Source: Methanosarcina sp. KYL-1 (GTDB taxonomy: Archaea > Halobacteriota > Methanosarcinia > Methanosarcinales > Methanosarcinaceae). Taken from it: DNA of 64,000 nt. The notes under the pieces are model-generated. The model searched no databases, was not told the origin of the DNA, and saw only the letters and a program-made list of their open reading frames with translations. The DNA lies in assembly GCF_024372725.1 (NCBI RefSeq), contig NZ_VOUA01000010.1, forward strand, positions 1-64,000, given 5' to 3'. Shown here piece after piece: positions 1-64,000 of the stretch. Each line of letters begins with the position of its first letter. Position 1 is the stretch's first letter. A program made the position numbers and the translations under genes.

Positions 1-126
1 GAATTGAATAACGTTTGAATTGAATAACGTTTGAATTGAATAACGTTTGAATTGAATAACGTTTGAATTGAATAACGTTTGAATTGAATAACGTTTGAAT
101 TGAATAACGTTTGAATTGAATAACGT
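1..126. repeat. 16-bp tandem repeat array
   Basis: The unit GAATTGAATAACGTTT is repeated almost perfectly about 7.8 times and runs off the left edge, so the true copy number is unknown. No gene is seen in it. The last copy merges into unique sequence after position 126. Confidence 0.97.
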
Positions 127-298
127 TGAGTCAGGAAATTGGTTTCTTTCCTTTGGGAAGGACTACCAGAATGAGAAAATTGTTTTCTCTTCCCCCACAC
201 CCTTTTTGTAACTTCCTCTCGTTTTGTATCTTCCTGTCGTTTTGTAAGTTCTTCTATATCCTGAACCTTCTTAGACGTAGTAACAGAATACTTCGTTT

Positions 299-380
299 GA
301 TCCCGGAAACCTTTTTTAATCCAGGCGATATAGGAGTTCCCCCCGCCAGCTTGCCTGGCGGCGCCTCCCAAAAAGAAATG
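299..380. repeat. GC-rich dispersed repeat, family 2, copy 1
   Basis: A GC-rich block with the palindrome-like core GCCAGCTTGCCTGGC next to GGCGCCTCC, flanked by CCGGAAACC on one side and a T/A-rich TTTCTTT-type tract on the other. Three more copies of the same block lie at 12307-12390, 44896-45049 and 53643-53730, all in intergenic DNA. This copy is in the opposite orientation to the other three. No protein is encoded. Confidence 0.8.
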
Positions 381-479
381 ATAAAGAGATCTGGAAATGA
401 ATATTTTTCAGGTTGTATTTCTTCTATTTTATTGAATCCTTGACGTTTTTCCGGTCGCTTTATTTTTTTCTTTACTTGG

Positions 480-620
480 TTAATCCAATGAACTTTCCAG
501 TCATCTGGCTGTTCTTTTTGGTTATTTCACCACGTTTTTCAGTCATCCGGCTGTTCTTTTTGGTTATTTCACCACGTTTTTCAGTCATCCGGCTGTTCTT
601 TTTGGTCATTCAAATGCAAT
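480..620. repeat. 42-bp tandem repeat
   Basis: About three copies of a 42-bp unit containing CAGTCATCCGGCTGTTCTTT and a TTATTTCACCACG segment. The open frame through it only encodes an internally repeated hydrophobic peptide and I do not treat it as a gene. The array directly abuts the hairpin element at 622-690, the same arrangement as at the other copies of that element. Confidence 0.85.
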
Positions 621-621
621 T

Positions 622-690
622 TACGGAAAACGCCGGTCGCAAGCGACCGGTGAGGGCGCTGGTACTTGAAAAGCAAATAGAAAAAGGTTT
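622..690. repeat. Hairpin dispersed repeat, family 1, copy 1
   Basis: Sequence GGAAAA, then the perfect stem CGGTCGC/GCGACCG, then TGAGGGCG, GGTACTTGAAAAGCAAAT and an A-rich GGTTTT end. It is one of five related copies (6586-6665, 7165-7210, 30501-30572, 53253-53330). The stem bases differ between copies but stay complementary, so the fold rather than the sequence seems conserved. Confidence 0.85.
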
Positions 691-1083
691 TTGTGGATAA
701 CTTAACGGTATAATTACAGTTGCTTTGTCCGGATTAAGCCCGTTACGTAACGTGAACTGCCCTGTTTGTTGTCCCTGCGGAGGTAAACTACATAAAGTCC
801 AAACTTATAATAAAATTTAAGTACATTTACTCTGTATTGTTTTCATGTTCAAATTAATTCATACTGTTTCGGATCTGCTATTGATCGGCATGGGAATCTG
901 GATTACCAAAATGCTTATGTTCATAATTCCGAGCCCGTGAGTTAGCAGCCGGTTGAACTCCCGTTTGTTCCCATATCTTCAAAGCCATCCGACATCATAT
1001 TCAGGTAACCCGCCCAATGTAATTTTACCTCAGGTAACTTCACCTACGGTTTTCAAGGATAGCTTCCTTTTGCCGACGCCAGT
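691..1083. other. Non-coding stretch
   Basis: No convincing gene. A 22-codon GTG frame near 750-820 encodes a Cys-rich CPVCCPCGG peptide that resembles a zinc-ribbon scrap, but it is too short to call. This stretch is the downstream region of the minus-strand glycosylase gene. Confidence 0.5.
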
Positions 1084-1818
1084 TCAGTCCCGGACAAGAT
1101 CCAGAAGCGGGCATCCCCCATACATCCCTTTCTTCTTATAATGCCTCTTGGCATGCTCAACCAGCAGGGCGTGGTATTCCTGGTATAGGGGCACTTCCAG
1201 GGGCAGGTTTTTCTCAAAGAGGGCTTTGATTTCATCGTACTTTGCTTTCTCGTCAATAAGGCCTAAATTGACGGTTATCCTCCGCGTGTATGCATCAACG
1301 ACAAAGGAAGGCTGCTTGAAGGCATAGAGGAGGATCGAATCGGCGGTTTCGGGACCGACGCCTTTTAAGGAGAGGAGCTCTTCCCGAGTGGGGTTTTTAT
1401 CAGGGTTTTTTTCCACCAGGTCTGAAAACCAGCCTGCAAGGGTTATGAGGCGCCCAGCTTTCTGGTTGTAATAGCCTGCAGGTTTGATAGCTTCTTTTAG
1501 GGTTTCCGGGTCAAGGGTAAGGATTCCTTCCGGGGAGAGGGCATTTAAGCCCTTCAGGTTGAGGAGAGCTGTTTCGACCTGGGGCCAGCTTGTGTTCTGG
1601 GTGAGCAGGGCTCCGCAGATTATCTCGAACTGCTGGTTTCCGGTTTTCGGATAACTATAGTTGCCGGGGTGATATCCCTGGACAGAGCCGGTTTTTGTGG
1701 GGTTTGTCCCGCCGCTGGCATGCAGGTCTGTAAGGGGCCACCAGCCCTGGGGGCCGTATGCTTCCATGAGGCAGCCGTAGATCCTGAGGATTACTTTCTT
1801 CCGGGTGATGTTCTTCAT
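1084..1818 (-). CDS. Endonuclease III-like HhH-GPD DNA glycosylase (MagIII/COG2231-like)
   Basis: A 244-aa protein of the helix-hairpin-helix/GPD base-excision repair superfamily. The HhH motif LKGVGPETAD is followed by FVVDAYTRR, whose Asp is the family's catalytic residue. The position that holds the catalytic Lys in Nth is Glu here, pointing to a monofunctional glycosylase. The C-terminus keeps only one Cys (GGCPLL) of the usual four-Cys Fe-S loop. Loss of the cluster fits COG2231/MagIII-type alkyl-base glycosylases better than true Nth. I chose the ATG at 1818 because the protein then starts right before the conserved N-terminal helix; the longer open frame upstream overlaps the kinase gene. 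It lies 28 bp downstream of the kinase on the same strand. Substrate is inferred only. Confidence 0.85.
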   Translation of the reverse strand: MKNITRKKVILRIYGCLMEAYGPQGWWPLTDLHASGGTNPTKTGSVQGYHPGNYSYPKTGNQQFEIICGALLTQNTSWPQVETALLNLKGLNALSPEGILTLDPETLKEAIKPAGYYNQKAGRLITLAGWFSDLVEKNPDKNPTREELLSLKGVGPETADSILLYAFKQPSFVVDAYTRRITVNLGLIDEKAKYDEIKALFEKNLPLEVPLYQEYHALLVEHAKRHYKKKGMYGGCPLLDLVRD

Positions 1819-1846
1819 TTTCAGGACACCGATGTTAAGATCGGCC

Positions 1847-4800
1847 TTAAGGTAAAAATATGCTGCTCTTGCAAACCGTTTGTCCTTTGTTTGTCTTTTC
1901 ATCTTCCACAGGGATGGTGAACTTAAAGGTGCTCCCTTTTCCAGCTTCGGATTCCACCCAGATATCTCCGCCATGCATCTCCACAAAACGTTTGACAAGA
2001 GCAAGGCCAAGGCCGGCCCCCGCTTGCTCCCTCGATTCAAACTTTTCGAGCTGCACGAAGGGCTGGAAGATCCTTTGCTGTTCTGCTTGCGGAATTCCCT
2101 TTCCCTGGTCTGCAACACTGATCTGGAATTTGTCCTCTGTCATTTGAACAGAGATAATAATCATGCTTCCTTCAGGTGTGAACTTTAAGGCGTTGCCTAC
2201 AAGGTTGTACAATATCTGGTTAAACCTGGTCTTATCAGCTACCACTTTAGTTTTTCCCGGGCCAATTTGGGTCATAATCCTGATATTTTTCTGAGATGAA
2301 CGGGGCATAAGCATCGTCCTTACTTCATTTACTGCATCTGACAGGGAAAATTCCTCAAGGTGAAGTTCCGTCACTCCTGCTTCAACCTTCGAGAGATCGA
2401 GGATGTCATTTATTAATTTTAAGAGGTGCTTTCCGCTCTTCAGGATATTGTTGGAATACCTCAACTGCTTTTCATTCAAGCGGCCGAAGTTCTGGCTGAG
2501 CAGGATATCCGAAAAGCCTATTACAGCGTTTAACGGAGTCCTCAGTTCGTGGCTCATGGTGGCCAAAAATTCACTCTTGGCACGGTTGGCAGCATCAGCA
2601 TTTAGCTTAGCTTCAATCAAAGCTGCTTCTGCTTTTCTCTGTTGAGTTACATCTAAAAAGGACCCCATCATCCCGATTTTGCGGCCTTTTTCATCATATA
2701 GCAGGTTTGCCGATATGTGGACATCAAATAAAGTGTTATCTTTTCTCTTTCCAACCAGGTCTCCCTCCCATTTCCCTTCGGAATGCAACCTCCAGAAAGC
2801 TACTGAAGCTTTCCTCTGATTTTCCCACAGGCACTTACTGCTGTTCCTTAGTAGCTCTTTCGCGTCCTCATATCCCCACAATTTCAGGAAAGAAGGGTTC
2901 ACATAAGTCAACCGCCCTTTTAAGTTAGTAAAAGCCATAGCGTTAATTGAGGATTCTACAGCAGTATTCGTGACTTTTAGGTTTTTTTCCATCTGTTTGC
3001 GCTTGGTTATATCCAGCATCACCCCAATAATCCCTATAACTTCACCTGACGCGTTTCCGTATGTGGTCTTACTGAAAAGAAAGTCCCGTACCTTCCTGTC
3101 CGCACACAGGGCCTTACCCTCATACAACTGTGCTCCTCCTGTCTCAAGGAGCTCAAGGTCCTTTTTCCCGTAAAGAGAAGCCATTTTTTTAGGGATTAAT
3201 TCCGAAAGTTCATGGACGGTACGGCCAATAATGAGTTCTTCCGGTAGGCCCAGGATTTCTCTGCCAAAGCGCTCATTACAGCCCTGGTACCTTCCTTTTA
3301 CATCCTTGTAAAAAACGGGGGCCGGGACAGCATTGAGCAGGTTTTTCAAAAACTGGACCTGGTTTAAGAGGTCCTCTTCGGCTTTTTTGCGCTCGGTTAT
3401 GTCCAGCATCACTCCAGTTATCCCCACGACCTTCCCAGATGCGTCCCCGTATGCTGCCTTACTGAAGAGAAAATCTCGTGGCTCTCCAGTTCCACATACA
3501 ACCTTGCTTTCATATAACTGCAATCCTCCATTTCTGAGTAGTTCGAGGTCTTTTTTTCGGTGAAGACAAACCGTTTTCTTTGTGAACGATTTGGGAAGTT
3601 CTCCTACGGTACGGCCTATGAGCTGCTCTTTCGGAAGAGCTGCAATCTTGCTGGCAAAGAGCTCATTGCAGCCCTGGTACCTTCCTTCCATGTCTTTGTA
3701 AAAAACAGGAGCAGGGATAGTATTAAGCAGGGTTTCCAAAAACCGTATCTGGTTATGAAGGGCTTCTTCAGCTTGCTTGCGCTCACTCATGTCTTGGGCG
3801 ATCGTAAGTACGGCTTTCTTTTCCCCGTAATCAATAAGCTGCACTTTCAACTCAGTCGGAATGGGCATCCCGTCTTTGCGAGTAACGGTAAGCTCAAAGG
3901 TTGCATGTTTCCTCTCCAGCAGTTCAGCGAAGTCTGGGGTTAAATGGGTGGCGAATTCGGGAGCAACGATCTCATAAGGCTTCATTTTCAGCAGTTCGTC
4001 TCTGGAATAACCCATAACCTCGCACATCATCTTATTTACTTCCAGAAAACAGCCGTCGGGTTCATTGATGGTGATACATTCGCTGGCATTTTCGAATATC
4101 GTTTTTAGCCTTTCCCGGGATTCTTTCAGGGCAAGTACTGATTTTTTTTGCGCGTCTATATCTTCAATAAGGGAAACAAAAAATAGGGGCCTGTTCTCAT
4201 AGTCTCTGGAGAGAAAGGTTGAGACCCTTGTCCAGATAGGTACCCCGTCTTTTTTTATGTAGCGTTTTTCGGTCTGATAGACCCCTGCAGATTCTTTAAG
4301 GATTTCATTAAAGAGATTGGAGTTCGGGCCAAGATCATCAGGGTGGGTGAGGGATTGGAAATCCAGCTGCAGAAGCTCGGCTTCGGAATATCCCAGAATC
4401 CCACATAGTGTGGAATTTACCTTGAGCCATTTGCCGTCCGTTCCTACGAGGGCCATGCCTATCGGGAACTGCACGAATACCGGGCAATTGCATATTTCTT
4501 CTATTGTTGGGCTTCTGCTTTTACTTTCTTTCTGGTCCTGTTCTCTTTCAAAAACTTCTCTCACAAAAACGCAATATTTCAGCTCTTCTCCAAGCTTTAT
4601 CTTTTTGGAGCTAAATGTCACCTTTTTTCTTGAGTTTCCAGTTGTGACAGTGTTTGCCTCTAAATATTCAGCAAAGTCCCGTTTTACCCAATCAAAAAGT
4701 TTAACCGCAGTTCCGTCCCCATCCAAAACCGGTAGTTCATTGAACTGTTCTCCTAACAGATCTTTATTTTCCCATTGGGTAGCATCGTAAAAAAGGTCAT

Positions 4801-4903
4801 TAACAGCCTCAATTCTTCCTCTGCTGTCAACTATGCAGAGTCCCTCAAGAAAACTGTTAAGAAACTGAATAGTAAACTAAGAACTGTCTTGAACGTCCAT
4901 CAT
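1847..4903 (-). CDS. Multi-PAS sensor histidine kinase with in-frame UAG codon
   Basis: A soluble histidine kinase of about 1018 codons, read from an ATG at 4903 (second ATG at 4900) with AAGGGATAAG just upstream. Codon 9 is TAG (4877-4879). The same frame then continues straight into a recognisable PAS fold (FLEGLCIVDSRGRIEAVND). The only start after the TAG is a TTG at 4726, which would remove half of that domain. Several PAS/PAC domains follow; two adjacent ones (NTIPAPVFYKD and NAVPAPVFYKD) are near copies. Next come a HisKA domain (SHELRTPLN, His about 785) and HATPase (N box QILYNLVGNALKF, DQGKGIP, GLGLALV). There is no transmembrane or receiver domain, so the partner regulator is elsewhere. 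It is paralogous to the kinase at 50713-53007. The TAG may be read as pyrrolysine or suppressed, or the gene may start downstream. Confidence 0.88.
4877..4879 (-). other. In-frame TAG inside the PAS kinase (candidate pyrrolysine codon)
   Basis: The TAG separates MMDVQDSS from FTIQFLNSFLEGL. Both sides are in one frame and a Shine-Dalgarno-like sequence precedes the ATG, so the TAG interrupts what is otherwise an intact 5' end. Confidence 0.6.
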
Positions 4904-5197
4904 CTTATCCCTTATCTTATCCCTTTATAGAAGTAATCTAGCATGAAATGTTTTATGAAGTGCTTATAAAGTTTTTATGAACTGTTTTATATATAATTCT
5001 CGTCCATATAATCTCACCTATATATATTAGTATCCCGTTGATTGTAACTCCGGTTCGCGTTCTGATTGACGAATCTGCATGAAACTATTCTCTTACTTGC
5101 TCTTCTTATCAGGGATTTTTTGAAATAAGATATTTTATTATAGTGAAAGGCAGAATTGTTTTGAAATATGTTATTTTCTGGATCAGGAGGATAAGAG

Positions 5198-5269
5198 TTG
5201 ATTACATTTCCATATACCGTATTCGCCTTCGTTGCTTCATTGAACGGGATGGTGGTAGCCTGGCAGTGA
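5198..5269 (+). CDS. 23-codon leader ORF coupled to the nitroreductase gene
   Basis: A TTG start is placed 7 nt after a strong AGGAGG (5185-5190). It gives a 23-residue hydrophobic peptide (ITFPYTVFAF...) ending in TGA at 5267-5269. That stop overlaps the GTG start of the next gene as GTGA, the usual layout of translational coupling. It may be a leader peptide, or the original start of the next gene displaced by a frameshift. No homology is recognised. Confidence 0.45.
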   Translation: MITFPYTVFAFVASLNGMVVAWQ

Positions 5270-6477
5270 TAACCTGGCAGAAAGCCGGAATTGTACTGAT
5301 CGGGTTGCTTGTTGCAGGAGCATTTGCAGTGCTTATAGCAGACGGGGCGTTTCTTCCGAAAAATTATCTTGAGCCCTGGAATAAAGACTATCATGAGCAG
5401 TTTGAGGACCCGAGGGTTCAGGTGTTTGCCCACGGGGTGCTTGCTCCGAATTCCCACAACCTCCAGTCCTGGAAAGTAGTCCTGGAAGATGAAGACAGTT
5501 TACTCCTGTATGTGAATACGGACAGGCTGAGCCCGAAAGCAGATCCTCCGGGCAGGCAGGTGACCATCAGCCAGGGGACTTTCCTTGAGTACGTAAGGAT
5601 CGCTGCTGAAGAGCTCGGGTATGAAGCCGATATCGGACTTTTCCCTGACGGGGAATACGGGCCTGAGGGCAGTGCGGAAAACCTTGGGAGCAAGCCGGTT
5701 GCCAGGGTAAGCCTGAAGGAAAAGCCCGGGGAAAACGAAACGAATGAAAGCGGAAACGGAGAGCTCGGTCTCGAAACCTCTCTTCTCTATGATGCGATGT
5801 TTATCCCTGACACTTACAGGGTCCCTTACAGGGAAACAAAGCTGCTGCAGGAAGACGTTGAGAAACTCGAAGCCCTGAGCACGGAAAACGTCACCATAGT
5901 CATTTTCCAGGAAGCTGAGGACGTTGAAAAGCTCGGGGACATCGCCCTTCGGGCGGCAGAGGTGGAAGCTGGGAATTCCGGTGTCCAGAAAGAAGGCTCT
6001 GAGCTGTTCCGCCCTAACGAATGGGAAAAGAACGAGTTTCGCTACGGCTTCACCCTGGAAGGGCAGGGGCTTTCGCCCCTCAAAGTCCATGTACTCCAGG
6101 GACTCCTATCCCTTTTCCCCTCCATGAACAGCCCTGAAGCCTCAAAGGATTCCTTCCTCAGCCAGACTGAATCTGCCGTAGAAAACACTCCCGCATATGC
6201 CCTGATAATAACTGAAGGCAACAGCCGAACGGTCCAGGTTGAAACAGGCATTCTCTACAGCCGCTTCCTGCTCACGGCCGCAGACATGGGATATGCCATG
6301 CAGCCCCTGAGCCAGGCCACTGAAGAGTACCCTGAAATGGCTGGACTATATAAGGAGTTTCATGAAGAATATGCCAGGGAAGGGGAAACAATCCAGATGC
6401 TCATAAGAGTCGGGGTCCCGGAAAAAGAAGTTCCTCCGACGATGAGGCTTGATGTGATGGATATAATAGAAGAGTAA
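5266..6477 (+). CDS. Membrane-anchored Acg-like nitroreductase-family protein
   Basis: About 403 aa from the GTG at 5266. An N-terminal transmembrane helix (GIVLIGLLVAGAFAVLIA) is followed by a long nitroreductase-like fold. The motif HGVLAPNSHNLQSWKV, with APNSHN preceding the flavin-binding region, and the late segment LTAADMGYAMQPLSQ are typical of the Acg/DUF-type FMN oxidoreductases that form dimers from one double-length chain. The substrate is unknown. A GTG at 5143 would add 41 residues, but the GTGA overlap with the 23-codon ORF favours 5266. The gene is monocistronic apart from that leader. The membrane anchor places the flavin domain probably outside the membrane, which is inference. 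Confidence 0.8.
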   Translation: MITWQKAGIVLIGLLVAGAFAVLIADGAFLPKNYLEPWNKDYHEQFEDPRVQVFAHGVLAPNSHNLQSWKVVLEDEDSLLLYVNTDRLSPKADPPGRQVTISQGTFLEYVRIAAEELGYEADIGLFPDGEYGPEGSAENLGSKPVARVSLKEKPGENETNESGNGELGLETSLLYDAMFIPDTYRVPYRETKLLQEDVEKLEALSTENVTIVIFQEAEDVEKLGDIALRAAEVEAGNSGVQKEGSELFRPNEWEKNEFRYGFTLEGQGLSPLKVHVLQGLLSLFPSMNSPEASKDSFLSQTESAVENTPAYALIITEGNSRTVQVETGILYSRFLLTAADMGYAMQPLSQATEEYPEMAGLYKEFHEEYAREGETIQMLIRVGVPEKEVPPTMRLDVMDIIEE

Positions 6478-6585
6478 ATCCCGAAGAATTAATCCTGCTC
6501 CGCAGGTTTCCTCTTTTTCATTTTCTATTTTTTTACTCCCTTTAATCCGGAAAGGACAACTGTAATTCCCCTTTCATCTAACCCT

Positions 6586-6665
6586 AAAAACCTTTTTCCA
6601 ATCTGCTTTTCAGGTACCTGCGCTCTCACCGGTCGTCGAAGACGACCGGCTTTTTCCATAAAGTA
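6586..6665. repeat. Hairpin dispersed repeat, family 1, copy 2
   Basis: Inverted relative to copy 1: AACCTTTTTCCAATCTGCTT, then CAGGTACC, GCTCTCA, and the stem CCGGTCGTC/GACGACCGG around GAA, then TTTTTCCATAAAGTA. A tandem array (from about 6700) follows on the hairpin side, as at every other copy. Confidence 0.85.
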
Positions 6666-6699
6666 TATTCAAATGACGAAAAAAATGGAGTTGAAGTTA

Positions 6700-6960
6700 C
6701 TGAAAAATACCACTGGACAGCTAAAATGTCATTCTGGTAACTGATATAATACATGACTTAAAAGATCATTCTGATAACTGATATAATACAGTTACATGAC
6801 TTAAAAGGTCATTCTGATAACTGATATAATACAGTTACATAACTTAAAAGGTCATTCTGATAACTGAATGGATACAGCAGGATGATCAAAAAAGTCATTC
6901 AGATGGAAGTAAAGATACAGCAGGATGATTAAAAGTTTCATCTTGAAAAACAGTATAATA
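6700..6960. repeat. Degenerate GTCATTCTGATAACTGA repeat array
   Basis: Four clear copies of GTCATTCTGATAACTGA, separated by ATATAATACAGTTACAT and ACTTAAAAG, then looser copies up to about 6960. It lies between two family-1 hairpins (6586-6665 and 7165-7210) that face each other. No gene is seen from 6478 to 7325. Confidence 0.8.
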
Positions 6961-7164
6961 CGCCATGACAGCGATACGCTCTGACAGCGAAAAATTTTTG
7001 TGAATTTCCGTATCGGATTTTAATGCCTTGATTTTCCCTGGCAGGATGCCAAAAGCATAATGTTGAGAGCAGGACGTAGAAAGCAGGATGGAAAAGCAGA
7101 GTGAAGGGCTTTTTTACCAGTTCTTTGCATCAGTTTTTTTTGCAAGCAATTTATCTCAGTGAAT

Positions 7165-7210
7165 TCGGAAAAGGCCGCCCGCTGAGGCGGGCGGTGAGAG
7201 CCCCGGGAAC
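7165..7210. repeat. Hairpin dispersed repeat, family 1, copy 3 (short)
   Basis: GGAAAAGG, then the stem CCGCCCGC/GGCGGGCGG, then TGAGAGCCCCGG. This is the same order of boxes as copy 1, but the stem sequence is quite different and still fully paired. The distal GAAAAGCAAAT part is missing. Confidence 0.75.
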
Positions 7211-7325
7211 AATATAAAGACAACAACAGGCTTTAGCCCGGGTCAAAAACGACAACAACCCTATGACCTTTTCCACAATACAACAGGATTTCTACGGAGC
7301 TACTCGACCTTTTTACTCGACCTTT

Positions 7326-8615
7326 TTACTCGTACCTCAAAGCGTCCACAGGCTTCAGTTCCGACGCATTCTTTGCTGGCACAAGGCCCGCGATCAGCCC
7401 CACGATTATGGACACGAGGGTTGCTACAAGGGTCCCTTTTATGCTGAGGGTGAACTCAAAGGGGGTTTGCATTTTCATCGAGACCAGGAACAGGATTAAC
7501 TGCACGGCTGCAGTTCCCAGGAGAATGCCTATGATTCCCCCTACAAGTCCGATCATGGCAGCATTGCAGAGGAAAATCAGGAGGATGTCCCTGTTTTTCG
7601 CACCGATGGCTTTCATGATCCCTATCTCTTTTGTCTTTTCCAGGACTGAAGTGAACATGGTGTTTGCAATGCCTGTTGAACCCACAAGGAGAGAAATCCC
7701 TGCAATGAAGGCCAGGAAGGCTGTGAGCCCGTCGATCAGTTTCCCGGTGCTTTCTATTGCCTCTTTTGGGGAGCTCACGTAGAAGTCCTGGGTCTTTTCG
7801 TCCACCCTCCTGGAAAGCCTCAGCCTGCGCTCGATTTCTTCAAGGGCGGCTTCGTGGTCGGCCCAACTGTGCAATTTTACCTCGATGGAGTCGTAGACAT
7901 CCTTCTCCATTTCGAACAGGCTTTCCTCCCCCTGCTTAAAAGAGTAGACCTCTTCGTAAGGCATATATACGCTGCTTCCGAATAAGCCGCCCAGGCCCCC
8001 TAGCAGGCCGTCGTCTTTTGCCAGGATCCCGACTACACGGTAGGATTTTCCGTTCAAGAGGACCATCTGGTTAAGCCGGATTTTCCGTTCGAAGGCCTCA
8101 TTTGCAAGTTCGTCGGAAATAACCACAACAGCCCTGTCCCCGGGCTCAAGCATCCTTCCTTCGCCAATTTTCTTCTTCGTGATATCAGGCCAGACCCTCG
8201 GGTCCACACCCTTAACCCAGATCGAGGTCTGCTCTCCTCCATATTTCATATCAACCCCGGTTTCGACATTTACATTGACGTATTCAACTGCGGGGATGCG
8301 CTGGATGGCCAGCACGTCTGTCTTCGTAAGCTCCGGGTTTTGTATCTCTACAGGTTCTTCCGATACGACAGGTTCACCTGACTCATCGAAATCCATCTCT
8401 ACAGAATCAAAAGGATAGGAAGCAACGATCGTAATCGTATCGCCTCCCAGGCTCTCCAGGGTTTCAGTAACCTGTTCCTGGAAATACTCCCCTGTCGTGA
8501 CAATGGCCATTACCGAGGCAATGCCTATTATCACTCCTATGATGGTCAGCCAGCTCCGCAGCTTATTGGCTTTCACCATGTTCAGGGCTATTTTCAAAAT
8601 CTTTGCAGGTTTCAT
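7326..8615 (-). CDS. MacB/LolCE-type ABC transporter permease
   Basis: A 429-aa permease of the FtsX/MacB type. Residues 1-45 hold the first transmembrane helix (SWLTIIGVIIGIASVMAIV). A large extracytoplasmic MacB_PCD domain spans about 50-290, and three further helices (AFLAFIAGISLLVGSTGIANTMF, ILLIFLCNAAMIGLVGGIIGILLG, VATLVSIIVGLIAGLVPA) close the protein. The loop EKTKEIGIMKAIGA is the family signature. It is the last gene of a three-gene minus-strand operon: ATPase (10165-10878), COG1361 surface protein (8701-10158), permease. Systems of this kind export or extract substrates using energy from the cytoplasmic ATPase; the substrate is not known. The 85-bp gap to the preceding gene contains no obvious terminator. 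Confidence 0.9.
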   Translation of the reverse strand: MKPAKILKIALNMVKANKLRSWLTIIGVIIGIASVMAIVTTGEYFQEQVTETLESLGGDTITIVASYPFDSVEMDFDESGEPVVSEEPVEIQNPELTKTDVLAIQRIPAVEYVNVNVETGVDMKYGGEQTSIWVKGVDPRVWPDITKKKIGEGRMLEPGDRAVVVISDELANEAFERKIRLNQMVLLNGKSYRVVGILAKDDGLLGGLGGLFGSSVYMPYEEVYSFKQGEESLFEMEKDVYDSIEVKLHSWADHEAALEEIERRLRLSRRVDEKTQDFYVSSPKEAIESTGKLIDGLTAFLAFIAGISLLVGSTGIANTMFTSVLEKTKEIGIMKAIGAKNRDILLIFLCNAAMIGLVGGIIGILLGTAAVQLILFLVSMKMQTPFEFTLSIKGTLVATLVSIIVGLIAGLVPAKNASELKPVDALRYE

Positions 8616-8700
8616 GGCACCACAGGTTTCGGTCTTTTCCGGTTTGCGCAGGCTCTGTGTTTCTCAGGTTCGCACGGTTTTTAGTCAGGCTCATCCGAGT

Positions 8701-10158
8701 TTACTCTTCCGTCTGCCTTTCGTTCATTTCCTCTTCGCCCATCTCACCTTCATCCATTTCCCTTCTCCCTGTCTTCTTTTTCTGCTGCCTTTTGTAAATC
8801 AGGACAGCTGCGGCTCCTGCAAGGACCAGCAACAACAGTTTGTATGAAAGGAAGCCGGAACCGTTATTTTCCCCAGGCTGTTTTGATTCTGTGGGGATGG
8901 TGAAAGGTGAAGCATAAAGGTTCAGCTCCTTTTCCTCGACCTGCCTCATGCCGTCACTGGAAGTGTAGCTGATTTCAAATTTAATGGGCAGGTCTTCCCC
9001 GATTTCTGCGGACATGAGGTTGAAGTCGGCAACCGTGTAGTCTCCTTTTTGCAGGTTTCCGAGTATTACGGAATTGGACCCGTCAGTGACGCTCCAGTTA
9101 GCCTGCGCAGGTACGGAAATCTTGACCGAGTTTGCACCGTTGTTTCCTATGTTCGAAACCGAAAAGGTGTAGGCTCCCGTCGGGCTCCTCTCCATAAAGG
9201 CGATGTCAAAGTCCGTTGTGCCTCCGATATAGATCCCGGCTTTGCTTTTGATCTCCTTTCGCTTCTGGTTTTCCACGGTGCCTGCTTCGGTAATGGTCTG
9301 GAGTTCTTCGATGTCGTCGTAGGTCAGGACCATGTCCAGTTTATACAGCCCGGGCTTTGTATTGACGTTGGTCAGGACATCAAAACTGACGTTTGCGGTC
9401 TCCCCCATATCGATCAGGTTGATGTGCTTGACGTTGCTTGAGCCGACAGGCAGGATCAGGTCGTTTGTGCATTCCCAGGAAAACATTGCATTTTTCAGGG
9501 GGGAATTGCCCACGTTCTTGATCCCGAAAGTGAGGTCCGTCTTTTTCCCCGGCACCAGTTTCTCAACGCTTATGAACTCGATTTCCGCGTTTGACTCGCT
9601 GTCAACGTCGATTATAAGGTCTTTTGTAAGGGGATTATTTTTTGCGCTGCCCTTGCTGTAGAGGTATACTTTAAGGGGGTATTTTCCTTCATTTACGTCG
9701 TTTTCGACCCCTAACTTGAATTTCACGACTTTTCCACGTTCGTCCTCATAGCGTTTTCCCAGAGTCCCTATGTTTTTTGAAAGTTCTTCTCCAGGGAGAG
9801 CCCTGAAAGGATAAACTGGCTCTATTTTCACTACGCAGTTTTCCTGTTCCTCATACCCGGTATTCTGGATCGAGAGCCTGATTTCAAGAACTTCCCCGGG
9901 TTTTACCGGGTCAGGGTCCTGGTTGAGCAGGTCGATTGTCAGTCCATTGTCCAGAGTTTCAGGAAGAGCAGCAAGGCCCGGAGAACTGAATAGGGAGAGG
10001 CCTATTAACAGTACAAGAAAAAGCCCGAATATTTGCTTCCCGGGAAGCTGCCTGCCAAAAAAGGGGCCATGTACCTGCTTTCCGGAAGCCTGTCTGTTAA
10101 AAATCCTAAAAGTGTTAAAAGTCTGTTCGCCAGGTATTTTTTTAAGAGTCATTTTCAT
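8701..10158 (-). CDS. COG1361 S-layer-like exported protein
   Basis: A 485-aa envelope protein. After a basic N-terminus there is a signal-anchor-like helix (IFGLFLVLLIGLSLFSSPGLAAL). Repeated beta-sandwich domains of the CARDB/NEW3 type follow (IQNTGYEEQENCVV, IKNVGNSPLKNA, VSNIGNNGANSV). A C-terminal transmembrane helix (LSYKLLLLVLAGAAAVLIY) precedes a charged cytoplasmic tail rich in Glu, Lys and Arg. It therefore lies mostly outside the cell and is anchored at the C-terminus. Its position between an ABC ATPase and a MacB-like permease suggests it serves as the extracellular partner of that transporter, similar in role to a membrane fusion protein. That role is an inference from context. 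The start at 10158 lies 6 bp after the ATPase stop. Confidence 0.85.
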   Translation of the reverse strand: MKMTLKKIPGEQTFNTFRIFNRQASGKQVHGPFFGRQLPGKQIFGLFLVLLIGLSLFSSPGLAALPETLDNGLTIDLLNQDPDPVKPGEVLEIRLSIQNTGYEEQENCVVKIEPVYPFRALPGEELSKNIGTLGKRYEDERGKVVKFKLGVENDVNEGKYPLKVYLYSKGSAKNNPLTKDLIIDVDSESNAEIEFISVEKLVPGKKTDLTFGIKNVGNSPLKNAMFSWECTNDLILPVGSSNVKHINLIDMGETANVSFDVLTNVNTKPGLYKLDMVLTYDDIEELQTITEAGTVENQKRKEIKSKAGIYIGGTTDFDIAFMERSPTGAYTFSVSNIGNNGANSVKISVPAQANWSVTDGSNSVILGNLQKGDYTVADFNLMSAEIGEDLPIKFEISYTSSDGMRQVEEKELNLYASPFTIPTESKQPGENNGSGFLSYKLLLLVLAGAAAVLIYKRQQKKKTGRREMDEGEMGEEEMNERQTEE

Positions 10159-10164
10159 CTTTCC

Positions 10165-10878
10165 TTAAATTTCCGGCTTGAGCTGGTTGAGATTCGGCTC
10201 GTCCCGGATTATTTCCCCGTCCTTCAGCTCGATGTGCCTGCTGGCATACTGTGCGAGGTGAGTGTCGTGGGTGACAATGATTACTGTTTTTCCTTTTTCC
10301 TTCCACAGCCTGTAGAGAGTTCCCATTACTTCTTTTCCCGTAACGCTGTCCAGGGCTCCGGTGGGCTCGTCGGCAAGGATGATTTCAGGGTTGCAAGCAA
10401 GGGCCCGGGCAATCGAGACCCTCTGCTGCTGCCCTCCCGAAAGCTGGGAAGGCCTGTGCTGTATCTTGTCGGAAAGGCCTACAAGGCCCAGGAGCGCCTT
10501 TGCCCTCTTTTCGGCAGCTGCATCGTCAACTTCCTGAATTTCCAGGGGCAAAAGCACGTTTTCAAGTGCAGTCATCCCCGGGATCAGGTTATACTGCTGG
10601 AAAACAAAGCCTATGGTTTTTCCCCTCAGGGCCGCGAGGTCCGATTCCTCCAGGCGGGCTATGTTTCTGGACTTCAGGAAGATTTCTCCCTTCGACGGGA
10701 CATCCAGGCAGCCCACGAGGTTCATCATAGTGGACTTGCCGCTCCCGGAAGGACCGATAATTGCGGCAAATTCTCCTTTCCCGAACTCCACGCTCACGCC
10801 CTTCAGGGCATTTACATCGACTTCTCCCATCTGGTAAATCTTCCAGACGTTTCTGAAGGTGATCAGCGTATTTTCCAT
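10165..10878 (-). CDS. MacB/LolD-type ABC transporter ATPase
   Basis: A 237-aa nucleotide-binding subunit with Walker [11 protein letters not shown]-loop FQQYNL, signature LSGGQQQRV and Walker B IILADEP. The closest type is LolD/MacB, which matches the permease two genes downstream. I use the ATG at 10878 rather than the GTG at 10884. Upstream, the minus strand shows a TATA-like TATTTTTATG about 25-30 bp before this ATG, so the mRNA may be nearly leaderless. The 53-bp conserved box (10897-10949) covers this promoter. Confidence 0.92.
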
Positions 10879-10896
10879 ATACACACCCTTAAGTCC

Positions 10897-10949
10897 TACT
10901 TACATAAAAATAGTCTGTAGTTGAAAAATCTAGTTTGCCTCTATTTTTC
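10897..10949 (-). promoter_or_regulatory. 53-bp conserved promoter box, site 1
   Basis: This box matches 12232-12284 at about 48 of 53 positions without gaps, and 13002-13054 more loosely. On the minus strand it holds a direct repeat AACTA-N8-AACTA followed by a TATA-like element pointing to the ABC operon. Confidence 0.7.
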
Positions 10950-10980
10950 ATAAACATTGCAATTCCGGAAATCAACCCGT

Positions 10981-11265
10981 TTAATTTTGAAAGTTTGCTT
11001 CAGCCTGTTTTCTTCCGAACAGATAATATGTAAAGACTCCCAGAAGCCCGAAAACAAGTGCAGCGGATATCCAGAAGAGCTTCTTCCAGGGGCCTGGTTC
11101 CTTGTTATATTTTGAAAGGTCATGGATTATACATAGAAGACAGAAAAGGACGATTACCCCGGAAATGGCTTCGAAGGGGCTGCCCAATGCAGCGAGGTTG
11201 CGGGTTCCCAGGCTGAAGGCGCCAAGCGTGCCCAGCATCTTGAAAATGATATTTGGTGCAGACAT
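10981..11265 (-). CDS. Small membrane protein with PLDc_N-like C-terminus
   Basis: A 94-aa protein with a perfect GGAGGT 6 nt before the ATG. Two hydrophobic helices are visible (AISGVIVLFCLLCIIHDLS and LFWISAALVFGLLGVFTYYLFG). The second ends in FGRKQAEAN, the W/GxxxYxxFGR pattern of PLDc_N-type small membrane domains. The 65-aa protein at 12666-12863 ends in FGRRQNKAN and is a shorter relative. It lies between two units that carry the 53-bp box but has no box itself. Function unknown; it may accompany the neighbouring envelope genes. Confidence 0.8.
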   Translation of the reverse strand: MSAPNIIFKMLGTLGAFSLGTRNLAALGSPFEAISGVIVLFCLLCIIHDLSKYNKEPGPWKKLFWISAALVFGLLGVFTYYLFGRKQAEANFQN

Positions 11266-11532
11266 GTAGATACCTCCGTCATTTGCAGAAACGTTCCTTT
11301 TCCGAAAAAATCAGGCCATCTTGATCGTAAGCAAATAATGTTCCTTTAAGCGGTACAAATTGAGTTCTCTTAACCGGTGCAAATATTCGGTAAAACATCG
11401 AGAGAGGATTTTCTTTCCGGAAACTTCTTGAGTGCGCTGTAAACCCGGAATAAAAAAAGATTCCGGCCAAAAAATTTTGGCACGAAATCATTGAACTTCA
11501 CGGCGAATGGTTTTTTTCAGGGATCTGCCTTT

Positions 11533-12126
11533 TTACAGAACCTGATCCGTTTTACAGAACCCGGCCGTATTCTTTTCTACTACCCGGCCGTAGAAATTTG
11601 CGGCAAAGATCGTGCCTGCGAAATATATGGCGGGTATGCCTACGAGGACGATGGAGAGTATCAAGAATATAAAGATTAGCACATACTGCTTTATCATTAC
11701 AAACAGGTAGTCTCCTAAATTGTTCATGACGTATTTGAGTTTGGAAAACTCAAATAATGACTCTACGGTCTGTTTCCTGTAGAAGTTGACTGTAAGAACC
11801 GGAAGCACAAAGAACGATAATACGAAACTCAGAATGTTGGCTGCAGTCTCATCATAGAAAGTGGCCAGGACTACCGGAATACAGTACACTATAGAGAAGG
11901 GTATTGATTTCAGGAGCATCCAGAACCCGAGTTTAAGGTCTTCCATGAAATGAAGCTGGGGAAGCCCTTCGTATTTTCCCTCTACAAACTCGTTATTTAT
12001 TCTTATAATATATCCGAATAGGGCAAACCATCCGAACACCGGAAAAAGCATCCAGAGGACATATAAAAGCCTTTTAGGTCTCCTGAACGGATATTTGAAA
12101 GCATCTGTGAAACTAATTTCTCGCAT
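11533..12126 (-). CDS. DUF4013-type integral membrane protein
   Basis: A 197-aa protein with four to five hydrophobic helices (VLWMLFPVFGWFALFGYII, MLLKSIPFSIVYCIPVVLA, ILSFVLSFFVLPVLTVNFY, FVMIKQYVLIFIFLILSIVLVGIPAIYF). The N-terminus (FTDAFKYPFRRPKRLLYV) and the small-residue-rich last helix fit DUF4013. GGTGG stands 6 nt before the ATG. The promoter is probably the 53-bp box at 12232-12284, giving a roughly 80-nt leader with the hairpin at 12183-12202. No enzymatic motif is seen. Confidence 0.8.
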   Translation of the reverse strand: MREISFTDAFKYPFRRPKRLLYVLWMLFPVFGWFALFGYIIRINNEFVEGKYEGLPQLHFMEDLKLGFWMLLKSIPFSIVYCIPVVLATFYDETAANILSFVLSFFVLPVLTVNFYRKQTVESLFEFSKLKYVMNNLGDYLFVMIKQYVLIFIFLILSIVLVGIPAIYFAGTIFAANFYGRVVEKNTAGFCKTDQVL

Positions 12127-12182
12127 ATAGCCACCTGAAAATTTACTTTATTACGCTCATTAATTATTTTGTTATGTCTGGT

Positions 12183-12202
12183 GGGACTTTTCCAAAAGTC
12201 CC
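12183..12202 (-). promoter_or_regulatory. Perfect hairpin in the leader of the DUF4013 gene
   Basis: GGGACTTTT-CC-AAAAGTCCC, a perfect 9-bp stem with a 2-nt loop. It sits between the 53-bp promoter box and the DUF4013 start, so it would be transcribed in the 5' leader. Whether it acts as an attenuator or only as structure is not known. Confidence 0.5.
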
Positions 12203-12231
12203 GCGGATTTTCTACATGCCCCTGAAATCTC

Positions 12232-12284
12232 TACTTATATAAAAAAAGACTGTAGTTGAAAAATATAGTTTACCTCTATTTTTC
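12232..12284 (-). promoter_or_regulatory. 53-bp conserved promoter box, site 2
   Basis: It holds the AACTA direct repeats and a TTTATATAAG TATA element on the minus strand. It is nearly identical to site 1 and points to the DUF4013 gene. Confidence 0.7.
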
Positions 12285-12306
12285 ATATATTCTGAATTCT
12301 AGCTTT

Positions 12307-12390
12307 TTTATTTCTTTAAGGGAGGCGCCGCCAGGCAAGCTGGCGGGGGATCCTACAACACCTGGACTGATAAACGGTTTCCGGGGTCAG
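12307..12390. repeat. GC-rich dispersed repeat, family 2, copy 2
   Basis: TTTCTTT, then GGAGGCGCCGCCAGGCAAGC, TGGCGGGG, CCTGGACTGA and GGTTTCCGGGGTCA. It has the same order of blocks as the copies at 44896 and 53643. The short plus-strand frame that follows (12512-12775) lacks a ribosome binding site and is not called. Confidence 0.8.
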
Positions 12391-12665
12391 GGGAAGTGTT
12401 ACCAGGGTCAATCATTGGGGGTTACCCGAATAGCAAGATGGCTGGAAAAATACATTGGAATCCGGGAAAATACATTGGAATGAATAAATAGGGCATTCCG
12501 GTGACTGAAATATGTGTTGGGACACCAAAAAGGAGATCCTAATTATTGAAAAGAAGGCGGTCAGAAAAAAATATGAGGACTCAATCAGAAAGGCAGCCGC
12601 AGACTGCAAAAAAGAATTAGGCCTGAAAAATGCTCAGCACACTTCAAAAATTACTTTTCCGGACT

Positions 12666-12863
12666 TTAATAATTTGCTTTATTTTGCCTTCTCCCGAAAA
12701 AATAGAAGGCGATCGCATACAGGACTCCTGAAATTATCGCAGCTATTATCCAGATGGTCATCAGCATATTGCTGAGGCTTTTTTTCTGCGTCAGGATGTT
12801 ATAGGTCACCCATAGAAGGGATATAAAACTGAAGATTCCTAAACTGATAATTAATAAAGACAA
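12666..12863 (-). CDS. Small two-helix membrane protein (PLDc_N-like)
   Basis: A 65-aa protein starting at TTG 12863, with GGAGGT 5 nt upstream. It has helix 1 LLIISLGIFSFISLLWV and helix 2 MTIWIIAAIISGVLYAIAFYFFG, then GRRQNKAN. It shares its length class, topology and C-terminal motif with the second half of the 10981-11265 protein. The 53-bp box at 13002-13054 points toward it on the minus strand, about 140 bp upstream. Function unknown. Confidence 0.7.
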   Translation of the reverse strand: MSLLIISLGIFSFISLLWVTYNILTQKKSLSNMLMTIWIIAAIISGVLYAIAFYFFGRRQNKANY

Positions 12864-13001
12864 ATTATACCTCCGCTATTACAAGGAATACTCATGAAAT
12901 TTAATAAATTTTTATCCTGATGTCCCCCTAACCGTTCCGTAATTCCTGCTGAACCGGACTTCTCTTCCCCGGGAAACTTTCAAGGCATTCTTTAAAGGGG
13001 G

Positions 13002-13054
13002 TACTTATATAAAAACATAAGGTAGTACTAAAATCTAGTTTACCTCCACTTTTT
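13002..13054 (-). promoter_or_regulatory. 53-bp conserved promoter box, site 3
   Basis: It keeps the TACTTATATAAAAA and TCTAGTTTACCTC blocks of sites 1 and 2 at the same spacing, with changes in the middle. It lies in the divergent gap between the 65-aa membrane gene and the membrane protein-winged helix pair, so it may serve both. A separate plus-strand TATATATAT lies at about 13061-13071. Confidence 0.65.
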
Positions 13055-13081
13055 CCAAAAAATATATATATTTCCGGCTTA

Positions 13082-13873
13082 ATGGACGTACCCATGACCC
13101 TCGGGGCGTTTAATGCAACCTTTAGCGAAGAATTCATTAATCTCGCCTCGGAAGCTGCAGCATCGACCAGCATACCCGAGCTTGCATTCAGCCTTTTCGT
13201 ATATTCCTTGATGGCGGTCCTCGCCCTGCAGATCTACCGGGAGGTCTCGAAAATCTACTCATTTATGGAGTACGAAGGGCTTAAATATTTCAAAAACGCC
13301 TTCCTTTTCTACGGGTTTGCAAATGTTTTCCTGGCTTCAATGACTCTTTCTCTCCTGCTGGCAAAATCTTCAGTCCCTGCAGGCCTGTATCTCATGGCTG
13401 TGGTCCTTTTGCCTTTCTTCTTCTTCACCGGGTTAAGTCTCTGGTTTGCCAAAGCAAACCTGCTTTCTTCCATAGTGTGGAAACTGGTTGAGGGGACTGT
13501 CAGGAAAAAGACCCTCAAAGCCCTGTTTTTCATCTCCGTAATGCTGCTCGTACTGATGGACGTGGTCGTCTATCTCCTGGTCTCGGTATTTGCCGGAGAT
13601 TATATTGCCCTGGGGTATAAGGCTGTGGTTTTTGTCCTTATCCTGCTCCTTATCAGGTCAAACATGCGCTCGGGAGGAGAAACAAAGCCTATAACCCACC
13701 CCTACTACCTGGGCCTGATCCTGATCTTTACCCTGGGTTTCCTGGGAAATTTTTCAATCATAATTGAGAAAGGGTCGGAATTAATAGGGTATGCCTTTGA
13801 CTTCCTGACTCTTCTTGCCTACGTAATAATCCTTAAAGGAATAAGAAAATGGAGCCGCATTCTACTGAAATGA
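13082..13873 (+). CDS. Multi-helix membrane protein paired with winged-helix regulator
   Basis: A 263-aa protein with about seven transmembrane helices, including LAFSLFVYSLMAVLALQIY, AFLFYGFANVFLASMTLSLLLA, LMAVVLLPFFFFTGLSLWF, LFFISVMLLVLMDVVVYLLVSVF, AVVFVLILLLI and LGLILIFTLGFLGNFSI. No catalytic domain is seen. Its last codons overlap the downstream wHTH gene, so the two are co-translated. A membrane protein coupled to a COG3432-like regulator is a plausible membrane sensor pair. The start may be the ATG at 13082 or the one at 13094. Confidence 0.8.
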   Translation: MDVPMTLGAFNATFSEEFINLASEAAASTSIPELAFSLFVYSLMAVLALQIYREVSKIYSFMEYEGLKYFKNAFLFYGFANVFLASMTLSLLLAKSSVPAGLYLMAVVLLPFFFFTGLSLWFAKANLLSSIVWKLVEGTVRKKTLKALFFISVMLLVLMDVVVYLLVSVFAGDYIALGYKAVVFVLILLLIRSNMRSGGETKPITHPYYLGLILIFTLGFLGNFSIIIEKGSELIGYAFDFLTLLAYVIILKGIRKWSRILLK

Positions 13874-14151
13874 AGCCGTTTCAAAAGCGAAGCCGGCTGG
13901 AAATTATAAGGGATATCCTCACGGTTATCCGCGACTCCAACAGCACTATCAGTCCAACAAAACTTCTGAGGTTCTCCAACCTCTCCTACCAGATGTTTGA
14001 AGAATACCTGGGAGAACTGGAAGCCAAAGAACTGGTCGAATTAAATGACTATAAAGGGAAAAGAAAAGTATACTCATTGACCCCTAAAGGAAGGGCGTTT
14101 CTGGAAAAATATGAGGACTTTGTGTCCTTTTTAAGGGATTTTGGGCTTTAA
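13849..14151 (+). CDS. COG3432-like winged-helix transcriptional regulator
   Basis: A 100-aa single-domain protein: helices RLEIIRDILTVIRDS, TKLLRFSNLSYQMFEEYLGELEAKELVEL, then the wing KGKRKVYSLTPKGRAFLEKYEDF. This is the usual archaeal winged helix of the COG3432 kind. AAAGGA precedes the ATG at 13849, which lies inside the end of the membrane protein gene; an in-frame ATG at 13870 overlaps that gene's stop as ATGA and is an alternative start. It is the best local candidate for the protein that binds the 53-bp boxes, on proximity alone. Confidence 0.88.
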   Translation: MEPHSTEMKPFQKRSRLEIIRDILTVIRDSNSTISPTKLLRFSNLSYQMFEEYLGELEAKELVELNDYKGKRKVYSLTPKGRAFLEKYEDFVSFLRDFGL

Positions 14152-14232
14152 TGTTGCCACGGCAAACTTTTATCAATCAAACTTTTCTTCGAACAAGTCT
14201 TTCAATCAAACTTTCTTCAATCAAACCTGCAT

Positions 14233-15288
14233 TCAGGGTCCGAAGTGCCCTCTGGATGTCTGCACCAGTACTGTCCGGAGTCCTGCCTCGTGCAGTGCTT
14301 CTTTTACTTCAAGCATCTCGTCCACGTCCGGCCGCTTCAGGTCTTTTCTCCTGAAAGCAGGGAAATAGTCAAGCACGCAGACCTGCACCTCAGGGTCGAG
14401 TCCGGAAAGCTTTTTCCCGAATTCGGATACCTCGTCCATTTTCATAAACGCCCGGTTGTACGGAAAACCGACCCCCAGGAAAACCCTGTCCCTGTAGTTT
14501 TGCAGGATATGGTAGATCCCCTCCCACTGGGTCTGCATGTACCTTTCCACCAGTTTTTCGTCCCCCATCCCGGTAATCTCCATGAAAGTCTCCTTCCGCA
14601 CCCCTTTTGGCTCGATTCCTATATCGGTTACCCCGCACTTGAGCACCAGCTCGTCGATATAGTCCGGGGTGAGGATGGTCCCGTTGCTGTCCAGGTGCAG
14701 CCTTGCCTGTCCGTCAGGGTTCAGGCGTTTAAGTTCTTTGAAGTATTCGGTTAGCCACGGCCGGTTCAGGGTCGGCTCCCCACCCGAGATAGCCATCCTG
14801 TCCACGCCGTAGAGCTGCCTGGCAGAGGTGATGAGCCGGGCCGCCTCTTGCGGGGTTTTGGGGCGGCTTTTGCTGTCACAGGTGATTGCATAATTCTGGC
14901 ACTGGGGACAGCGGAGGTTGCAGCCTGCGGCCCAGATAGCAACTTCGATATAGCCTCCGGGCCTGGCTTTCAGCCACCAGGGCGTGGCTTTTCCTCCGAC
15001 AGAATGAGGAGAGGGGCCGTGGATTATCCGGAGAGGCACGAAACCTGCCGGGAGTTCTGTTTCTATCACCCCCTCATCTTCAACAGGGGTCACGCAGGCC
15101 CTTACAGGCTCTTTGTTTTGCAGGACCATGCAGGTATGGCAGCCTCCGGTCCCGCAGGGGGCCTGAAGGTCCCCTTCTCCGGGGAAGATCCCGAATTTTA
15201 AGCCTGCGGATTCGAGAGCATCTTTAACGGTACCTTTTTCAACAGATTCGCAACGCTTACCGTTTACGGTTATTGAAATGCGTTTCAT
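14233..15288 (-). CDS. 2Fe-2S ferredoxin-radical SAM fusion protein
   Basis: 351 aa. Residues 1-85 form a plant-type 2Fe-2S domain with APCGTGGCHTC and a later AC. Residues about 110-340 form a radical SAM domain with the cluster motif CNLRCPQC and the SAM-binding ISGGEPTLN. The two clusters in one chain suggest the ferredoxin part feeds electrons to the SAM cleavage. The reaction and substrate are unknown. The ATG is 1 bp after the pirin stop (TGAAATG), so it is translated together with pirin. Confidence 0.88.
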   Translation of the reverse strand: MKRISITVNGKRCESVEKGTVKDALESAGLKFGIFPGEGDLQAPCGTGGCHTCMVLQNKEPVRACVTPVEDEGVIETELPAGFVPLRIIHGPSPHSVGGKATPWWLKARPGGYIEVAIWAAGCNLRCPQCQNYAITCDSKSRPKTPQEAARLITSARQLYGVDRMAISGGEPTLNRPWLTEYFKELKRLNPDGQARLHLDSNGTILTPDYIDELVLKCGVTDIGIEPKGVRKETFMEITGMGDEKLVERYMQTQWEGIYHILQNYRDRVFLGVGFPYNRAFMKMDEVSEFGKKLSGLDPEVQVCVLDYFPAFRRKDLKRPDVDEMLEVKEALHEAGLRTVLVQTSRGHFGP

Positions 15289-15289
15289 T

Positions 15290-16207
15290 TCATAATCGTC
15301 CGGGGTGCTTTATAAACGTCCCTTTATTGTACTCCTCAAAAGCCACCCTCAACTCTTCCTGCGTGTTCATGACGATTGGCCCGTACCAGGCAACAGGCTC
15401 TCCGATGGGCTTTCCGGAAACCAGGAGGAACCTCACATTCCTATCTCCTGCAGTCACCTCGACCGTATCCCCGTCCCCGTAGAGGACCAGGTTCTCAGGG
15501 CCTACCAGGCACTCCTCCGTAAGGTCGAAATACCTGCCACCTCCAACCTCAAAGGCATAGGGGTCCCGCTCCCGGTCAAAGTAGCCCCTGCCCTCGATCA
15601 CGTATGCAAAGACAGTATGGCCCGGGACCGTGAGGTGGGAAAAAGTTTCTCCAACCGGCACGGTTACGTCCAGGTATTCGGGGCTGGTAACGATTTCCCG
15701 CACAGGCCCTTCCATTCCCAGCACTTCACCGCAGATGACCCTGACCTTCAGCCCCTTTCCCATGAAAATCTCAGGTATCCGGTTGCTTTTGATTTCCTGG
15801 TAGCGCGGCTCCATCATCTTATGGGAAGCCGGAAGGTTGGCCCAGAGCTGAAAGCCCCACATAAGCCCGCTCTTCTCTCCCTTTGGCATCTCCTGGTGGA
15901 TTATCCCGCTCCCTGCAGTCATCCACTGCACATCCCCCGCCTCGATGACGCCGCTGTTTCCCATGCTGTCCCCATGCTCAACCTCCCCGTGCAGGACATA
16001 CGTGATCGTCTCAATCCCCCTGTGAGGGTGCCAGGGAAAACCCATCAAATATTCCTCCGGCTTTTTCGAGTGAAAATCATCCAGAAGCAAAAACGGGTCA
16101 AGCTCCGGGACCTGATTAAACCCGAAAGCACGCTTAAGGTGAACCCCAGCACCCTCAATAGTAGGCATGCTTTTCAGGATTTTTTGTATTCTTCTGACCT
16201 TGTCCAG
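15290..16207 (-). CDS. Pirin-family protein, possible CTG start
   Basis: A bicupin pirin with the metal site PWHPHRGIETITY and the second strand EHGDSMGNSGVI ending in GIIHQEMP. Pirins bind Fe and act as quercetinase-like dioxygenases or redox-sensing cofactors; which applies here is unknown. The first ATG is at 16168, but it cuts off the normal pirin N-terminus. The frame upstream reads LDKVRRIQKILKS, which fits pirins. A CTG at 16207 lies 6 nt after a perfect GGAGGG (16214-16219). No ATG, GTG or TTG is available there, so CTG is the likely start, giving 305 aa; from ATG it would be 292 aa. The leader is duplicated at 16399-16478. Confidence 0.85.
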   Translation of the reverse strand: MDKVRRIQKILKSMPTIEGAGVHLKRAFGFNQVPELDPFLLLDDFHSKKPEEYLMGFPWHPHRGIETITYVLHGEVEHGDSMGNSGVIEAGDVQWMTAGSGIIHQEMPKGEKSGLMWGFQLWANLPASHKMMEPRYQEIKSNRIPEIFMGKGLKVRVICGEVLGMEGPVREIVTSPEYLDVTVPVGETFSHLTVPGHTVFAYVIEGRGYFDRERDPYAFEVGGGRYFDLTEECLVGPENLVLYGDGDTVEVTAGDRNVRFLLVSGKPIGEPVAWYGPIVMNTQEELRVAFEEYNKGTFIKHPGRL

Positions 16208-16344
16208 TTTAATCCCTCCTTTTGAAAAACGGATAGTTCAGATACAGGATGATAGTTCAGATACAGGATAGTTCAGGTACGTGGATAATACGAAAATGAT
16301 AAGTCCGCTTGAGCGCAGCGAAACGGACAGCGCACTGCAGAGCC

Positions 16345-16400
16345 GCAACTCTGCTGGCGCAACTCTGCTGGCGCAACTCTGCTGGCGCAACTCTGCCGGG
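16345..16400. repeat. 14-bp tandem repeat
   Basis: GCAACTCTGCTGGC is repeated four times, the last copy diverged. It sits between the two copies of the pirin leader. Confidence 0.9.
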
Positions 16401-16478
16401 CATGCTTTTCAGGATTTTTTGTATTCTTCTGACCTTGTCCAGTTTAATCCCTCCTTTTGAAAAACGGATAGTTCAGAT
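16399..16478 (-). repeat. Duplicated pirin leader (80-bp exact copy of 16164-16243)
   Basis: 80 bp identical to the pirin ribosome binding site, the proposed CTG start and the first 13 codons, displaced by 235 bp. On the minus strand the copy would start a chimeric peptide whose 14th residue is the ATG-encoded Met, then run into the 14-bp repeat. It looks like a recent local duplication followed by repeat expansion. Confidence 0.9.
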
Positions 16479-16724
16479 AAAGGACGGTTCAGATAGTTCG
16501 GATACGAATAGTCAGAAAGTTCATACAAGATAATTTCTGACTTTTTTCAGTTTAACTCTCCCTTCCAGTTTACCCCAAATCTACTATCTTTTTTAGCATA
16601 TATGGTTTTGGCGGATGATTGACAAATTTAAGCAGGTTGAATGAGGGATTCATGCTGAATTTAATTGATAGGTATTTATCATATGGAAATTGAAAATGTA
16701 TCAGGATTTAAGGACGGATGAAAT

Positions 16725-17306
16725 ATGAGCCTCGTAATCGTTTTTATCGGAAAAAACGGCGCAGTCATGGCCGGAGACATGCGTGAAATCACCTTTGAGG
16801 GAGAAAAGGACGACCGGGAAAAACTCGAAAAGGAGCTCTACAGCGGGGCAATCGTCAGTGATGAGGAGCTGGGAAAAAAGGCAGAGGTGCTCGGGGTCAA
16901 AATAACGGTCAGGGACGACAAGAACAAGATCGAGGGGCGGGAAGGGGTTCTGGTGGGTGAAGTTTCCTCAGTCGAGGGGGGCGTTGTCAGGAAAAGGAGG
17001 CTGTATGCGGTTGCGGGTAATTATGCCATTGCCGAGCTCAAAGACTCCGAAGTGACCCTGACTGCACAGGGAAAGGGGAGCAACTTCATAGCTTTCGGAA
17101 ACGACTTCACCAAACAGGTAGCCAACAAATGCTTCAAGGACAACTGGACGAAAAAAAGCAATTTCCAGGACGCAGTAAAAATCCTGATGCTCTGCATGGA
17201 AACTGCTGCAGAGGCTACGGCTTCTGTGAGCAAGCAGTATATGCTTGTGCAGACGGCGTCGAATGTCGATGTTTTGAAAGTTGTTGAAAAGGACAGAAAA
17301 GACTGA
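16725..17306 (+). CDS. DUF2121 proteasome-like protein
   Basis: A 193-aa protein that begins SLVIVFIGKNGAVMAGD, with a later GDMREITF strand. This is the N-terminal pattern of the methanogen DUF2121/COG4029 family, which resembles the Ntn-hydrolase fold of proteasome subunits. An active-site Thr at the processed N-terminus is not evident. Its role is not established; restriction to methanogens supports the source assignment. It is a single gene on the plus strand, and the adenine deaminase remnant converges on it. Confidence 0.8.
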   Translation: MSLVIVFIGKNGAVMAGDMREITFEGEKDDREKLEKELYSGAIVSDEELGKKAEVLGVKITVRDDKNKIEGREGVLVGEVSSVEGGVVRKRRLYAVAGNYAIAELKDSEVTLTAQGKGSNFIAFGNDFTKQVANKCFKDNWTKKSNFQDAVKILMLCMETAAEATASVSKQYMLVQTASNVDVLKVVEKDRKD

Positions 17307-17404
17307 AGGTAAGACTGAAGGTAAGACTGAAAGGCAGGAAAAGGCAAAAGAGTGAAACAGCTGAAAAGGACAAAAGAGGGAAAAGACTGAAAGGAAAAAA
17401 GGCT

Positions 17405-17688
17405 AAAATATAGTCAATACCCTCTTCTCCCATGACGTTTGCAATCTCATGAGGATCGCTGACCACGGCAACCGTCCCTTTTGCAACAGCCATCCGGGCA
17501 AAAACCGAAGGCACAGTCATGGAGCTTTCTATATGCACATGGGCGTCCACAAGCCCGGGCAGGATGTACTGCTCATGATCGTGTTCCTTTTCTTCGACAC
17601 GCAGGATCTTCCAGTCTTCAACGGTAATCTCGCCTTTGAACTGCCGCCTGGAAACGGCATCGAAAATAATCCCCGGGTACTTTTGCAT
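17405..17688 (-). pseudogene. ade: Adenine deaminase, N-terminal remnant
   Basis: About 95 residues match the start of adenine deaminase: the N-terminal beta segment, then LPGLVDAHVHIESSM with the metal-binding HVH, and KGTVAVVSDPHEIANVMG. Homology stops after GEEGIDYI at about 17405, where an A/G-rich repeat tract begins and the frame encodes only Phe/Leu/Ser-rich filler. A full enzyme has roughly 550 residues, so about 80 percent is lost. It is not expected to be active. Confidence 0.88.
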
Positions 17689-18020
17689 GGTGATTTATTT
17701 CGCCCCGACAATGTCTAAATTTTTTCCAAAAAACCAGTATTGGGAACCTGGAGAAAAAGAATAAAAAAAGGAAGATACAGGTTAATTGGTCGATTACCTT
17801 TCATCAAATGCAATAAAACAAATGCAAAAAACTATGAAATATACAGGCACTTTTTTTGTTGGCTACGAACATCGGTTTTGACCATGTAAAAGTAGCACGA
17901 AAAGATAAATAAAAGGTACACTGTTAAGTCTTCGGGGACGGCTACAATTACATGTTCGCCTGTAACTGGAAAATTTCTTATCCCCCTAAGACATAACAGT
18001 ACCAAAAAGGAAAAGATAAA
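17689..18020. other. Intergenic region before serC
   Basis: 332 bp without a convincing gene. It must hold the serC promoter, but I see no conserved operator. Confidence 0.4.
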
Positions 18021-19133
18021 ATGAAACCAACACGAGTTCCTAATAATCCCTGTTTTTCTTCCGGGCCTTGTGCCAAACATCCAGGTTATTCTGTTGAAGA
18101 GCTGAAGGATACACCTTTTGGCCGGTCACACCGGAGCAAACCTGGCAAGGAAAAATTAGCTGAAGCAATTAAAAGAACAAGAGATATGCTTGGACTTCCT
18201 GATGATTATCTCGTAGGTATTGTACCCGCTTCCGATACAGGCGCTTTTGAAATGTGCTTGTGGTCCATGCTGGGGTGCCGCGGGATTGATGTTCTGGTTT
18301 GGGAATCTTTCAGTAAAGAATGGGCAACCGACATCACTAAACAGTTAAAATTAAAAGATACCCGAGTTTTTGAGGCAGAATACGGGAAATTACCGGATTT
18401 AAAGCAGGTCGATTTCAAGAATGATGTCGTCTTTGTCTGGAATGGGACTACTAGCGGAGTCAGAGTGCCCAACGGCGACTGGATTCCTGATAACCGGGAA
18501 GGGCTCACACTTTGCGATGCCACCTCTGCTGTATTTGCTATGGATATACCCTACCATAAACTGGATGTCATTACATTCTCATGGCAGAAGGTTTTAGGTG
18601 GGGAAGGTGCACACGGGATGCTGATTTTATCTCCGCGGGCTGTTCAGCGCTTAGAAAGCTATACCCCTGCCTGGCCGTTGCCCAAGATTTTCCGACTGAC
18701 CAAAGGTGGTAAGCTGAATAAGGAGATTTTTGAAGGCTCTACTATTAACACCCCATCCATGCTTGCTAATGAAGATTGGCTGGCAACACTAAAGTGGGCA
18801 GAGTCTGTCGGAGGGCTTAAACAACTTATCCAGCGGACAAATGATAATCTGGCGGTCTTTGAGGCATTTGTTGCTAAAAACAACTGGATCCATTTCTTAG
18901 CGGAAACAAAAGAGATAAGGTCCGGTACCAGTGTCTGCTTTAAAGTTGATTTATCCGAAGAAAAGCTTAAAGAACTGATTAAAACGCTTGAGAAAGAAAA
19001 AGTTGCTTATGACATCGGTTCTTATCGTGATGCTCCTTCGGGCTTGCGCATCTGGTGCGGTGCAACCATCGAGAAAGAGGATTTAGAATGCCTCTGTGAA
19101 TGGATCGAATGGGCTTACGATTTGGTTAAATAA
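18021..19133 (+). CDS. serC: Phosphoserine aminotransferase, Methanosarcina type
   Basis: A 370-aa PLP-dependent class V aminotransferase that interconverts 3-phosphohydroxypyruvate and phosphoserine in serine synthesis. Markers are [16 protein letters not shown] at the start, [10 protein letters not shown], and the PLP lysine in [13 protein letters not shown]. The sequence and length fit the TIGR01365 group shared by Methanosarcina and some proteobacteria rather than the common SerC. AAAGGA stands 8 nt before the ATG. Base composition is more AT-rich than in the upstream genes. Together with the family's patchy distribution, this suggests lateral acquisition, an inference. Confidence 0.93.
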
Positions 19134-19561
19134 TTAAATCCTTTTTGTTGTCAGCAAAGAAGGGTTCGCGAGAGATCGTTAATATCTTTTTTGCTGATAG
19201 CAAAAGGATGTTTTATCCCAGAAGAATTTAACTCTTAAAATATATAACAGACTATTTGTAATAATATTTAGGTTTTCTTGTAAAACTTGTATTCTCGTAA
19301 CTTCAAAATCCGAACGTTTCTACATATAACACATAAGAAATACGAATGTTCCTAACAACTATTAATAATTTATTTCAAAGTCTCTATGAGAGAAAAAACC
19401 ACATCAATAGATTGATTTATGATACTCTTATAGGCACTTATTTAGTCTTATTATTATAAGTGTTATGTATATAATTTTGATACGTCTGAAAATGAGTTTC
19501 CTTATTATTATGCAATTAGTTGTATAATATAGAAAATCGGTATCAGTAATGCATTTATAGT
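19134..19561. other. AT-rich intergenic region
   Basis: No gene seen. Very AT-rich, and it marks the left side of the mobile zone at 19.5-21.5 kb. Confidence 0.5.
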
Positions 19562-19689
19562 GAGCTGATCCCAAAACTCAAAGTTACTTCATTGAATTTC
19601 GATTTTAAAATAATAAATGGGCAACTGATCACGAAAGTAGTTATGAATCATTAGTGTAGGGAAACAAAAGTGGGTTTTGGGATAGGCTC
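19562..19689. mobile_element. MITE-like element with IS5-type ends
   Basis: Left end GAGCTGATCCCAAAA and right end TTTTGGGATAGGCTC form 15-bp inverted repeats with two mismatches, 128 bp apart, with no coding capacity inside. The same end sequence occurs at 20637-20651 and 20661-20675 next to an IS transposase fragment, so this is probably a non-autonomous derivative of that IS. Confidence 0.7.
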
Positions 19690-19711
19690 ATATAATAATT
19701 GAGTTGAAAAA

Positions 19712-20518
19712 ATGGGATACGATTCAACATTGTTTTGTGGAACTTATGAATATTATGCAAAATATAGGCCAAATGTTCCAGAAGAGGTAGTTCAAATAAT
19801 TATTGAACAGTTTGATATTAAACCAGTGGATAGAGTTTTGGATATCGGATGTGGCACTTGCCAAATGGCAATTGCTATGAATGGTAAATGCAATGAAATG
19901 GTTTGTTTAGATTCAGACCTAGAGATGTTAAAGCAAGCCAAAAGAGAACTAGAAAGAATGAATTTAAAGCAAAAGATTGTTTTAGTAAATTGTTATGCTG
20001 AAGATTTAATAAAGAGAAAAAATGAATTCGAAATTTTTAAACTCGTAACTATTTGTAGAGCTTTTCATTGGATGGATCAAAATAAAGTGCTAACAGATCT
20101 TGATAGCCTTATTAGCGAGGATGGTGGAATAGCTATTATTAGTGATGGAAGTTTTTGGACTGGCGAAGAAGAATGGCAAAATGCAGTTAAAAAGGTTGTT
20201 CAAAAATATTTGGGCAAGGAACGTCGTGCTGGGAAAGGAACCTTCAAAGAATCACCTGAACCGTGGGAGAATATAATTAGCCGTTCAGCTTTTAGTGTTG
20301 TTGAATCAAAAGAAGTCGAAATTGTTCGAACCTGGACTGTTGAGAGTATCATAGGGTGGTTGTTTTCTAGTTCCTTTGCCTCACCTAAATATTTTGGCAA
20401 TAAGATTGAAAAATTTAAAAAAGACATTAATGAAACTCTTTTGCTTATTAATCCAGACGGAGTTTTTAATGAACATGATCATTTTAATCTCATTTTAGCA
20501 TCAAGGCCAAGGAAATAA
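19712..20518 (+). CDS. Class I SAM-dependent methyltransferase
   Basis: 268 aa of the Methyltransf_11/25 kind. Motif I is VLDIGCGTCQMA, the acidic residue is in VCLDSDLEML, and the region of motif II/III is VTICRAFHWMD. Methylates an unknown small molecule. The coding region is strongly AT-rich compared with the genes at 5-17 kb, and it is bracketed by IS ends at 19562-19689 and 20637-20675. It therefore looks like mobile-element cargo or a recent import. No clear ribosome binding site precedes the ATG. Confidence 0.85.
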   Translation: MGYDSTLFCGTYEYYAKYRPNVPEEVVQIIIEQFDIKPVDRVLDIGCGTCQMAIAMNGKCNEMVCLDSDLEMLKQAKRELERMNLKQKIVLVNCYAEDLIKRKNEFEIFKLVTICRAFHWMDQNKVLTDLDSLISEDGGIAIISDGSFWTGEEEWQNAVKKVVQKYLGKERRAGKGTFKESPEPWENIISRSAFSVVESKEVEIVRTWTVESIIGWLFSSSFASPKYFGNKIEKFKKDINETLLLINPDGVFNEHDHFNLILASRPRK

Positions 20519-20636
20519 TATAGAAAGTTTACATTACCATAAATTGGGTTCCGTTGTAAGAAAATTATGAAAGGGATTTGCTGAAATAGAGGATAGCAGC
20601 TTATCGCTTTTGAAAAAGGAATCTCAATTTAATACT

Positions 20637-20783
20637 GAGCCTATCCAAAAACTTCATGTAGAGCCTATCCCAAAAGTAATATCATGCTGAAATTATAAAT
20701 TTATTTTTATGTCATTCCATGAAATCGATGACGCTCTATGGAAATCCATAGAACCTCTTCCTCCACAGAAATCACGTACTTAG
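20637..20783 (+). mobile_element. Truncated IS5-like element (ends plus transposase start)
   Basis: Two copies of the end GAGCCTATCC(C)AAAA lie at 20637 and 20661. After the second comes an ATG at 20709 and 24 codons, MSFHEIDDALWKSIEPLPPQ..., the typical N-terminus of Methanosarcina IS5-like (DUF4096) transposases. A TAG at 20781 follows, and after it the frame no longer resembles a transposase, so the element is cut off here. Confidence 0.75.
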
Positions 20784-20859
20784 CTACAGGAAACTCTCAA
20801 TTCTCATCCTGTTTCTTCACACTTTAACTCCAAAAGCTTTTTCTTTTTATTTCAGCCGA

Positions 20860-21462
20860 ATACCCCGCAGCTTGCTGCGGGGATGGACACTTCCCCGAGA
20901 ACCGTTGTTACGAACTGATTTATATTTTTGGCTACCTTTGTAACGTAAATGGAACTTAGGCATGCAAACCATTGTGTCTATAAAATAAGGTACCACATGG
21001 TTTTTTGTATGAAGTACCGTAAAAAACTTCTTTTGGATAAAGATGTCATCGACTATTTGAAAAAAATATGCTTTGAAATCGGTCAAAGGTACTATTTTGA
21101 ATTTGATGCAATTGGTACTGATGGTGATCATGTACATCTTTTTGTTGGGGCTGAGCCAAAGTATTCTCCTTCAAGAGTGATGCAGATTATAAAAAGTATT
21201 ACAGAAAGACAAATCTTTAAGGAATATCCTGAGATTAAAAAACAACTTTGGGGTGGTGAACTGTGGAGTGATGGAGGTTACACTGGAACGGTGGGGGATG
21301 GAACAACTTCTGACGTCATAAAAAGTTATGTTGAAAATCAGGGAAACCAAGAAGAAAAAGAAGCATATCAGCAAATGAAATTACTTGATTTTGAATAATT
21401 CACTTATACCGAGAGCGCTGGCGCGAACATACCCCGTTGCTTGCAGCGGGGTGCGCCAGCGC
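20860..21462 (+). mobile_element. IS200/IS605-family element with tnpA only
   Basis: The left subterminal hairpin CCCCGCAGC/GCTGCGGGG is at 20863-20882. The right one is at 21431-21452, nested inside GCTGGCGC/GCGCCAGC (21417-21460). Between them is a single tnpA and no tnpB. Exact ends cannot be set because this family has no inverted repeats and makes no target duplication. It sits directly upstream of the 5-oxoprolinase gene. Confidence 0.85.
20949..21398 (+). CDS. tnpA: IS200/IS605 Y1 transposase TnpA
   Basis: 149 aa, the normal size of a Y1 HUH transposase. The HUH motif is DHVHLFV at about residue 60, and the catalytic Tyr lies in the C-terminal helix ([12 protein letters not shown]). 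It would cut and join single-stranded DNA at the hairpin ends of this element. All key residues appear intact, so it may still be active. Confidence 0.92.
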
Positions 21463-21600
21463 AACTTTGATTCTAATCTTCCCATAAAGACACAATTTTC
21501 TCGTAATCTCTTTGAAATAAGTTATGCATTCAATGCAAACCGAGCTACACTCAAGATTTTCCGATTAATAATTAATACCACCTCTACAATTATTCCCTAC

Positions 21601-24600
21601 ATGTCCCCCAAAACCCGATGGCAGTTCTGGATCGACCGCGGCGGAACGTTTACTGATATCGTAGCCCGCTCCCCTGATGGAAACCTGATTACCCACAAGC
21701 TCCTTTCGGATGACCCTTCACACTATAAGGATGCAGCCATGCACGGGATCCGACAGGTCCTTGGGCTGCCGAAAGATGCACCCCTGCCCACGGAGCAAAT
21801 AGAAGCAATAAAGATGGGCACAACCGTAGGCACAAATGCTCTCCTTGAGAGAAAGGGAGAGCGCACTGTTCTTCTTATCACCCGGGGATTCGGAGATGCC
21901 CTCTGGATAGGGTACCAGAACCGCCCGGATATTTTTGCCCAGAAGATCGAACTTCCTGACCAGCTTTACGAAAAGGTGATTGAGGTTTCCGGGCGCTGCG
22001 GAGCAGACGGAAAAGAACTCGTACCCCTTGACCTCGAAGCTGCGAAAAGGGAGCTTGAGGATGCTTTTAATACAGGCATACGCTCGGCGGCAATTGTCCT
22101 TATGCACGCTTACCGCCACCCGGACCACGAGCTTGAGCTGGGAAAACTTGCACGGAAGATAGGATTTACCCAGGTCTCTCTATCACACCAGGCAAGCCCG
22201 CTCATAAAACTTGTCAGCCGTGGGGAAACTGCGGTTGTGGATGCTTACCTTTCACCCGTGCTCCGCAGGTACGTTGATATGGTCCAGCAGACCCTGGAAG
22301 ACGGGGAAAGTGAAGTACATGGAGCCATAGAAGAAACAAAACCAAAAACAAAGCTCATGTTTATGCAGTCCAGCGGCGGGCTTATCGATGCCGTGGCTTT
22401 CCAGGGCAAGGACTGCATCCTTTCCGGGCCTGCGGGGGGAATTGTGGGAGCAGTTGCAACCTCTGCAATGGCCGGGGCCGAAAAGATCATCAGTTTCGAT
22501 ATGGGTGGGACGTCTACGGACGTTGCCCAGTACAGCGGGGAGTACGAGCGCAGTTTCGAGACCGAGGTTGCAGGGGTCCGCCTGCGCTCTCCCATGATGC
22601 GGATCCACACGGTTGCAGCCGGAGGCGGCTCGATTTTGCATTACGAAGGAGGCAGGTTCAGGGTAGGGCCCGACTCCGCAGGTTCCGAGCCCGGGCCTGC
22701 GTGCTACAGGAAGGGAGGGCCCCTTACGGTTACCGACTGCAACCTGATGCTCGGGAAACTGCAGCCCGAATTTTTCCCGAGCCTCTTCGGGCCCGACGCA
22801 GACCAGCCCCTTGATGCGGAAGTTGTAAGACGGAAATTTGCCGAACTTGCAGACCAGGTCTCTGCTGAATCTGCCGGAAGCGGTTCTACCGGTGCCGGTC
22901 AGGCCGAGGATACTACTTCAGTTTCTGCATCCGTTTCTGCATCCGTTTCCGTCCAGACGCCGGAACAGGTAGCCGAAGGTTTCCTTTCCGTGGCTGTGGA
23001 AAACATGGCAAATGCCATCAAGAAAATCTCGGTCCAGCGGGGGTACAATGTAAAAGAATACACCCTCTGCTGCTTCGGGGGAGCGGGAGCCCAGCACGTT
23101 TGCAGGATTTCCGACGCCCTGGGGATCAAAAGGATCTTCATTCACCCCTTTGCAGGCGTCCTCTCCGCATACGGGATGGGGCTTGCCGACCAGCGGCTGA
23201 TAAAAGAACAGTACATCGGGGCTGATCTCTCGGAAGGGCTGGTCGAAGAGCTAAAACCTGCCTTTTCCGGGCTTGAACGGGAAGGGCGCCTGGAAATGCT
23301 GGGACAGGGCGTGCCTGAAGGGGGCATTTCCGTGCTTCATAAGGTTCACATGCGCTATTCAGGGTCGGATACGCAGCTTGTTGTGGATTTTGGGGATTTC
23401 GATGCCCTCAGGCGCGGGTTTGAGGAAGCCCACAAGAAAAGGTTCGGCTTCATAATGGAAGACAGGGCGCTTGTGGCCGAAGCGCTTTCCGTGGAGGTCG
23501 TTGGGGTTACGGAAAGGGTCCTCGACCCGGTGCTGGAGATCGAGGAGGGCCGGGTTTATGTCCCTGCTGCTTCCGTGGATATGTACAGCTACGGGGAATT
23601 CCACAGGACCCCGGTTTTCCGGCGGGAAGGGCTTTTCCCCGGAGCCTGCATTGAGGGGCCTGCAGTCCTGATAGAGAAAAACACGACCATAATCATCGAG
23701 CCGGGCTGGCAGGGGGAGGTTACTGACAGGGACCACCTGCTCCTGACCCGCAGGGTCCCGCTTCCTGCCCGCACTGCCGTCGGGACCGAAGTTGACCCGG
23801 TTATGCTTGAGATCTTCAACAACCGCTTCATGTCAGTGGCCGAGCAGATGGGCTACACCCTGCAGAACACCGCCCACTCGGTGAACATAAAGGAGCGCCT
23901 GGACTTTTCCTGTGCAATCTTTGACAGGCACGGAAACCTGATCGCAAACGCCCCTCACATCCCGGTGCACCTCGGCTCCATGGGAGAGTGCGTAAAATCT
24001 CTCATAAAATCGCAGTTTGAGGACATGCGGACCGGGGACGTGTACCTGATCAACTCCCCGTACCACGGGGGGACCCATCTCCCTGACATCACGGTCGTCA
24101 CCCCGATGTTCGGAAGAGGCGAAAACTTCGGCGAGGTTCTTTTTTATGTCGCTTCGAGGGGCCATCATGCCGATGTCGGCGGAATCACCCCGGGTTCGAT
24201 GCCTCCGGAAAGCAGGAACATTGAAGAGGAAGGGGTCCTGAGCGAGGGCATGAAAATAGTTGACGGGGGCCGTTTCTGTGAAGAAAAGCTCAGGGACTGG
24301 CTTGGGTCGGGCCAGCACCCTGCCCGGAACCCGGACCAGAACGTGGCAGACCTCCGGGCCCAGGTTGCAGCTAATGAAAAAGGGCTTCAGGAACTGTACA
24401 GGATGGTTGAGGAGTTCTCCCTTGAGACAGTCGAAGCCTACATGGGCCACGTGCAGGACAACGCCGAAGAAGCCGTCCGGAGGGTCATCGACAGACTTGA
24501 CGACGGGAAGTTCACCTACAGCCTCGATGACGGGAACTCTATCAAAGTAAAGGTTACGATCGACCGCAAGGCCCGGAGTGCCATGATCGATTTTGCCGGC

Positions 24601-25332
24601 ACTTCCCCGCAGCTTTCGAACAATTTCAACGCCCCTGCCGCAGTCTGCATGGCAGCGGTCCTCTATACTTTCAGGACGCTCGTGAAAAGCGACATTCCCC
24701 TGAATGCCGGCTGTTTAAGGCCGCTTGAGATTATCATCCCCGAAGGCTCCATGCTCTCCCCGGAGCCTCCGGCAGCCGTTGTAGCAGGCAACGTCGAGAC
24801 TTCCCAGTACATAGTCGACGCCCTTTTCGGAGCCCTCGGGACCATGGCAGCCTCCCAGGGCACCATGAACAACTTTACGTTCGGAAACCATGCCCTCCAG
24901 TACTACGAAACCATCTGCGGAGGCGCGGGGGCAGGCCCGGATTTCCCGGGTACGGACGCCGTCCACACCCACATGACCAACTCCCGCATCACCGATCCCG
25001 AGGTCCTGGAAACCAGGTTCCCGGTGCTTGTCGAGGAGTTCTCCATCCGGCAGGGCAGCGGTGGGGACGGGAAGTTCAGGGGAGGAAACGGGGTGGTCCG
25101 GAAACTCAGGTTCCTGATAGGGATGAACGCTGCAATCCTCTCAAGTCACAGGAAACTCCCGCCTTTCGGCCTGAAAGGAGGCGATCCCGGCAAGTGCGGA
25201 AAGAACGTGCTTATCCGCAGGGGCGACAGGGTTATCGAACTTGAAGGACAGGCCGAAGTTGAAGTGGAAAAAGGAGATGTTTTTGTGATCGAGACTCCCG
25301 GAGGCGGGGGATACGGAAAAGTGGGGGAGTAA
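21601..25332 (+). CDS. ATP-dependent 5-oxoprolinase (fused HyuA-HyuB)
   Basis: A 1243-aa hydantoinase/oxoprolinase. The N-terminal HyuA part starts [18 protein letters not shown] and holds [16 protein letters not shown], the phosphate-binding [11 protein letters not shown] and GPAGGIVG. The HyuB part starts near [11 protein letters not shown] and holds [13 protein letters not shown] and RGHHADVGG. The length and fused order match bacterial and eukaryotic 5-oxoprolinase, which opens 5-oxoproline to glutamate with ATP; other substrates are possible. A low-complexity Ser/Thr/Ala/Val insert (about residues 420-455) is unusual. I start at ATG 21601, where homology begins; the frame is open further left only because it runs through the IS200/IS605 end. 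No ribosome binding site is evident, and the IS may have replaced the native promoter. Confidence 0.92.
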
Positions 25333-25420
25333 AGGCGCAAGGAGCAGGGCGCGAAATTGGCCCGAAACTCCCCTCTTTTGAAACTCCCTTCTTTTTTTCA
25401 AAATCAAAGGTCCCTGTTGT

Positions 25421-25846
25421 TTACCTGCCCGGGGTGTGGGAGCCTTCGGAGGGGGAATACTTGATAGCCATCACCCTTATCAACCCGAGTACAAGCAGCA
25501 GGAATGACAGGCATAATATGAATTCGTAGCCGAACTCCTGGGCGTAAATCCCTACTGTAATTTCACGCAGGAGCACTAAAATCGCGGCATCGGTTACATA
25601 TGTAAGTTTTATTCGTTCATGTTCATGGAAGTCTACAAAAGTTTTGAAAAGGTCAATTACAATAAAAATTGAGAGGACACTGCTTACTATACGCTTGAAC
25701 CCGTTCTCAAGGGAATCATCGATTATAAAACGCAGATCCAGCACGATTTTAACCATCCCAAGGATTAGCGCTATCACCAGCACATAAAGGATGAAGGTTG
25801 TTGCTAAATATGTGATTTTCTTAAATATCCGCGTGTTGTCTATCAT
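25421..25846 (-). CDS. PsiE-like membrane protein
   Basis: 141 aa from the ATG at 25846, preceded by AGGACGAG. Four hydrophobic helices (LATTFILYVLVIALILGMV, IVSSVLSIFIVIDLFKTF, TDAAILVLLREITVGIYA, FILCLSFLLLVLGLIRVMAI) separate a short loop FHEHERIKLTYVTD. This is the layout of phosphate-starvation-inducible PsiE proteins. Function of the family is not established. A TTG 17 codons upstream is a weaker start because its Shine-Dalgarno spacing is wrong. Confidence 0.8.
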   Translation of the reverse strand: MIDNTRIFKKITYLATTFILYVLVIALILGMVKIVLDLRFIIDDSLENGFKRIVSSVLSIFIVIDLFKTFVDFHEHERIKLTYVTDAAILVLLREITVGIYAQEFGYEFILCLSFLLLVLGLIRVMAIKYSPSEGSHTPGR

Positions 25847-26010
25847 TTTTTTACTCGTCCTGATAAATACCAGTAAAATTGAGCGAACAATCCACAATCA
25901 CCTAAATATAATTTTCCGTTATATTGATCATTACCCCCGAAATATATAGAACAGACTCTGGAATAACATCAGTGAATTTTTTATATTAAACTCCTACAAT
26001 TTATTAGATC

Positions 26011-26127
26011 TAGGACTTACGCAGTTGAATTGAAAACCACGAGCGGAAAAGACTTAACTGTATAAACCCAAATAATGTTGACGAGTCCTCATGTGCCTGA
26101 TTTTACATTTCAAGTGCGTAAGTCCTA
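26011..26127. mobile_element. 117-bp MITE with perfect inverted ends and target duplication
   Basis: Perfect 13-bp inverted repeats TAGGACTTACGCA / TGCGTAAGTCCTA, with no coding capacity inside. It is flanked by a perfect 5-bp direct repeat AGATC at 26006-26010 and 26128-26132, the expected footprint of a transposition. The mobilising IS is not in the window. Confidence 0.9.
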
Positions 26128-26165
26128 AGATCCTAAAAGTGAGAGATATTTATGCCAGGAAAAAT

Positions 26166-26285
26166 GGAATGACAGAAAAACGGGATGAAAAGAAAAACGG
26201 GATGAAAAGAAAAACGGGATGAAAAGAAAAACGGGATGAAAAGAAAAACGGGATGAAAAGAAAAACGGGATGAAAAGAAAAATGA
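26166..26285. repeat. 17-bp tandem repeat
   Basis: GGGATGAAAAGAAAAAC is repeated about seven times. A minus-strand frame (26133-26333) runs through it and overlaps the stop of the next gene as ATGA; see findings. Confidence 0.92.
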
Positions 26286-26329
26286 GAAAAAAATTAGAAA
26301 ATAAAAGTTTTTTCCGGAAACAGGTGTCT

Positions 26330-26842
26330 TCATTTCACAATGTGAAATGTGTATTCAAAATCGCCTCCCGGCTTTCCATCCTTATCCCCGTCAAGGAAAA
26401 CGCCTTCAGAATCCGTAATAGCTCCCATCCCGGTATCTGTCCCTATAAGGGTAATTTTAATTGTGGCTCCTTCGTGGTTCATGGGATACGGCTTATTCGG
26501 GCGAAACATAAGCATTCTGGAGCCGGTATCCAGAAGGCCTTTTACGGGTGTTTCGGATGCGGAACTCGTGACTATTACCGTATTGTTCGTGATGGTCGAA
26601 CTATCCATTTCCTTATCGAATTCGATCCAGATAGGTGAGTCTGCCTGGTATTCAAAAGTCTGCCTGTCGGGATAAACGGATTTTACTCTGGCAAGAACTG
26701 GTCTAATTTTAAAGGGCCCCGGAAGGGACATATGTGGCAGATAAACACATTTGTTATGGAAGTATTTTTTAAAGGTATATAGAATTGTGATCCCGGCAAG
26801 TGCCCCCATAGCCAGTTTCCACCATTTCTTTATATAATACAC
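26330..26842 (-). CDS. Membrane-anchored SbsA-Ig-like protein, cassette A
   Basis: 170 aa from a GTG at 26842, placed 6 nt after AGGGGG. A short basic start (IKKWWK) and a transmembrane helix (LAMGALAGITILYTF) are followed by one SbsA/Big_5-type Ig-like domain: VKSVYPDRQTF, PIWIEFDKEMDSSTITNNTV, MLMFRPNKPYP, GDKDGKPGGDFEYTFHIVK. It is clearly a paralogue of the 27674-28243 protein and lies 16 bp after the stop of a 38-aa membrane protein (26859-26975). Location is the cell surface; the role is unknown. Confidence 0.8.
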   Translation of the reverse strand: MYYIKKWWKLAMGALAGITILYTFKKYFHNKCVYLPHMSLPGPFKIRPVLARVKSVYPDRQTFEYQADSPIWIEFDKEMDSSTITNNTVIVTSSASETPVKGLLDTGSRMLMFRPNKPYPMNHEGATIKITLIGTDTGMGAITDSEGVFLDGDKDGKPGGDFEYTFHIVK

Positions 26843-26858
26843 CCCTATCCCCCTGGTT

Positions 26859-26975
26859 TTATTCCACTTTGATCTTGAACCCACTTTTCTGTGTACACCT
26901 GGAAATGAAATATAATGCTGTGGCTCCGGCAGTTGCAAGCAGCAAAAGAGTAATGCATTTCTTCATGTATGACAA
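26859..26975 (-). CDS. 38-aa single-helix membrane protein, cassette A
   Basis: TTG at 26975, 4 nt after GGGGAGGGGT; an in-frame ATG at 26966 is an alternative. Sequence features: MKKC, the helix ITLLLLATAGATALYFI, then a tail ending FKIKVE. A relative of the 39-aa protein at 28459-28578, which ends SKIKVEE. Both directly precede a glycine-zipper and/or Ig-like gene, so they are a conserved pair rather than chance frames. Function unknown. Confidence 0.6.
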   Translation of the reverse strand: MSYMKKCITLLLLATAGATALYFISRCTQKSGFKIKVE

Positions 26976-27094
26976 TTTTACCCCTCCCCTTAATTTTTCC
27001 TAACATGAAGCTTCATGTTCAGGATTATTACCTGTCAAATTATTGCCTGTCAGGATATACAACTGGATTCCAATTTTGTGATATTCCCCGTATC

Positions 27095-27150
27095 TATCCT
27101 ATATCTCACATATTATATAACGACAACTATATAAAATATCTAATAAATTA
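27095..27150 (-). promoter_or_regulatory. Predicted promoter of cassette A
   Basis: On the minus strand: ATTTTATATAGTTGTC followed by ATTATATAATATGTG-like sequence (on the plus strand CACATATTATATAACGAC). The same arrangement stands upstream of cassette B at 28735-28780, which supports both as real promoters. The rest of 26976-27391 holds no gene. Confidence 0.5.
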
Positions 27151-27391
27151 ATCGGACAGTTGACTTCAAGCACCGGACCTGAAACAGGACAAAAAGAACA
27201 GGTGGTTCGAAAAGAGGGGGATCGAAAAGAGCAGAAGAGGGGCGCAGAGATAGAGGGTTTGGCCGGGGAATTTAGCTAAGAGAATTTGCTGATGGATTTA
27301 GCTCACGTTTATTAACCCAGGGGCCAGGCTTTTAAGGGCTGAAAAAGGGTATACGATATAGGTAGGCTGGAAGAATTTTTAAGGAGGTATA

Positions 27392-27460
27392 GGGCATCCG
27401 ATTTGGGGGGTGGTTGGGGAGTGGGGGGATAATATACTTGAAAAGAGTTTTCAGATGCCC
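27392..27460 (-). ncRNA. Promoter-hairpin leader element, copy 1
   Basis: Minus-strand element. A TATA box (27484-27495 region) lies 28 bp before GGGCATCTGA (starting at 27460), which pairs with the second arm at 27392-27401 (one mismatch). The loop is C-rich; on the plus strand it is a set of G runs (GGGGGG, GGGG, GGGGGG). The second arm contains ATG of a 21-codon frame MPYTSLKILPAYLYR... (27332-27397). An AGTA/TACT palindrome (27521-27541) lies upstream of the TATA box. The next minus-strand gene is cassette A, 417 bp on. RNA or peptide function is not known. Confidence 0.55.
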
Positions 27461-27673
27461 TTACATTATAATAATACTTATGAGTATATAATAATATGGT
27501 GAAAATGCGATTTTGAAGAACAGTATGGAAGTACTGTGATTTAAGGCCCAGAAATGGCAGTAGCCATATTTCTTTATTTGAAAAAAGTGTATCCAGGATC
27601 AAGACCAGTAGTTCAAAAAAAGGAATGAAAGAGGTAAAGGAATAAAAGAGGTTTTTTCCGGAGGCAGGAATAT

Positions 27674-28243
27674 TCATTTTACAACGTTGAAAGTGTATTC
27701 GAAATCTCCGCCAGGTTTCCCGTCCTTATCCCCGTCAAAGGGAGTTCCTTCGGCATCCATAATAGCCCCATTCCCTATATCGGTTCCGATCAGGGAGATG
27801 GTGATTTTGGCGCCTTCTCCACCTACAGGATACGGCCTGTTAGGGCGGAACATCAGTGTCCTGTTACCGGCATCGAGGAAACCGTCAATTGGCTCCTCGG
27901 ATTCTGAACTTGTGACAATGACCGTGTCCTTCGTAATGGTCGAGCTGTCCATATCTTTATCGAATTCAATCCAGATTGGGGATTCCATGCTGTGTGCGAA
28001 GGTTTGCCGGTCCGGGTACACTAACTTTACTTTAGCGGTACTCGGGCCGTGCCTAAACTTATGAGGAATGGATTTAATTTTTTCGTGTAAGTATTCCTTC
28101 TGTTCCTCATGAACATATTTTTCATAAGCATATCTCATCGTGATCCCGGCAGCTGCACCAGCGGCGACTCCGGCAACTACACCCACAAGCGCGCCGCCTG
28201 CCAGCCCACCTGCCAGCCCACCTGCTAATTCTTTCTTCGACAA
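27674..28243 (-). CDS. Glycine-zipper SbsA-Ig-like protein, cassette B
   Basis: 189 aa from TTG 28243 with a perfect GGAGGT 6 nt upstream. Residues 7-36 are a glycine-zipper helix (repeats of AGGLAGG and GVVAGVAAGAAAG), which packs tightly in membranes. A basic linker and one Ig-like domain follow, with PIWIEFDKDMDSSTITKDTV and GDKDGKPGGDFEYTFNVVK nearly identical to the cassette A protein. It is the third gene of cassette B. Likely a surface or membrane-inserted oligomer; function unknown. Confidence 0.85.
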   Translation of the reverse strand: MSKKELAGGLAGGLAGGALVGVVAGVAAGAAAGITMRYAYEKYVHEEQKEYLHEKIKSIPHKFRHGPSTAKVKLVYPDRQTFAHSMESPIWIEFDKDMDSSTITKDTVIVTSSESEEPIDGFLDAGNRTLMFRPNRPYPVGGEGAKITISLIGTDIGNGAIMDAEGTPFDGDKDGKPGGDFEYTFNVVK

Positions 28244-28260
28244 TTCTATACCTCCTTATC

Positions 28261-28431
28261 TTATGGTACTTTACTTAACTTTTCTTTTAAGTCGAGTTTT
28301 CCACATCTATCATACGCACATTTCATCGTGATTCCGGCAATTGAACCCACCACAATTCCAGCAGCTGCACCCGCTGCGATTCCGGCAACTACACCCACTA
28401 GCAGGCCGCTGGCTATCTCTTTCTCTGTCAG
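28261..28431 (-). CDS. 56-aa glycine-zipper membrane protein, apparent CTG start
   Basis: The frame LTEKEIASGLLVGVVAGIA... aligns with the start of the downstream glycine-zipper protein (LSKKELAGGLAGG...), whose start is TTG. Here the matching codon is CTG (28429-28431), 6 nt after GGGGGG, and there is no ATG, GTG or TTG in frame before the helix. The protein ends after a basic tail (DLKEKLSKVP) and lacks the Ig domain. The stop is 17 bp before the next gene. It may be a functional short paralogue or a decayed copy. Confidence 0.55.
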   Translation of the reverse strand: MTEKEIASGLLVGVVAGIAAGAAAGIVVGSIAGITMKCAYDRCGKLDLKEKLSKVP

Positions 28432-28458
28432 TTCAATCCCCCCTTATTTTTTAATCCC

Positions 28459-28578
28459 TTACTCCTCGACCTTAATTTTACTCAAGCTCTTTCGGGAATT
28501 CTTTGCAACAGCATATACGAATGTAGCACCGATAAGTGCCCCCACAAAAACTTTGCAGCATTTCTTCAAATCTGGCAA
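28459..28578 (-). CDS. 39-aa single-helix membrane protein, cassette B
   Basis: TTG at 28578, 6 nt after GGAG. Sequence: PDLKKCCKVF, helix VGALIGATFVYAVA, basic tail ending SKIKVEE. Paralogue of the 38-aa protein of cassette A by the KKC start and KIKVE end. It is the first gene of cassette B (39 aa, 56 aa, 189 aa). Function unknown. Confidence 0.6.
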   Translation of the reverse strand: MPDLKKCCKVFVGALIGATFVYAVAKNSRKSLSKIKVEE

Positions 28579-28734
28579 AATTATCTCCCCCAATTTTTGT
28601 CCTGACACGAAAAATCCGTGCTTTTAAAGGATGTGTGTACGTGATCTCCCGTTGGATGGAAATTTTCAATAAATGGATTTGAATCCCGTGTTTCTGAATC
28701 CCGTGTTTCCCCTGTTTTTTCCCGCGCATTCAAA

Positions 28735-28780
28735 TATATTCCACATATTATATAATGACTACTAAATAAAATATTTGCAA
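28735..28780 (-). promoter_or_regulatory. Predicted promoter of cassette B
   Basis: The plus strand shows CACATATTATATAATGAC and ACTAAATAAAATAT, matching the cassette A promoter region at 27095-27150. It gives a leader of about 150 nt. Confidence 0.5.
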
Positions 28781-28907
28781 AATTGGTCCGCCAGCTGGCA
28801 GTACAGAGCCCGGAATGCCGGGAGCAGTAAAATGCTTATTCTGACTCGGAAAAACAGTTTTGTATCAAAGAAAACCGTTTTGTATCATCCGGAAGAATGT
28901 TTTATCC

Positions 28908-29477
28908 ATGAAACAATCAATCGGAGCAAAAACCCTGGCATGCCCGGCTCCCGCCTGGGTAGTCGGCACCTATGACAGGGACGGAAAACCAAATGCAATG
29001 ACTGCAGCCTGGGCAGGCATCTGCTGTTCGAACCCACCCTGCATCAGCGTCTCCCTGAGAAAAGCCACCTACAGTTATTCCTGCATTCTGGAAAACGAAG
29101 CCTTCACGGTAAACATCCCCTCGGAGGCCTTCATAAAGGAAACCGATTACTTCGGGATTGCAAGCGGAAAAGACGAGAACAAGTTCGAAGCAGCCGGCCT
29201 TACCCCCGTAAAAAGCACTCTCGTGTCCGCTCCTTATATAGAGGAATTCCCCCTTGTCCTTGAATGCAAACTCCTCCACAGCTTTGAGATCGGCCTTCAT
29301 ACGATGTTTGTGGGTGAAATCCTGGACATCAAAGCGGAAGAGTCCGTACTGGATGAAAATGGAAACCCGGATATTCAGAAAGTCAGGCCCCTGGTGTACG
29401 GGACGGGAGACCGGACATACTATGGGGTCGGGAAGGCTCTCGGAAAGGCTTTTTCAATAGGGAAGCTTGATATATGA
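28908..29477 (+). CDS. Flavin reductase-like (flavoredoxin) protein
   Basis: 189 aa from the ATG at 28908. It has the FMN-binding split-barrel of the flavin reductase domain: [23 protein letters not shown] near the N-terminus, [21 protein letters not shown], and [20 protein letters not shown] near the C-terminus. Likely an FMN-containing electron-transfer protein or flavin reductase in the cytoplasm; the partner is unknown. A longer start at 28860 lacks conserved sequence. Confidence 0.88.
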
Positions 29478-29740
29478 GCTTGAAATAAGCTTGAAATAAA
29501 CTTGAAATAAGCTTGAAAAACAAACTTGAAGTATGGAAGGAACAGGCATACGCAGATAAATCTGCAGATAATTCCTTTTCCTTAAAATTTATTTGAATTC
29601 TGCTCTTAACCTCGTGTTCCGGGATGCAAAATTTTATACGCATACAACTCATATTTTATAATGCACACTCTATAAAATGGACAGGATGGAGACTGTAAGC
29701 AGAGGGTGACTGCAAGCAGAGAGTGACTGCAAACAGGGGA
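29474..29740. repeat. Short repeats between flavoredoxin and mscL genes
   Basis: AGCTTGAAATAA-type 12-bp units (29474-29530) and two to three copies of GAGTGACTGCAAGCAGA (29695-29740). The region 29478-29817 has no gene. An AT-rich block at 29645-29680 resembles the cassette promoters but no gene follows it on the minus strand. Confidence 0.6.
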
Positions 29741-29817
29741 ATTGCTGCAAAGCCGGGATTTACAGGTTTATTTCGATAATGTCATTGTCTCTTGCTTATT
29801 ACTATAGGGGGGTTAAA

Positions 29818-30123
29818 ATGGGGTTGCTAACTGAATTTAAAGAGTTTCTTTATGAATACAAGGTCATTCCGCTGGCTATTGCTTTTATCATGGGTCTCGC
29901 ATCCACTGCTCTTATTAAATCTTTTGTGGATAACATAGTAATGCCGATTATCACTCCTTTTGTACCGGGAGGGGCCTGGAGAACGGCAACACTTGAAATC
30001 GGGCCCATAGTGATAAGCTGGGGTGCATTTCTGGGTGAGCTGATATATTTCATTATCATCGCATTTGTGGTATTTATCATTGCAAAGAAGGTTTTAAAAG
30101 AGGAAAAAGTTAGCAAAAAGTGA
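29818..30123 (+). CDS. mscL: Large-conductance mechanosensitive channel MscL
   Basis: 101 aa from the ATG at 29818, preceded by GGGGGG. Typical order: amphipathic N-terminal helix (LLTEFKEFLYEYK), TM1 with the pore-lining pattern AIAFIMGLASTALIKSFVDNIVMPI, a periplasmic loop, TM2 (GAFLGELIYFIIIAFVVFIIA) and the basic tail KKVLKEEKVSKK. It releases solutes under osmotic downshock. TM1 matches MscL well, while the loop and tail are short. Confidence 0.9.
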   Translation: MGLLTEFKEFLYEYKVIPLAIAFIMGLASTALIKSFVDNIVMPIITPFVPGGAWRTATLEIGPIVISWGAFLGELIYFIIIAFVVFIIAKKVLKEEKVSKK

Positions 30124-30500
30124 GCATTTTCTATTCCTCTTTTTTAATTTTAATTTCATCTTTTTTATCAAATGTTCATCCCTACCTTGATGAAGCCCTG
30201 CCGGAGTTTGTAAAAGATGGAATAAATGGATGATTGGGATTTTCATCAGAATGCCCTTTTCCGGTCATTGGGATATTATTTTTAGTAATCAGAATGCTTA
30301 TATTCAGTCATCAGGATATACTTTTAGGTCATTAGAATACCCTTAACGCATTTAGATATTTTTAGTTCTACAGCCACCCTAATCCAATCATATGATGCCC
30401 TTTTTATTACAACCATGACCTCACATTATTGAGATGTTTTTATTCAGATAGGTGCCTTATTCAGTCATGTGGGTATACCTTTTAGTTACTAAAATTCACT
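30124..30500. repeat. Degenerate repeat region next to family-1 hairpin
   Basis: Loose repeats of GTCATCAGGATA or GTCATTGGGATA spaced by A/T-rich sequence from about 30250 to 30480. No gene. The array abuts the family-1 hairpin at 30501, the usual arrangement. Confidence 0.65.
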
Positions 30501-30572
30501 TTATGGAAAAGACCGGCCGACTTCGCGGCCGGTGAGAGCACCGGTACCTGAAAAACAAATTGAAAAAAGGTT
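30501..30572. repeat. Hairpin dispersed repeat, family 1, copy 4
   Basis: TTATGGAAAAG, then the stem CCGGCCG/CGGCCGG around ACTTCG, then TGAGAGCACCGG, TACCTGAAAAACAAATTG and AAAAAAGGTTT. Same box order as copy 1, with another stem sequence that is still fully paired. Confidence 0.85.
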
Positions 30573-30586
30573 TATCGGGAACAATT

Positions 30587-31801
30587 TCAGGATTTCTGCT
30601 GCCTTTCCCCTTTCCTGAACGTCTGCCTTGCCTTTTCCTCCCACAGTTCAAGATCCGGTCCTTCTAGTTCTTCTGCCACGGCTTCAAGGAGTTCAGGTAT
30701 TTTCAGGTGCTGGGGGCATTTTTCCATGCATTCTCCGCACTGCACGCAGAGAGAGGCATAACCGGAGAAGTCGCCTCTTATTATCCCGCCGGGTTTTGCC
30801 GCATACATGACTTTTGCTTCATCCGAGTTTCCGGACAGGTGCAGGTTGTCGTAGATTTCAAAGCAGAAGGGGATATCCACTCCGGAGGGGCAGGGCATAC
30901 AGTACCTGCAGCCTGTACAGCCTGTTTTCATAAGTTTCCTGTACTTCTGCTCCACTTTCTTTACAAGCTGAAGCTCGGTTTCGGTCAGGGAATTCGGGTA
31001 GGCTTCATCTGCTATTTTCAAGTTCTCTTCTATGTGGGACTCCTCATTCATTCCGGAAAGCACTACAGTGACCTCGGGGCGGTTCCAGGTCCAGCGAAGC
31101 GCCCATTCGGCAGGGGTCCGTTTCACCTCAGCTTCGCTCCAGATCTCTTCAACTGCCGGGGGTATCGGGTTTGTTAGTTTTCCTCCGCGCAGGGGTTCCA
31201 TGACTATGACAGCGAGGCCCTTTGAAGCTGCATACTCCAGCCCTTCCGTGCCTGCCTGGTTCTTTTCGTCCAGGAAATTGTACTGGATCTGGCAGAAGTC
31301 CCAGGGGTATGAGTCCACTATCCGCTTGAAATCGGCAGTTGAACCGTGGAAGGAAAAGCCGGCGTTGATAATCTTGCCGTCAGCTCTAGCCCTGTCAAGG
31401 AAAGCGAGCACATCGAGCTTTTCCATTTTCTCCCACAGGGCTCCGACAAGCCCGTGGACCAGGTAATAATCGATATGGCCTGTCCTGAGCCTTTCAAGCT
31501 GGGCGTTTAAGATCCTGTCCATGTCTTCCCGGGTTTCCACTGTCCAGGAGGGAAGTTTTGTAGCAAGTTTGACTTTCTCGCGGTATCCGCCAGCAAGGGC
31601 ACGCCCGAGAAATGGTTCGCTTTCTCCAATATGGTAGGGCCAGGCCGTATCGATGTAGTTTACGCCCCGGTCGACAGCGTGGCGGACCTGACGGGAGGCC
31701 CTTTCCTCATCGATCTTTCCCTCTTTTACGGGAAGGCGCATACAGCCGAAACCGAGTATTGAAAGCTCATCGCCATTCTTCGGAACTTTTCTATAGAGCA
31801 T
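30587..31801 (-). CDS. Aldo/keto reductase with C-terminal 4Fe-4S domain
   Basis: 404 aa. Residues 1-280 are an aldo/keto reductase barrel: LGFGCMRLP, DRGVNYIDTAWPYH (catalytic Asp/Tyr), LATKLPSW and YYLVHGL (catalytic Lys/His). Residues about 295-385 hold Cys clusters CTGCRYCMPCPSGVDIP and CVQCGECMEKCPQHLKIP for two 4Fe-4S clusters. NAD(P)H-linked carbonyl reduction coupled to ferredoxin-like electron transfer is likely; the substrate is unknown. The AGGAGGGG Shine-Dalgarno sequence supports the ATG at 31801. Confidence 0.92.
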   Translation of the reverse strand: MLYRKVPKNGDELSILGFGCMRLPVKEGKIDEERASRQVRHAVDRGVNYIDTAWPYHIGESEPFLGRALAGGYREKVKLATKLPSWTVETREDMDRILNAQLERLRTGHIDYYLVHGLVGALWEKMEKLDVLAFLDRARADGKIINAGFSFHGSTADFKRIVDSYPWDFCQIQYNFLDEKNQAGTEGLEYAASKGLAVIVMEPLRGGKLTNPIPPAVEEIWSEAEVKRTPAEWALRWTWNRPEVTVVLSGMNEESHIEENLKIADEAYPNSLTETELQLVKKVEQKYRKLMKTGCTGCRYCMPCPSGVDIPFCFEIYDNLHLSGNSDEAKVMYAAKPGGIIRGDFSGYASLCVQCGECMEKCPQHLKIPELLEAVAEELEGPDLELWEEKARQTFRKGERQQKS

Positions 31802-32145
31802 TTTTCTTTCCCCTCCTACTTCTGGTTGAACTGGAATTGTAAGCCAATGTAATATTTAGTTATACACCGCATTTTGTGTCTTGCTTGATGTTATTTCGGA
31901 TCCGAGCTTATAAACTTAGACCGAAACAAAAAATCGCAATGGAGTTTGAGATTTGGTCTACAATGGGACTGTAAACTTACCTTGAAGGCTTTTCCAGTAG
32001 TGGAAAAAGTCCCCAATGAATAAGTCTTGAGTGAATAAGTCTTGAGTGGAGAATTCCTGAATGAAAAAGGAAAAAGAGTTGAAGGGCTGTCATTAAGTAC
32101 CTGTTGTCAGTCACCCCTTCTTTTTTAATAAAGGTTGCGGGACCC
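31802..32145. other. Intergenic region
   Basis: 344 bp without a gene; AAGTCTTGAGTGAAT is repeated twice near 32020-32050. It holds the promoter of the aldo/keto reductase gene and the end of the DUF2318 operon. Confidence 0.45.
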
Positions 32146-32643
32146 TTAGTTGAATTCTACGGTTTTCCTGTGAGCATCCACTACATCATCGAGTTTCATG
32201 ACAAGGTTCCCATCTGAAACTGTGTAAGGAATGCTCTCTTTCGGATATGATATGCAGGCTCCCCCAATCCCCAGGCCTGTTGCAGCATCGAAGGTGGTGC
32301 CACAGGAATCACAGATAAGGGTTTCCTTAGCAAGGGAAAATCCGATTGAACCGCATGGAGGGCAGACATTGGACCTGACAAATACCTCGTCTTCAAGCCG
32401 GTATGCCATGACTGCGATTTCACCGATGTCTGTGTTAACTTTAAAGTGGACATTTGTATTCTCGTCCACTGAACTGGAGGGAATTGATACCGTATCTGTA
32501 CTTTTCACAGCATTTATCCAGGTTGCCGCTACCGGGCTTCCGGTGTCCGTAGAAACCGCCGAAGGTCCATTTTCCGCAAGCCCGGCTGCCATTAAAGCTA
32601 CTGCGATCACTAACAAAACCATACCTGTTAATTTTACATTCAT
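32146..32643 (-). CDS. DUF2318 (FtrD-like) exported metal-binding protein
   Basis: 165 aa with a signal peptide or anchor (MVLLVIAVALMAAGLA). The conserved part holds YRLEDEVFVRSNVCPPCGS, the second pair CDSCGTTFDAATGLGIGGAC, and a strand ending in VMKLDDV. Cys pairs of this kind occur in DUF2318 proteins linked to FtrABCD/P19-type iron uptake, where the domain is thought to bind iron. It is the last gene of an operon with an FtsX-type permease and an ATPase, the same trio as in the bacterial systems. No Ftr1-type permease or P19 homologue is next to it here. Confidence 0.87.
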   Translation of the reverse strand: MNVKLTGMVLLVIAVALMAAGLAENGPSAVSTDTGSPVAATWINAVKSTDTVSIPSSSVDENTNVHFKVNTDIGEIAVMAYRLEDEVFVRSNVCPPCGSIGFSLAKETLICDSCGTTFDAATGLGIGGACISYPKESIPYTVSDGNLVMKLDDVVDAHRKTVEFN

Positions 32644-32674
32644 ATTTTTCGCTCCTTTTCTCTTCTTTCCTTAT

Positions 32675-33346
32675 TCACTCCGCAATATTTCCGTCCTGTA
32701 TGTGCACAATGCGGTCGGAATATGAAGCAAGCTCCCGGTTATGGGTAACCATGACGACCGTCATATCCCCTGAAAGTGATTTCAGCAGGGAGATTATCCT
32801 TAAGCCGGTAGCTGCATCGAGTGCCCCTGTGGGCTCATCTGCAAGCAGGATTTTAGGTTTCATAACAATGGCCCTGGCTATTGCGACCCTCTGCTGCTCT
32901 CCTCCGCTCAGTTCTACGGGCTTGTGGTCCATCCGATGGGCAAGTCCCACTCGCTCAAGAGCACTGGCCACTGCGTCATGGTCTTTGTCCCCGGCAAACA
33001 CCAGGGGCATAGCAACGTTTTCATAGGCTGTAAGGGACGGAATAAGGTGGAACTGCTGGAAGACGAAGCCAACGGTCCTGCGCCTGAACTCAACAAGTTC
33101 TTTCTGGGTTTTTCCGGTGATATCTACATCGTTGAAAAGGATGCGTCCGGAATCTGGCCGATCCAGCATCCCGATAAGGTTCATGAGGGTGGTTTTTCCG
33201 GAACCCGATTGCCCCATGATGGATATGAATTCCCTTTCCCTGACTTCCAGGTTTATGCCGTGCAGGACTTCTACTTCATGGGAACCAATCCTGTAGCCTT
33301 TTGCCACATCTTTTACCCGGATCAGTTTTTCTGGACCTTCAGACAC
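32675..33346 (-). CDS. ABC transporter ATPase of the DUF2318 operon
   Basis: 223 aa, MacB/LolD type: Walker A GQSGSGKTT, Q-loop FQQFHL, signature LSGGEQQRV, Walker [11 protein letters not shown], switch His in VTHN. The first codons overlap the stop of the permease gene by 8 bp, and the DUF2318 gene follows 31 bp later. It powers the permease at 33339-34514. Confidence 0.92.
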   Translation of the reverse strand: MSEGPEKLIRVKDVAKGYRIGSHEVEVLHGINLEVREREFISIMGQSGSGKTTLMNLIGMLDRPDSGRILFNDVDITGKTQKELVEFRRRTVGFVFQQFHLIPSLTAYENVAMPLVFAGDKDHDAVASALERVGLAHRMDHKPVELSGGEQQRVAIARAIVMKPKILLADEPTGALDAATGLRIISLLKSLSGDMTVVMVTHNRELASYSDRIVHIQDGNIAE

Positions 33347-34514
33347 TTCTTAACACCTCCGCAGGGTCAATTCCAAGAGCTTTTCTTGCGGGGACAAGGG
33401 ATGCTGCCATTCCCGTAAGTATGCAGATCCCGGAAACGGCGGGCAGAATCATCCAGATAGGGGAAGGTGTAACTGAAACCGTCAGTGGAGCAGCGATGAA
33501 GGAGGCTCCTGTTCCTATAAAAAAACCAAGGATTCCTCCCAGTGCTCCGATAATTGCCCCTTCAAGAAACAGCATGGAGACTATCTGGGTATCGCTTGCG
33601 CCCACTGCACGCATGATCCCGATCTCCTTTATTTTTTCATTTATGGATGCAAGCATTGTGGAAGCAACCGTTAACGCACTCACAAGCAGAATAATAACCG
33701 AGACTGCCATTGCAGAAGATTGGGCGTGCTCAATCATTGTCATCTCATTTTGCACTATCTGGCTCATTGGCCTGGCTTCCAGCCCGGGGAAGACTTCCAT
33801 TATCTGCCGGCTCATCTCCTCGACAGGGCAGTCATTGCAAAGCGCCCTGATTTCCAGACTGCTTACTTTTCCTTCTTTTCCGAACAAATACTGGGAAGCC
33901 GCAAGGGGAAGAATAACATATCCGTCTTCATTGCCGCCTGTGCTCTCGATCACCCCGGCGATCCGGGCGTCAATGTAAACGTCACCCTGCTTGAGGGTCA
34001 CCAATGAGCCTTCTTCCAGTCCCATGGGGCCGGCTATATCCGAACCAACCATTATTTCGGTTTTTTCAGGGCCTTCTTCAGCCATCCAGTGCCCCCTTAT
34101 GTTCCACCATGCTTTGAGCTTCATTTCTTCCTCCGGGTCCACCCCCATTACTACAACGGGGGAGTTGCCAAGTTCTGCGATTCCATAAAGCCTTGGGGCT
34201 ACGACTGCAAGGTTAGCCTTATTCTCGATAGTGTAAATCCGGGGAATTTCCGATTCTTCAATATAGTTTTCTCCCGTAAATAACGAACCTGCAGATGTGG
34301 AGCCCGCAACAAGGGGTATGGACCTGGTTTCCGGTTTGACGACGATGTTTGCACCAAAGGTATTCGATTCCTCATAGAGGCTTTCGGTTGCTGCAGTGAA
34401 CGTCGTGACCACAGCTACCAGTGCTGCAGCAGCTACTACCACTCCCAGCACTGCTACTATGAGTTTCGTTTTCCTGCGGGATATGTCCTTCAATACTATA
34501 GAGTGTAAATTCAT
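33339..34514 (-). CDS. FtsX/MacB-type permease of the DUF2318 operon
   Basis: 391 aa. TM1 (LIVAVLGVVVAAAALVAVVTTF) is followed by a large outer domain. Then come three helices: SSAMAVSVIILLVSALTVASTML, LEGAIIGALGGILGFFIGTGAS and WMILPAVSGICILTGMAASLVPA. The loop NEKIKEIGIMRAVGASD is the FtsX/MacB signature. It is the first gene of the operon that reads leftward from the shared control region at 34515-34873. The substrate is inferred as iron or another metal from the DUF2318 neighbour. Confidence 0.9.
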   Translation of the reverse strand: MNLHSIVLKDISRRKTKLIVAVLGVVVAAAALVAVVTTFTAATESLYEESNTFGANIVVKPETRSIPLVAGSTSAGSLFTGENYIEESEIPRIYTIENKANLAVVAPRLYGIAELGNSPVVVMGVDPEEEMKLKAWWNIRGHWMAEEGPEKTEIMVGSDIAGPMGLEEGSLVTLKQGDVYIDARIAGVIESTGGNEDGYVILPLAASQYLFGKEGKVSSLEIRALCNDCPVEEMSRQIMEVFPGLEARPMSQIVQNEMTMIEHAQSSAMAVSVIILLVSALTVASTMLASINEKIKEIGIMRAVGASDTQIVSMLFLEGAIIGALGGILGFFIGTGASFIAAPLTVSVTPSPIWMILPAVSGICILTGMAASLVPARKALGIDPAEVLRSV

Positions 34515-34556
34515 TGATAAGCCTCAAAATATCCAGGCGGTTCATTTTCTTATATC

Positions 34557-34688
34557 GCGTTGTACCCGTTCACCTGTATCGGTTCACTTGTGCCGGTTTA
34601 CCTGCACCGATTCACGTTGTACCAGTTCATCTGTATCGGTTCACCTGTACCGGCTTACCTGTACCAATTCACGTTGTACCAGATTTAC
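34557..34688. repeat. Short degenerate repeats in the control region
   Basis: About seven copies of a GTTCACCTGTACCG-type unit, with CGTTGTACC segments. They lie between the permease start and the TTTAC-N7-GTAAA sites. The GTACC halves could be binding sites, but they may also be simple repeat expansion. Confidence 0.7.
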
Positions 34689-34757
34689 TATACGCTTAAT
34701 GTAAAGGCAGAACTTTACAGTGGATGTAAACTACTTGAACTTTACGCTAGATGTAAA
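34689..34757. promoter_or_regulatory. Three BlaI-like palindromic operators
   Basis: TTTAC-AGTGGAT-GTAAA (34714-34730), TTTAC-GCTAGAT-GTAAA (34741-34757) and a weaker TATAC-GCTTAAT-GTAAA (34689-34705). All have identical half-sites and 7-bp spacers. A fourth site is at 34854-34870. The half-site TTTAC/GTAAA resembles the TACA/TGTA operators of the BlaI/MecI/CopY family, whose member is encoded next to them. Confidence 0.75.
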
Positions 34758-34844
34758 GAATCCTGGTTTAAAATATGGCAAATCAACAATCCGAACCGAG
34801 AACTAACGACCTGAAGCGGAATTAAAAACCGGTGATAGCAAAGC

Positions 34845-34870
34845 TTATATTTGTTTACAGCAGTTGTAAA
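34845..34870 (+). promoter_or_regulatory. TATA box and fourth operator in front of the BlaI-like gene
   Basis: TTATATTT (34845-34852) lies about 25 bp before the ATG at 34874, which predicts a leaderless mRNA. The palindrome TTTAC-AGCAGTT-GTAAA (34854-34870) fills the space between TATA box and ATG, so a bound repressor would block initiation. This suggests autoregulation. Confidence 0.7.
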
Positions 34871-34873
34871 CCC

Positions 34874-35233
34874 ATGGTGAAATTAGATCGAATAAATCTC
34901 TCCAATGAAGGACTGACCAAGTTTTTCAGTCCCATCGAAGCCCAGATAATGGAGGTTTTGTGGACAAACGAAGAATCCGCCACTCCGGAAATCACCGCAA
35001 AAACAGGCATCCCTTTATCCAGTGTAGCCGGGACGCTGGACAGGCTTGTAAAAGCCGGCTTTGCAACAAGAAAGGTGGACAAGAAAGGGCAGAGGGTAAG
35101 ATATCTTTATTCTGCAGCCGAGTCCATGGATAACACGGCAAATACCATCACGAAAAAAGTGATGGATAGCCTTGTGGACACCTTTGGCAAAGTGGCTATC
35201 GAAAACTTTCATACATACCAGAATAAGAAGTGA
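34874..35233 (+). CDS. BlaI/MecI/CopY-family repressor
   Basis: 119 aa with a winged helix: SPIEAQIMEVLWTNEESATPEITAKT, recognition helix PLSSVAGTLDRLVKAGFATRK, wing KKGQRVRYLYSAA, then a dimerisation helix (TITKKVMDSLVDTFG). This is the BlaI/MecI/CopY architecture. The ATG at 34874 is chosen since the frame upstream consists of the promoter and operator. The downstream M48/M56-like protease gene completes a BlaI-BlaR-like pair. Expected to repress itself and the divergent DUF2318 ABC operon. Confidence 0.9.
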   Translation: MVKLDRINLSNEGLTKFFSPIEAQIMEVLWTNEESATPEITAKTGIPLSSVAGTLDRLVKAGFATRKVDKKGQRVRYLYSAAESMDNTANTITKKVMDSLVDTFGKVAIENFHTYQNKK

Positions 35234-35239
35234 ACCTTA

Positions 35240-35350
35240 AGAGGCAGTTCTTTAAAACGGGTTTCAAAGACAATTCTTAAAACGAGTTCTAAGAAACAAT
35301 TCTCTGAAAACGGGTTTTAAGGTCAATTCTTTAAAAACGGGTCTCATGAA
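35240..35350. repeat. Direct repeats between repressor and protease genes
   Basis: Four imperfect units containing CAATTCTTNAAAACGGGTT, about 34 bp each. Non-coding. Confidence 0.75.
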
Positions 35351-35397
35351 GTTATTTAAAAAGAACCTTAAGGCGTGAGTTTTTCTGGACGGTGAAG

Positions 35398-36075
35398 ATG
35401 TTTTCCATAACTGAAGAAATCGAATGTTACATTGCCTGTATCACCGATTCCAGCTTGCTGCCCCTGATGGGAATGAACATATTCCTGGCTTTGCTACTTT
35501 TTACGGTTTACCTTAAAGCGAAAAGCTCGGTTTTCAGGATTTTCTCTTTCATTGCCGCACAGTTGTCCATGGTTTTTGCAATTGGCATGGTTGCTTCTGC
35601 AATGCAGTGCAGCCAGATGCTGACAATCGAGATATACACCGCATATGTGCTTGCTTCAAGTGCGATAATCCTGCTCCTGCCATGCGTATACTACAAAGCC
35701 CTGATCAAAAGGTACAGAGCCCGCCCAATCACAGAGGTCATGGACTGGCCCCAGCATTTTGTGAATATTCTCTCCAAAAAGGCAGAGGTGTATTATTACG
35801 ATTCCGCAGTACCCCGGGCATTTGCTTCGGGAAAAGCCGTTTTCCTGTCGATGGGAATGCTTGAACTGATGGACGAGTCGGAACTGAAAGCTATCCTTGC
35901 TCACGAAGTCTGGCACATTCGCCACAACAATAAGACCCCCATCCTGAGGCAGCTTTCAATCATGACTTTCACAAGAAACCGCTCGGAAGATGAACTTGAA
36001 CTCTTGGCTGACATTTTTGCAGGAGAAGTTGTCAGCAAGGATGCAGTGGAATCTGCAAGGGCAAAGTTGAACTAA
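35398..36075 (+). CDS. BlaR1/M56-like membrane zinc protease
   Basis: 225 aa from the ATG at 35398 (GTG at 35392 is possible). Three helices (LLPLMGMNIFLALLLFTVYL, IFSFIAAQLSMVFAIGMVAS, TAYVLASSAIILLLPCVYY) are followed by a cytosolic metalloprotease part with VPRAFASG, the zinc motif AHEVWH, and ELELLAD supplying the third ligand. This is the core of BlaR1/MecR1 without the extracellular penicillin-binding sensor. It lies downstream of the BlaI-like gene on the same strand. By analogy it would sense a membrane or metal signal and cleave the repressor. Confidence 0.85.
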   Translation: MFSITEEIECYIACITDSSLLPLMGMNIFLALLLFTVYLKAKSSVFRIFSFIAAQLSMVFAIGMVASAMQCSQMLTIEIYTAYVLASSAIILLLPCVYYKALIKRYRARPITEVMDWPQHFVNILSKKAEVYYYDSAVPRAFASGKAVFLSMGMLELMDESELKAILAHEVWHIRHNNKTPILRQLSIMTFTRNRSEDELELLADIFAGEVVSKDAVESARAKLN

Positions 36076-36383
36076 AAAATTACCGTGAACGGCTTTGTGG
36101 AAACCCGATCTTAATCAGAAGTAAGAGGCTGAAGAATCCGCATGAAAAGGGTCAACCTGACAAAGCGAGTGTAACTCAACCTTTCAGCTATAGAAAACTT
36201 TTTATTTTCTTTCGGGTACCGTGGCTTTCACGGGCTGCCACAGGCATCCGGCCTTTTCCAGCAATAAATCAGGCTATTGGCCCAAAAAAACCAAAATTTA
36301 AGAAACAAATACCGCTCAAGAAACAAAACCGACTTTACTGCTTTTGAGTTCAAAAAAGTAAATTTTAGAAATCCGGAGCCTGA
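36076..36383. other. Intergenic region
   Basis: 308 bp between two converging genes. I see no gene or named element in it. Confidence 0.5.
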
Positions 36384-37199
36384 TCATTTCCAGATAACAT
36401 CTGCCTGTTTTCTTCCCGGAATCTTCCTTAACTTATATTTAGGGTATCCGACCAGCATCGGGTACTGCAGGACCTGCCCTTCGGGAAGGCCAAGGGCCTC
36501 TTTTAAGGGCTGGTATTCCTGGGCTGCGATATGCAAAAGCCCTGCCCAGCAGGTGCCGAGGCCAAAGGAAGGAGCCACCAGGTCAAAAGTTGTAAGGGCG
36601 ATGATGCTGTCGGTATATCCCGTGGCGTTTTCGCCATAAGCGTATACCAGTCCGGGTGCATTGCGGCAGATGGGGTCAAGGCCTGCGTCAGAAAGGGCGA
36701 CCAGAGCTGGGAAAATCGGCATAAATGGGTGTTCCGCATCACTTTCGGCCATCCGGCGCATCCATTCTATTGTAAGCGCTGAAAGCTTTTTGACTTCGGC
36801 GGCATCGGTAATCACGAGCCATTTAACAGGCTGGGCGTTCACGCCGGAGGGGGCAAAACGGACAGCTTCAAGGATTCGGGCAATTTTCTCCTTTTCAACC
36901 GGCATGTCCTTAAAAACCCTGATCGAACGCCTGCTCTGCACATATTTTGTGAGCACTTCGGAGTTTATCTTCGTGGTGTCAGCGGCGTTGTCTGCCGGTG
37001 CAAAGGCCGGGTAATTTCCCCGGATCGCATCATGGGGACAGGAGGCTTCACAGTGCCCACAGCGGGAACAGAAAGCTTCGTATTCGGCTGGCAGGGAGGG
37101 AATACCATCTTCTCCTGGCAGGATAATGTTTACGGGGCAGATCTGCGAGCAGATCCCGCAGGCTGTGCACTTTTCCGGGTCAAAAGAAATCAGGCTCAT
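36384..37199 (-). CDS. Ferredoxin-nitroreductase fusion protein
   Basis: 271 aa. Residues 1-62 carry two 4Fe-4S motifs, CTACGICSQICPVNII and CSRCGHCEASCPHDAI. Residues 85-260 are an FMN nitroreductase domain: SRRSIRVFKDMPV, RFAPSGVNAQPVKWLVI, and LVAPSFGLGTCWAGLL. A cytosolic flavoenzyme reduced through its own ferredoxin domain. The substrate is unknown. GAGGT stands 7 nt before the ATG. Such fusions are common in anaerobic archaea. Confidence 0.92.
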   Translation of the reverse strand: MSLISFDPEKCTACGICSQICPVNIILPGEDGIPSLPAEYEAFCSRCGHCEASCPHDAIRGNYPAFAPADNAADTTKINSEVLTKYVQSRRSIRVFKDMPVEKEKIARILEAVRFAPSGVNAQPVKWLVITDAAEVKKLSALTIEWMRRMAESDAEHPFMPIFPALVALSDAGLDPICRNAPGLVYAYGENATGYTDSIIALTTFDLVAPSFGLGTCWAGLLHIAAQEYQPLKEALGLPEGQVLQYPMLVGYPKYKLRKIPGRKQADVIWK

Positions 37200-37410
37200 T
37201 TCAGGTACCTCATTAAGCTGGATATTATGAGCAAGTCGGTGATATAGTTAATCTGCTAAGTTATTAACCTTCTATAGTTAGCCAGTTCACCTGCCAATTT
37301 AACTTTGCAGGCGAGAAGTCCCCTTCCTCGACTCCGAAGGAGGCAGGGAGAGGTAGTTCACTCAGGCCTGCTAATTTCACCAGGTTAACATGTCGGACCC
37401 AAGTTAACCC

Positions 37411-37890
37411 TCAGCAATAAACGCGCCCTATGCAGTCTACTTTCAGAATAATGACCTTATGGTTTTCAAAATCAATCCGATAAAGCAACCTGTAGTTCCC
37501 GGCCCTCAACCTGAAAAGCTTTTCCTGGCTATCGAGGATCCTGCTTGCTCCCGGGGGTACGGGGTCAGATGACAGCTTTTGGAGGAGATCAGCAATTCGG
37601 TAGTCAATGTAACGGCCGGCTTTTTCCAGGAAGGACTGGACAAAAACATCAAGAAAAATTCTAAATGTTTCCGGGGCAGAATCTCTCTTTAACCCCATTT
37701 CTTCTTTGAATTCCTTTAAAGCCCTCAGCTTTCCCTCGGATTCATTCCGGAAACTGGCGTTCACGAGCTCTTTTTCTTCCCAGCTAAGGACCGTGTCCAC
37801 GTCAACCATGTGTTCCCTTACTTCCCAGAGCTGTTTTTTTATGAAATTGAGCTCTTCAAGAACCTTTTTTTCAAATCCCGACTCTACCAT
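37411..37890 (-). CDS. Fused RelB-RelE-like toxin-antitoxin protein
   Basis: 159 aa that read as two proteins in one. Residues 1-66 (FEKKVLEELNFIKKQLWEVR ... LKEFKEEMGL) resemble a small archaeal antitoxin with an N-terminal helix and an acidic C-terminus. Residues about 75-159 (ETFRIFLDVFVQSFLEKAG, FRLRAGNYRLLYRIDFENHKVIILKVDCIGRVY) are a RelE/ParE-fold toxin with the conserved RxGxYRLLYxID strand. No stop separates them; the junction is GLKRDSAPETF. A TATA box (TATAAATA, about 37912-37920) lies 25-30 bp upstream, so the mRNA may be leaderless. Element copies 2 and 3 lie further upstream. Confidence 0.75.
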   Translation of the reverse strand: MVESGFEKKVLEELNFIKKQLWEVREHMVDVDTVLSWEEKELVNASFRNESEGKLRALKEFKEEMGLKRDSAPETFRIFLDVFVQSFLEKAGRYIDYRIADLLQKLSSDPVPPGASRILDSQEKLFRLRAGNYRLLYRIDFENHKVIILKVDCIGRVYC

Positions 37891-38145
37891 GCATAACGGT
37901 TAAGTTTTGTTTTATTTATAGATTTCTTTAAAAAGAATCCTGACTCCTTTGCAGCGCACTTACAACCAAGAAACTTTCCTTGCGGTTTGGACACTGATGG
38001 GAGGAATAGGGAGGAAAAGGGGAAGAAGAGAGAAGTAAAAGGAAAAGGAGAGAGCGAAAGGAAGGGGAAGAAGAGAGAAGTAAAGGGAAGAAGAAATAAA
38101 GAGAGAAGAAGGAAAAGGAAAGGAGAGACATGTTAAAGGGGGATA

Positions 38146-38231
38146 GGGCATCTGATTTTTGGGGAGTGGGGGAGAAGGGGGTTAAAAGAGTTGGAGATTA
38201 GTTTTGGAAAAAGAGTTTTCCTCAGATGCCC
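38146..38231 (-). ncRNA. Promoter-hairpin leader element, copy 2
   Basis: Arms GGGCATCTGA (38146-38155 on the plus strand) and TCAGATGCCC (38222-38231), perfect 10-bp pairing. The minus-strand TATA box (38257-38264) is 29 bp before the RNA-start side. The plus-strand loop has GGGG, GGGGG and GGGGG runs. A palindrome AGCAGTACTGCT lies upstream at about 38301-38312. A 63-codon hydrophobic frame MPYPPLTCLSF... starts in the stem (37960-38151). The RelBE-like gene follows 256 bp downstream. Confidence 0.6.
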
Positions 38232-38491
38232 TTACTATATAATAATACTCAATATTATATAAAATTATGTTAATAATGAAATATTTTGGTCTTTTTTAGC
38301 AGTACTGCTAAATAACAGCTATTTTTAGCAGTACCAACTTTTGGATTACTACACAATTTTAATTTCCGGAAATGCATTGTTTGTTTAAAAAGCACCGGCA
38401 GATGACGGTTATTTTCTTACGGACTGAAATGATGAGATATGAGAAGAAGAGAAGTGAAAACTTGAATGGAGCAACTCTCCAAAGGGATATG

Positions 38492-38569
38492 GGGCATCTG
38501 ATATTTGGGATTGAGTTTATATGGATATGAGTTTGGGATATAACTGAAAAAAAGATTTCTCAGATGCCC
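38492..38569 (-). ncRNA. Promoter-hairpin leader element, copy 3
   Basis: Perfect arms at 38492-38501 and 38560-38569. The TATA box (ATATAAAA, 38593-38600) is 28 bp away. The loop lacks the G runs of the other copies. A 26-codon frame MPHIPLESCSIQV... starts in the stem (38417-38497). It lies in tandem with copy 2, and no other gene is between them. Confidence 0.55.
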
Positions 38570-38841
38570 AACTAATACTACTACCTCATGACATATAAAA
38601 ATAATGAAATAATCTTGTTTTACTGCATTTCCGGAAGGTAATAAAAAGATTATGAGATTGAAAAAGGTAAAAGAAATAGAAGGAATCAGGGCAGTATCCG
38701 TAAAGGCCGTATATCCGATATAGACCATTATTCTGTATAGACCATTATTCTGTATAGACCATTATCTGATATAGGCCTTTATTCGGTATAGACTGTATAT
38801 CTGCCTGAAATCCAGAAACTGTCCTGAAATCGGGACAGCTT

Positions 38842-39141
38842 TTATAAGACGCCATCCAGGGCCCTAGCGGCCGTGTAAACGCTACCTACTCCGAAAATAT
38901 ACTGGGTTATCTTTATTGCCTGCATAACCTCTTCTTTTGTGGCCCCTTCCTGCATGGCCTGTATTGCAAGGACTTTTACTCCGTCAACCGCGCCGTTAGC
39001 TGCATCAAGAGCCATTGCCATCAGGAATTTGTACTTCAGGGGGATACCCTCTTCTTTAAATGCTAGGTCACGGGTGTTTTCAAGCAGGCTGAAAAATTCA
39101 GGGTCCTTTTCCATTATAATCTTAAGCGGGTGTTCTGGCAT
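38842..39141 (-). CDS. Carboxymuconolactone decarboxylase-family protein
   Basis: 99 aa from the ATG at 39141, 8 nt after GGAG. It is the all-helical CMD/AhpD-like fold: PLKYKFLMAMALDAANGAVDGVKVLAIQAMQEGATKEEVMQA (split over two helices), then VGSVYTAARAL. The CxxC of AhpD peroxidases is absent, so thiol peroxidase activity is not expected. Function unknown. Confidence 0.85.
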   Translation of the reverse strand: MPEHPLKIIMEKDPEFFSLLENTRDLAFKEEGIPLKYKFLMAMALDAANGAVDGVKVLAIQAMQEGATKEEVMQAIKITQYIFGVGSVYTAARALDGVL

Positions 39142-39429
39142 GTTGCTGTCTCCTTTTCCCAATTACCGAAGTATCTTAGCCTTATTTGCCGGTTATGGTA
39201 TTATTTGAGTCTCGAATATTGCCATTATGGTTTATTTGAGTCTCGAATATTACCATTATACTCTGGCTCTATTAATTTAAAGCATTCTCTTCCGGGGTAA
39301 AAGGAGTGCAGAATAAGAAAACAGGGTAGAAATTTAGCCAGGTCTTTTATCCGGATTTTTGAATCCGGAAGCATATTTCCAAACTTCGGATCTTTTCTTT
39401 AGTTAAGGGGTAGTTCACCGGTTTTTAGT

Positions 39430-39960
39430 TCAGGGGTAGTTCGCCAGTTCGTAAGTGATGGTCCCATCCTCAGGCCCTTTTCCCCTAAAAACAAATCCGT
39501 TTTTTTCCAGGACGCGGATCGAGGCTGTAAGGTGCGGATACGTATAAGCTATGATCCGGGGCTTTTCAAAGCTGGAAGACGCCCACTTCAACATTGAACT
39601 GACTGCTTCGGTGGCATACCCCCGGTTCTGGTGCCCGGAAAGCACCGAGTACCCTATTTCGAGGCCCCCACTTTCATGGGCAAGAAACCCGCCGCTTCCT
39701 ACCAGGACCGGGAGATTGGGGCCTGCCTGCCGAAGGAGCCAGTAAAAGCTCCAGATTTTCCGGTCCCTGGCCTTCATTCGTCCGATGAACTCCTCAATTA
39801 CTTCAGGGCTTATCTGTTCAGGCGGCCATTCCACGGGAACGTCAGCCTTCAGGGCAGCGGCAAATCCCGAACTGTCGTGCAGTTCAAGGAGATAGAGTTT
39901 TACCGTGGCAGGAAGCAGGTCCAGACGTTCGGTCCTGAGCGGAAAAGCAGGCACGTTCAT
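39430..39960 (-). CDS. RimJ/RimL-type GNAT N-acetyltransferase
   Basis: 176 aa: RTERLDLLPAT at the start, GGFLAHESGGLEIGYSV, the acetyl-CoA loop HQNRGYATEAVSSML, and ASIRVLEKNGFVFRGKG near the end. Acetylates an unknown amine. The ATG has no Shine-Dalgarno sequence. It overlaps, as ATGA, the stop of an 89-codon hydrophobic frame (39957-40226) that begins inside the hairpin element at 40221. The gene may therefore depend on that leader for translation. Confidence 0.88.
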   Translation of the reverse strand: MNVPAFPLRTERLDLLPATVKLYLLELHDSSGFAAALKADVPVEWPPEQISPEVIEEFIGRMKARDRKIWSFYWLLRQAGPNLPVLVGSGGFLAHESGGLEIGYSVLSGHQNRGYATEAVSSMLKWASSSFEKPRIIAYTYPHLTASIRVLEKNGFVFRGKGPEDGTITYELANYP

Positions 39961-40086
39961 AGAAGCGGATTTGAGCGTGAATTTAGATAACTCTTTTGGT
40001 ATTTTTTACCATTCCTGCCGGGAGCAAGGGAAAGCCAAAATAAGGTATCTGCAGCTTCAAAACTAATATGTGTATACATTGAATCA

Positions 40087-40200
40087 ACAGAAAATAACCT
40101 GGAAAAACACAAGATAACCTGAAAAACAGAAAATAACCTGAAAAACAGAAAATAACCTGAAAAACAGAAAATAACCTGAAAAACAGAAAATAACCTGAAA
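40087..40200. repeat. 19-bp tandem repeat
   Basis: AAAATAACCTGAAAAACAG, about six copies. On the minus strand it encodes the repeated Phe/Leu-rich middle of the 89-codon frame. Confidence 0.92.
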
Positions 40201-40220
40201 AAATCTTTTAGGGGGGAATA

Positions 40221-40304
40221 GGGCATCTGAGTTTGGGAGTGGGTGGGGGAATAGGGGGGTGAAAAAGCTGGTTTGTTATGTGAGAAAAGTGTTCTCAGAT
40301 GCCC
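40221..40304 (-). ncRNA. Promoter-hairpin leader element, copy 4
   Basis: Perfect arms GGGCATCTGA (40221-40230) and its complement at 40295-40304. The minus-strand TATA box (40330-40338) is 29 bp away. The plus-strand loop has GGG, GGG, GGGGG and GGGGGG runs. AACAGTACTGTAA and ACAGTACTGC lie upstream (40370-40410). The frame MPYSPLKDFFRLF... (39957-40226) ends on the GNAT start codon. Confidence 0.6.
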
Positions 40305-40636
40305 TCATACAATAATAATCAACTATATTATATAAAAACATGTGTATAAAGACAAATTGATCGATTATGTAACAGTACTGTAATTATAAGGCAAAAAATA
40401 ACAGTACTGCATTCATACATTTAAGCCATTTTTTAAGGTAAATTCGGAAAAACCCATTAATTCTCCTTTTTCGGATCTGCCGAAGCAGGAAAATGCTAAA
40501 ATAACTGAATAAAGAATAACTGAATAAAGAAAAAGAGTATGAAGTAAAATTTGCTTCATGATCCATGCTGGATCAAAGTAAATTCAAATAGAATTCAAAG
40601 AAAAGATAAATTCAAAAAGAGTTACAGAGGGCTTTT

Positions 40637-40960
40637 ATGTTTTCCAAACAAGACTCAGATGGCTACAAAGAGTTTCTTCCCGGCATTAGCATGAAAACCA
40701 TAGTGTACGGGGAAAAGACCCTTATGGCTGAATTTATTCTGAATAAGGGAAGCATTCTTCCCCCCCATGACCACATCCATGAGCAGACAGGCTACCTGGT
40801 TTCAGGGAAGATCCTTCTGACAATCGAGGAAGAGGATTTCGAAGTGATGCCGGGGGACTCCTGGAATATACCCGGCAGCGTCGCCCACAGTGTGGAGGTC
40901 CTGGAAGATTCGGTGGCTGTTGAAGTCTTTTCTCCGCGAAGGGACGAATATATCGGGTAA
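40637..40960 (+). CDS. Small single-domain cupin
   Basis: 107 aa. Cupin motif 1 is PPHDHIHEQTGYLVSGK with the two His and Glu metal ligands, and motif 2 is PGDSWNIPGSVAHSVEVLED with the last His. It probably binds a divalent metal. Sugar isomerase, dioxygenase and sensor roles are all possible. AGAGGG precedes the ATG. It stands alone between two minus-strand genes. Confidence 0.88.
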   Translation: MFSKQDSDGYKEFLPGISMKTIVYGEKTLMAEFILNKGSILPPHDHIHEQTGYLVSGKILLTIEEEDFEVMPGDSWNIPGSVAHSVEVLEDSVAVEVFSPRRDEYIG

Positions 40961-41006
40961 ATCCCAAACATCCGAAAATATCATCAATATGGCCTTTTTT
41001 GCGGCC

Positions 41007-42338
41007 TTATACCCCTTCTTCCATCTTTCTGCTCTTTTCAATTTTAACAAGCCTGAATGAGAGGAAAACGACAAGGTAGATGATTGCAGCTGCGATCAGG
41101 AATGAAATCGCATTAAACTGCGTGTAAAGAAGGCCTCCTGCAAGCAGGCCGATTATGCTTGCCAGGCTGCTGGCACTCATGGCAAAGCCCTGCACGGAAC
41201 CCTGGTATGTCGTTCCTGCAAATTTAGAGAGGACGGAAAGGATGCAGGGCCACATGATCCCGTTTCCTAATGCAAAGAAGACGGCTGCTATGTATATGAG
41301 GATGAGGTTTCCCGGGACCAGGAGGATGAACTGCAGCCCGAGGATGAAGCCGCCTGCGACGATCAGGAGCGACTCGGAATACCTGTCGGCAAGTTTTGCA
41401 AGGACCGGGCCCTGTACAAATGCCATCAGGGCACTGATTACGGAGAAGTATATCCCGAGTTCCGCAGGGCTCCAGTCCAGGGCAACGACGGCATGGATGG
41501 GAAATGCAGTATAGTAAATGTTGAAGCCCAGGAAGATGAGGAAATAGAGCAGCAGCATGAAAGGGACATACTCAAGCTTGAAAACCTCCTTCAATGAAAT
41601 TTTTTTCCCGCCCTCGACCAGGTAACAATCTTTGTGTTCCTGCCCGAGTATTTTCCGGATGCTCTTTTTTTCGGGATACTGCTCAATGGTACATGCCCGG
41701 GACTCGGGGAGAAGAAAAAATACGATAAAGGTGCCTGCAACCGAAATAAGCAGGGCTGCGGATACCGGGAGGAGTTCCCCGTAGATTGTTGTCCCCAGGA
41801 CCCCGGCAAGGGCTGGCCCGAAGACGTATCCCAGGTTTGAAGCCACGGACATCCTGCCGTAGTTCTTGTTTCTTTCCTCTTCCGTGGTCAGGTCTGCAAG
41901 ATATGCGTTTGCCACTGAGACATTTCCCCCTGTAACCCCGTCAAGTGCCCTTGCAAAGAAGAGTGCAAAAAGGGGCAGGGTGACCGTAAATACGCCGAGG
42001 AGGTTGGAATTGACTTCGATCAGGGGAATTATAGGAAGAAAAAGAGCGCCGAGGAAGATGAACCAGGCGAGGAGGGTTCCAATCTGGCTCAGGAGCAGGA
42101 TCTTCTTTCTTCCGTAAAGGTCAGACCATTTCCCGAGGATCGGGGCTCCTACCAGCTGAAACGCAGGGTATGTGGAGGCAAGCAGCCCGTAGATCAGGGC
42201 ATTTCCCCCATATTCCGTTACAAGAAACACGAGGAAGGTGAGGATTATGCCAAATCCCAGAGTCCCTATGAATGTAATCGTATACAGAGGAAAAAGGGCA
42301 TTTCCGTATGCCTTTGAGGGTCCGGAATCCTGCGCCAT
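41007..42338 (-). CDS. Major facilitator superfamily transporter (drug-exporter-like)
   Basis: 443 aa with 12 predicted helices. Motif A is GKWSDLYGRKKILLL in the loop after TM2, with a weaker repeat AKLADRYSES after TM8. FARALDGVTGGNVSVANAYLADLTT after TM4 resembles the TetA/Bcr drug-exporter group. A central loop with CTIEQYPEKKSIRK separates the halves. Exports an unknown compound by proton antiport. There is no Shine-Dalgarno sequence; a TATA-like TTATAAAA lies about 30 bp upstream and the palindrome at 42340-42356 lies between. Confidence 0.9.
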   Translation of the reverse strand: MAQDSGPSKAYGNALFPLYTITFIGTLGFGIILTFLVFLVTEYGGNALIYGLLASTYPAFQLVGAPILGKWSDLYGRKKILLLSQIGTLLAWFIFLGALFLPIIPLIEVNSNLLGVFTVTLPLFALFFARALDGVTGGNVSVANAYLADLTTEEERNKNYGRMSVASNLGYVFGPALAGVLGTTIYGELLPVSAALLISVAGTFIVFFLLPESRACTIEQYPEKKSIRKILGQEHKDCYLVEGGKKISLKEVFKLEYVPFMLLLYFLIFLGFNIYYTAFPIHAVVALDWSPAELGIYFSVISALMAFVQGPVLAKLADRYSESLLIVAGGFILGLQFILLVPGNLILIYIAAVFFALGNGIMWPCILSVLSKFAGTTYQGSVQGFAMSASSLASIIGLLAGGLLYTQFNAISFLIAAAIIYLVVFLSFRLVKIEKSRKMEEGV

Positions 42339-42339
42339 C

Positions 42340-42356
42340 TAAACAATAATTGTTTA
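42340..42356. promoter_or_regulatory. 17-bp perfect palindrome at the MFS gene start
   Basis: TAAACAAT-A-ATTGTTTA, a perfect 8-bp inverted repeat ending 1 bp before the ATG and overlapping the expected transcription start. This is the position and form of a MarR- or TetR-type operator. The cognate repressor is not in the window. Confidence 0.65.
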
Positions 42357-42458
42357 TCCGGGGTTTTATAATAATCTGCCCAAAAAAGTGTATGATTTTT
42401 GGGGCCAGTATTCCATGCTTCAAATTCCAGGAAATCAATATTTCGTGCCTTCAGGAAA

Positions 42459-42980
42459 TCAATATTCTGTGCCCTTTCTTGCAGGGATGTTTTTTTCGAA
42501 GGGGTGTTTCACAAATTTCATCTCTGTCACCAGATCTGCCCTTTCTATCAACTCCGGGGGAGCCTTCCTCCCGGTCAGGACGACCGTGGTCTCTTCCGGG
42601 GCCTCGTTCAGCAGGCTCAGGATATCTTCGGTCTTCAGCAGGCCGACGTGGGCTGCAAGGTTGATTTCGTCAAGCACAAGGAGCCTGGGCTTTTTCCGGA
42701 GGGCCTCTCTTGCAAATTCCAGGCCCTTCCCCGCCAGTTCATAGTCCAGGGGCTCGGGGTTTTCGAAGTCTATGAAATCTTCCCTCCCGAACTGGTAGAT
42801 TTCGTATTCCGGGGTCAGCCTCTCCCTCACTTTATACTCCCCGATGTACTTCCTCCCCTTCATGAACTGGATAATTATGACCCTGTACCCATGGCCTACC
42901 GCCCTGAGAGCAAGCCCGAAGGCACTGGTGCTTTTTCCTTCTCCATCTCCCGTGTAGAGGTAAACCATGCCCTTACCCAT
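42459..42980 (-). CDS. cobO: Corrinoid adenosyltransferase, CobO/CobA type
   Basis: 173 aa. The modified P-loop is GDGEGKSTSAFGLALRA. IIQFMKGRKYIGEY and LLVLDEINLAAHVGLL (Walker B) and VVLTGRKAPPELIERADLVTEM complete the fold. It transfers the adenosyl group of ATP to cob(I)alamin in B12 salvage or synthesis, essential for corrinoid use in methanogens. GGTGAT precedes the ATG. Element copy 5 lies 234 bp upstream and may carry its promoter. Confidence 0.93.
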   Translation of the reverse strand: MGKGMVYLYTGDGEGKSTSAFGLALRAVGHGYRVIIIQFMKGRKYIGEYKVRERLTPEYEIYQFGREDFIDFENPEPLDYELAGKGLEFAREALRKKPRLLVLDEINLAAHVGLLKTEDILSLLNEAPEETTVVLTGRKAPPELIERADLVTEMKFVKHPFEKNIPARKGTEY

Positions 42981-43119
42981 TTTATCACCTTTAAGTTAAC
43001 TCCCCTTGAAAAAGAACCGTTTACCGGTCCGAATATCTCCGTTTTTCCTGTATTACTGTTCTGATGCTCTATAATAAACTGATCTAAACAAAAACTAAAC
43101 AAAAAACACAAACATAAAA

Positions 43120-43200
43120 AAAGTAAAAAAAGAAAGCTAAAGGAAGAAGCCAAAGCAGAAGCCAAAGCAAGAAGCCAAAGCAAGAAAGCTAATAGAATAT
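43120..43200. repeat. AAGCCAAAGC-rich repeat
   Basis: GAAGCCAAAGCA is repeated four to five times with small changes. Non-coding leader of the cobO transcript if element copy 5 is its promoter. Confidence 0.7.
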
Positions 43201-43213
43201 CTAAAGGGGGATA

Positions 43214-43333
43214 GGGCATCTGATTAAAAGAGCTGGTTTGGGGGTGTTTGGGGGTGTTTAGGGAGTTTGGGGTTGATTGGGGTTGATTGGGGGTGGAAGT
43301 AAATTACATTAGAAAAGTGTTTCTCAGATGCCC
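43214..43333 (-). ncRNA. Promoter-hairpin leader element, copy 5
   Basis: Perfect arms at 43214-43223 and 43324-43333. The minus-strand TATA box (43357-43365) is 28 bp away. This is the longest loop, with at least seven runs of three to five G on the plus strand (43231-43295). The frame MPYPPLDILLAFLLWLLAL... (42896-43219) starts in the stem and ends inside cobO. Confidence 0.6.
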
Positions 43334-43517
43334 TGGAAAATAATAATAGGTACAAATATATAAAAAATAAAGGAATATTGATTAAATACTACATTTTATG
43401 GAAGTACCGCAAAAATAAGTGATTGTTATCCAGTGCCAAACTAATATAGACAATAGTTTTGCAGTGCAAGCTTGCCGAAAAGGCACTTTCAGGATTCGGG
43501 ATAGATTCAAAATAGAC

Positions 43518-44348
43518 TCAGGATTCGGAATAAACTTTTGTGAACTCAGCGCCAATAGTGATCATTATCGAAGAATAATACAGCAGGAGAAATAACCCCA
43601 GGATTGACCCTATTGCCCCGTAGATGCTTGAAATACTACTGTATGCAAAGTAAATTCCCATCGCATATTTGCCTATTGTAATGAGGATTACTGTCACAAG
43701 CGATCCGACAAAAACGGGCTTAAGTTCAAGGTTCGTATCAGGCAATACCCGATATAAGGACATAAAGAATAACACAAGGACCAGGAAACTGGCTATGGGT
43801 CCGGCATAGTGAGCAACCACAGGTGGGAAAGGCAGAAGTCCCTGGAACAGCTTTGAAAAGGTATACAGAATGCTTTCAACAAGGATGCTGATTACAAGCA
43901 GCCCTCCAAATATCATCACTATAACGAAAGACACGAGTGTGTTCTTTGCATAACTTTTTATACCGTTTGATTCTACGGGCCTGATATCCCACATTTTTTC
44001 AATGAATACTTTCAGCTGCCTGAAAACACTGCTGGCACTCCAGAGAATGATCAAAAAGCTGACCAGTACACTTATTGACAGGGAATAGGTTTCCGGGATT
44101 TTTTCGAAAAGTACACCTATCATCTCAATTATTCTTTGATCAACAACTCCTTCCATATAGCTGAGTATGTTTTCCTGGATCTGTTTTGACCTCAAGAAAA
44201 TGCTTCCTGCTGACACTGATAATAACAGGAGGGCAGGAAGGCTTAAAACCAGATAATAAGCCAGTGCTGCACTTACAGTTTTTGCATCATCTTCTACCCA
44301 TTCATGGAATGTTCTGGTAACTAGGCCTTTGATATATTCCCCATCCAT
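43518..44348 (-). CDS. YihY/BrkB-family membrane protein
   Basis: 276 aa with about six helices. The conserved N-terminal part is DDAKTVSAALAYYLVLSLPALLLLSVS. Then come LIILWSASSVFRQLKVFIEKMWDIRP, the mid helices, and the end SIYGAIGSILGLFLLLYYSSIMITIGAEFTKVY. This is the whole YihY/UPF0761 family pattern. The family is proposed to act in transport or envelope maintenance, but its activity is not settled. GGGG precedes the ATG at 44348. Confidence 0.9.
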   Translation of the reverse strand: MDGEYIKGLVTRTFHEWVEDDAKTVSAALAYYLVLSLPALLLLSVSAGSIFLRSKQIQENILSYMEGVVDQRIIEMIGVLFEKIPETYSLSISVLVSFLIILWSASSVFRQLKVFIEKMWDIRPVESNGIKSYAKNTLVSFVIVMIFGGLLVISILVESILYTFSKLFQGLLPFPPVVAHYAGPIASFLVLVLFFMSLYRVLPDTNLELKPVFVGSLVTVILITIGKYAMGIYFAYSSISSIYGAIGSILGLFLLLYYSSIMITIGAEFTKVYSES

Positions 44349-44895
44349 ATTTTCCCCTGATCTAATTATGCTGATCTAATTATATTGATCTAATTGTATT
44401 TGGTGGTTTCAGTATCTGATTTCTCGAAATTTCCAAAAATAATTTAATATCTTTATGGAAGTTTCCGTCTGTCTTTTATCCAGGGGTGTAAGCCTGGCAT
44501 TTCCAGGTAAAAAAAGCAAAAAAACCATGAAATTCTTCAAATAACATGCACAAAGAAATGAAGGCACAATGAAATGAAAGTACTTTTTACGTCAAAGTAT
44601 CTCATCCAAAAGAAAGCCAAAAAATAAAAGCGGCCGAGAAAAACGGCCAGGGTGCAAACAAAACAGAGAAAAATACACATGAAAAATGGCTCTTCGCTGT
44701 TTTGTGTGGGTTGAAAATAATTGCTTAGTTACAAAGAATCCCCTGCCAAAAAGAGAAACATCAAGCATGAATGTGATTTTCAACCACAAATGACTCTATA
44801 TTTCAGATATGCTACTTCACATTTTGGGTATGAACATAAATTACCCACTCGAAACAGCGAAGAACCTGAAAAATACTCTTTTTTAGATTTCTATT
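44349..44895. other. Intergenic region
   Basis: 547 bp with no convincing gene on either strand; short frames lack ribosome binding sites and recognisable sequence. Confidence 0.5.
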
Positions 44896-45049
44896 TCATT
44901 TCTTTTTGGGGAGGCGCCGCCAGACAAGCTGGCGGGGAGATTCATCTATCATCCGGATTGGCAAGCTGGCGGGGAGATTCATCTATCATCCGGATTGGCA
45001 AGCTGGCGTGAAGATCCCTCTATCACCCGAATCGAAAAGCGGTTTCTGA
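44896..45049. repeat. GC-rich dispersed repeat, family 2, copy 3, with expanded 37-bp unit
   Basis: TTTCTTTTTGGGGAGGCGCC and GCCAGACAAGCTGGCGGGG begin the copy. Then a 37-bp unit (CAAGCTGGCGGGGAGATTCA to CCGGATTGG) is present three times, the last diverged, before GGTTTCTGAT. The other copies have this unit once. Confidence 0.85.
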
Positions 45050-45088
45050 TATAATGCAGCAGATTAATCAAAGGCCACCCAAAGCATA

Positions 45089-45172
45089 GTCAGAAAGAGT
45101 CAGAACCAAAAAAGTCAGAACCAAAAAAGTCAGAACCAAAAAAGTCAGAACCAAAAAAGTCAGAAAGAAAAA
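45089..45172. repeat. 15-bp tandem repeat
   Basis: AGTCAGAACCAAAAA, about five copies, directly downstream of the symporter gene. Confidence 0.9.
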
Positions 45173-45208
45173 GAGTGGATAAAAAATACCCACAAAGATA
45201 TCAGTTTT

Positions 45209-46798
45209 TTACCTGCCGTAGCAGAGCTCCAGATGCTCTTTTGAAGGTGGGTTTGTTGCAAGGCTTACGATAATTGCTGCAAGCATTGCCAGGGGGGTTG
45301 CAACGAGGATCGGATCAACAACGGTCCAGGTGCCGGAGAGAAGAGTTGCTTTTCCGAAAAGGGCCTGGCTGATCCCGAGGGGTGCGGCTTCTTTTGCGTG
45401 CACGAAGGCAAGCCAGAAGAGGCTGCTGAATGTCCCGACTATGAGGCTTGCAACGGCTCCTTCTTTTGTCATGCGCTTCCAGAAAAGGGCACCCATGTAC
45501 ATGGGAAGGAAAGCGGCTGCACACAGGCCGAAGAAGATGGCTGTAGCACTTGCAATGATGCTTATCGGGAGGATGTAAGCCAGGACCACGCTTGCAAGGA
45601 TGGTTGCTGCAATTCCCAGCCTTGTTATGGTGATAGTCGTTCTGGAGGATTTCCCTTTCATAAGGAACTCGCGGTAAAAGTCATGCCCTATTGCCGTGCC
45701 CATGGTATGGAACTGGGAGCTGAGAGTAGACATTGCAGCCGCAAGGAGGGTCAGCATGAAGAGGATTACAAAAACATCCGGCATGGAACTGTTGATATAT
45801 TCCGGGATGATGACATCCATATTCCCTTTTGCAACGGCAATTGAGATGAGCCCCTGTGTCTTATAGAAGTATGCGTTTGAGAGCGCTCCCACGGTAAAGG
45901 CAACCCCGGTCATCATGAAAATGAACGGGCCTCCCACGAGGACTGCCCGGTTCAGGGCCCTGTCGTCCTTAACCGTCATGAACCTGACAGCAAGCTGGGG
46001 CTGGGCAAGCACACCTATCCCTACTCCCAGGACCAGGGTTGAGACAAGGGTCCACCAGATCGTTGACCCGAAGGCCGGCATTGCAGTCCATCCCAGGTGC
46101 CCTCCTTTTGCCAGGGTTTCGGGAACCAGGGGGGCCATGTCCGTGAGCAGCCTGTGGGCTTCCGTAATGCCCCCGAGTTTTGAGTACGTCAGGACTGCCA
46201 GGATTCCCATGCCGACAAACATGAGGGCGCCCTGAAGGGCATCGGTATACATAACGGCAATCAACCCGCCCGTTATCACGTAAGCGGCAATTATTACCGT
46301 AAAGATGAGCACGGCAACATCGTAATTTATTCCCAGGGTGGTCTCAAGGAACCTGGCAGCCCCGATCAGGACGATTCCTGCATAAAGCGGCATGAAAAGG
46401 CCAATCAAAATTCCGGAAAAACCCTGTATGAACCTTGACTGGAAACGTTTTCCCATCAGTTCCGGAAAGGTTACGGCTTTGAGGTTAAACCCTATGCGCC
46501 TTGTCCTTGACCCGAACACGACAAATGCGATAAATATCCCTACAAACACATTCATGAACGTAAGCCACAAAAGCCCCATCCCGAGGACGCCAGCGGCTCC
46601 TCCGAACCCGACTATTGCGGATGTGCTGATAAAAGTCGCGCCGTATGAGAGGGCAAGCACGTATGAATGGATTTTCCTCCCTGCAATCATATAGTCATCT
46701 ATGTCCCTTGTTTTTTTGTACCCTACCCAGCCCAGGTAAAAAATGACCATAAGATATATGAGGACAATAATTCCGAGAACGGGAGTGCTTACAGCCAT
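45209..46798 (-). CDS. Sodium/solute symporter (SSS family)
   Basis: 529 aa with about 13 helices. The N-terminal region is YKKTRDIDDYMIAGRKIHSYVLALSYGATFISTSAIVGFGG (shown by parts YMIAGRKI and STSAIVGFGG). Sodium-site and core helices include GGLIAVMYTDALQGALMFVGMG and TLLAAAMSTLSSQFHTMGTA. Similar to PanF/PutP-like transporters; the substrate cannot be told. The preceding 63-aa gene overlaps its ATG by one base (TAATG), so the two are translated together. Confidence 0.92.
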   Translation of the reverse strand: MAVSTPVLGIIVLIYLMVIFYLGWVGYKKTRDIDDYMIAGRKIHSYVLALSYGATFISTSAIVGFGGAAGVLGMGLLWLTFMNVFVGIFIAFVVFGSRTRRIGFNLKAVTFPELMGKRFQSRFIQGFSGILIGLFMPLYAGIVLIGAARFLETTLGINYDVAVLIFTVIIAAYVITGGLIAVMYTDALQGALMFVGMGILAVLTYSKLGGITEAHRLLTDMAPLVPETLAKGGHLGWTAMPAFGSTIWWTLVSTLVLGVGIGVLAQPQLAVRFMTVKDDRALNRAVLVGGPFIFMMTGVAFTVGALSNAYFYKTQGLISIAVAKGNMDVIIPEYINSSMPDVFVILFMLTLLAAAMSTLSSQFHTMGTAIGHDFYREFLMKGKSSRTTITITRLGIAATILASVVLAYILPISIIASATAIFFGLCAAAFLPMYMGALFWKRMTKEGAVASLIVGTFSSLFWLAFVHAKEAAPLGISQALFGKATLLSGTWTVVDPILVATPLAMLAAIIVSLATNPPSKEHLELCYGR

Positions 46799-46989
46799 TA
46801 TTCTGCAGCCTCCGTTTTTTCCGGACCTTCATTCCACTTCCGGTATTCTGAAGCTTTATCTCTTTCTTCTTTTCTTTCATCTTCCGCGCCGGCGTTCCAC
46901 TTAAGGGCACCGTACAAAATGCATCCGAAAGCACTCAAAAAACAGAGGACATAAGCAATCCAGATCTGGGGATCATCGATTCCTAACAT
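46798..46989 (-). CDS. Symporter small accessory protein
   Basis: 63 aa with GGAG before the ATG. A short start (MLGIDDPQIWIAY), one helix (VLCFLSAFGCILYGAL) and a hydrophilic tail KWNAGAEDERKEERDKA. The one-base overlap with the symporter gene and the single-helix plan fit the small accessory subunits of archaeal SSS transporters. It probably sits beside the symporter in the membrane. Confidence 0.82.
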   Translation of the reverse strand: MLGIDDPQIWIAYVLCFLSAFGCILYGALKWNAGAEDERKEERDKASEYRKWNEGPEKTEAAE

Positions 46990-47529
46990 TTTTTATCTCC
47001 AGCCTAATTATTTCCGGTTTAAGCATGCCGTCTAAGCATTCAGCTAAGCATTCAACCTAAACATTTAGCTTAAGCATGCGGTCTAAACACACAGTCTAAA
47101 CACATTGTGACACAGATGTCGTGATGTATGTTAACATGTAACATAGATGAAGTTTTCGGGAAATAAAAACTTGAAAAGGTTAACAAAAAGAGGAATATAG
47201 TGGGGGAATAAGGTGGAGAATATGGGTTTTTGTCACTGTAAATTTTCCGCATCAGGCTTTCAGCTCTTTTCGGATGTCAACAAGATTGCCCCCAGAATTC
47301 AACGGCATTCTTCAGGTATGCGGTCCACCATTCCCTGGTTTTTTATTTGCAATCGCCTCAAGCTGCAATTGCAGGACCCTTATCAAATCTGTATTCGAAT
47401 CCATGATCCTTCTAATCCATGATCTCCACTACTTATTCTCAAACTTTTAAAATAGGCGTTTGCTGCCAGGCCCTTTAAAGTTTCTCCCTCCACCAGAGAA
47501 TAACGGTAATGTGTCCGCCCTGCAGGTAA
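46990..47529. other. Intergenic region with degenerate repeats
   Basis: GTCTAAGCATTCA/GTCTAAACACA-type repeats at 47025-47110, upstream of the symporter operon. The short frame at 47213-47422 lacks any recognisable feature and is not called. Confidence 0.5.
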
Positions 47530-47820
47530 TCAATAAATTATTTCAATAAAATTTCCTTCCCGGTCTGTTGCCCTGATCTTTGCCGTGGCTGCGAAAAGGT
47601 CCTTTGAAGTCCTGGCTTCTTCCATTACTGAATTTTCATTCTGGAGGCTTTCTCCTTCCGTCCCCGATCTTCCTGAGAGCTCCGCTCCCTCTTTTTCAGG
47701 AGCCGGTATACCCGAAAAGAGTGCTGCAAGGGTAAGCAGCCTGAAAATAAGTTTCACCACGATGTTGATAGGGAGGGCTACGATTCCCCTCCAATGCCCA
47801 GAAAATCCAATCTTTGTCAT
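47530..47820 (-). CDS. Hypothetical 96-aa membrane-anchored protein
   Basis: GGGGGA stands 5 nt before the ATG at 47820. One hydrophobic helix (IVVKLIFRLLTLAALFSG) is followed by a Glu/Ser-rich linker and a C-terminal beta-like segment DLFAATAKIRATDREGNFIEIIY. Not recognised. The gene is isolated. Confidence 0.6.
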   Translation of the reverse strand: MTKIGFSGHWRGIVALPINIVVKLIFRLLTLAALFSGIPAPEKEGAELSGRSGTEGESLQNENSVMEEARTSKDLFAATAKIRATDREGNFIEIIY

Positions 47821-48289
47821 GAGTCCCCCAACTCTTTAATTGTTTTAATTCAGTACAGTGGAAAATATTTACATTCATCAATACTCCTTTACTCTATATA
47901 ACATTAAAGGAGTGATTCCAAGCACGAGAATGTTGTCCACTGGTATTTATAGTACCCGTGGCTGCAATATTCATGATAACGGCAACTGAAACTGAATTTC
48001 CAGGAATTCGTAATAAATCCCCGATCTCGTCCAGCGGCCCTTTTAACCTCTCATTTGAGGCAATATAAAACCAATGTTATAAACCTTAAAGTATGCGAAA
48101 TTATCCTCAGGATTGTAGATTCTCAAATTTGATAATGATTTTACCATAATGATTTTACCAAGTTGATGAATCGAAAATCCCATATGAATCCACTCAAAAA
48201 AATAGAATTTAAAGACCGGATTTCCGAATGTAGGTTTCCGAATGCAGATTTCCGAATGTAAGAAGTAAAAAATTAAATTTAGAGAAGCT
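47821..48289. other. Intergenic region
   Basis: No gene seen. TTTCCGAATGTAGG-type 14-bp repeats (three to four copies) near 48220-48262. Confidence 0.5.
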
Positions 48290-48916
48290 TCAGGAAATTA
48301 TTTCCAGTTCCGCCACCGTTGTAACTTCCCCCAGCATCGGAAAGATTACATTGATCGGGAACTTTTGGAATTCTTCATTCATTGTAGCAGTACAGTCGCT
48401 GAGCACTATGCACCTGTAGCCCCTGTTAAACGCGCTTCTCACCGTGGTTTCGAAGCAGAGGTTTGTTGCATCCCCTGTAAGGATCAGGGTATCACACTTC
48501 AAACCCTTCAGAATTAGTTCCAGATCAGTATTGTGAAAGGCATCCATGGTATTGTATTTGGTGACTATGAAATCCTCCGGGTGAGGGGTAAGTTCTTCCA
48601 CAATCGCGAGCTCTTCCGCAAGACTGCGGACAGGCCCACTTCCTCCGGGACTGACTTCTTTGAAGTTGATCTCCTTAACTTCTTTCCATAATCCCATATC
48701 AGGCAAAACCTCCAGCCTCAGGCCCATTACAATATAAATTACCGGCATCCCTGTTGCTCTTGCTTTTTCTATGGCTTTCTTCGTATTTCCGATCATATTC
48801 GTTTCTTTAGCGTGCTTACAGACCCCCCATTCCGCACCGAACCCTTTTTCGTGGAGAACATAATGTTGTGCATCTACGATGATAAGGGCCGTCCCTTCTC
48901 TCTTTACTCTGGTCAT
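48290..48916 (-). CDS. Isochorismatase-like cysteine hydrolase
   Basis: 208 aa. Catalytic triad positions are all present: Asp in LIIVDAQHYVL, Lys in FIVTKYNTMDAF and Cys in LTGDATNLCFETTVRSAFNRGY. GGGGGT precedes the ATG. The family includes nicotinamidase, isochorismatase and related amidases. I cannot assign the substrate; the spacing of Lys and the missing nicotinamidase metal site (DxH after the Asp) argue against nicotinamidase. Confidence 0.9.
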   Translation of the reverse strand: MTRVKREGTALIIVDAQHYVLHEKGFGAEWGVCKHAKETNMIGNTKKAIEKARATGMPVIYIVMGLRLEVLPDMGLWKEVKEINFKEVSPGGSGPVRSLAEELAIVEELTPHPEDFIVTKYNTMDAFHNTDLELILKGLKCDTLILTGDATNLCFETTVRSAFNRGYRCIVLSDCTATMNEEFQKFPINVIFPMLGEVTTVAELEIIS

Positions 48917-48965
48917 TTTCTACCCCCACTGGTTTTCTTAAACTGGCAGCCAAACGAGTACTTTG

Positions 48966-49051
48966 CGATAGGAAATACACCATGATATTGATAGCATTAT
49001 TTCCATCGATCAAACGCACCATGATATTGATAGCACTATTTCCATCGACCA
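48966..49051. repeat. Two-copy 40-bp direct repeat upstream of the hydrolase gene
   Basis: CACCATGATATTGATAGCAT with TATTTCCATCGA is present twice in tandem in the upstream region of the hydrolase gene (start at 48916). It could carry binding sites. Confidence 0.7.
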
Positions 49052-49221
49052 TTTATGTTGTTTATAATATAATTGGGTGTATGTTTTTATATAGTAGCAA
49101 GTATTGTTTCTGACGTAAGAGCATTATTACTGATGTTATTCTCTCCTTATGAGGGCTTGATTTACAAAAGAAATCCCTGAACACATTCCTGAACATAGTT
49201 TTTTCCGGGACTCTTCACCTT

Positions 49222-50511
49222 TCACATCTCCGGGTGCCAGCGTTCCATGTGCCGGGCATGGGTTTCCATGTAGGCGCCTTTTTCGTAGAAATGATCGTAG
49301 AACTCAAGGTCCAGGTGATGGGCCTGGAGGTATGGCATAACAAAGATGCTTGGCACTGTGCCCGGGAATTTCCCGAAACGGTCGTAGATATGCTGGGCCT
49401 GGAGCGCCACACATTCCCTGAACTCCTCATCATGAGGCTTTGCACTGCTCCGGACTGCTTTTGTATCTTTGTAGTAACCCGGGGTTTCCGGATGGAAAGG
49501 GCCTCCGGGACCAAACTTCCTTTCGGTAAGGGCGTCTACGGCATGGCGCATATCCCGGTAATGCGGAGGGGTATATCCCTCAAAAATGCCGGGAAGGCCG
49601 GTTGGGTTCGGGAGGGGCCAGCATTCGTCAGTATCGTAGCGGAAGCCCAGGCCAGGGACTTCGGGATTCCCGCTTGCCCCGAGGACGGAAAACGGGTCCA
49701 TGCCGTTGAACATCCAGCCACCCAGGCCCATTGCCTGCAGCATGAGCATTCCGGCATAGCAAGCGGTAGAAAGTTCGGCAGTCAGCTCGGAGAGAGACCA
49801 CATTTCAAGAAAACTCAGCGGATACGGGTTTTCCACGTCAACCAGACCTTTGAACTGTTCAAGCCCTTTAATTTCCTCTCCATGTACATCGTCATAAAAA
49901 CAGACGCCATTCTGGGTATAGTAGCAGAGCCCCGCCAGGACGTGCTGGGCCAGGTCCCCAACCGGAATAATAAGGGTGGTCCCGGGCTGGTTGACGGCCC
50001 AGGTGTTGTGGGCTTCGATATGAGGGACCTCATGAGGGACTTTTAAGCGGCCATCGGCAATTTTGCGGACCCTTGCCCTGTGAGTCTCAAGGAGTTCTTC
50101 CGAGTCGAAGGTCCCCTCCTCCAAACGTCCGGCAAGCTCAGGTGCGTCCCTGGTTGCGAAAAAGTAAACTCCCGAATCATCGGTGAAGAACAGCTCGCTT
50201 GTATGAAAGCCTGCAGCCGAGGGAAAAGTTCGGCCCCCGGCACTGCATGCATAGTTTGAAAGGTCAGGTGCATATCGTTCCCCACGCATGATGAGGTTAT
50301 GCCAGCCGGTGTTGCCAGCCACTGCTGCCAGTACCGTCATCTGCTCAAGTTCGTTCAGAGGCAGCGGGTCATGCTTTGATGTGTATTTAAAGTAGCCGTC
50401 AGGAACCGAAGCCCCCTGGAAAAAACGGCGTGACCTCCTTCCGAAAAGTGCATCAACGAACTTGAAATCAAGAGTTTCTCTAAGGCCGGGTGGAATGTTT
50501 TCCCTGCTCAT
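49222..50511 (-). CDS. Nitroreductase-like protein of unknown function
   Basis: 429 aa from the ATG at 50511, 7 nt after GGGGAG. The N-terminal half looks like the nitroreductase family: FVDALFGRRSRRFFQGASVP, then LNELEQMTVLAAVAGNTGWHN where an N/Q-rich FMN contact is expected, and NYACSAGGRTFPSAAGFHTSELFF. The mid part (LSFLEMWSLSELTAELSTACYAGMLMLQAMGLGGW) fits the helix-rich core, and the C-terminus is His-rich (LQAHHLDLEFYDHFY, THARHMERWH). It is about twice the usual length. The His-rich tail might bind metal. Activity unknown. Confidence 0.65.
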   Translation of the reverse strand: MSRENIPPGLRETLDFKFVDALFGRRSRRFFQGASVPDGYFKYTSKHDPLPLNELEQMTVLAAVAGNTGWHNLIMRGERYAPDLSNYACSAGGRTFPSAAGFHTSELFFTDDSGVYFFATRDAPELAGRLEEGTFDSEELLETHRARVRKIADGRLKVPHEVPHIEAHNTWAVNQPGTTLIIPVGDLAQHVLAGLCYYTQNGVCFYDDVHGEEIKGLEQFKGLVDVENPYPLSFLEMWSLSELTAELSTACYAGMLMLQAMGLGGWMFNGMDPFSVLGASGNPEVPGLGFRYDTDECWPLPNPTGLPGIFEGYTPPHYRDMRHAVDALTERKFGPGGPFHPETPGYYKDTKAVRSSAKPHDEEFRECVALQAQHIYDRFGKFPGTVPSIFVMPYLQAHHLDLEFYDHFYEKGAYMETHARHMERWHPEM

Positions 50512-50712
50512 GTTTATACTCCCCATACCTGAGATTGCAAACGATTGGTCTAAAAGCTGGCGCCTGGGAGAGCATGTCCCTGAAATGGGGTAAATTACCG
50601 GGAAGCAAACTGCTTTTGAAGGTTGTTTTTACTCCGGGCCCTGTTTAAGGAATTACTTTGAAAAAGAGGTTGCTGGGTACTTGCCTGAAGTTTATTCCTG
50701 TTTCAGAGTGAC

Positions 50713-53007
50713 TTAATCCTGTTTTGTGGGGACATGTTCCTGTTTCAGGGGAATCATGAACGTAAATACACTGCCCTTACCTGGTTCACTTTCAACCCAG
50801 ATCCTGCCTCCATGCATTTCCACAAATTTCTTAACAATGGCAAGGCCCAGGCCTGTGCCGGGCTGTTCCCTGGATTCGAATTTGCCAAGCTGGGTGAAAG
50901 GGTGAAAAAGTTTTTTCTGGTTCTCTCCGGAAATCCCGGGGCCTGAGTCAGCAACCCTGATTAACACGTTTTCTCCCGCAGCCCGGGCGTCAATGGCAAC
51001 GAGCCCGTTTTCATGCGTAAATTTTATGGCGTTATCCAGCAGGTTGTACAGGATCTGCTTGAACTTTGTCCTGTCAGCCCTTATCTTTTCCATTTCCCTA
51101 TCCAGGTTATCCTCTATCCTGATGTTTTTCTTTGAGGCTATGGGCGCAAGGGTAGTTTTTATCTCCTCAAATGCGGCAGGTACGGAAAATTCTTCAATGT
51201 GAAGTTCCATCTTTCCGGTTTCAATCTTTGACAGGTCCAGGATTCCGTTGATAATTTTTAACAGGTGCTTTCCACTCATTGAAATGTTGGAGATGTATTT
51301 TAACTGCTTTTCATTGAGGGGACCGAAGCTTTCTTCCTGTAGTAGATCCGCAAAGCCTATAACCGAATTCAGGGGAGTCCTCAACTCGTGGCTCATGGAA
51401 GCTAAAAAATCGCTCTTTGCACGGGAGGTGTCTTCAGCCCGGAGCCTTGCTTCGTTCATCATCCGTTCCGCTTCCTTGTTTCTGGAAACATCAAGGAATG
51501 ACCCCATCATGCAGATCGGGATGCCTGCTTCATCCCTGACCATGCTTGCCGAAAGGTGAGAGGGAAACTCGGTGCCGTCCTTTCTCCTGGCAGTTAACTC
51601 GCCTTCCCAGGTCCCTTCCAAAAAAAGCTTTTTTACGACAGCTGCAGCTTGCTCTTCCGTGTTCCAGAATTTTACAGCAGGCCTGCCCAGAACCTCTGCC
51701 TCGTCCACATATCCCCAGTGTTTGAGGAAAGCCGAATTTATGTAGGTCAGGTCCCCTTCAAGGTCAGCTATAGCAATGGGGGTGAGGGCTGAAGCCATGG
51801 CAGCATTTTTAACCTGCATTTCCTTTTCCACCCTTTTTCTCTCGGTTATGTCTTCCCCGGAGCTAAGGATCCCAATAATTTTGCCCTCCCCGTCCCTTAA
51901 AAAGGTATTCTGCCACATGATTAGCCTTTCCTCCCCGCTTCGGGTTAACACCGGATTTTCAAAGTGCCCGAAAGATTCAATATTACCCCTTATAAATTCC
52001 GGATATATGTCTTTTATTTTCTGCCGGTATTTTTCAGGCACAAAAGTATCAAACCAGTTTTTGCCAATAATGTCCTTTTTGGGATACCCCAGCAGTTCAG
52101 CCCCCTTTCTGTTTATAAGCAGAGTTTTTTGTTCGGGGTCAATTGCAACAATTACCGTCCCTGCGATGTCGAGATAATTCTGTGCACAGTCCCTTTCATG
52201 TTTGAGCATTTGCTCTGCTTTTTTTCTCTCAGTGATGTCCCTGGTGATTGAAAGTACAGCCTGCCTGCCTCCGTATTCGATAAACCTCATGTTCTGTTCA
52301 ACAAGCAGTACGGACCCTTCTTTGCAGATAATCTTACCCTCCACCATTACGTGCCCATACCGGTACAGTTCCCTTATTTTTTCAAAAAAAGCTTCTGAAG
52401 CTTCGGGGGCTATCAGGTCGGTTGCTTTCATCTGCAGAAACTCGGCCCGGCTGTACCCCAGTTTTTCACAGGTCACCCGGTTTACTTCCAGAAAGCAGCC
52501 TCCTGGCTCGTTTATTGTGATGCCGTCGCTGGCATTTTCAAAAATCATCCTGAACTTTTTCTCTGAAGCTTCCAGCCCCATTTCAGCTTTCTTTCTTCCG
52601 GTTATGTCTTCGATCTGGGAAATGAAATAAAGCGGCTTATTTTCGGAGCCAAGGGTAAGAGAGGTTGAGACCCTGACCCATATCGTTTCTCCGTCCTTTC
52701 GGACGAAACGTCTTTCATCATGCCTGACTCTGTCATTTCCGCAAAAGCTTTCGGCCCGAATCTCAAAATCCGGTTCCGGTTCATCAGGATGTGCAAGTTT
52801 CTTAAAATCCAGCTCAAGCAGTTCGGATTCCGTATAGCCCAGCATTTCGCATAGCCTGGAGTTCACTCTGAGCCAGTTGCCACTGGTGGCAACAATCGCC
52901 ATTCCGATCTGCATTTGTTCAAACACAGAACAGCCCCATACATCCCCGTAACCCGAGTACTCCTCCATTTTGCTGGTCGAAGACGAGCCATTTTTCCGGA
53001 AATCCAT
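50713..53007 (-). CDS. Multi-PAS sensor histidine kinase
   Basis: 764 aa from the ATG at 53007 with AAGGTGA upstream. About four PAS/PAC domains: QIGMAIVATSGNWLRVNSRL, FENASDGITINEPGGCFLEV, GTVIVAIDPEQKTLLINRKG and ALTPIAIADLEGDLTYINSA. Then HisKA (SHELRTPLN, His about 540) and HATPase (QILYNLLDNAIKF, DSGPGIS, GLGLAIV). No membrane segment, so it senses a cytosolic ligand or redox state. No response regulator is near. Its first PAS and kinase core are closely related to those of the 1847-4903 kinase, but it lacks a TAG. Confidence 0.93.
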   Translation of the reverse strand: MDFRKNGSSSTSKMEEYSGYGDVWGCSVFEQMQIGMAIVATSGNWLRVNSRLCEMLGYTESELLELDFKKLAHPDEPEPDFEIRAESFCGNDRVRHDERRFVRKDGETIWVRVSTSLTLGSENKPLYFISQIEDITGRKKAEMGLEASEKKFRMIFENASDGITINEPGGCFLEVNRVTCEKLGYSRAEFLQMKATDLIAPEASEAFFEKIRELYRYGHVMVEGKIICKEGSVLLVEQNMRFIEYGGRQAVLSITRDITERKKAEQMLKHERDCAQNYLDIAGTVIVAIDPEQKTLLINRKGAELLGYPKKDIIGKNWFDTFVPEKYRQKIKDIYPEFIRGNIESFGHFENPVLTRSGEERLIMWQNTFLRDGEGKIIGILSSGEDITERKRVEKEMQVKNAAMASALTPIAIADLEGDLTYINSAFLKHWGYVDEAEVLGRPAVKFWNTEEQAAAVVKKLFLEGTWEGELTARRKDGTEFPSHLSASMVRDEAGIPICMMGSFLDVSRNKEAERMMNEARLRAEDTSRAKSDFLASMSHELRTPLNSVIGFADLLQEESFGPLNEKQLKYISNISMSGKHLLKIINGILDLSKIETGKMELHIEEFSVPAAFEEIKTTLAPIASKKNIRIEDNLDREMEKIRADRTKFKQILYNLLDNAIKFTHENGLVAIDARAAGENVLIRVADSGPGISGENQKKLFHPFTQLGKFESREQPGTGLGLAIVKKFVEMHGGRIWVESEPGKGSVFTFMIPLKQEHVPTKQD

Positions 53008-53252
53008 CAATTCACCTTATAAGGAATGAAACTTAATATAAAATATATTTGAAGTATATAATACCTCATGATGAAAAACACGTTCCAAAAAATATAAACT
53101 TTTAGGAAGATGTAAACTGGTCGAAACATGCACTGGTCGAAACATGCAAACCGCATTGATTACCAAGTTTACTAGAAAATATGTTGAAATTTCAATCCAG
53201 ATGAAACGGATTTAATCCGGAAACAGCAGCTGCAATAAATCATTCAGTAATT

Positions 53253-53330
53253 CCTGAAAACCTTTTTCAATCTGCTTTTCAGGTATCGTAGCTCTCACCG
53301 GTCGCTTGCGACCGGCCTTTTCCATAAGTA
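53253..53330. repeat. Hairpin dispersed repeat, family 1, copy 5
   Basis: AACCTTTTTCAATCTGCTTT, CAGGTATC, GCTCTCA, the stem CCGGTCGC/GCGACCGG, then CCTTTTCCATAAGTA. Same orientation as copy 2, and again followed by a tandem array on the hairpin side. Confidence 0.85.
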
Positions 53331-53339
53331 TGGATAATA

Positions 53340-53545
53340 TATGAATAAGCAAAAGAGTGGCCAGATGGCTTATTTGTGCATTGGGATAACCAAAAAAGTC
53401 ATTTTGATGACTGAAGAGAGCATTGGGATAACCAGGAAGGGCACCCTGATAACTTAAAAGATCACTGGAATAACCAAAAAGATCACTGGAATAACCAAAA
53501 AGATCACTGGAATAACCAAAAAGAGCATCCTGATGACTGAATGGG
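53340..53545. repeat. 21-bp tandem repeat array
   Basis: GATCACTGGAATAACCAAAAA is present three to four times, flanked by looser AGTCATTTTGATGACTGAA units. No gene in 53008-53750. Confidence 0.85.
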
Positions 53546-53642
53546 AGATTTCAGAAAAGTACAGGGATTCAATTTGAAATTAGTGTTTGAAATTAGTGTT
53601 CTAACCATCATAACATGGAAAATATATTTATATATCGCTTCA

Positions 53643-53730
53643 TTTTATCTCTTTTTGGAGAGGCGCCGCCAGGCAAGTTGGCGGGGGGCATTGATATTAC
53701 GTCTGGATTGAAAAAAGGTTTTAGGGTCAA
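53643..53730. repeat. GC-rich dispersed repeat, family 2, copy 4
   Basis: CTCTTTTTGGAGAGGCGCC, GCCAGGCAAGTTGGCGGGG, GTCTGGATTGA and GGTTTTAGGGTCA, the same block order as the other copies. Confidence 0.8.
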
Positions 53731-53750
53731 GGAAAGTATTTATCAGGGTA

Positions 53751-54887
53751 TTACTGAATAATTTTTCTTGCCTCAATGTAATACCTTTTCTCCTTTTCCT
53801 CTCCAAGCGAAAATGATTTTTTTGGAAGGACACCCTTCTTTTCTATAAGTGAAAAGAATTCGCTCTTTTTTAAGGCGGGAAGGAAGAAACCAATGTTACC
53901 CGGCTCCTTTCCAAGCTTTTTTACAATTTCGGGGTCATGTTCGTATTCAACGGAATACTCATCGATGATCTCGTCCAGGGTTTCAACTTCAAGGTCATAT
54001 CTGGGCCTGTCAAAGATAAGGGCCCCACTCCTGTCCTTTGTGATAAATCCGATTGAGTGGCCGGCTTGAGATTCCGCAACCCTTGCATCGAACCTTTTGA
54101 GAAGTTCCTCAGGCTCAACTCCTTTTACGACCCTGTGAATAGGTTCAAAGATAAGCCCGGGGTCGTGGATGTTCACAAGTTCGACCATTGCGTACCGTGC
54201 AGGATGGTCGTCCGGGACGGTCCCTTTGATCTGTTCCCAGAAACTCTTTGCTGCAGCAAGGCTGTGGTTCCCATCCCCGACAAGAAGGAATCCGAGAGCC
54301 CGAATCTTATCGGAAATTTCTTTAATTGTTTTTTCATCGCTGATTTTGTACCCGGTTATATGGCCTCCATCCTCCATCAGGTCAAAATCATAAACCGGAT
54401 CGGCTGTAATTTCGGGAAGAACGGAAAAGTCCGAGTCATCGTATAAGACCAGGACATGGGATAGCTCGATTTCTGCAGCTTCTCTTATTTTGACTCTTGC
54501 AGGGAGCCTTGCTTTAATCGTCTTTTCAGTCGGCCTTATAAAAGAATCGGACCCGTCGAACTCATAATCTTCCAGGTCAACCGCAACAACCAGACCGGAC
54601 CTTTCCCTGCCTGAAACGGAACGCTTTACAAGAATAAAACAGGGGCCGTGATCGACAAGGACGTTTTTGTAATCGCCCATGCACTTATGGATGTTATTGA
54701 CCCTGTTTTCATCTAAAGGAAGGTATATTTCCGGATAAATAAGCCTTAAGGTAGAAGGAGTATTTCCAACAAATTCTTCAACCCTTTTCCAGTACTCCCG
54801 GTCCTGAGTGTGCTGATCACAGGCAATTACGGCCCACTTTTCCCAATTATCCTTTGGAAGAAGAATGCGGGGAACATGAAGAGTCAT
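53751..54887 (-). CDS. DUF1015-family protein
   Basis: 378 aa from the ATG at 54887. The family signature includes WAVIACDQHTQDREYW near the start, FILVKRSV, and LLVGDGNHSLAAAKSFWE in the middle. Related DUF1015 proteins of about 400 aa are widespread; they are suspected to act in amino-acid or serine-linked metabolism, but the activity is not established. A TATA box (TTTATATC on the minus strand) lies about 25-30 bp before the ATG, with no Shine-Dalgarno sequence, so a leaderless mRNA is likely. The upstream 32 codons of open frame are not conserved. Confidence 0.85.
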   Translation of the reverse strand: MTLHVPRILLPKDNWEKWAVIACDQHTQDREYWKRVEEFVGNTPSTLRLIYPEIYLPLDENRVNNIHKCMGDYKNVLVDHGPCFILVKRSVSGRERSGLVVAVDLEDYEFDGSDSFIRPTEKTIKARLPARVKIREAAEIELSHVLVLYDDSDFSVLPEITADPVYDFDLMEDGGHITGYKISDEKTIKEISDKIRALGFLLVGDGNHSLAAAKSFWEQIKGTVPDDHPARYAMVELVNIHDPGLIFEPIHRVVKGVEPEELLKRFDARVAESQAGHSIGFITKDRSGALIFDRPRYDLEVETLDEIIDEYSVEYEHDPEIVKKLGKEPGNIGFFLPALKKSEFFSLIEKKGVLPKKSFSLGEEKEKRYYIEARKIIQ

Positions 54888-54979
54888 GATTAATGAAGAA
54901 TAGAGAGAAGATATAAAGATTTCTATAATCATTATTTTCAAAAATAGAATCTGTTGGAATGGATCCAACATACCTGAAT

Positions 54980-55317
54980 TCATTTAACACTACCCGGTAT
55001 CCAGGATGACGGAGGGGGATTCATCGGCATACAGCAGGAAGGAAGAATTTCCGAATCAGCCCATTCAAATACTGGTTTGTCTGTCAGTTTCCCTGTTACC
55101 GTGAATCCGGCATTTCCGGCTTCAAGAAGAGGGATCAGTTATTTCTATCGAACTTTACCATCAGATCTGAAATGCCATCGGCCTCATAGTCTCCCACTTT
55201 CGCAGGAGGGCATTTTGCAGGGATGGCACCCATCAGCAGGATTGTTAGTACCTCAATGCCATTAACATCATAGCCTGCTGAGAGAATAATATCTCCCAAC
55301 AGGCCTTTATTTAACAA
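54980..55317 (-). pseudogene. Frameshifted C-terminal remnant of a surface protein
   Basis: One frame reads SAGYDVNGIEVLTILLMG, then KVGDYEADGISDLMVKFDRN and stops. One base away the frame continues as LIPLLEAGNAGFTVTGKLTD, KPVFEWADSEI. Together they match the repeated VGDYDxDGxxDLMVKFDR ... TVTGKLxDGTxFEG domain of Methanosarcina surface proteins as I recall it. A single-base indel near 55140 splits it and the 5' part is lost. It lies directly downstream of the NosD-like gene and overlaps its last codons, so the two may once have been one reading unit. Confidence 0.75.
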
Positions 55318-56651
55318 TACCCTGCTTCGCCAAGATGGTAGTACTCAATGGTTTTTAAGAGCCCTCTTATTTCCAGATCTCCACTGTAGTAATCATCGAT
55401 TGCAACCAAAAGTTCTTCCATACTTATTTTACAGTCCTGGTTGGTGTCGTACGGATTATACTCTACATCATCGTCTCCGATTGACGCTACCAGGGGCAGA
55501 TAATCTCCTCCGTTAGCTATTTGCCCTGCAGAATCATATGGACGCAAAGTATCTCCCAGGCCATCTCCGTCGGTATCAATCCCGGCATAATCAGACCAGT
55601 AGTTCCCACCAAGGAAGGGCCCTCCTATAATGTTTGGCCCTGCTGTTTTCGTGACGTTCCAGATGTTGTTCGCGTCATCATAAGCGTTATTGGTATTGTT
55701 GAAGTAGTTGTTGTAGATGACGTTGTCCATTGAATTAGTGAGGGATATGCCACAATCTTCATTCTTGCTTGCCGTGTTGCCGGTAAGCGTGTTATTGCTG
55801 CAATTATACAGCTCAATACCAACGTCTAATCCACCGCTTATGTTGTTATTGCTCAGCATGTTGTTGCTGGAAGAATGCATCAGAGAGATTCCGTCACCGT
55901 TAAACAATAACTTGTTATTGTCCAGTTTGTTGTTGTTGGCAGAAGGACTCAGAATGATGCCGCACTCATCGTTCCCCCTTATATAGTTATTGCTCAAAGT
56001 GTTGTTGCTGGAAGAAGCCAGCCAGATGCCAAAATCGTTCCAGGATGCGGTGTTGTCCCTCAGTATATTATTGTCGGAAGAAGATAGGCCAATCCCATTA
56101 ACCATGCTCCCGCATGCAGAGTTATTGATCAACATGTTGTTGTTGGAATAAAACAGGTGGATGGTATCAAAACTGCTAGCTCTTGCAATGTTATTGCTCA
56201 GTGTGTTGTCGCTGGAATCATACAGAAAGATTCCCCATTCGCTACCGTATACTTCATTGTTACTAATAATGTTATGCTGAACTCCATTGAGATATATTCC
56301 CATAAGATAGCCATTTACCTTAAAACCCCGGATGGTCACATTATTTGCAGTTACATTGAAGACAACATTTTCTTGGTTGAAAGCCTGAACGACCGTATCC
56401 TCCGGGTCACCTGATTGTGAGACTATGGTCAGTTCCTTGCTCACATTTATATTTTCAGTGTAGATACCGCTGTACACAATGATAGTGTCCCCGTCCTATG
56501 CAGCATCCACGGCGGCCTGGATGGAGGTGTAATCTGCTGCAGGTCCTGTACTGTTGTTCACAGTGATGTCTGCTGCTGATGCTGTTCCCATGCTTATTAA
56601 AAGTAAAGAGATTACAAAACAAATCATCATAAATTCTTTACATCTTGTCAT
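55311..56651 (-). CDS. Secreted NosD-like right-handed beta-helix protein with in-frame TAG
   Basis: A 446-codon frame from ATG 56651, with GGGG 5 nt upstream. A signal peptide (MMICFVISLLLISMGTASAA) is followed by TSIQAAVDAA, then TAG (codon 52, 56496-56498), then DGDTIIVYSGIYTENI. This is the standard start of NosD/CASH beta-helix proteins, where the TAG position is commonly Gln or a small residue. Many NTLSNN/NIISNN repeats form the parallel beta-helix, and the end DTNQDCKISMEELLVAID is a dockerin or EF-hand-like calcium motif. The protein would be exported and bind sugar polymers or metal; the role is unknown. If TAG stops translation, only a 51-residue fragment is made; a GTG at 56477 gives a version without signal peptide. 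Confidence 0.8.
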
Positions 56652-56831
56652 ATTTACCCCACTGTAAAAATGTATTGGAAAACAATATTTTCCAATGAAT
56701 TTTATGTATATATATCTATATTAAATAAAACGAAATTTACATTAGTAATTTTGTATAAGAAAGTATTACTATAAATAAAGAAAAATTACTAAAATTATTA
56801 TAATTTAAATTATATATGCTATAATATTAAT

Positions 56832-57434
56832 CGGGGATAAGCTCAGCCATTTCGACCGGGAATGCATTCCGGAACATGTGGTACATGCCAAGGGTGCGGG
56901 TGCCGGCGGGTACTTCGAAGTGACAGCGGATTTGACAAAGTACACAAAGGCCAAGTTCCTTTCAGAAGTCGGCAAGCGAACCGAAGTCCTTGTCCGCTTT
57001 TCCACTGTTGGGGGGAAAAAGGTTCGGCTGATGCAGCCCGTGACCCGTGCGGGTTTGCCGTAAAGTTCTACACTGAAGATGGAAACTACGGTTTGACCGG
57101 AAACAGCACCCCTGTGTTTTTCATCCGCGCCCCTCTTAAATTTCCTGATTTTGTCCACACACAGAAGCGCAATCCCGCTACAAACTGCAAAGACCCGGAC
57201 ATGTTCGGGGACTTCTTTTCCCTCACTCCGGAATCGATTCACCAGGTCACTATCCTTTTCTCCGATAGGGGGGTATCCTGCTACTTACCGGAACATGAAT
57301 GGGTACTCAAGCCACACCTACAAGTGGTATATGATAATGGAGAATAATACTTCTGGGTACAGTATCATTTCAATACTGACCAGGGAATAAAGAACCTGAC
57401 CCATGAAGAGCGTGCAAAGGCGACGGAAAAATAA
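56832..57434 (+). pseudogene. Catalase pseudogene
   Basis: Fragments of a clade-3-like haem catalase in at least three frames: [26 protein letters not shown], then [38 protein letters not shown] and [19 protein letters not shown], then [13 protein letters not shown], then FWVQYHFNTDQGIKNLTHEE. These cover about residues 20-210 of a 480-aa enzyme; both ends are missing, including the haem tyrosine region. Frameshifts lie near 57020, 57270 and 57330. Not functional. The neighbouring rubrerythrin may serve peroxide defence instead. Confidence 0.92.
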
Positions 57435-57707
57435 AATAATTTCAGGTCAGGTTCCTGTTTCACCGCAAGCCTGAAAGAACCCGGTTTTATGGGGAAAAGT
57501 AATTTTTTGTGGGGGGTTTGGAAACTTTTTTACTCCCCACACCTTTATTATTTTTGCACGGGGAAGGAGAAGGAAATAAAATATCAAGAGTATGATAGAT
57601 AGCAAGAGTATGATAGCAAAAAATTAAATTGAGAGCTTTTTTCTTATCCTCTGGCTCTCGATGCGTTCCATTGATCGTCAGAAACGCTGCTGTCTTAATC
57701 AAGGTTT

Positions 57708-58199
57708 TCAGTCAATTTTCTCGAATCTGGATGCAGGTGCCCCGCAAATCGGGCAGTTCCCTTCAGGTTCGCCTTCCATAGTATATCCGCAAACACTGCA
57801 GACGTGGTAGTCAACCTCTTCATTCTTTCCAATTTCATCCAGTGCTTTTTCATAGAGCCTGGCATGGATCCTTTCTACCTTGTTTGCCACCTCAAAGCTC
57901 CACAGAGCCCTGTTGTCCCCTTCTTTCTTTGCCTCCTCAATGAATTGGGGGTACATTTTCTCAAATTCGTATGTTTCGCCGCTGATGGCTTCTTTTAAGT
58001 TATCCATCGTAGTCCCGATTCCGCCCATACGCTGGAGGTGGTTGAAAGCATGGACCGTCTCCGCAGCAGCAGCGGCTCTGAAGAGTTTGGCTATCTGGTG
58101 ATACCCTTCTTCGTCCGCTTTCTTCGCAAAGGCAAGGTATGTCCTGTTTGCCATTGATTCGCCGGTAAACGCAGCTTTAAGATTATCCTTAGAACTCAT
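57708..58199 (-). CDS. rbr: Rubrerythrin
   Basis: 163 aa. The N-terminal ferritin-like domain carries the di-iron ligands: Glu in AFTGESMANRTYLAFA, ExxH in AAETVHAFNHL, and Glu in SFEVANKVERIHARLYEKA. The C-terminal rubredoxin domain has CSVCGYTMEGEPEGNCPICGA. It reduces hydrogen peroxide in anaerobes. GGGGAG stands before the ATG. It faces the catalase pseudogene, a pairing suggestive of an oxidative-stress locus. Confidence 0.95.
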   Translation of the reverse strand: MSSKDNLKAAFTGESMANRTYLAFAKKADEEGYHQIAKLFRAAAAAETVHAFNHLQRMGGIGTTMDNLKEAISGETYEFEKMYPQFIEEAKKEGDNRALWSFEVANKVERIHARLYEKALDEIGKNEEVDYHVCSVCGYTMEGEPEGNCPICGAPASRFEKID

Positions 58200-58428
58200 G
58201 CATATCTCCCCTTAATTTGAATTACTTTTTACCCTATTTACCAGGTATTGTATCCTGAAATTATTTCGCAGATTCAAAATCATTTGGAAGTTCAATGCAG
58301 TACAGATTGATTTTCGGAAGGTTGATTTTCAGAACATCTTCTGGCTCTCCCTGATTGCTTCCCTGATTGCTGCTTATTTGTATCCCGTTTTGCAAGAATA
58401 TATTTATCCGGTCTGATAATATCGTTTT

Positions 58429-58677
58429 ATGCCTGTGGAAACAAGGGAAATTTCAGTCACTGCAAAAGAAGACTGTGGAATTGTTGACGTTACCGAAATG
58501 GTATCCGAGGAAGTCAAAAACTCTAAAATTAGAAACGGAACAGTTACGGTATTCTGCATCGGGTCAACCGGAGTAATAACTACAATGGAATTTGAGACAA
58601 ATCTCTCAAAGGATGTTTCGGAAACTCTTGAGAAGCTAATCCCTCTTAATAAGGACTACCACCACCACAAAACCTGA
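58429..58677 (+). pseudogene. yjbQ: YjbQ/UPF0047 gene truncated at the element boundary
   Basis: 82 codons match the first 60 percent of UPF0047 (YjbQ): ETREISVTAKEDCGIVDVT, GTVTVFCIGSTGVITTMEFE, and end in KDYHHHKT, just where the family normally continues with WGDD or WHDxN and the second catalytic-type His region. TGA follows at once. The integrase starts 45 bp later. The natural explanation is insertion of the integrative element into this gene, with the 3' part left at the other junction outside the window. Confidence 0.88.
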
Positions 58678-58722
58678 TGTTTTAAATTAATCATCAACAC
58701 ATCTATAGTATTAGGTGACTGT

Positions 58723-60006
58723 ATGAAAATTGAAGAATACAAAAAATATCAGGTAGTTGAGGATTGGATAAATACTATTAATCCGAGCAAAAACACTGAG
58801 GACAGGTATTTGCTGGCTATTAAAGTGTTTTGCGAATGGACCGGGAAAAACCCTGAGACTCTGATAACCGAGGCTGAAAGCGAGATTTTAAGCGGAATAC
58901 TGCCAAGACAGCGGGCAATAAAAAGGGATTTCATAGGCTTTAGAAGGATGCTTCAAGAAAAAGGCTATGCTCCAATGACGGTTAAAGGTTACATGAGCGG
59001 GATTAAAAGTTTTTACCGGACTGCAGATATTGAGCTTCCTAATCTGCCGAGGACAGGAAAAGCGGTTCCTTTGGAAGAGCATAAGGAAATTCCCACAAAA
59101 GAAGATTTGCGGGACGTTATAAAAATATGCGATCCTTTAGAAAAGGCAATGCTGCTTGTAGGAGCTTCCGGCGGGCTTGCTTCAAATGAGATCCTAAACA
59201 TTAAGGTAGGGGAGTTTAAGAAAGGATATGACCCGGAAACCGAAATAACAACACTATCCATGAGAAGAAAAAAAGTTAATTATGATTTTATTACTTTCCT
59301 CAGTCCCGAAGCTTCCAGGGCGGTATGGGATTATATCAATTATCGAGGAAGAACAGTTAAATTAGACTGTGCGAGAAGAGAAAAACAGATTGAGAAACAG
59401 CGGATCTTTTCAGATAGTGATTATTTATTCATTGGTCGGAAAATCCCTGATACCTACTTACAAAGCAGGGACGAAAACGAAAGGAAGTTAGAGCGGGATG
59501 CCTTTATGAGAATTTACCGGGCAATCTCTGAAAAAGCGCAAAAAAATGCACCTAAAAACGATTGGAATAAAGTAAGGTCTCATAACGTTAGAAAGTTTTT
59601 TAATTCAACGTTATTGAATGCCGGAGCCGATAGTTTTTTTACTGAATTTCTTATGGGTCATACTTTGGATGATACTAAATCAGCATACTTCCGGGCACAG
59701 CCGGAGAAACTAAAGGAAATTTACAAAAAGTATATTCCTTACCTGACGATTCAAAAGGAACTGGATATAAGTGAATCACCTGAATACTTGAAGATCAAAC
59801 AGGAAAACCAGATTTTACAGGCAGAAACAGCCCGGCACGTAGTAGAGAGATCAGAATTAAGCGAGCTGAGGAAAGAGCTTAATGAATTGAAGGAACGAGA
59901 TAAACTTAAATCTGACTTCATAGAGAGCATGAAGGCAGACCCGGAACAAATGTTTACATTCATGGAAGAGGTAAAAAGGTTCATGGATAAAGGAAGAAAA
60001 ACTTAA
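58723..60006 (+). CDS. Tyrosine recombinase / integrase
   Basis: 427 aa. An N-terminal SAM-like core-binding domain (RDFIGFRRMLQEKGYAPMTVKGYMSGIKSF) is followed by the catalytic domain. Box II is clear: SHNVRKFFNSTLLNAGA (HxxR), LMGH for the third His, and Tyr in SAYFRAQPEKLKEIY. In box I the usual GLRxxE appears as GLASNEILNIKV, so the first catalytic Arg is replaced by Ala. A C-terminal coiled coil (about 350-425, SELSELRKELNELKERDKL) is extra. AGGTGA precedes the ATG. It stands just inside the left junction, as integrases usually do. Confidence 0.92.
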   Translation: MKIEEYKKYQVVEDWINTINPSKNTEDRYLLAIKVFCEWTGKNPETLITEAESEILSGILPRQRAIKRDFIGFRRMLQEKGYAPMTVKGYMSGIKSFYRTADIELPNLPRTGKAVPLEEHKEIPTKEDLRDVIKICDPLEKAMLLVGASGGLASNEILNIKVGEFKKGYDPETEITTLSMRRKKVNYDFITFLSPEASRAVWDYINYRGRTVKLDCARREKQIEKQRIFSDSDYLFIGRKIPDTYLQSRDENERKLERDAFMRIYRAISEKAQKNAPKNDWNKVRSHNVRKFFNSTLLNAGADSFFTEFLMGHTLDDTKSAYFRAQPEKLKEIYKKYIPYLTIQKELDISESPEYLKIKQENQILQAETARHVVERSELSELRKELNELKERDKLKSDFIESMKADPEQMFTFMEEVKRFMDKGRKT

Positions 60007-60122
60007 AATTTCATTTTTCCTTTTTGGGATAGAATTTTACTGCAGGCTTGCGGAGATCTGGGCAAGCTGCTGGGTAAAAAAAGGTAAAAACTGTATCAAT
60101 TGTCTTTTCCTTTCTAGGTTAC

Positions 60123-60479
60123 TCAAAAAGTTTCAGTATTATTTTGAGATAGCATTTCTATCTGTTTTTGAGTATAACCCTTTACATAGCCTTCACAAAA
60201 CAGAAATTCATTTCTATTGTATTTCTCGTTCCCCGTTTTTCCATATTCTGTAATTGTTGTTAAATATCGATTACAAGTTTCATAATTTGTTAGGTTTCCG
60301 TTATATCCAGCTTCAAATCCAGTTTGAATTGCTTCTTCATCTTTAAGTTGTGCGTTTAACTCTGCAGGGTACTGTTGGCATATGAGCAATACACATACAG
60401 GTACTAGAAATAACATTTCAAATATTAACCATGTTGGAATACAAAAGTTTGATATCTGAATTCCTTCACATTTCTTCAA
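60123..60479 (-). CDS. Hypothetical membrane-anchored 118-aa protein
   Basis: TTG start at 60479 with GGAGGT 10 nt upstream. An N-terminal helix (WLIFEMLFLVPVCVLLICQQY) is followed by a hydrophilic domain with three Cys (YETCNRYL, EFLFCEGYVKGY) that could form a disulfide outside the cell. Not recognised. It is convergent with the integrase, a common place for element-specific cargo. Confidence 0.6.
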   Translation of the reverse strand: MKKCEGIQISNFCIPTWLIFEMLFLVPVCVLLICQQYPAELNAQLKDEEAIQTGFEAGYNGNLTNYETCNRYLTTITEYGKTGNEKYNRNEFLFCEGYVKGYTQKQIEMLSQNNTETF

Positions 60480-60726
60480 CTTTTCTTTACCTCCAGTTTA
60501 TCAAATGCATTACTTTTTTATGGATTTTTGTGGATACTATTTCTTTGAAGGTTTCAAAAAGTGTAGCTATATTTTGTAGTTGTAAGCCTGATCTTTAGGG
60601 AGATCTGCCAGTACCTCGCTTAGGTACCATCTTGAGATTTGAGCTTTTTAGTTGTTACAATTCTAAAAATATATTAAGAAGAAAAACAATAAAAAACTAT
60701 GTGTATAAATAAACGGTTTTGTGATT

Positions 60727-61263
60727 ATGACAAGTAAAAGTGAAATTGAGCGAAGAGAACGATTAGTCCAAACGTATCTTATAATATGTGGTTTTTTAAT
60801 AACTTACAACCAAAGTATCACAGCTCAAAAAGTTGCAATGCAATTAACGTTTTTGTCAATACTTAGTCTTCTACTATATTATATATTTCTCACAAAAACA
60901 AACTTTTGGTACGGTATCAACTGTTCCGCAATTGCCTTTTCATTAATTTTTAGCTCCCTGATTGCAATATACATGATCTTAATAAAATATGAGAATAGTT
61001 CTTTAGAACTAAATGGATATAGTGTAATACTAGAATTTTATATTTATTATATAATATTTTCATTTATAATTTCATTATCTTTACTTACTCCAAATTGGAA
61101 GTTAGAAGACAATATTTTTATATTCTTTCTATTATTAGTTATTTATTTATTGATGCCATTTGTGTATTTGTGGAAGATATTTCCTTTTTTTTTAATTGTC
61201 TTTGTTGGTTTGTTTATGATAATACCAATACTTATTTGGCACCTTGCTGTTTTCATTGGGTAA
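60727..61263 (+). CDS. Hypothetical polytopic membrane protein
   Basis: 178 aa from ATG 60727 (GTG 60721 possible). After a charged start (TSKSEIERRERLVQ) there are five to six hydrophobic helices, with many Ile, Phe and Tyr. No motif recognised; strongly AT-rich. Probably part of the integrative element. Confidence 0.55.
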   Translation: MTSKSEIERRERLVQTYLIICGFLITYNQSITAQKVAMQLTFLSILSLLLYYIFLTKTNFWYGINCSAIAFSLIFSSLIAIYMILIKYENSSLELNGYSVILEFYIYYIIFSFIISLSLLTPNWKLEDNIFIFFLLLVIYLLMPFVYLWKIFPFFLIVFVGLFMIIPILIWHLAVFIG

Positions 61264-61278
61264 CTTACGTCCTTTTTT

Positions 61279-61435
61279 TCAGAAAATTGGAGAATCTTTG
61301 TTTGCAGCTTCGGGCATGCCGGCTGACCTAGAGAAGGTCCTTATAGATCAGTACGGGATCTCTAAAGAAGCCGTCCCGGAACTGGTCGAATGCATGTTCC
61401 CTTTGGGAGTGGTCCCAGATGGTAATAAGAATTGA
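61279..61435 (+). pseudogene. C-terminal fragment of an unidentified protein
   Basis: About 50 codons (KIGESLFAASGMPADLEKVL, IDQYGISKEAVPELVECMFP, LGVVPDGNKN) with higher GC and regular helix-like spacing, unlike the AT-rich sequence on both sides. It looks like the end of a larger chromosomal protein that lost its start. I cannot name the family. Confidence 0.4.
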
Positions 61436-62102
61436 TGGGGCCCGGAGCAAAAAAGCGGCATTCAGGAATTGAAGTATCCTTCCCTTTGAGGGATTTAACA
61501 ATTTCTTCTTCCCGCTTCCCTTTTTTCGCTTCAAAAAACCCTATAATACTATGTATGTGTGTACATCTGAATGTTATTCCTGATTTGTAAGACATTTTTA
61601 CTTAATATATCAGGTTATTTATACTGTAAGATCCTTTAAACAAATTATACAAAGGAAAAATACTACTTAAATTAAATGAATGACCCAATTATAAAAGGGT
61701 GATTGGTGACGGTTTCAGGTATTGATTTTGCCATTGTATGTATGTAACTAACTAATTTAATCTTGAATTTTCTATACATTTTGTATAAAATGTATCAAAA
61801 AACCGGACTTTATATAGTAATGAATTCATTAAAACTTATTAGGTGTACTAAATCAAATGAATTAAAAAATATTCGTGGACGTAGGAAGGAGATATCAACG
61901 CTTGATAATACTATCATTATTTCGGAGATATCGATTTTCCCCCTGAAAAATATTTTCCCCTTGTTAGTTAGTACATACAAATCAAATCAATAAATAAAGC
62001 AACTTTTAGTTAAAAAAGTAAAAAAAGCGAGAATTTGCAACCCATTATATAACAAGATACCAATCTAAAAATCAAACAAAGTAATTAAATTGAGGTGATA
62101 TA
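61436..62102. other. AT-rich non-coding stretch in the integrative element
   Basis: 667 bp. The only longer frame (61763-61993) lacks a Shine-Dalgarno sequence and known features, so I do not call it. The end of this stretch provides GAGGTG for the next small gene. Confidence 0.45.
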
Positions 62103-62267
62103 ACGACAGATCAAGAAAAAAAATATTATGGAAAGAAAAATCAGTGTATTGTTTACCTGGACAATGAAACATTTGAAAACGTAGAAAATAAGAGAGGACT
62201 TGTTAAAAGGAGCACCTTCTTAGAAAACATAATCAAAAATAACATTGAAAATGAAGTAGCCTGTTAA
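62103..62267 (+). CDS. Small ribbon-helix-helix protein with apparent ACG start
   Basis: 54 codons. The frame TDQEKKYYGKKNQCIVYLDN has no ATG, GTG or TTG before the domain. GAGGTG ends 5 nt before an ACG (62103), the ideal spacing. The protein has a beta strand (QCIVYLD), helix ETFENVENKRGLVK and helix RSTFLENIIKNNIENEV, the RHH/CopG arrangement of small element-encoded DNA-binding proteins, which often control copy number or replication genes. An ATA at 62100 is too close to the Shine-Dalgarno sequence. The stop overlaps the left arm of the inverted repeat at 62266. Confidence 0.6.
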   Translation, partial: TTDQEKKYYGKKNQCIVYLDNETFENVENKRGLVKRSTFLENIIKNNIENEVAC

Positions 62268-62379
62268 GCAGCAATTAGAAAAAAGCGGCTTAACAAGCTA
62301 ACTTAACTCGCAATTAAGTTAATTACATCTTTACTTATAAAGATTCTCTTTAAGCCGTTTTTCTTTTCAATTGCTGCTT
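62266..62379. repeat. Nested inverted repeat (cruciform-like)
   Basis: Outer arms of about 28-30 bp with few mismatches: AAGCAGCAATT...CGGCTTAA (62266-62293) and TTAAGCCG...AATTGCTGCTT (62350-62379). Inside is a second perfect stem TAACTTAA (62299-62306) / TTAAGTTA (62314-62321) with a 7-bp loop. It lies between the RHH gene and the 57-aa gene, upstream of the DUF927 gene. Candidate terminator, operator or replication origin. Confidence 0.8.
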
Positions 62380-62405
62380 TACAGGTATCAATCAGAGGTC
62401 TAATT

Positions 62406-62579
62406 ATGTTTAAAAGTAGCTCGGATACCGGAAGGTCTTTTTCTGAATGGGCAAAGGCAACTTACAGGCAGAAAAGGGATATTGTAGAAATCATGTACAA
62501 AAGCTCCGATCCCTACGAAAAAGCTATAGCTTCAATGATAAAGAAAGCTGCGGGATGTGGTCACAATGGGGAGAATTAA
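62406..62579 (+). CDS. Small hypothetical protein, 57 aa
   Basis: AGAGGT stands 6 nt before the ATG. Sequence SFSEWAKATYRQKRDIVEIM, DPYEKAIASMIKKAAGCGHN: a compact, basic, helical protein. Not recognised. It is the first gene of the row leading to the DUF927 gene. Confidence 0.6.
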   Translation: MFKSSSDTGRSFSEWAKATYRQKRDIVEIMYKSSDPYEKAIASMIKKAAGCGHNGEN

Positions 62580-62625
62580 AATAAAAAAATATGTTGTGGC
62601 TGCCACCCCGCAGGATGCAGTTTAA
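62566..62625 (+). CDS. Possible 19-aa ORF overlapping the 57-aa gene
   Basis: ATG at 62566 lies inside the end of the previous gene in another frame (MGRIKIKKYVVAATPQDAV). Its stop overlaps the AAGGAGG that serves the DUF927 gene. The overlaps fit a coupled row of small genes, but its size makes it uncertain. Confidence 0.3.
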   Translation: MGRIKIKKYVVAATPQDAV

Positions 62626-62640
62626 GGAGGTCCGGGGATA

Positions 62641-64000
62641 ATGGCGGCTGTTATATCATATAGGGGTGAGCTCTTACAAAAATTCAATAAAATCCCCCGG
62701 GACCTGGATACTGATCTGAAGGACCTGAATGAAGATTTAGCTGACATTATTATTGCATATCCAAAAATGAAAAAGATCTTGGGTAAAAAACAATGGGCAA
62801 TTCAGGACTTTATGGATGCTGCTGAAATCCTTGGAAGAATGTGTCAGCTTGCATTTTGGGAAGCCGAGGAGGTCTTTAAGGCATATGCTCCGGAGGATTG
62901 GGAAGACATCCACGATGCGTATAGAAATGAAATGATTGACAAGTATTTCAATGGCATCGAATATACAGATCTAAATAATTTTGAAGTCGATTTTGATATT
63001 TACCCTTACCAGGTATCCAAAGAAGGGATAAAAAAGGAAGGTACAGAAGGGGAAGGATGCAGAACCATAACAAGAACCCCGGTAATCCTTCATAGGATAG
63101 GGGAATGTGTAGATGATGAGTCATATAAGTACATGATTATGTACAAGACCATAACCGGACAGATTCTTAAAAAGTGGGTGGACCCGGAAATATTGCTTAC
63201 TTCCAGCATGAAAGAGCTCATAAACTCCGGGCTTCAGTTTACCGATAAGGACATATCAGAATTGAAGTTTTATTTTAAGCAGCTGCTTAATAATGCAAAT
63301 CAGATACCCCTAGAATACACAGCAAATAAAAACGGCTGGAAAAAAGAAAATACGGTTTTAATTACCGGGTCCTATGCTCACACAGCTGCAGGGAAAAAAG
63401 AGATTTTAGCCTTAACTGAGGAAATAGCCGGAGCCTATGAAGTAAGGGGAAATAAAAAAGAATGGATAGAAAACATAAAGCCCTTACTCGATTTTGATTT
63501 AATAAGGCTGAAATGTTACGCAACAGTTGCAGCTTTGATAATTCGGTTTATTAGCGTGAGGTCCTTCATAGTACACAATTACTATGAAAGCAGCGGGCTT
63601 AAGTCGGTATCTATGCAGCTTGCAGCTTCCTTAATGGGAAATCCCTTAGAGCTTATCAAAGATGCAGATAGTACTAAAGTAGGGATTGAAAAGACTTTGG
63701 AGTATAACACGGATACCCCTATCTATTTTGATGAAACCAGCAATAACAAAGAGTTTCAAGATGTAATTTACATGATAGGGAATGAACAGGGGAAAAATAG
63801 GGGAAATAAAGACGGAGGAATTGACAAAGCCGGGAAATGGAAAACGGTAGTACAGACCACCGGAGAAACCCCATTGTCCAAAGGTCAAAGCACCAATACA
63901 GGCATACAAATGCGAGTAATTGAAATCTTTGAAGGTATCCCCCGCTTAGATGCAGATTACATAGAAAGGGTAAAGGAAACCCTAGACAACAATTACGGCT
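62641..64000 (+). CDS. DUF927-domain protein (helicase/primase-like), partial
   Basis: At least 453 codons, open to the right edge. AAGGAGG precedes the ATG. The first 220 residues are a variable region. From about residue 240 the DUF927 ATPase-like domain appears: VLITGSYAHTAAG, then YYESSGLKSVSMQLAASLMG in the P-loop position, PIYFDETSNNKEFQDVIYMIGNEQGKNRGN in the Walker B region, and KWKTVVQTTGETPLSKG, TGIQMRVIEIF. DUF927 proteins occur in mobile elements with primase or helicase parts and may act in replication. The P-loop reads SSGLKS rather than GKT/GKS, so ATP binding is uncertain. Confidence 0.82.
   Translation, partial: MAAVISYRGELLQKFNKIPRDLDTDLKDLNEDLADIIIAYPKMKKILGKKQWAIQDFMDAAEILGRMCQLAFWEAEEVFKAYAPEDWEDIHDAYRNEMIDKYFNGIEYTDLNNFEVDFDIYPYQVSKEGIKKEGTEGEGCRTITRTPVILHRIGECVDDESYKYMIMYKTITGQILKKWVDPEILLTSSMKELINSGLQFTDKDISELKFYFKQLLNNANQIPLEYTANKNGWKKENTVLITGSYAHTAAGKKEILALTEEIAGAYEVRGNKKEWIENIKPLLDFDLIRLKCYATVAALIIRFISVRSFIVHNYYESSGLKSVSMQLAASLMGNPLELIKDADSTKVGIEKTLEYNTDTPIYFDETSNNKEFQDVIYMIGNEQGKNRGNKDGGIDKAGKWKTVVQTTGETPLSKGQSTNTGIQMRVIEIFEGIPRLDADYIERVKETLDNNYG

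Follow-up and report, generated by a model that had tools for sequence, protein, structure and literature searches.

The stretch of DNA analysed here (the window) comprises the initial 64 kb of a contig of 97 kb in the 4.04-Mb genome of Methanosarcina sp. KYL-1 (G000 in our numbering). An operon on its minus strand encodes an ABC ATPase of the MacB/LolD type (10165-10884), a COG1361-type secreted protein with CARDB and NEW3 domains (8701-10158) and a MacB/FtsX-type permease (7326-8615). The same strand carries the genes for a 94-aa small membrane protein (PLDc_N, PF13396; 10981-11265), a DUF4013 (PF13197) membrane protein (11533-12126) and a 65-aa small membrane protein (12666-12863). The 94-aa protein is probably encoded downstream within the DUF4013 transcript. 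The 65-aa protein, which starts with TTG after GGAGGT, resembles the 94-aa protein and is conserved in related loci. On the plus strand, a predicted 7-TM membrane protein, MP263 (13082-13873, with a likely start at 13094, the invariant Met5), is followed by a winged-helix (wHTH) regulator of 100 aa that belongs to the HTH_45 (PF14947)/Sso10a-like proteins (13849-14151). The two genes overlap by 25 nt. Just 3' of the wHTH gene, at 14163-14226, units of about 15 bp (CAAACTTTTTTCAAT) form 4.3 tandem copies.

Three boxes precede these genes. A sequence-only reading had described them as near-identical sites that align without gaps, and a repeat search of the window confirms a single ungapped family, which spans 57 nt. 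Box 2 is 91% and box 3 is 72% identical to box 1 (52/57 and 41/57 matches), compared with a best chance match of 30-35/57 when site 1 was used as the query against 20 copies of the window randomised by a first-order Markov model. Conservation stops sharply at the box edges. The flanks on either side are 20-38% identical, the level of unrelated DNA, save where a coding start is included. A TATA element (ATATAAA or ACATAAA) is identically placed in all three boxes and faces the minus-strand genes, as had been proposed. Box 1 (10896-10952, minus strand), with an operator core at 10917-10942 and TATA at about 10901-10908, serves the ABC/COG1361/permease operon. Box 2 (12231-12287, minus strand; core 12252-12277, TATA about 12236-12243) serves the DUF4013 gene, with a leader of about 85 nt. 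Box 3 (13001-13057) has its core (13022-13047) between two divergent promoters. The TATA on its left (about 13006-13013) points towards the gene of the small 65-aa membrane protein. The box also lies 25-40 bp upstream of the plus-strand MP263 gene, and a second TATA on that strand (13060-13073), recognised from its sequence and conserved in relatives, faces the MP263-wHTH pair. The earlier observation that the third site also lies upstream of this pair holds.

Two other features adjoin the boxes. Between the TATA of box 1 and the start of the ABC gene (10866-10900) there is a Shine-Dalgarno-like sequence, AAGGTG/TTAGGTGA, which is likewise seen at the ABC promoters of L143, L145 and L137. The ABC promoter TATA predicts a nearly leaderless mRNA despite this sequence. 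A GC-rich repeat, GGGAGGCGCCGCCAGGCAAGCTGGCGGGGGATCC, adjoins box 2 at 12290-12340 and recurs at more than 20 other places in the genome and at some in congeners; it is REP-like, dispersed and not related to the boxes.

The architecture of the element emerges from 23 sites of several genera, which align over 57 columns with zero gaps. The fixed columns are the TATA (6-13), the operator (22-47, GTAGTTGAAAAATATAGTTTACCTCC) and an A/T tract that extends up to column 53. The spacing from TATA to operator is rigid in all 23 sites, with the operator edge 7-8 bp from the TATA region. The ABC and DUF4013 sites, which are one-sided, keep the A/T tract as well, so that it probably belongs to the operator rather than being a second BRE. 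Divergent sites have the operator flanked by two TATA elements that are about 50-55 bp from each other. Some genomes of genus g3 have a core that forms a perfect dyad, GTAGTTGAA-AAATATAG-TTCAACTAC (half-sites GTAGTTGAA-N8-TTCAACTAC), situated between the divergent TATA boxes of MP263 and the ABC operon; an additional 13-bp unit is present in others of this genus. In G085 both half-sites are altered in a roughly parallel, symmetric way (GTAGTTTAA...TTTAACTAC). The perfect inverted repeat of g3 and the roughly symmetric change in G085 argue for binding by a dimer. The genus of the window has a 26-bp form of the element, GTAGTTGAAAAATATAGTTTACCTC, in which the right half differs, and the dyad there is weak, most sites having 4-6 of the 9 pairs. 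The AACTA-N8-AACTA direct repeat noted at the outset is present, but it is only part of an element that in relatives is an inverted repeat with an additional TAGTT inside it.

A profile built from the sequences of the box sites alone was searched across 112 Methanosarcinaceae genomes. Relatives include Methanosarcina sp. 2.H.T.1A.6, an isolate with the box, and UBA10923, besides other Methanosarcinaceae. The KYL-1 genome contains exactly four strong profile sites, all in front of genes. The fourth, G000:C6:155692-155739 (E 8e-11), is unlinked to the others and lies upstream of a DUF1835/DUF3658 gene, so that the genome-wide search for further members of the proposed regulon did add one. A search with the plain pattern AACTANNTTTTNNAACTA, allowing 2 mismatches, gave no useful signal: it matched 79 times and its reversed control 100 times. 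Arrays of 13-bp tandem AACTA units at G000:C2:221841 look similar and are absent among the strong sites of the profile. Beside box 4, a remnant (L029 1503-2072, on G000:C6) resembles part of a MATE efflux gene. At the equivalent place in G080 a MATE efflux gene follows a MarR gene; KYL-1 has no MarR gene there and lacks much of the MATE gene.

Across genomes, the box is invariably upstream of the MP263-wHTH pair, and in the wHTH-bearing genomes examined it precedes the ABC/COG1361/permease operon, with a weakened ABC box in G011 although wHTH is present there. Unlinked targets are found in G001, G015 and G080. In G015 and G001 the ABC operon lies apart from wHTH (on another contig or 17 kb off), and the box still precedes it. 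The box at the DUF1835/DUF3658 gene is common to KYL-1 and G080, and an RDD-family gene is preceded by a box in G105 and also in G001, there at an unlinked position. Ungapped conservation across genera, the small number of sites per genome and the unlinked targets strongly support a regulon under one shared operator. The description of this regulon as an envelope regulon fits most of its targets; nothing suggests that the DUF1835/DUF3658 protein is a membrane protein.

Presence of the box follows presence of the wHTH gene. With orthologs defined by at least 61% identity over nearly the full length and boxes by E 1e-3 or better, the box occurs in 19 of the 112 genomes: all 17 that have a wHTH ortholog and 2 of the 95 without one. 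The Fisher p value for this co-occurrence is 3e-18, in a calculation that treats the genomes as independent of ancestry. Congeners that lack wHTH and retain the ABC operon are among the box-less genomes, and no box was found at 21 sampled ABC/COG1361 loci of wHTH-less genomes. When the ABC-COG1361-permease proteins are placed on a tree, operons without the box form a single clade of 20 plus G007. Both changes to the box-less state on this tree match the absence of wHTH, and none is opposite. Phylogenetically independent pairs comprise 2 concordant, 0 opposite and 2 uninformative cases, and the sign test (p 0.5) is not significant because the independent losses are too few.

The two genomes with a box and no wHTH, G078 and G035, show what is expected for recent decay. 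In G078 the MP263-wHTH pair is gone cleanly from the box-bearing locus. In G035 (L082 10150-10460), an array of GTGAAGAAAGG-type units that includes an N run stands in place of the entire wHTH gene and the last part of MP263; this is either a true minisatellite expansion or an assembly fault. The COG1361 genes G078:C25:238577-239962 and G007:C101:3727-5154 each contain one in-frame TGA, which suggests that the ABC/COG1361 operon is decaying in both genomes. Boxes are found only in genomes that have wHTH or have just lost it, and are most likely the sites by which the MP263-wHTH pair turns on a small group of genes, most of them for the cell envelope. Paralogs of wHTH (42-55% identity) elsewhere in the family occur in genomes with no box. 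The recognition-helix region, NLS[YF]QMFEEY, is constant in the orthologs of box genomes and different in these paralogs. The original proposal that the winged-helix protein reads the boxes is strongly supported, as far as comparative sequence data go, by the 17/17 versus 2/95 co-occurrence and by the constant place of its gene beside a box.

The wHTH protein matches Pfam HTH_45 with 65.2 bits (gathering score 25.5) and NCBIfam Sso10a_fam with 59.4 bits, just under the cut-off of 60. Its best sequence match in the PDB is Sso10a (profile, E 2e-7). A monomer model (pLDDT 84) has the order H-H-H-E-E-H with a C-terminal helix of 19 residues; its top fold match is Sso10a-2, and MarR-type proteins are also matched. 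Sso10a1 is a dimer formed through a coiled coil, for which a 25-bp site has been modelled, and the Sso10a proteins of Sulfolobus act as, and are regarded as, chromatin proteins (PMC4941522).

MP263 matched no Pfam or NCBIfam family, and a Foldseek search with its model gave no match at E <= 0.001. The model (pLDDT 84) contains 7 long helices. Comparison with GPCRs gave VIA Z scores of up to 13.8, and unrelated helical bundles can attain scores of about this size. Because this resemblance to 7-TM receptors is weak and at the level of bundles, we do not claim receptor homology. Distant wHTH paralogs in other genomes also follow an overlapping membrane gene, whose product shares a Y-x-G-[LI]-[KQ]-Y-F loop with MP263, and hhalign relates MP263 to these membrane proteins with a probability of 96 over 51 columns. 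Among five paralogous pairs with overlapping genes (L198, L199, L200, L201 and L202), four lie beside ABC/COG1361 operons. Since distant paralogous pairs recur in the order, the two-gene membrane protein-wHTH module is probably older than the box regulon. G085 has wHTH and the box and lacks MP263. Considering the overlapping genes, the predicted 7-TM topology and the co-conservation in paralogous pairs, a sensor role for MP263 is plausible. Tentatively, and at somewhat less than even odds, the module may be a widespread, kinase-free signalling device of the Methanosarcinales in which a receptor-like 7-TM protein and a co-translated Sso10a-type wHTH report the state of the membrane or envelope to ABC/COG1361 export operons, with the paralogous pairs reading different operators.

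Our main reading, to which we assign a probability of roughly 0.7, is that the boxes are operators of wHTH, probably activator sites, in a small regulon with MP263 as its likely sensor. A wHTH dimer would bind the 26-bp core, which sits at a fixed 7-8 bp from the TATA region on its upstream side, and would most likely recruit or stabilise TBP/TFB, thus acting as an activator, as GvpE does from an element next to BRE (PMC4390858). We infer that wHTH controls its own operon, the exporter-like ABC/COG1361 operon, and the genes of the DUF4013 protein, the small membrane protein and the DUF1835/DUF3658 protein; in relatives it may also control the RDD membrane protein. MP263 would sense a signal from the envelope or membrane and tune wHTH by direct contact, by holding, releasing or modifying it. 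Weighing against this reading are the boxes kept without wHTH in G078 and G035, the small number of independent losses, the weak dyad of this genus, the absence of MP263 from G085, the weakened ABC box of G011 and the chromatin role of Sso10a proteins in Sulfolobus.

Three other explanations compete with this reading. The first concerns the nature of the boxes, which might have arisen by recent duplication or as a small mobile repeat that inserted into promoters. The 91% identity of boxes 1 and 2 in the window is what such an origin would produce, but the flanks are unrelated, spacing to TATA is fixed, and the boxes are conserved at orthologous promoters across genera. The sequence-only reading had named many copies at unrelated, non-promoter positions as the pattern of a dispersed repeat; with just four sites in the genome, each upstream of a gene, we reject a dispersed repeat in favour of a regulon. 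The boxes away from the wHTH locus likewise show that the element is neither a local duplication nor a dispersed repeat, and this origin has almost nothing left to recommend it. It is also improbable, to a lesser degree, that a different regulator reads the box and that the neighbouring wHTH is merely one of its targets. Boxes kept without wHTH in G078 and G035 would agree with such a regulator, whereas the box is absent from 93 of the 95 wHTH-less genomes, including congeners that keep the ABC operon. In the KYL-1 genome, a search for HTH_45 proteins, one family among the candidate regulators, turned up only one more.

The strongest competitor, although still unlikely, accepts wHTH as the regulator and reverses its effect: as a repressor bound beside TATA/BRE, it would block TFB/TBP until a signal passing through the 7-TM protein sets it free. 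Autoregulation is frequent among repressors, and the location of box 3 is autoregulatory. An operator edge just 7-8 bp from the TATA region, and TATA elements about 50-55 bp apart on either side of the operator at divergent sites, would make BRE occlusion possible. On the other hand, the operator overlaps neither TATA nor start site, and its rigid spacing to TATA is that of activators such as GvpE (PMC4390858). Loss of the box in wHTH-less genomes is neutral between the two modes. An operator upstream of TATA favours activation while leaving room for repression.

The regulon can be named from regulator via operator to targets. A protein of the Sso10a type, a kind known from Sulfolobus for its role in chromatin, gains a predicted specific operator, and the COG1361/ABC operons and the DUF4013, RDD and DUF1835/DUF3658 proteins gain a common regulatory context. 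Most of the genus lacks the regulon, which could therefore be rebuilt in a clean background.

A literature search found no earlier description of such a regulon in methanogens, and its components resemble several known systems in part. The target operon shares a MacB/LolD-type ATPase and a permease with ABC systems of the MacB/LolCDE type; it differs in its third gene, which encodes a COG1361-type secreted protein. Bacterial membrane-coupled regulators, such as a small wHTH with a membrane partner or anti-sigma-like pairs, have an integral partner encoded alongside and are autoregulated. The small DNA-binding protein, the integral membrane partner and the autoregulation are alike, whereas no homology was found for the 7-TM partner and the promoters here are of the archaeal TATA/BRE type. 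Sso10a and Sso10a-2 (PDB 1r7j, 4hw0) are the nearest solved structures to wHTH by sequence and fold, but the work on them describes general chromatin proteins, for which neither an operator nor a membrane partner is known. A parallel in promoter layout is the GvpE/GvpD system of haloarchaeal gas vesicles, in which the GvpE element adjoins BRE between divergent promoters and requires close distance (PMC4390858). The box, like the UAS of GvpE, is an element of two half-sites next to BRE/TATA between divergent promoters, and the box regulon would likewise be small and autoregulated, with a partner protein encoded beside its probable activator. GvpE is leucine-zipper-like rather than a wHTH, GvpD is an AAA+-like ATPase rather than a predicted 7-TM protein, and the targets and the element sequence are distinct from those of the box regulon.
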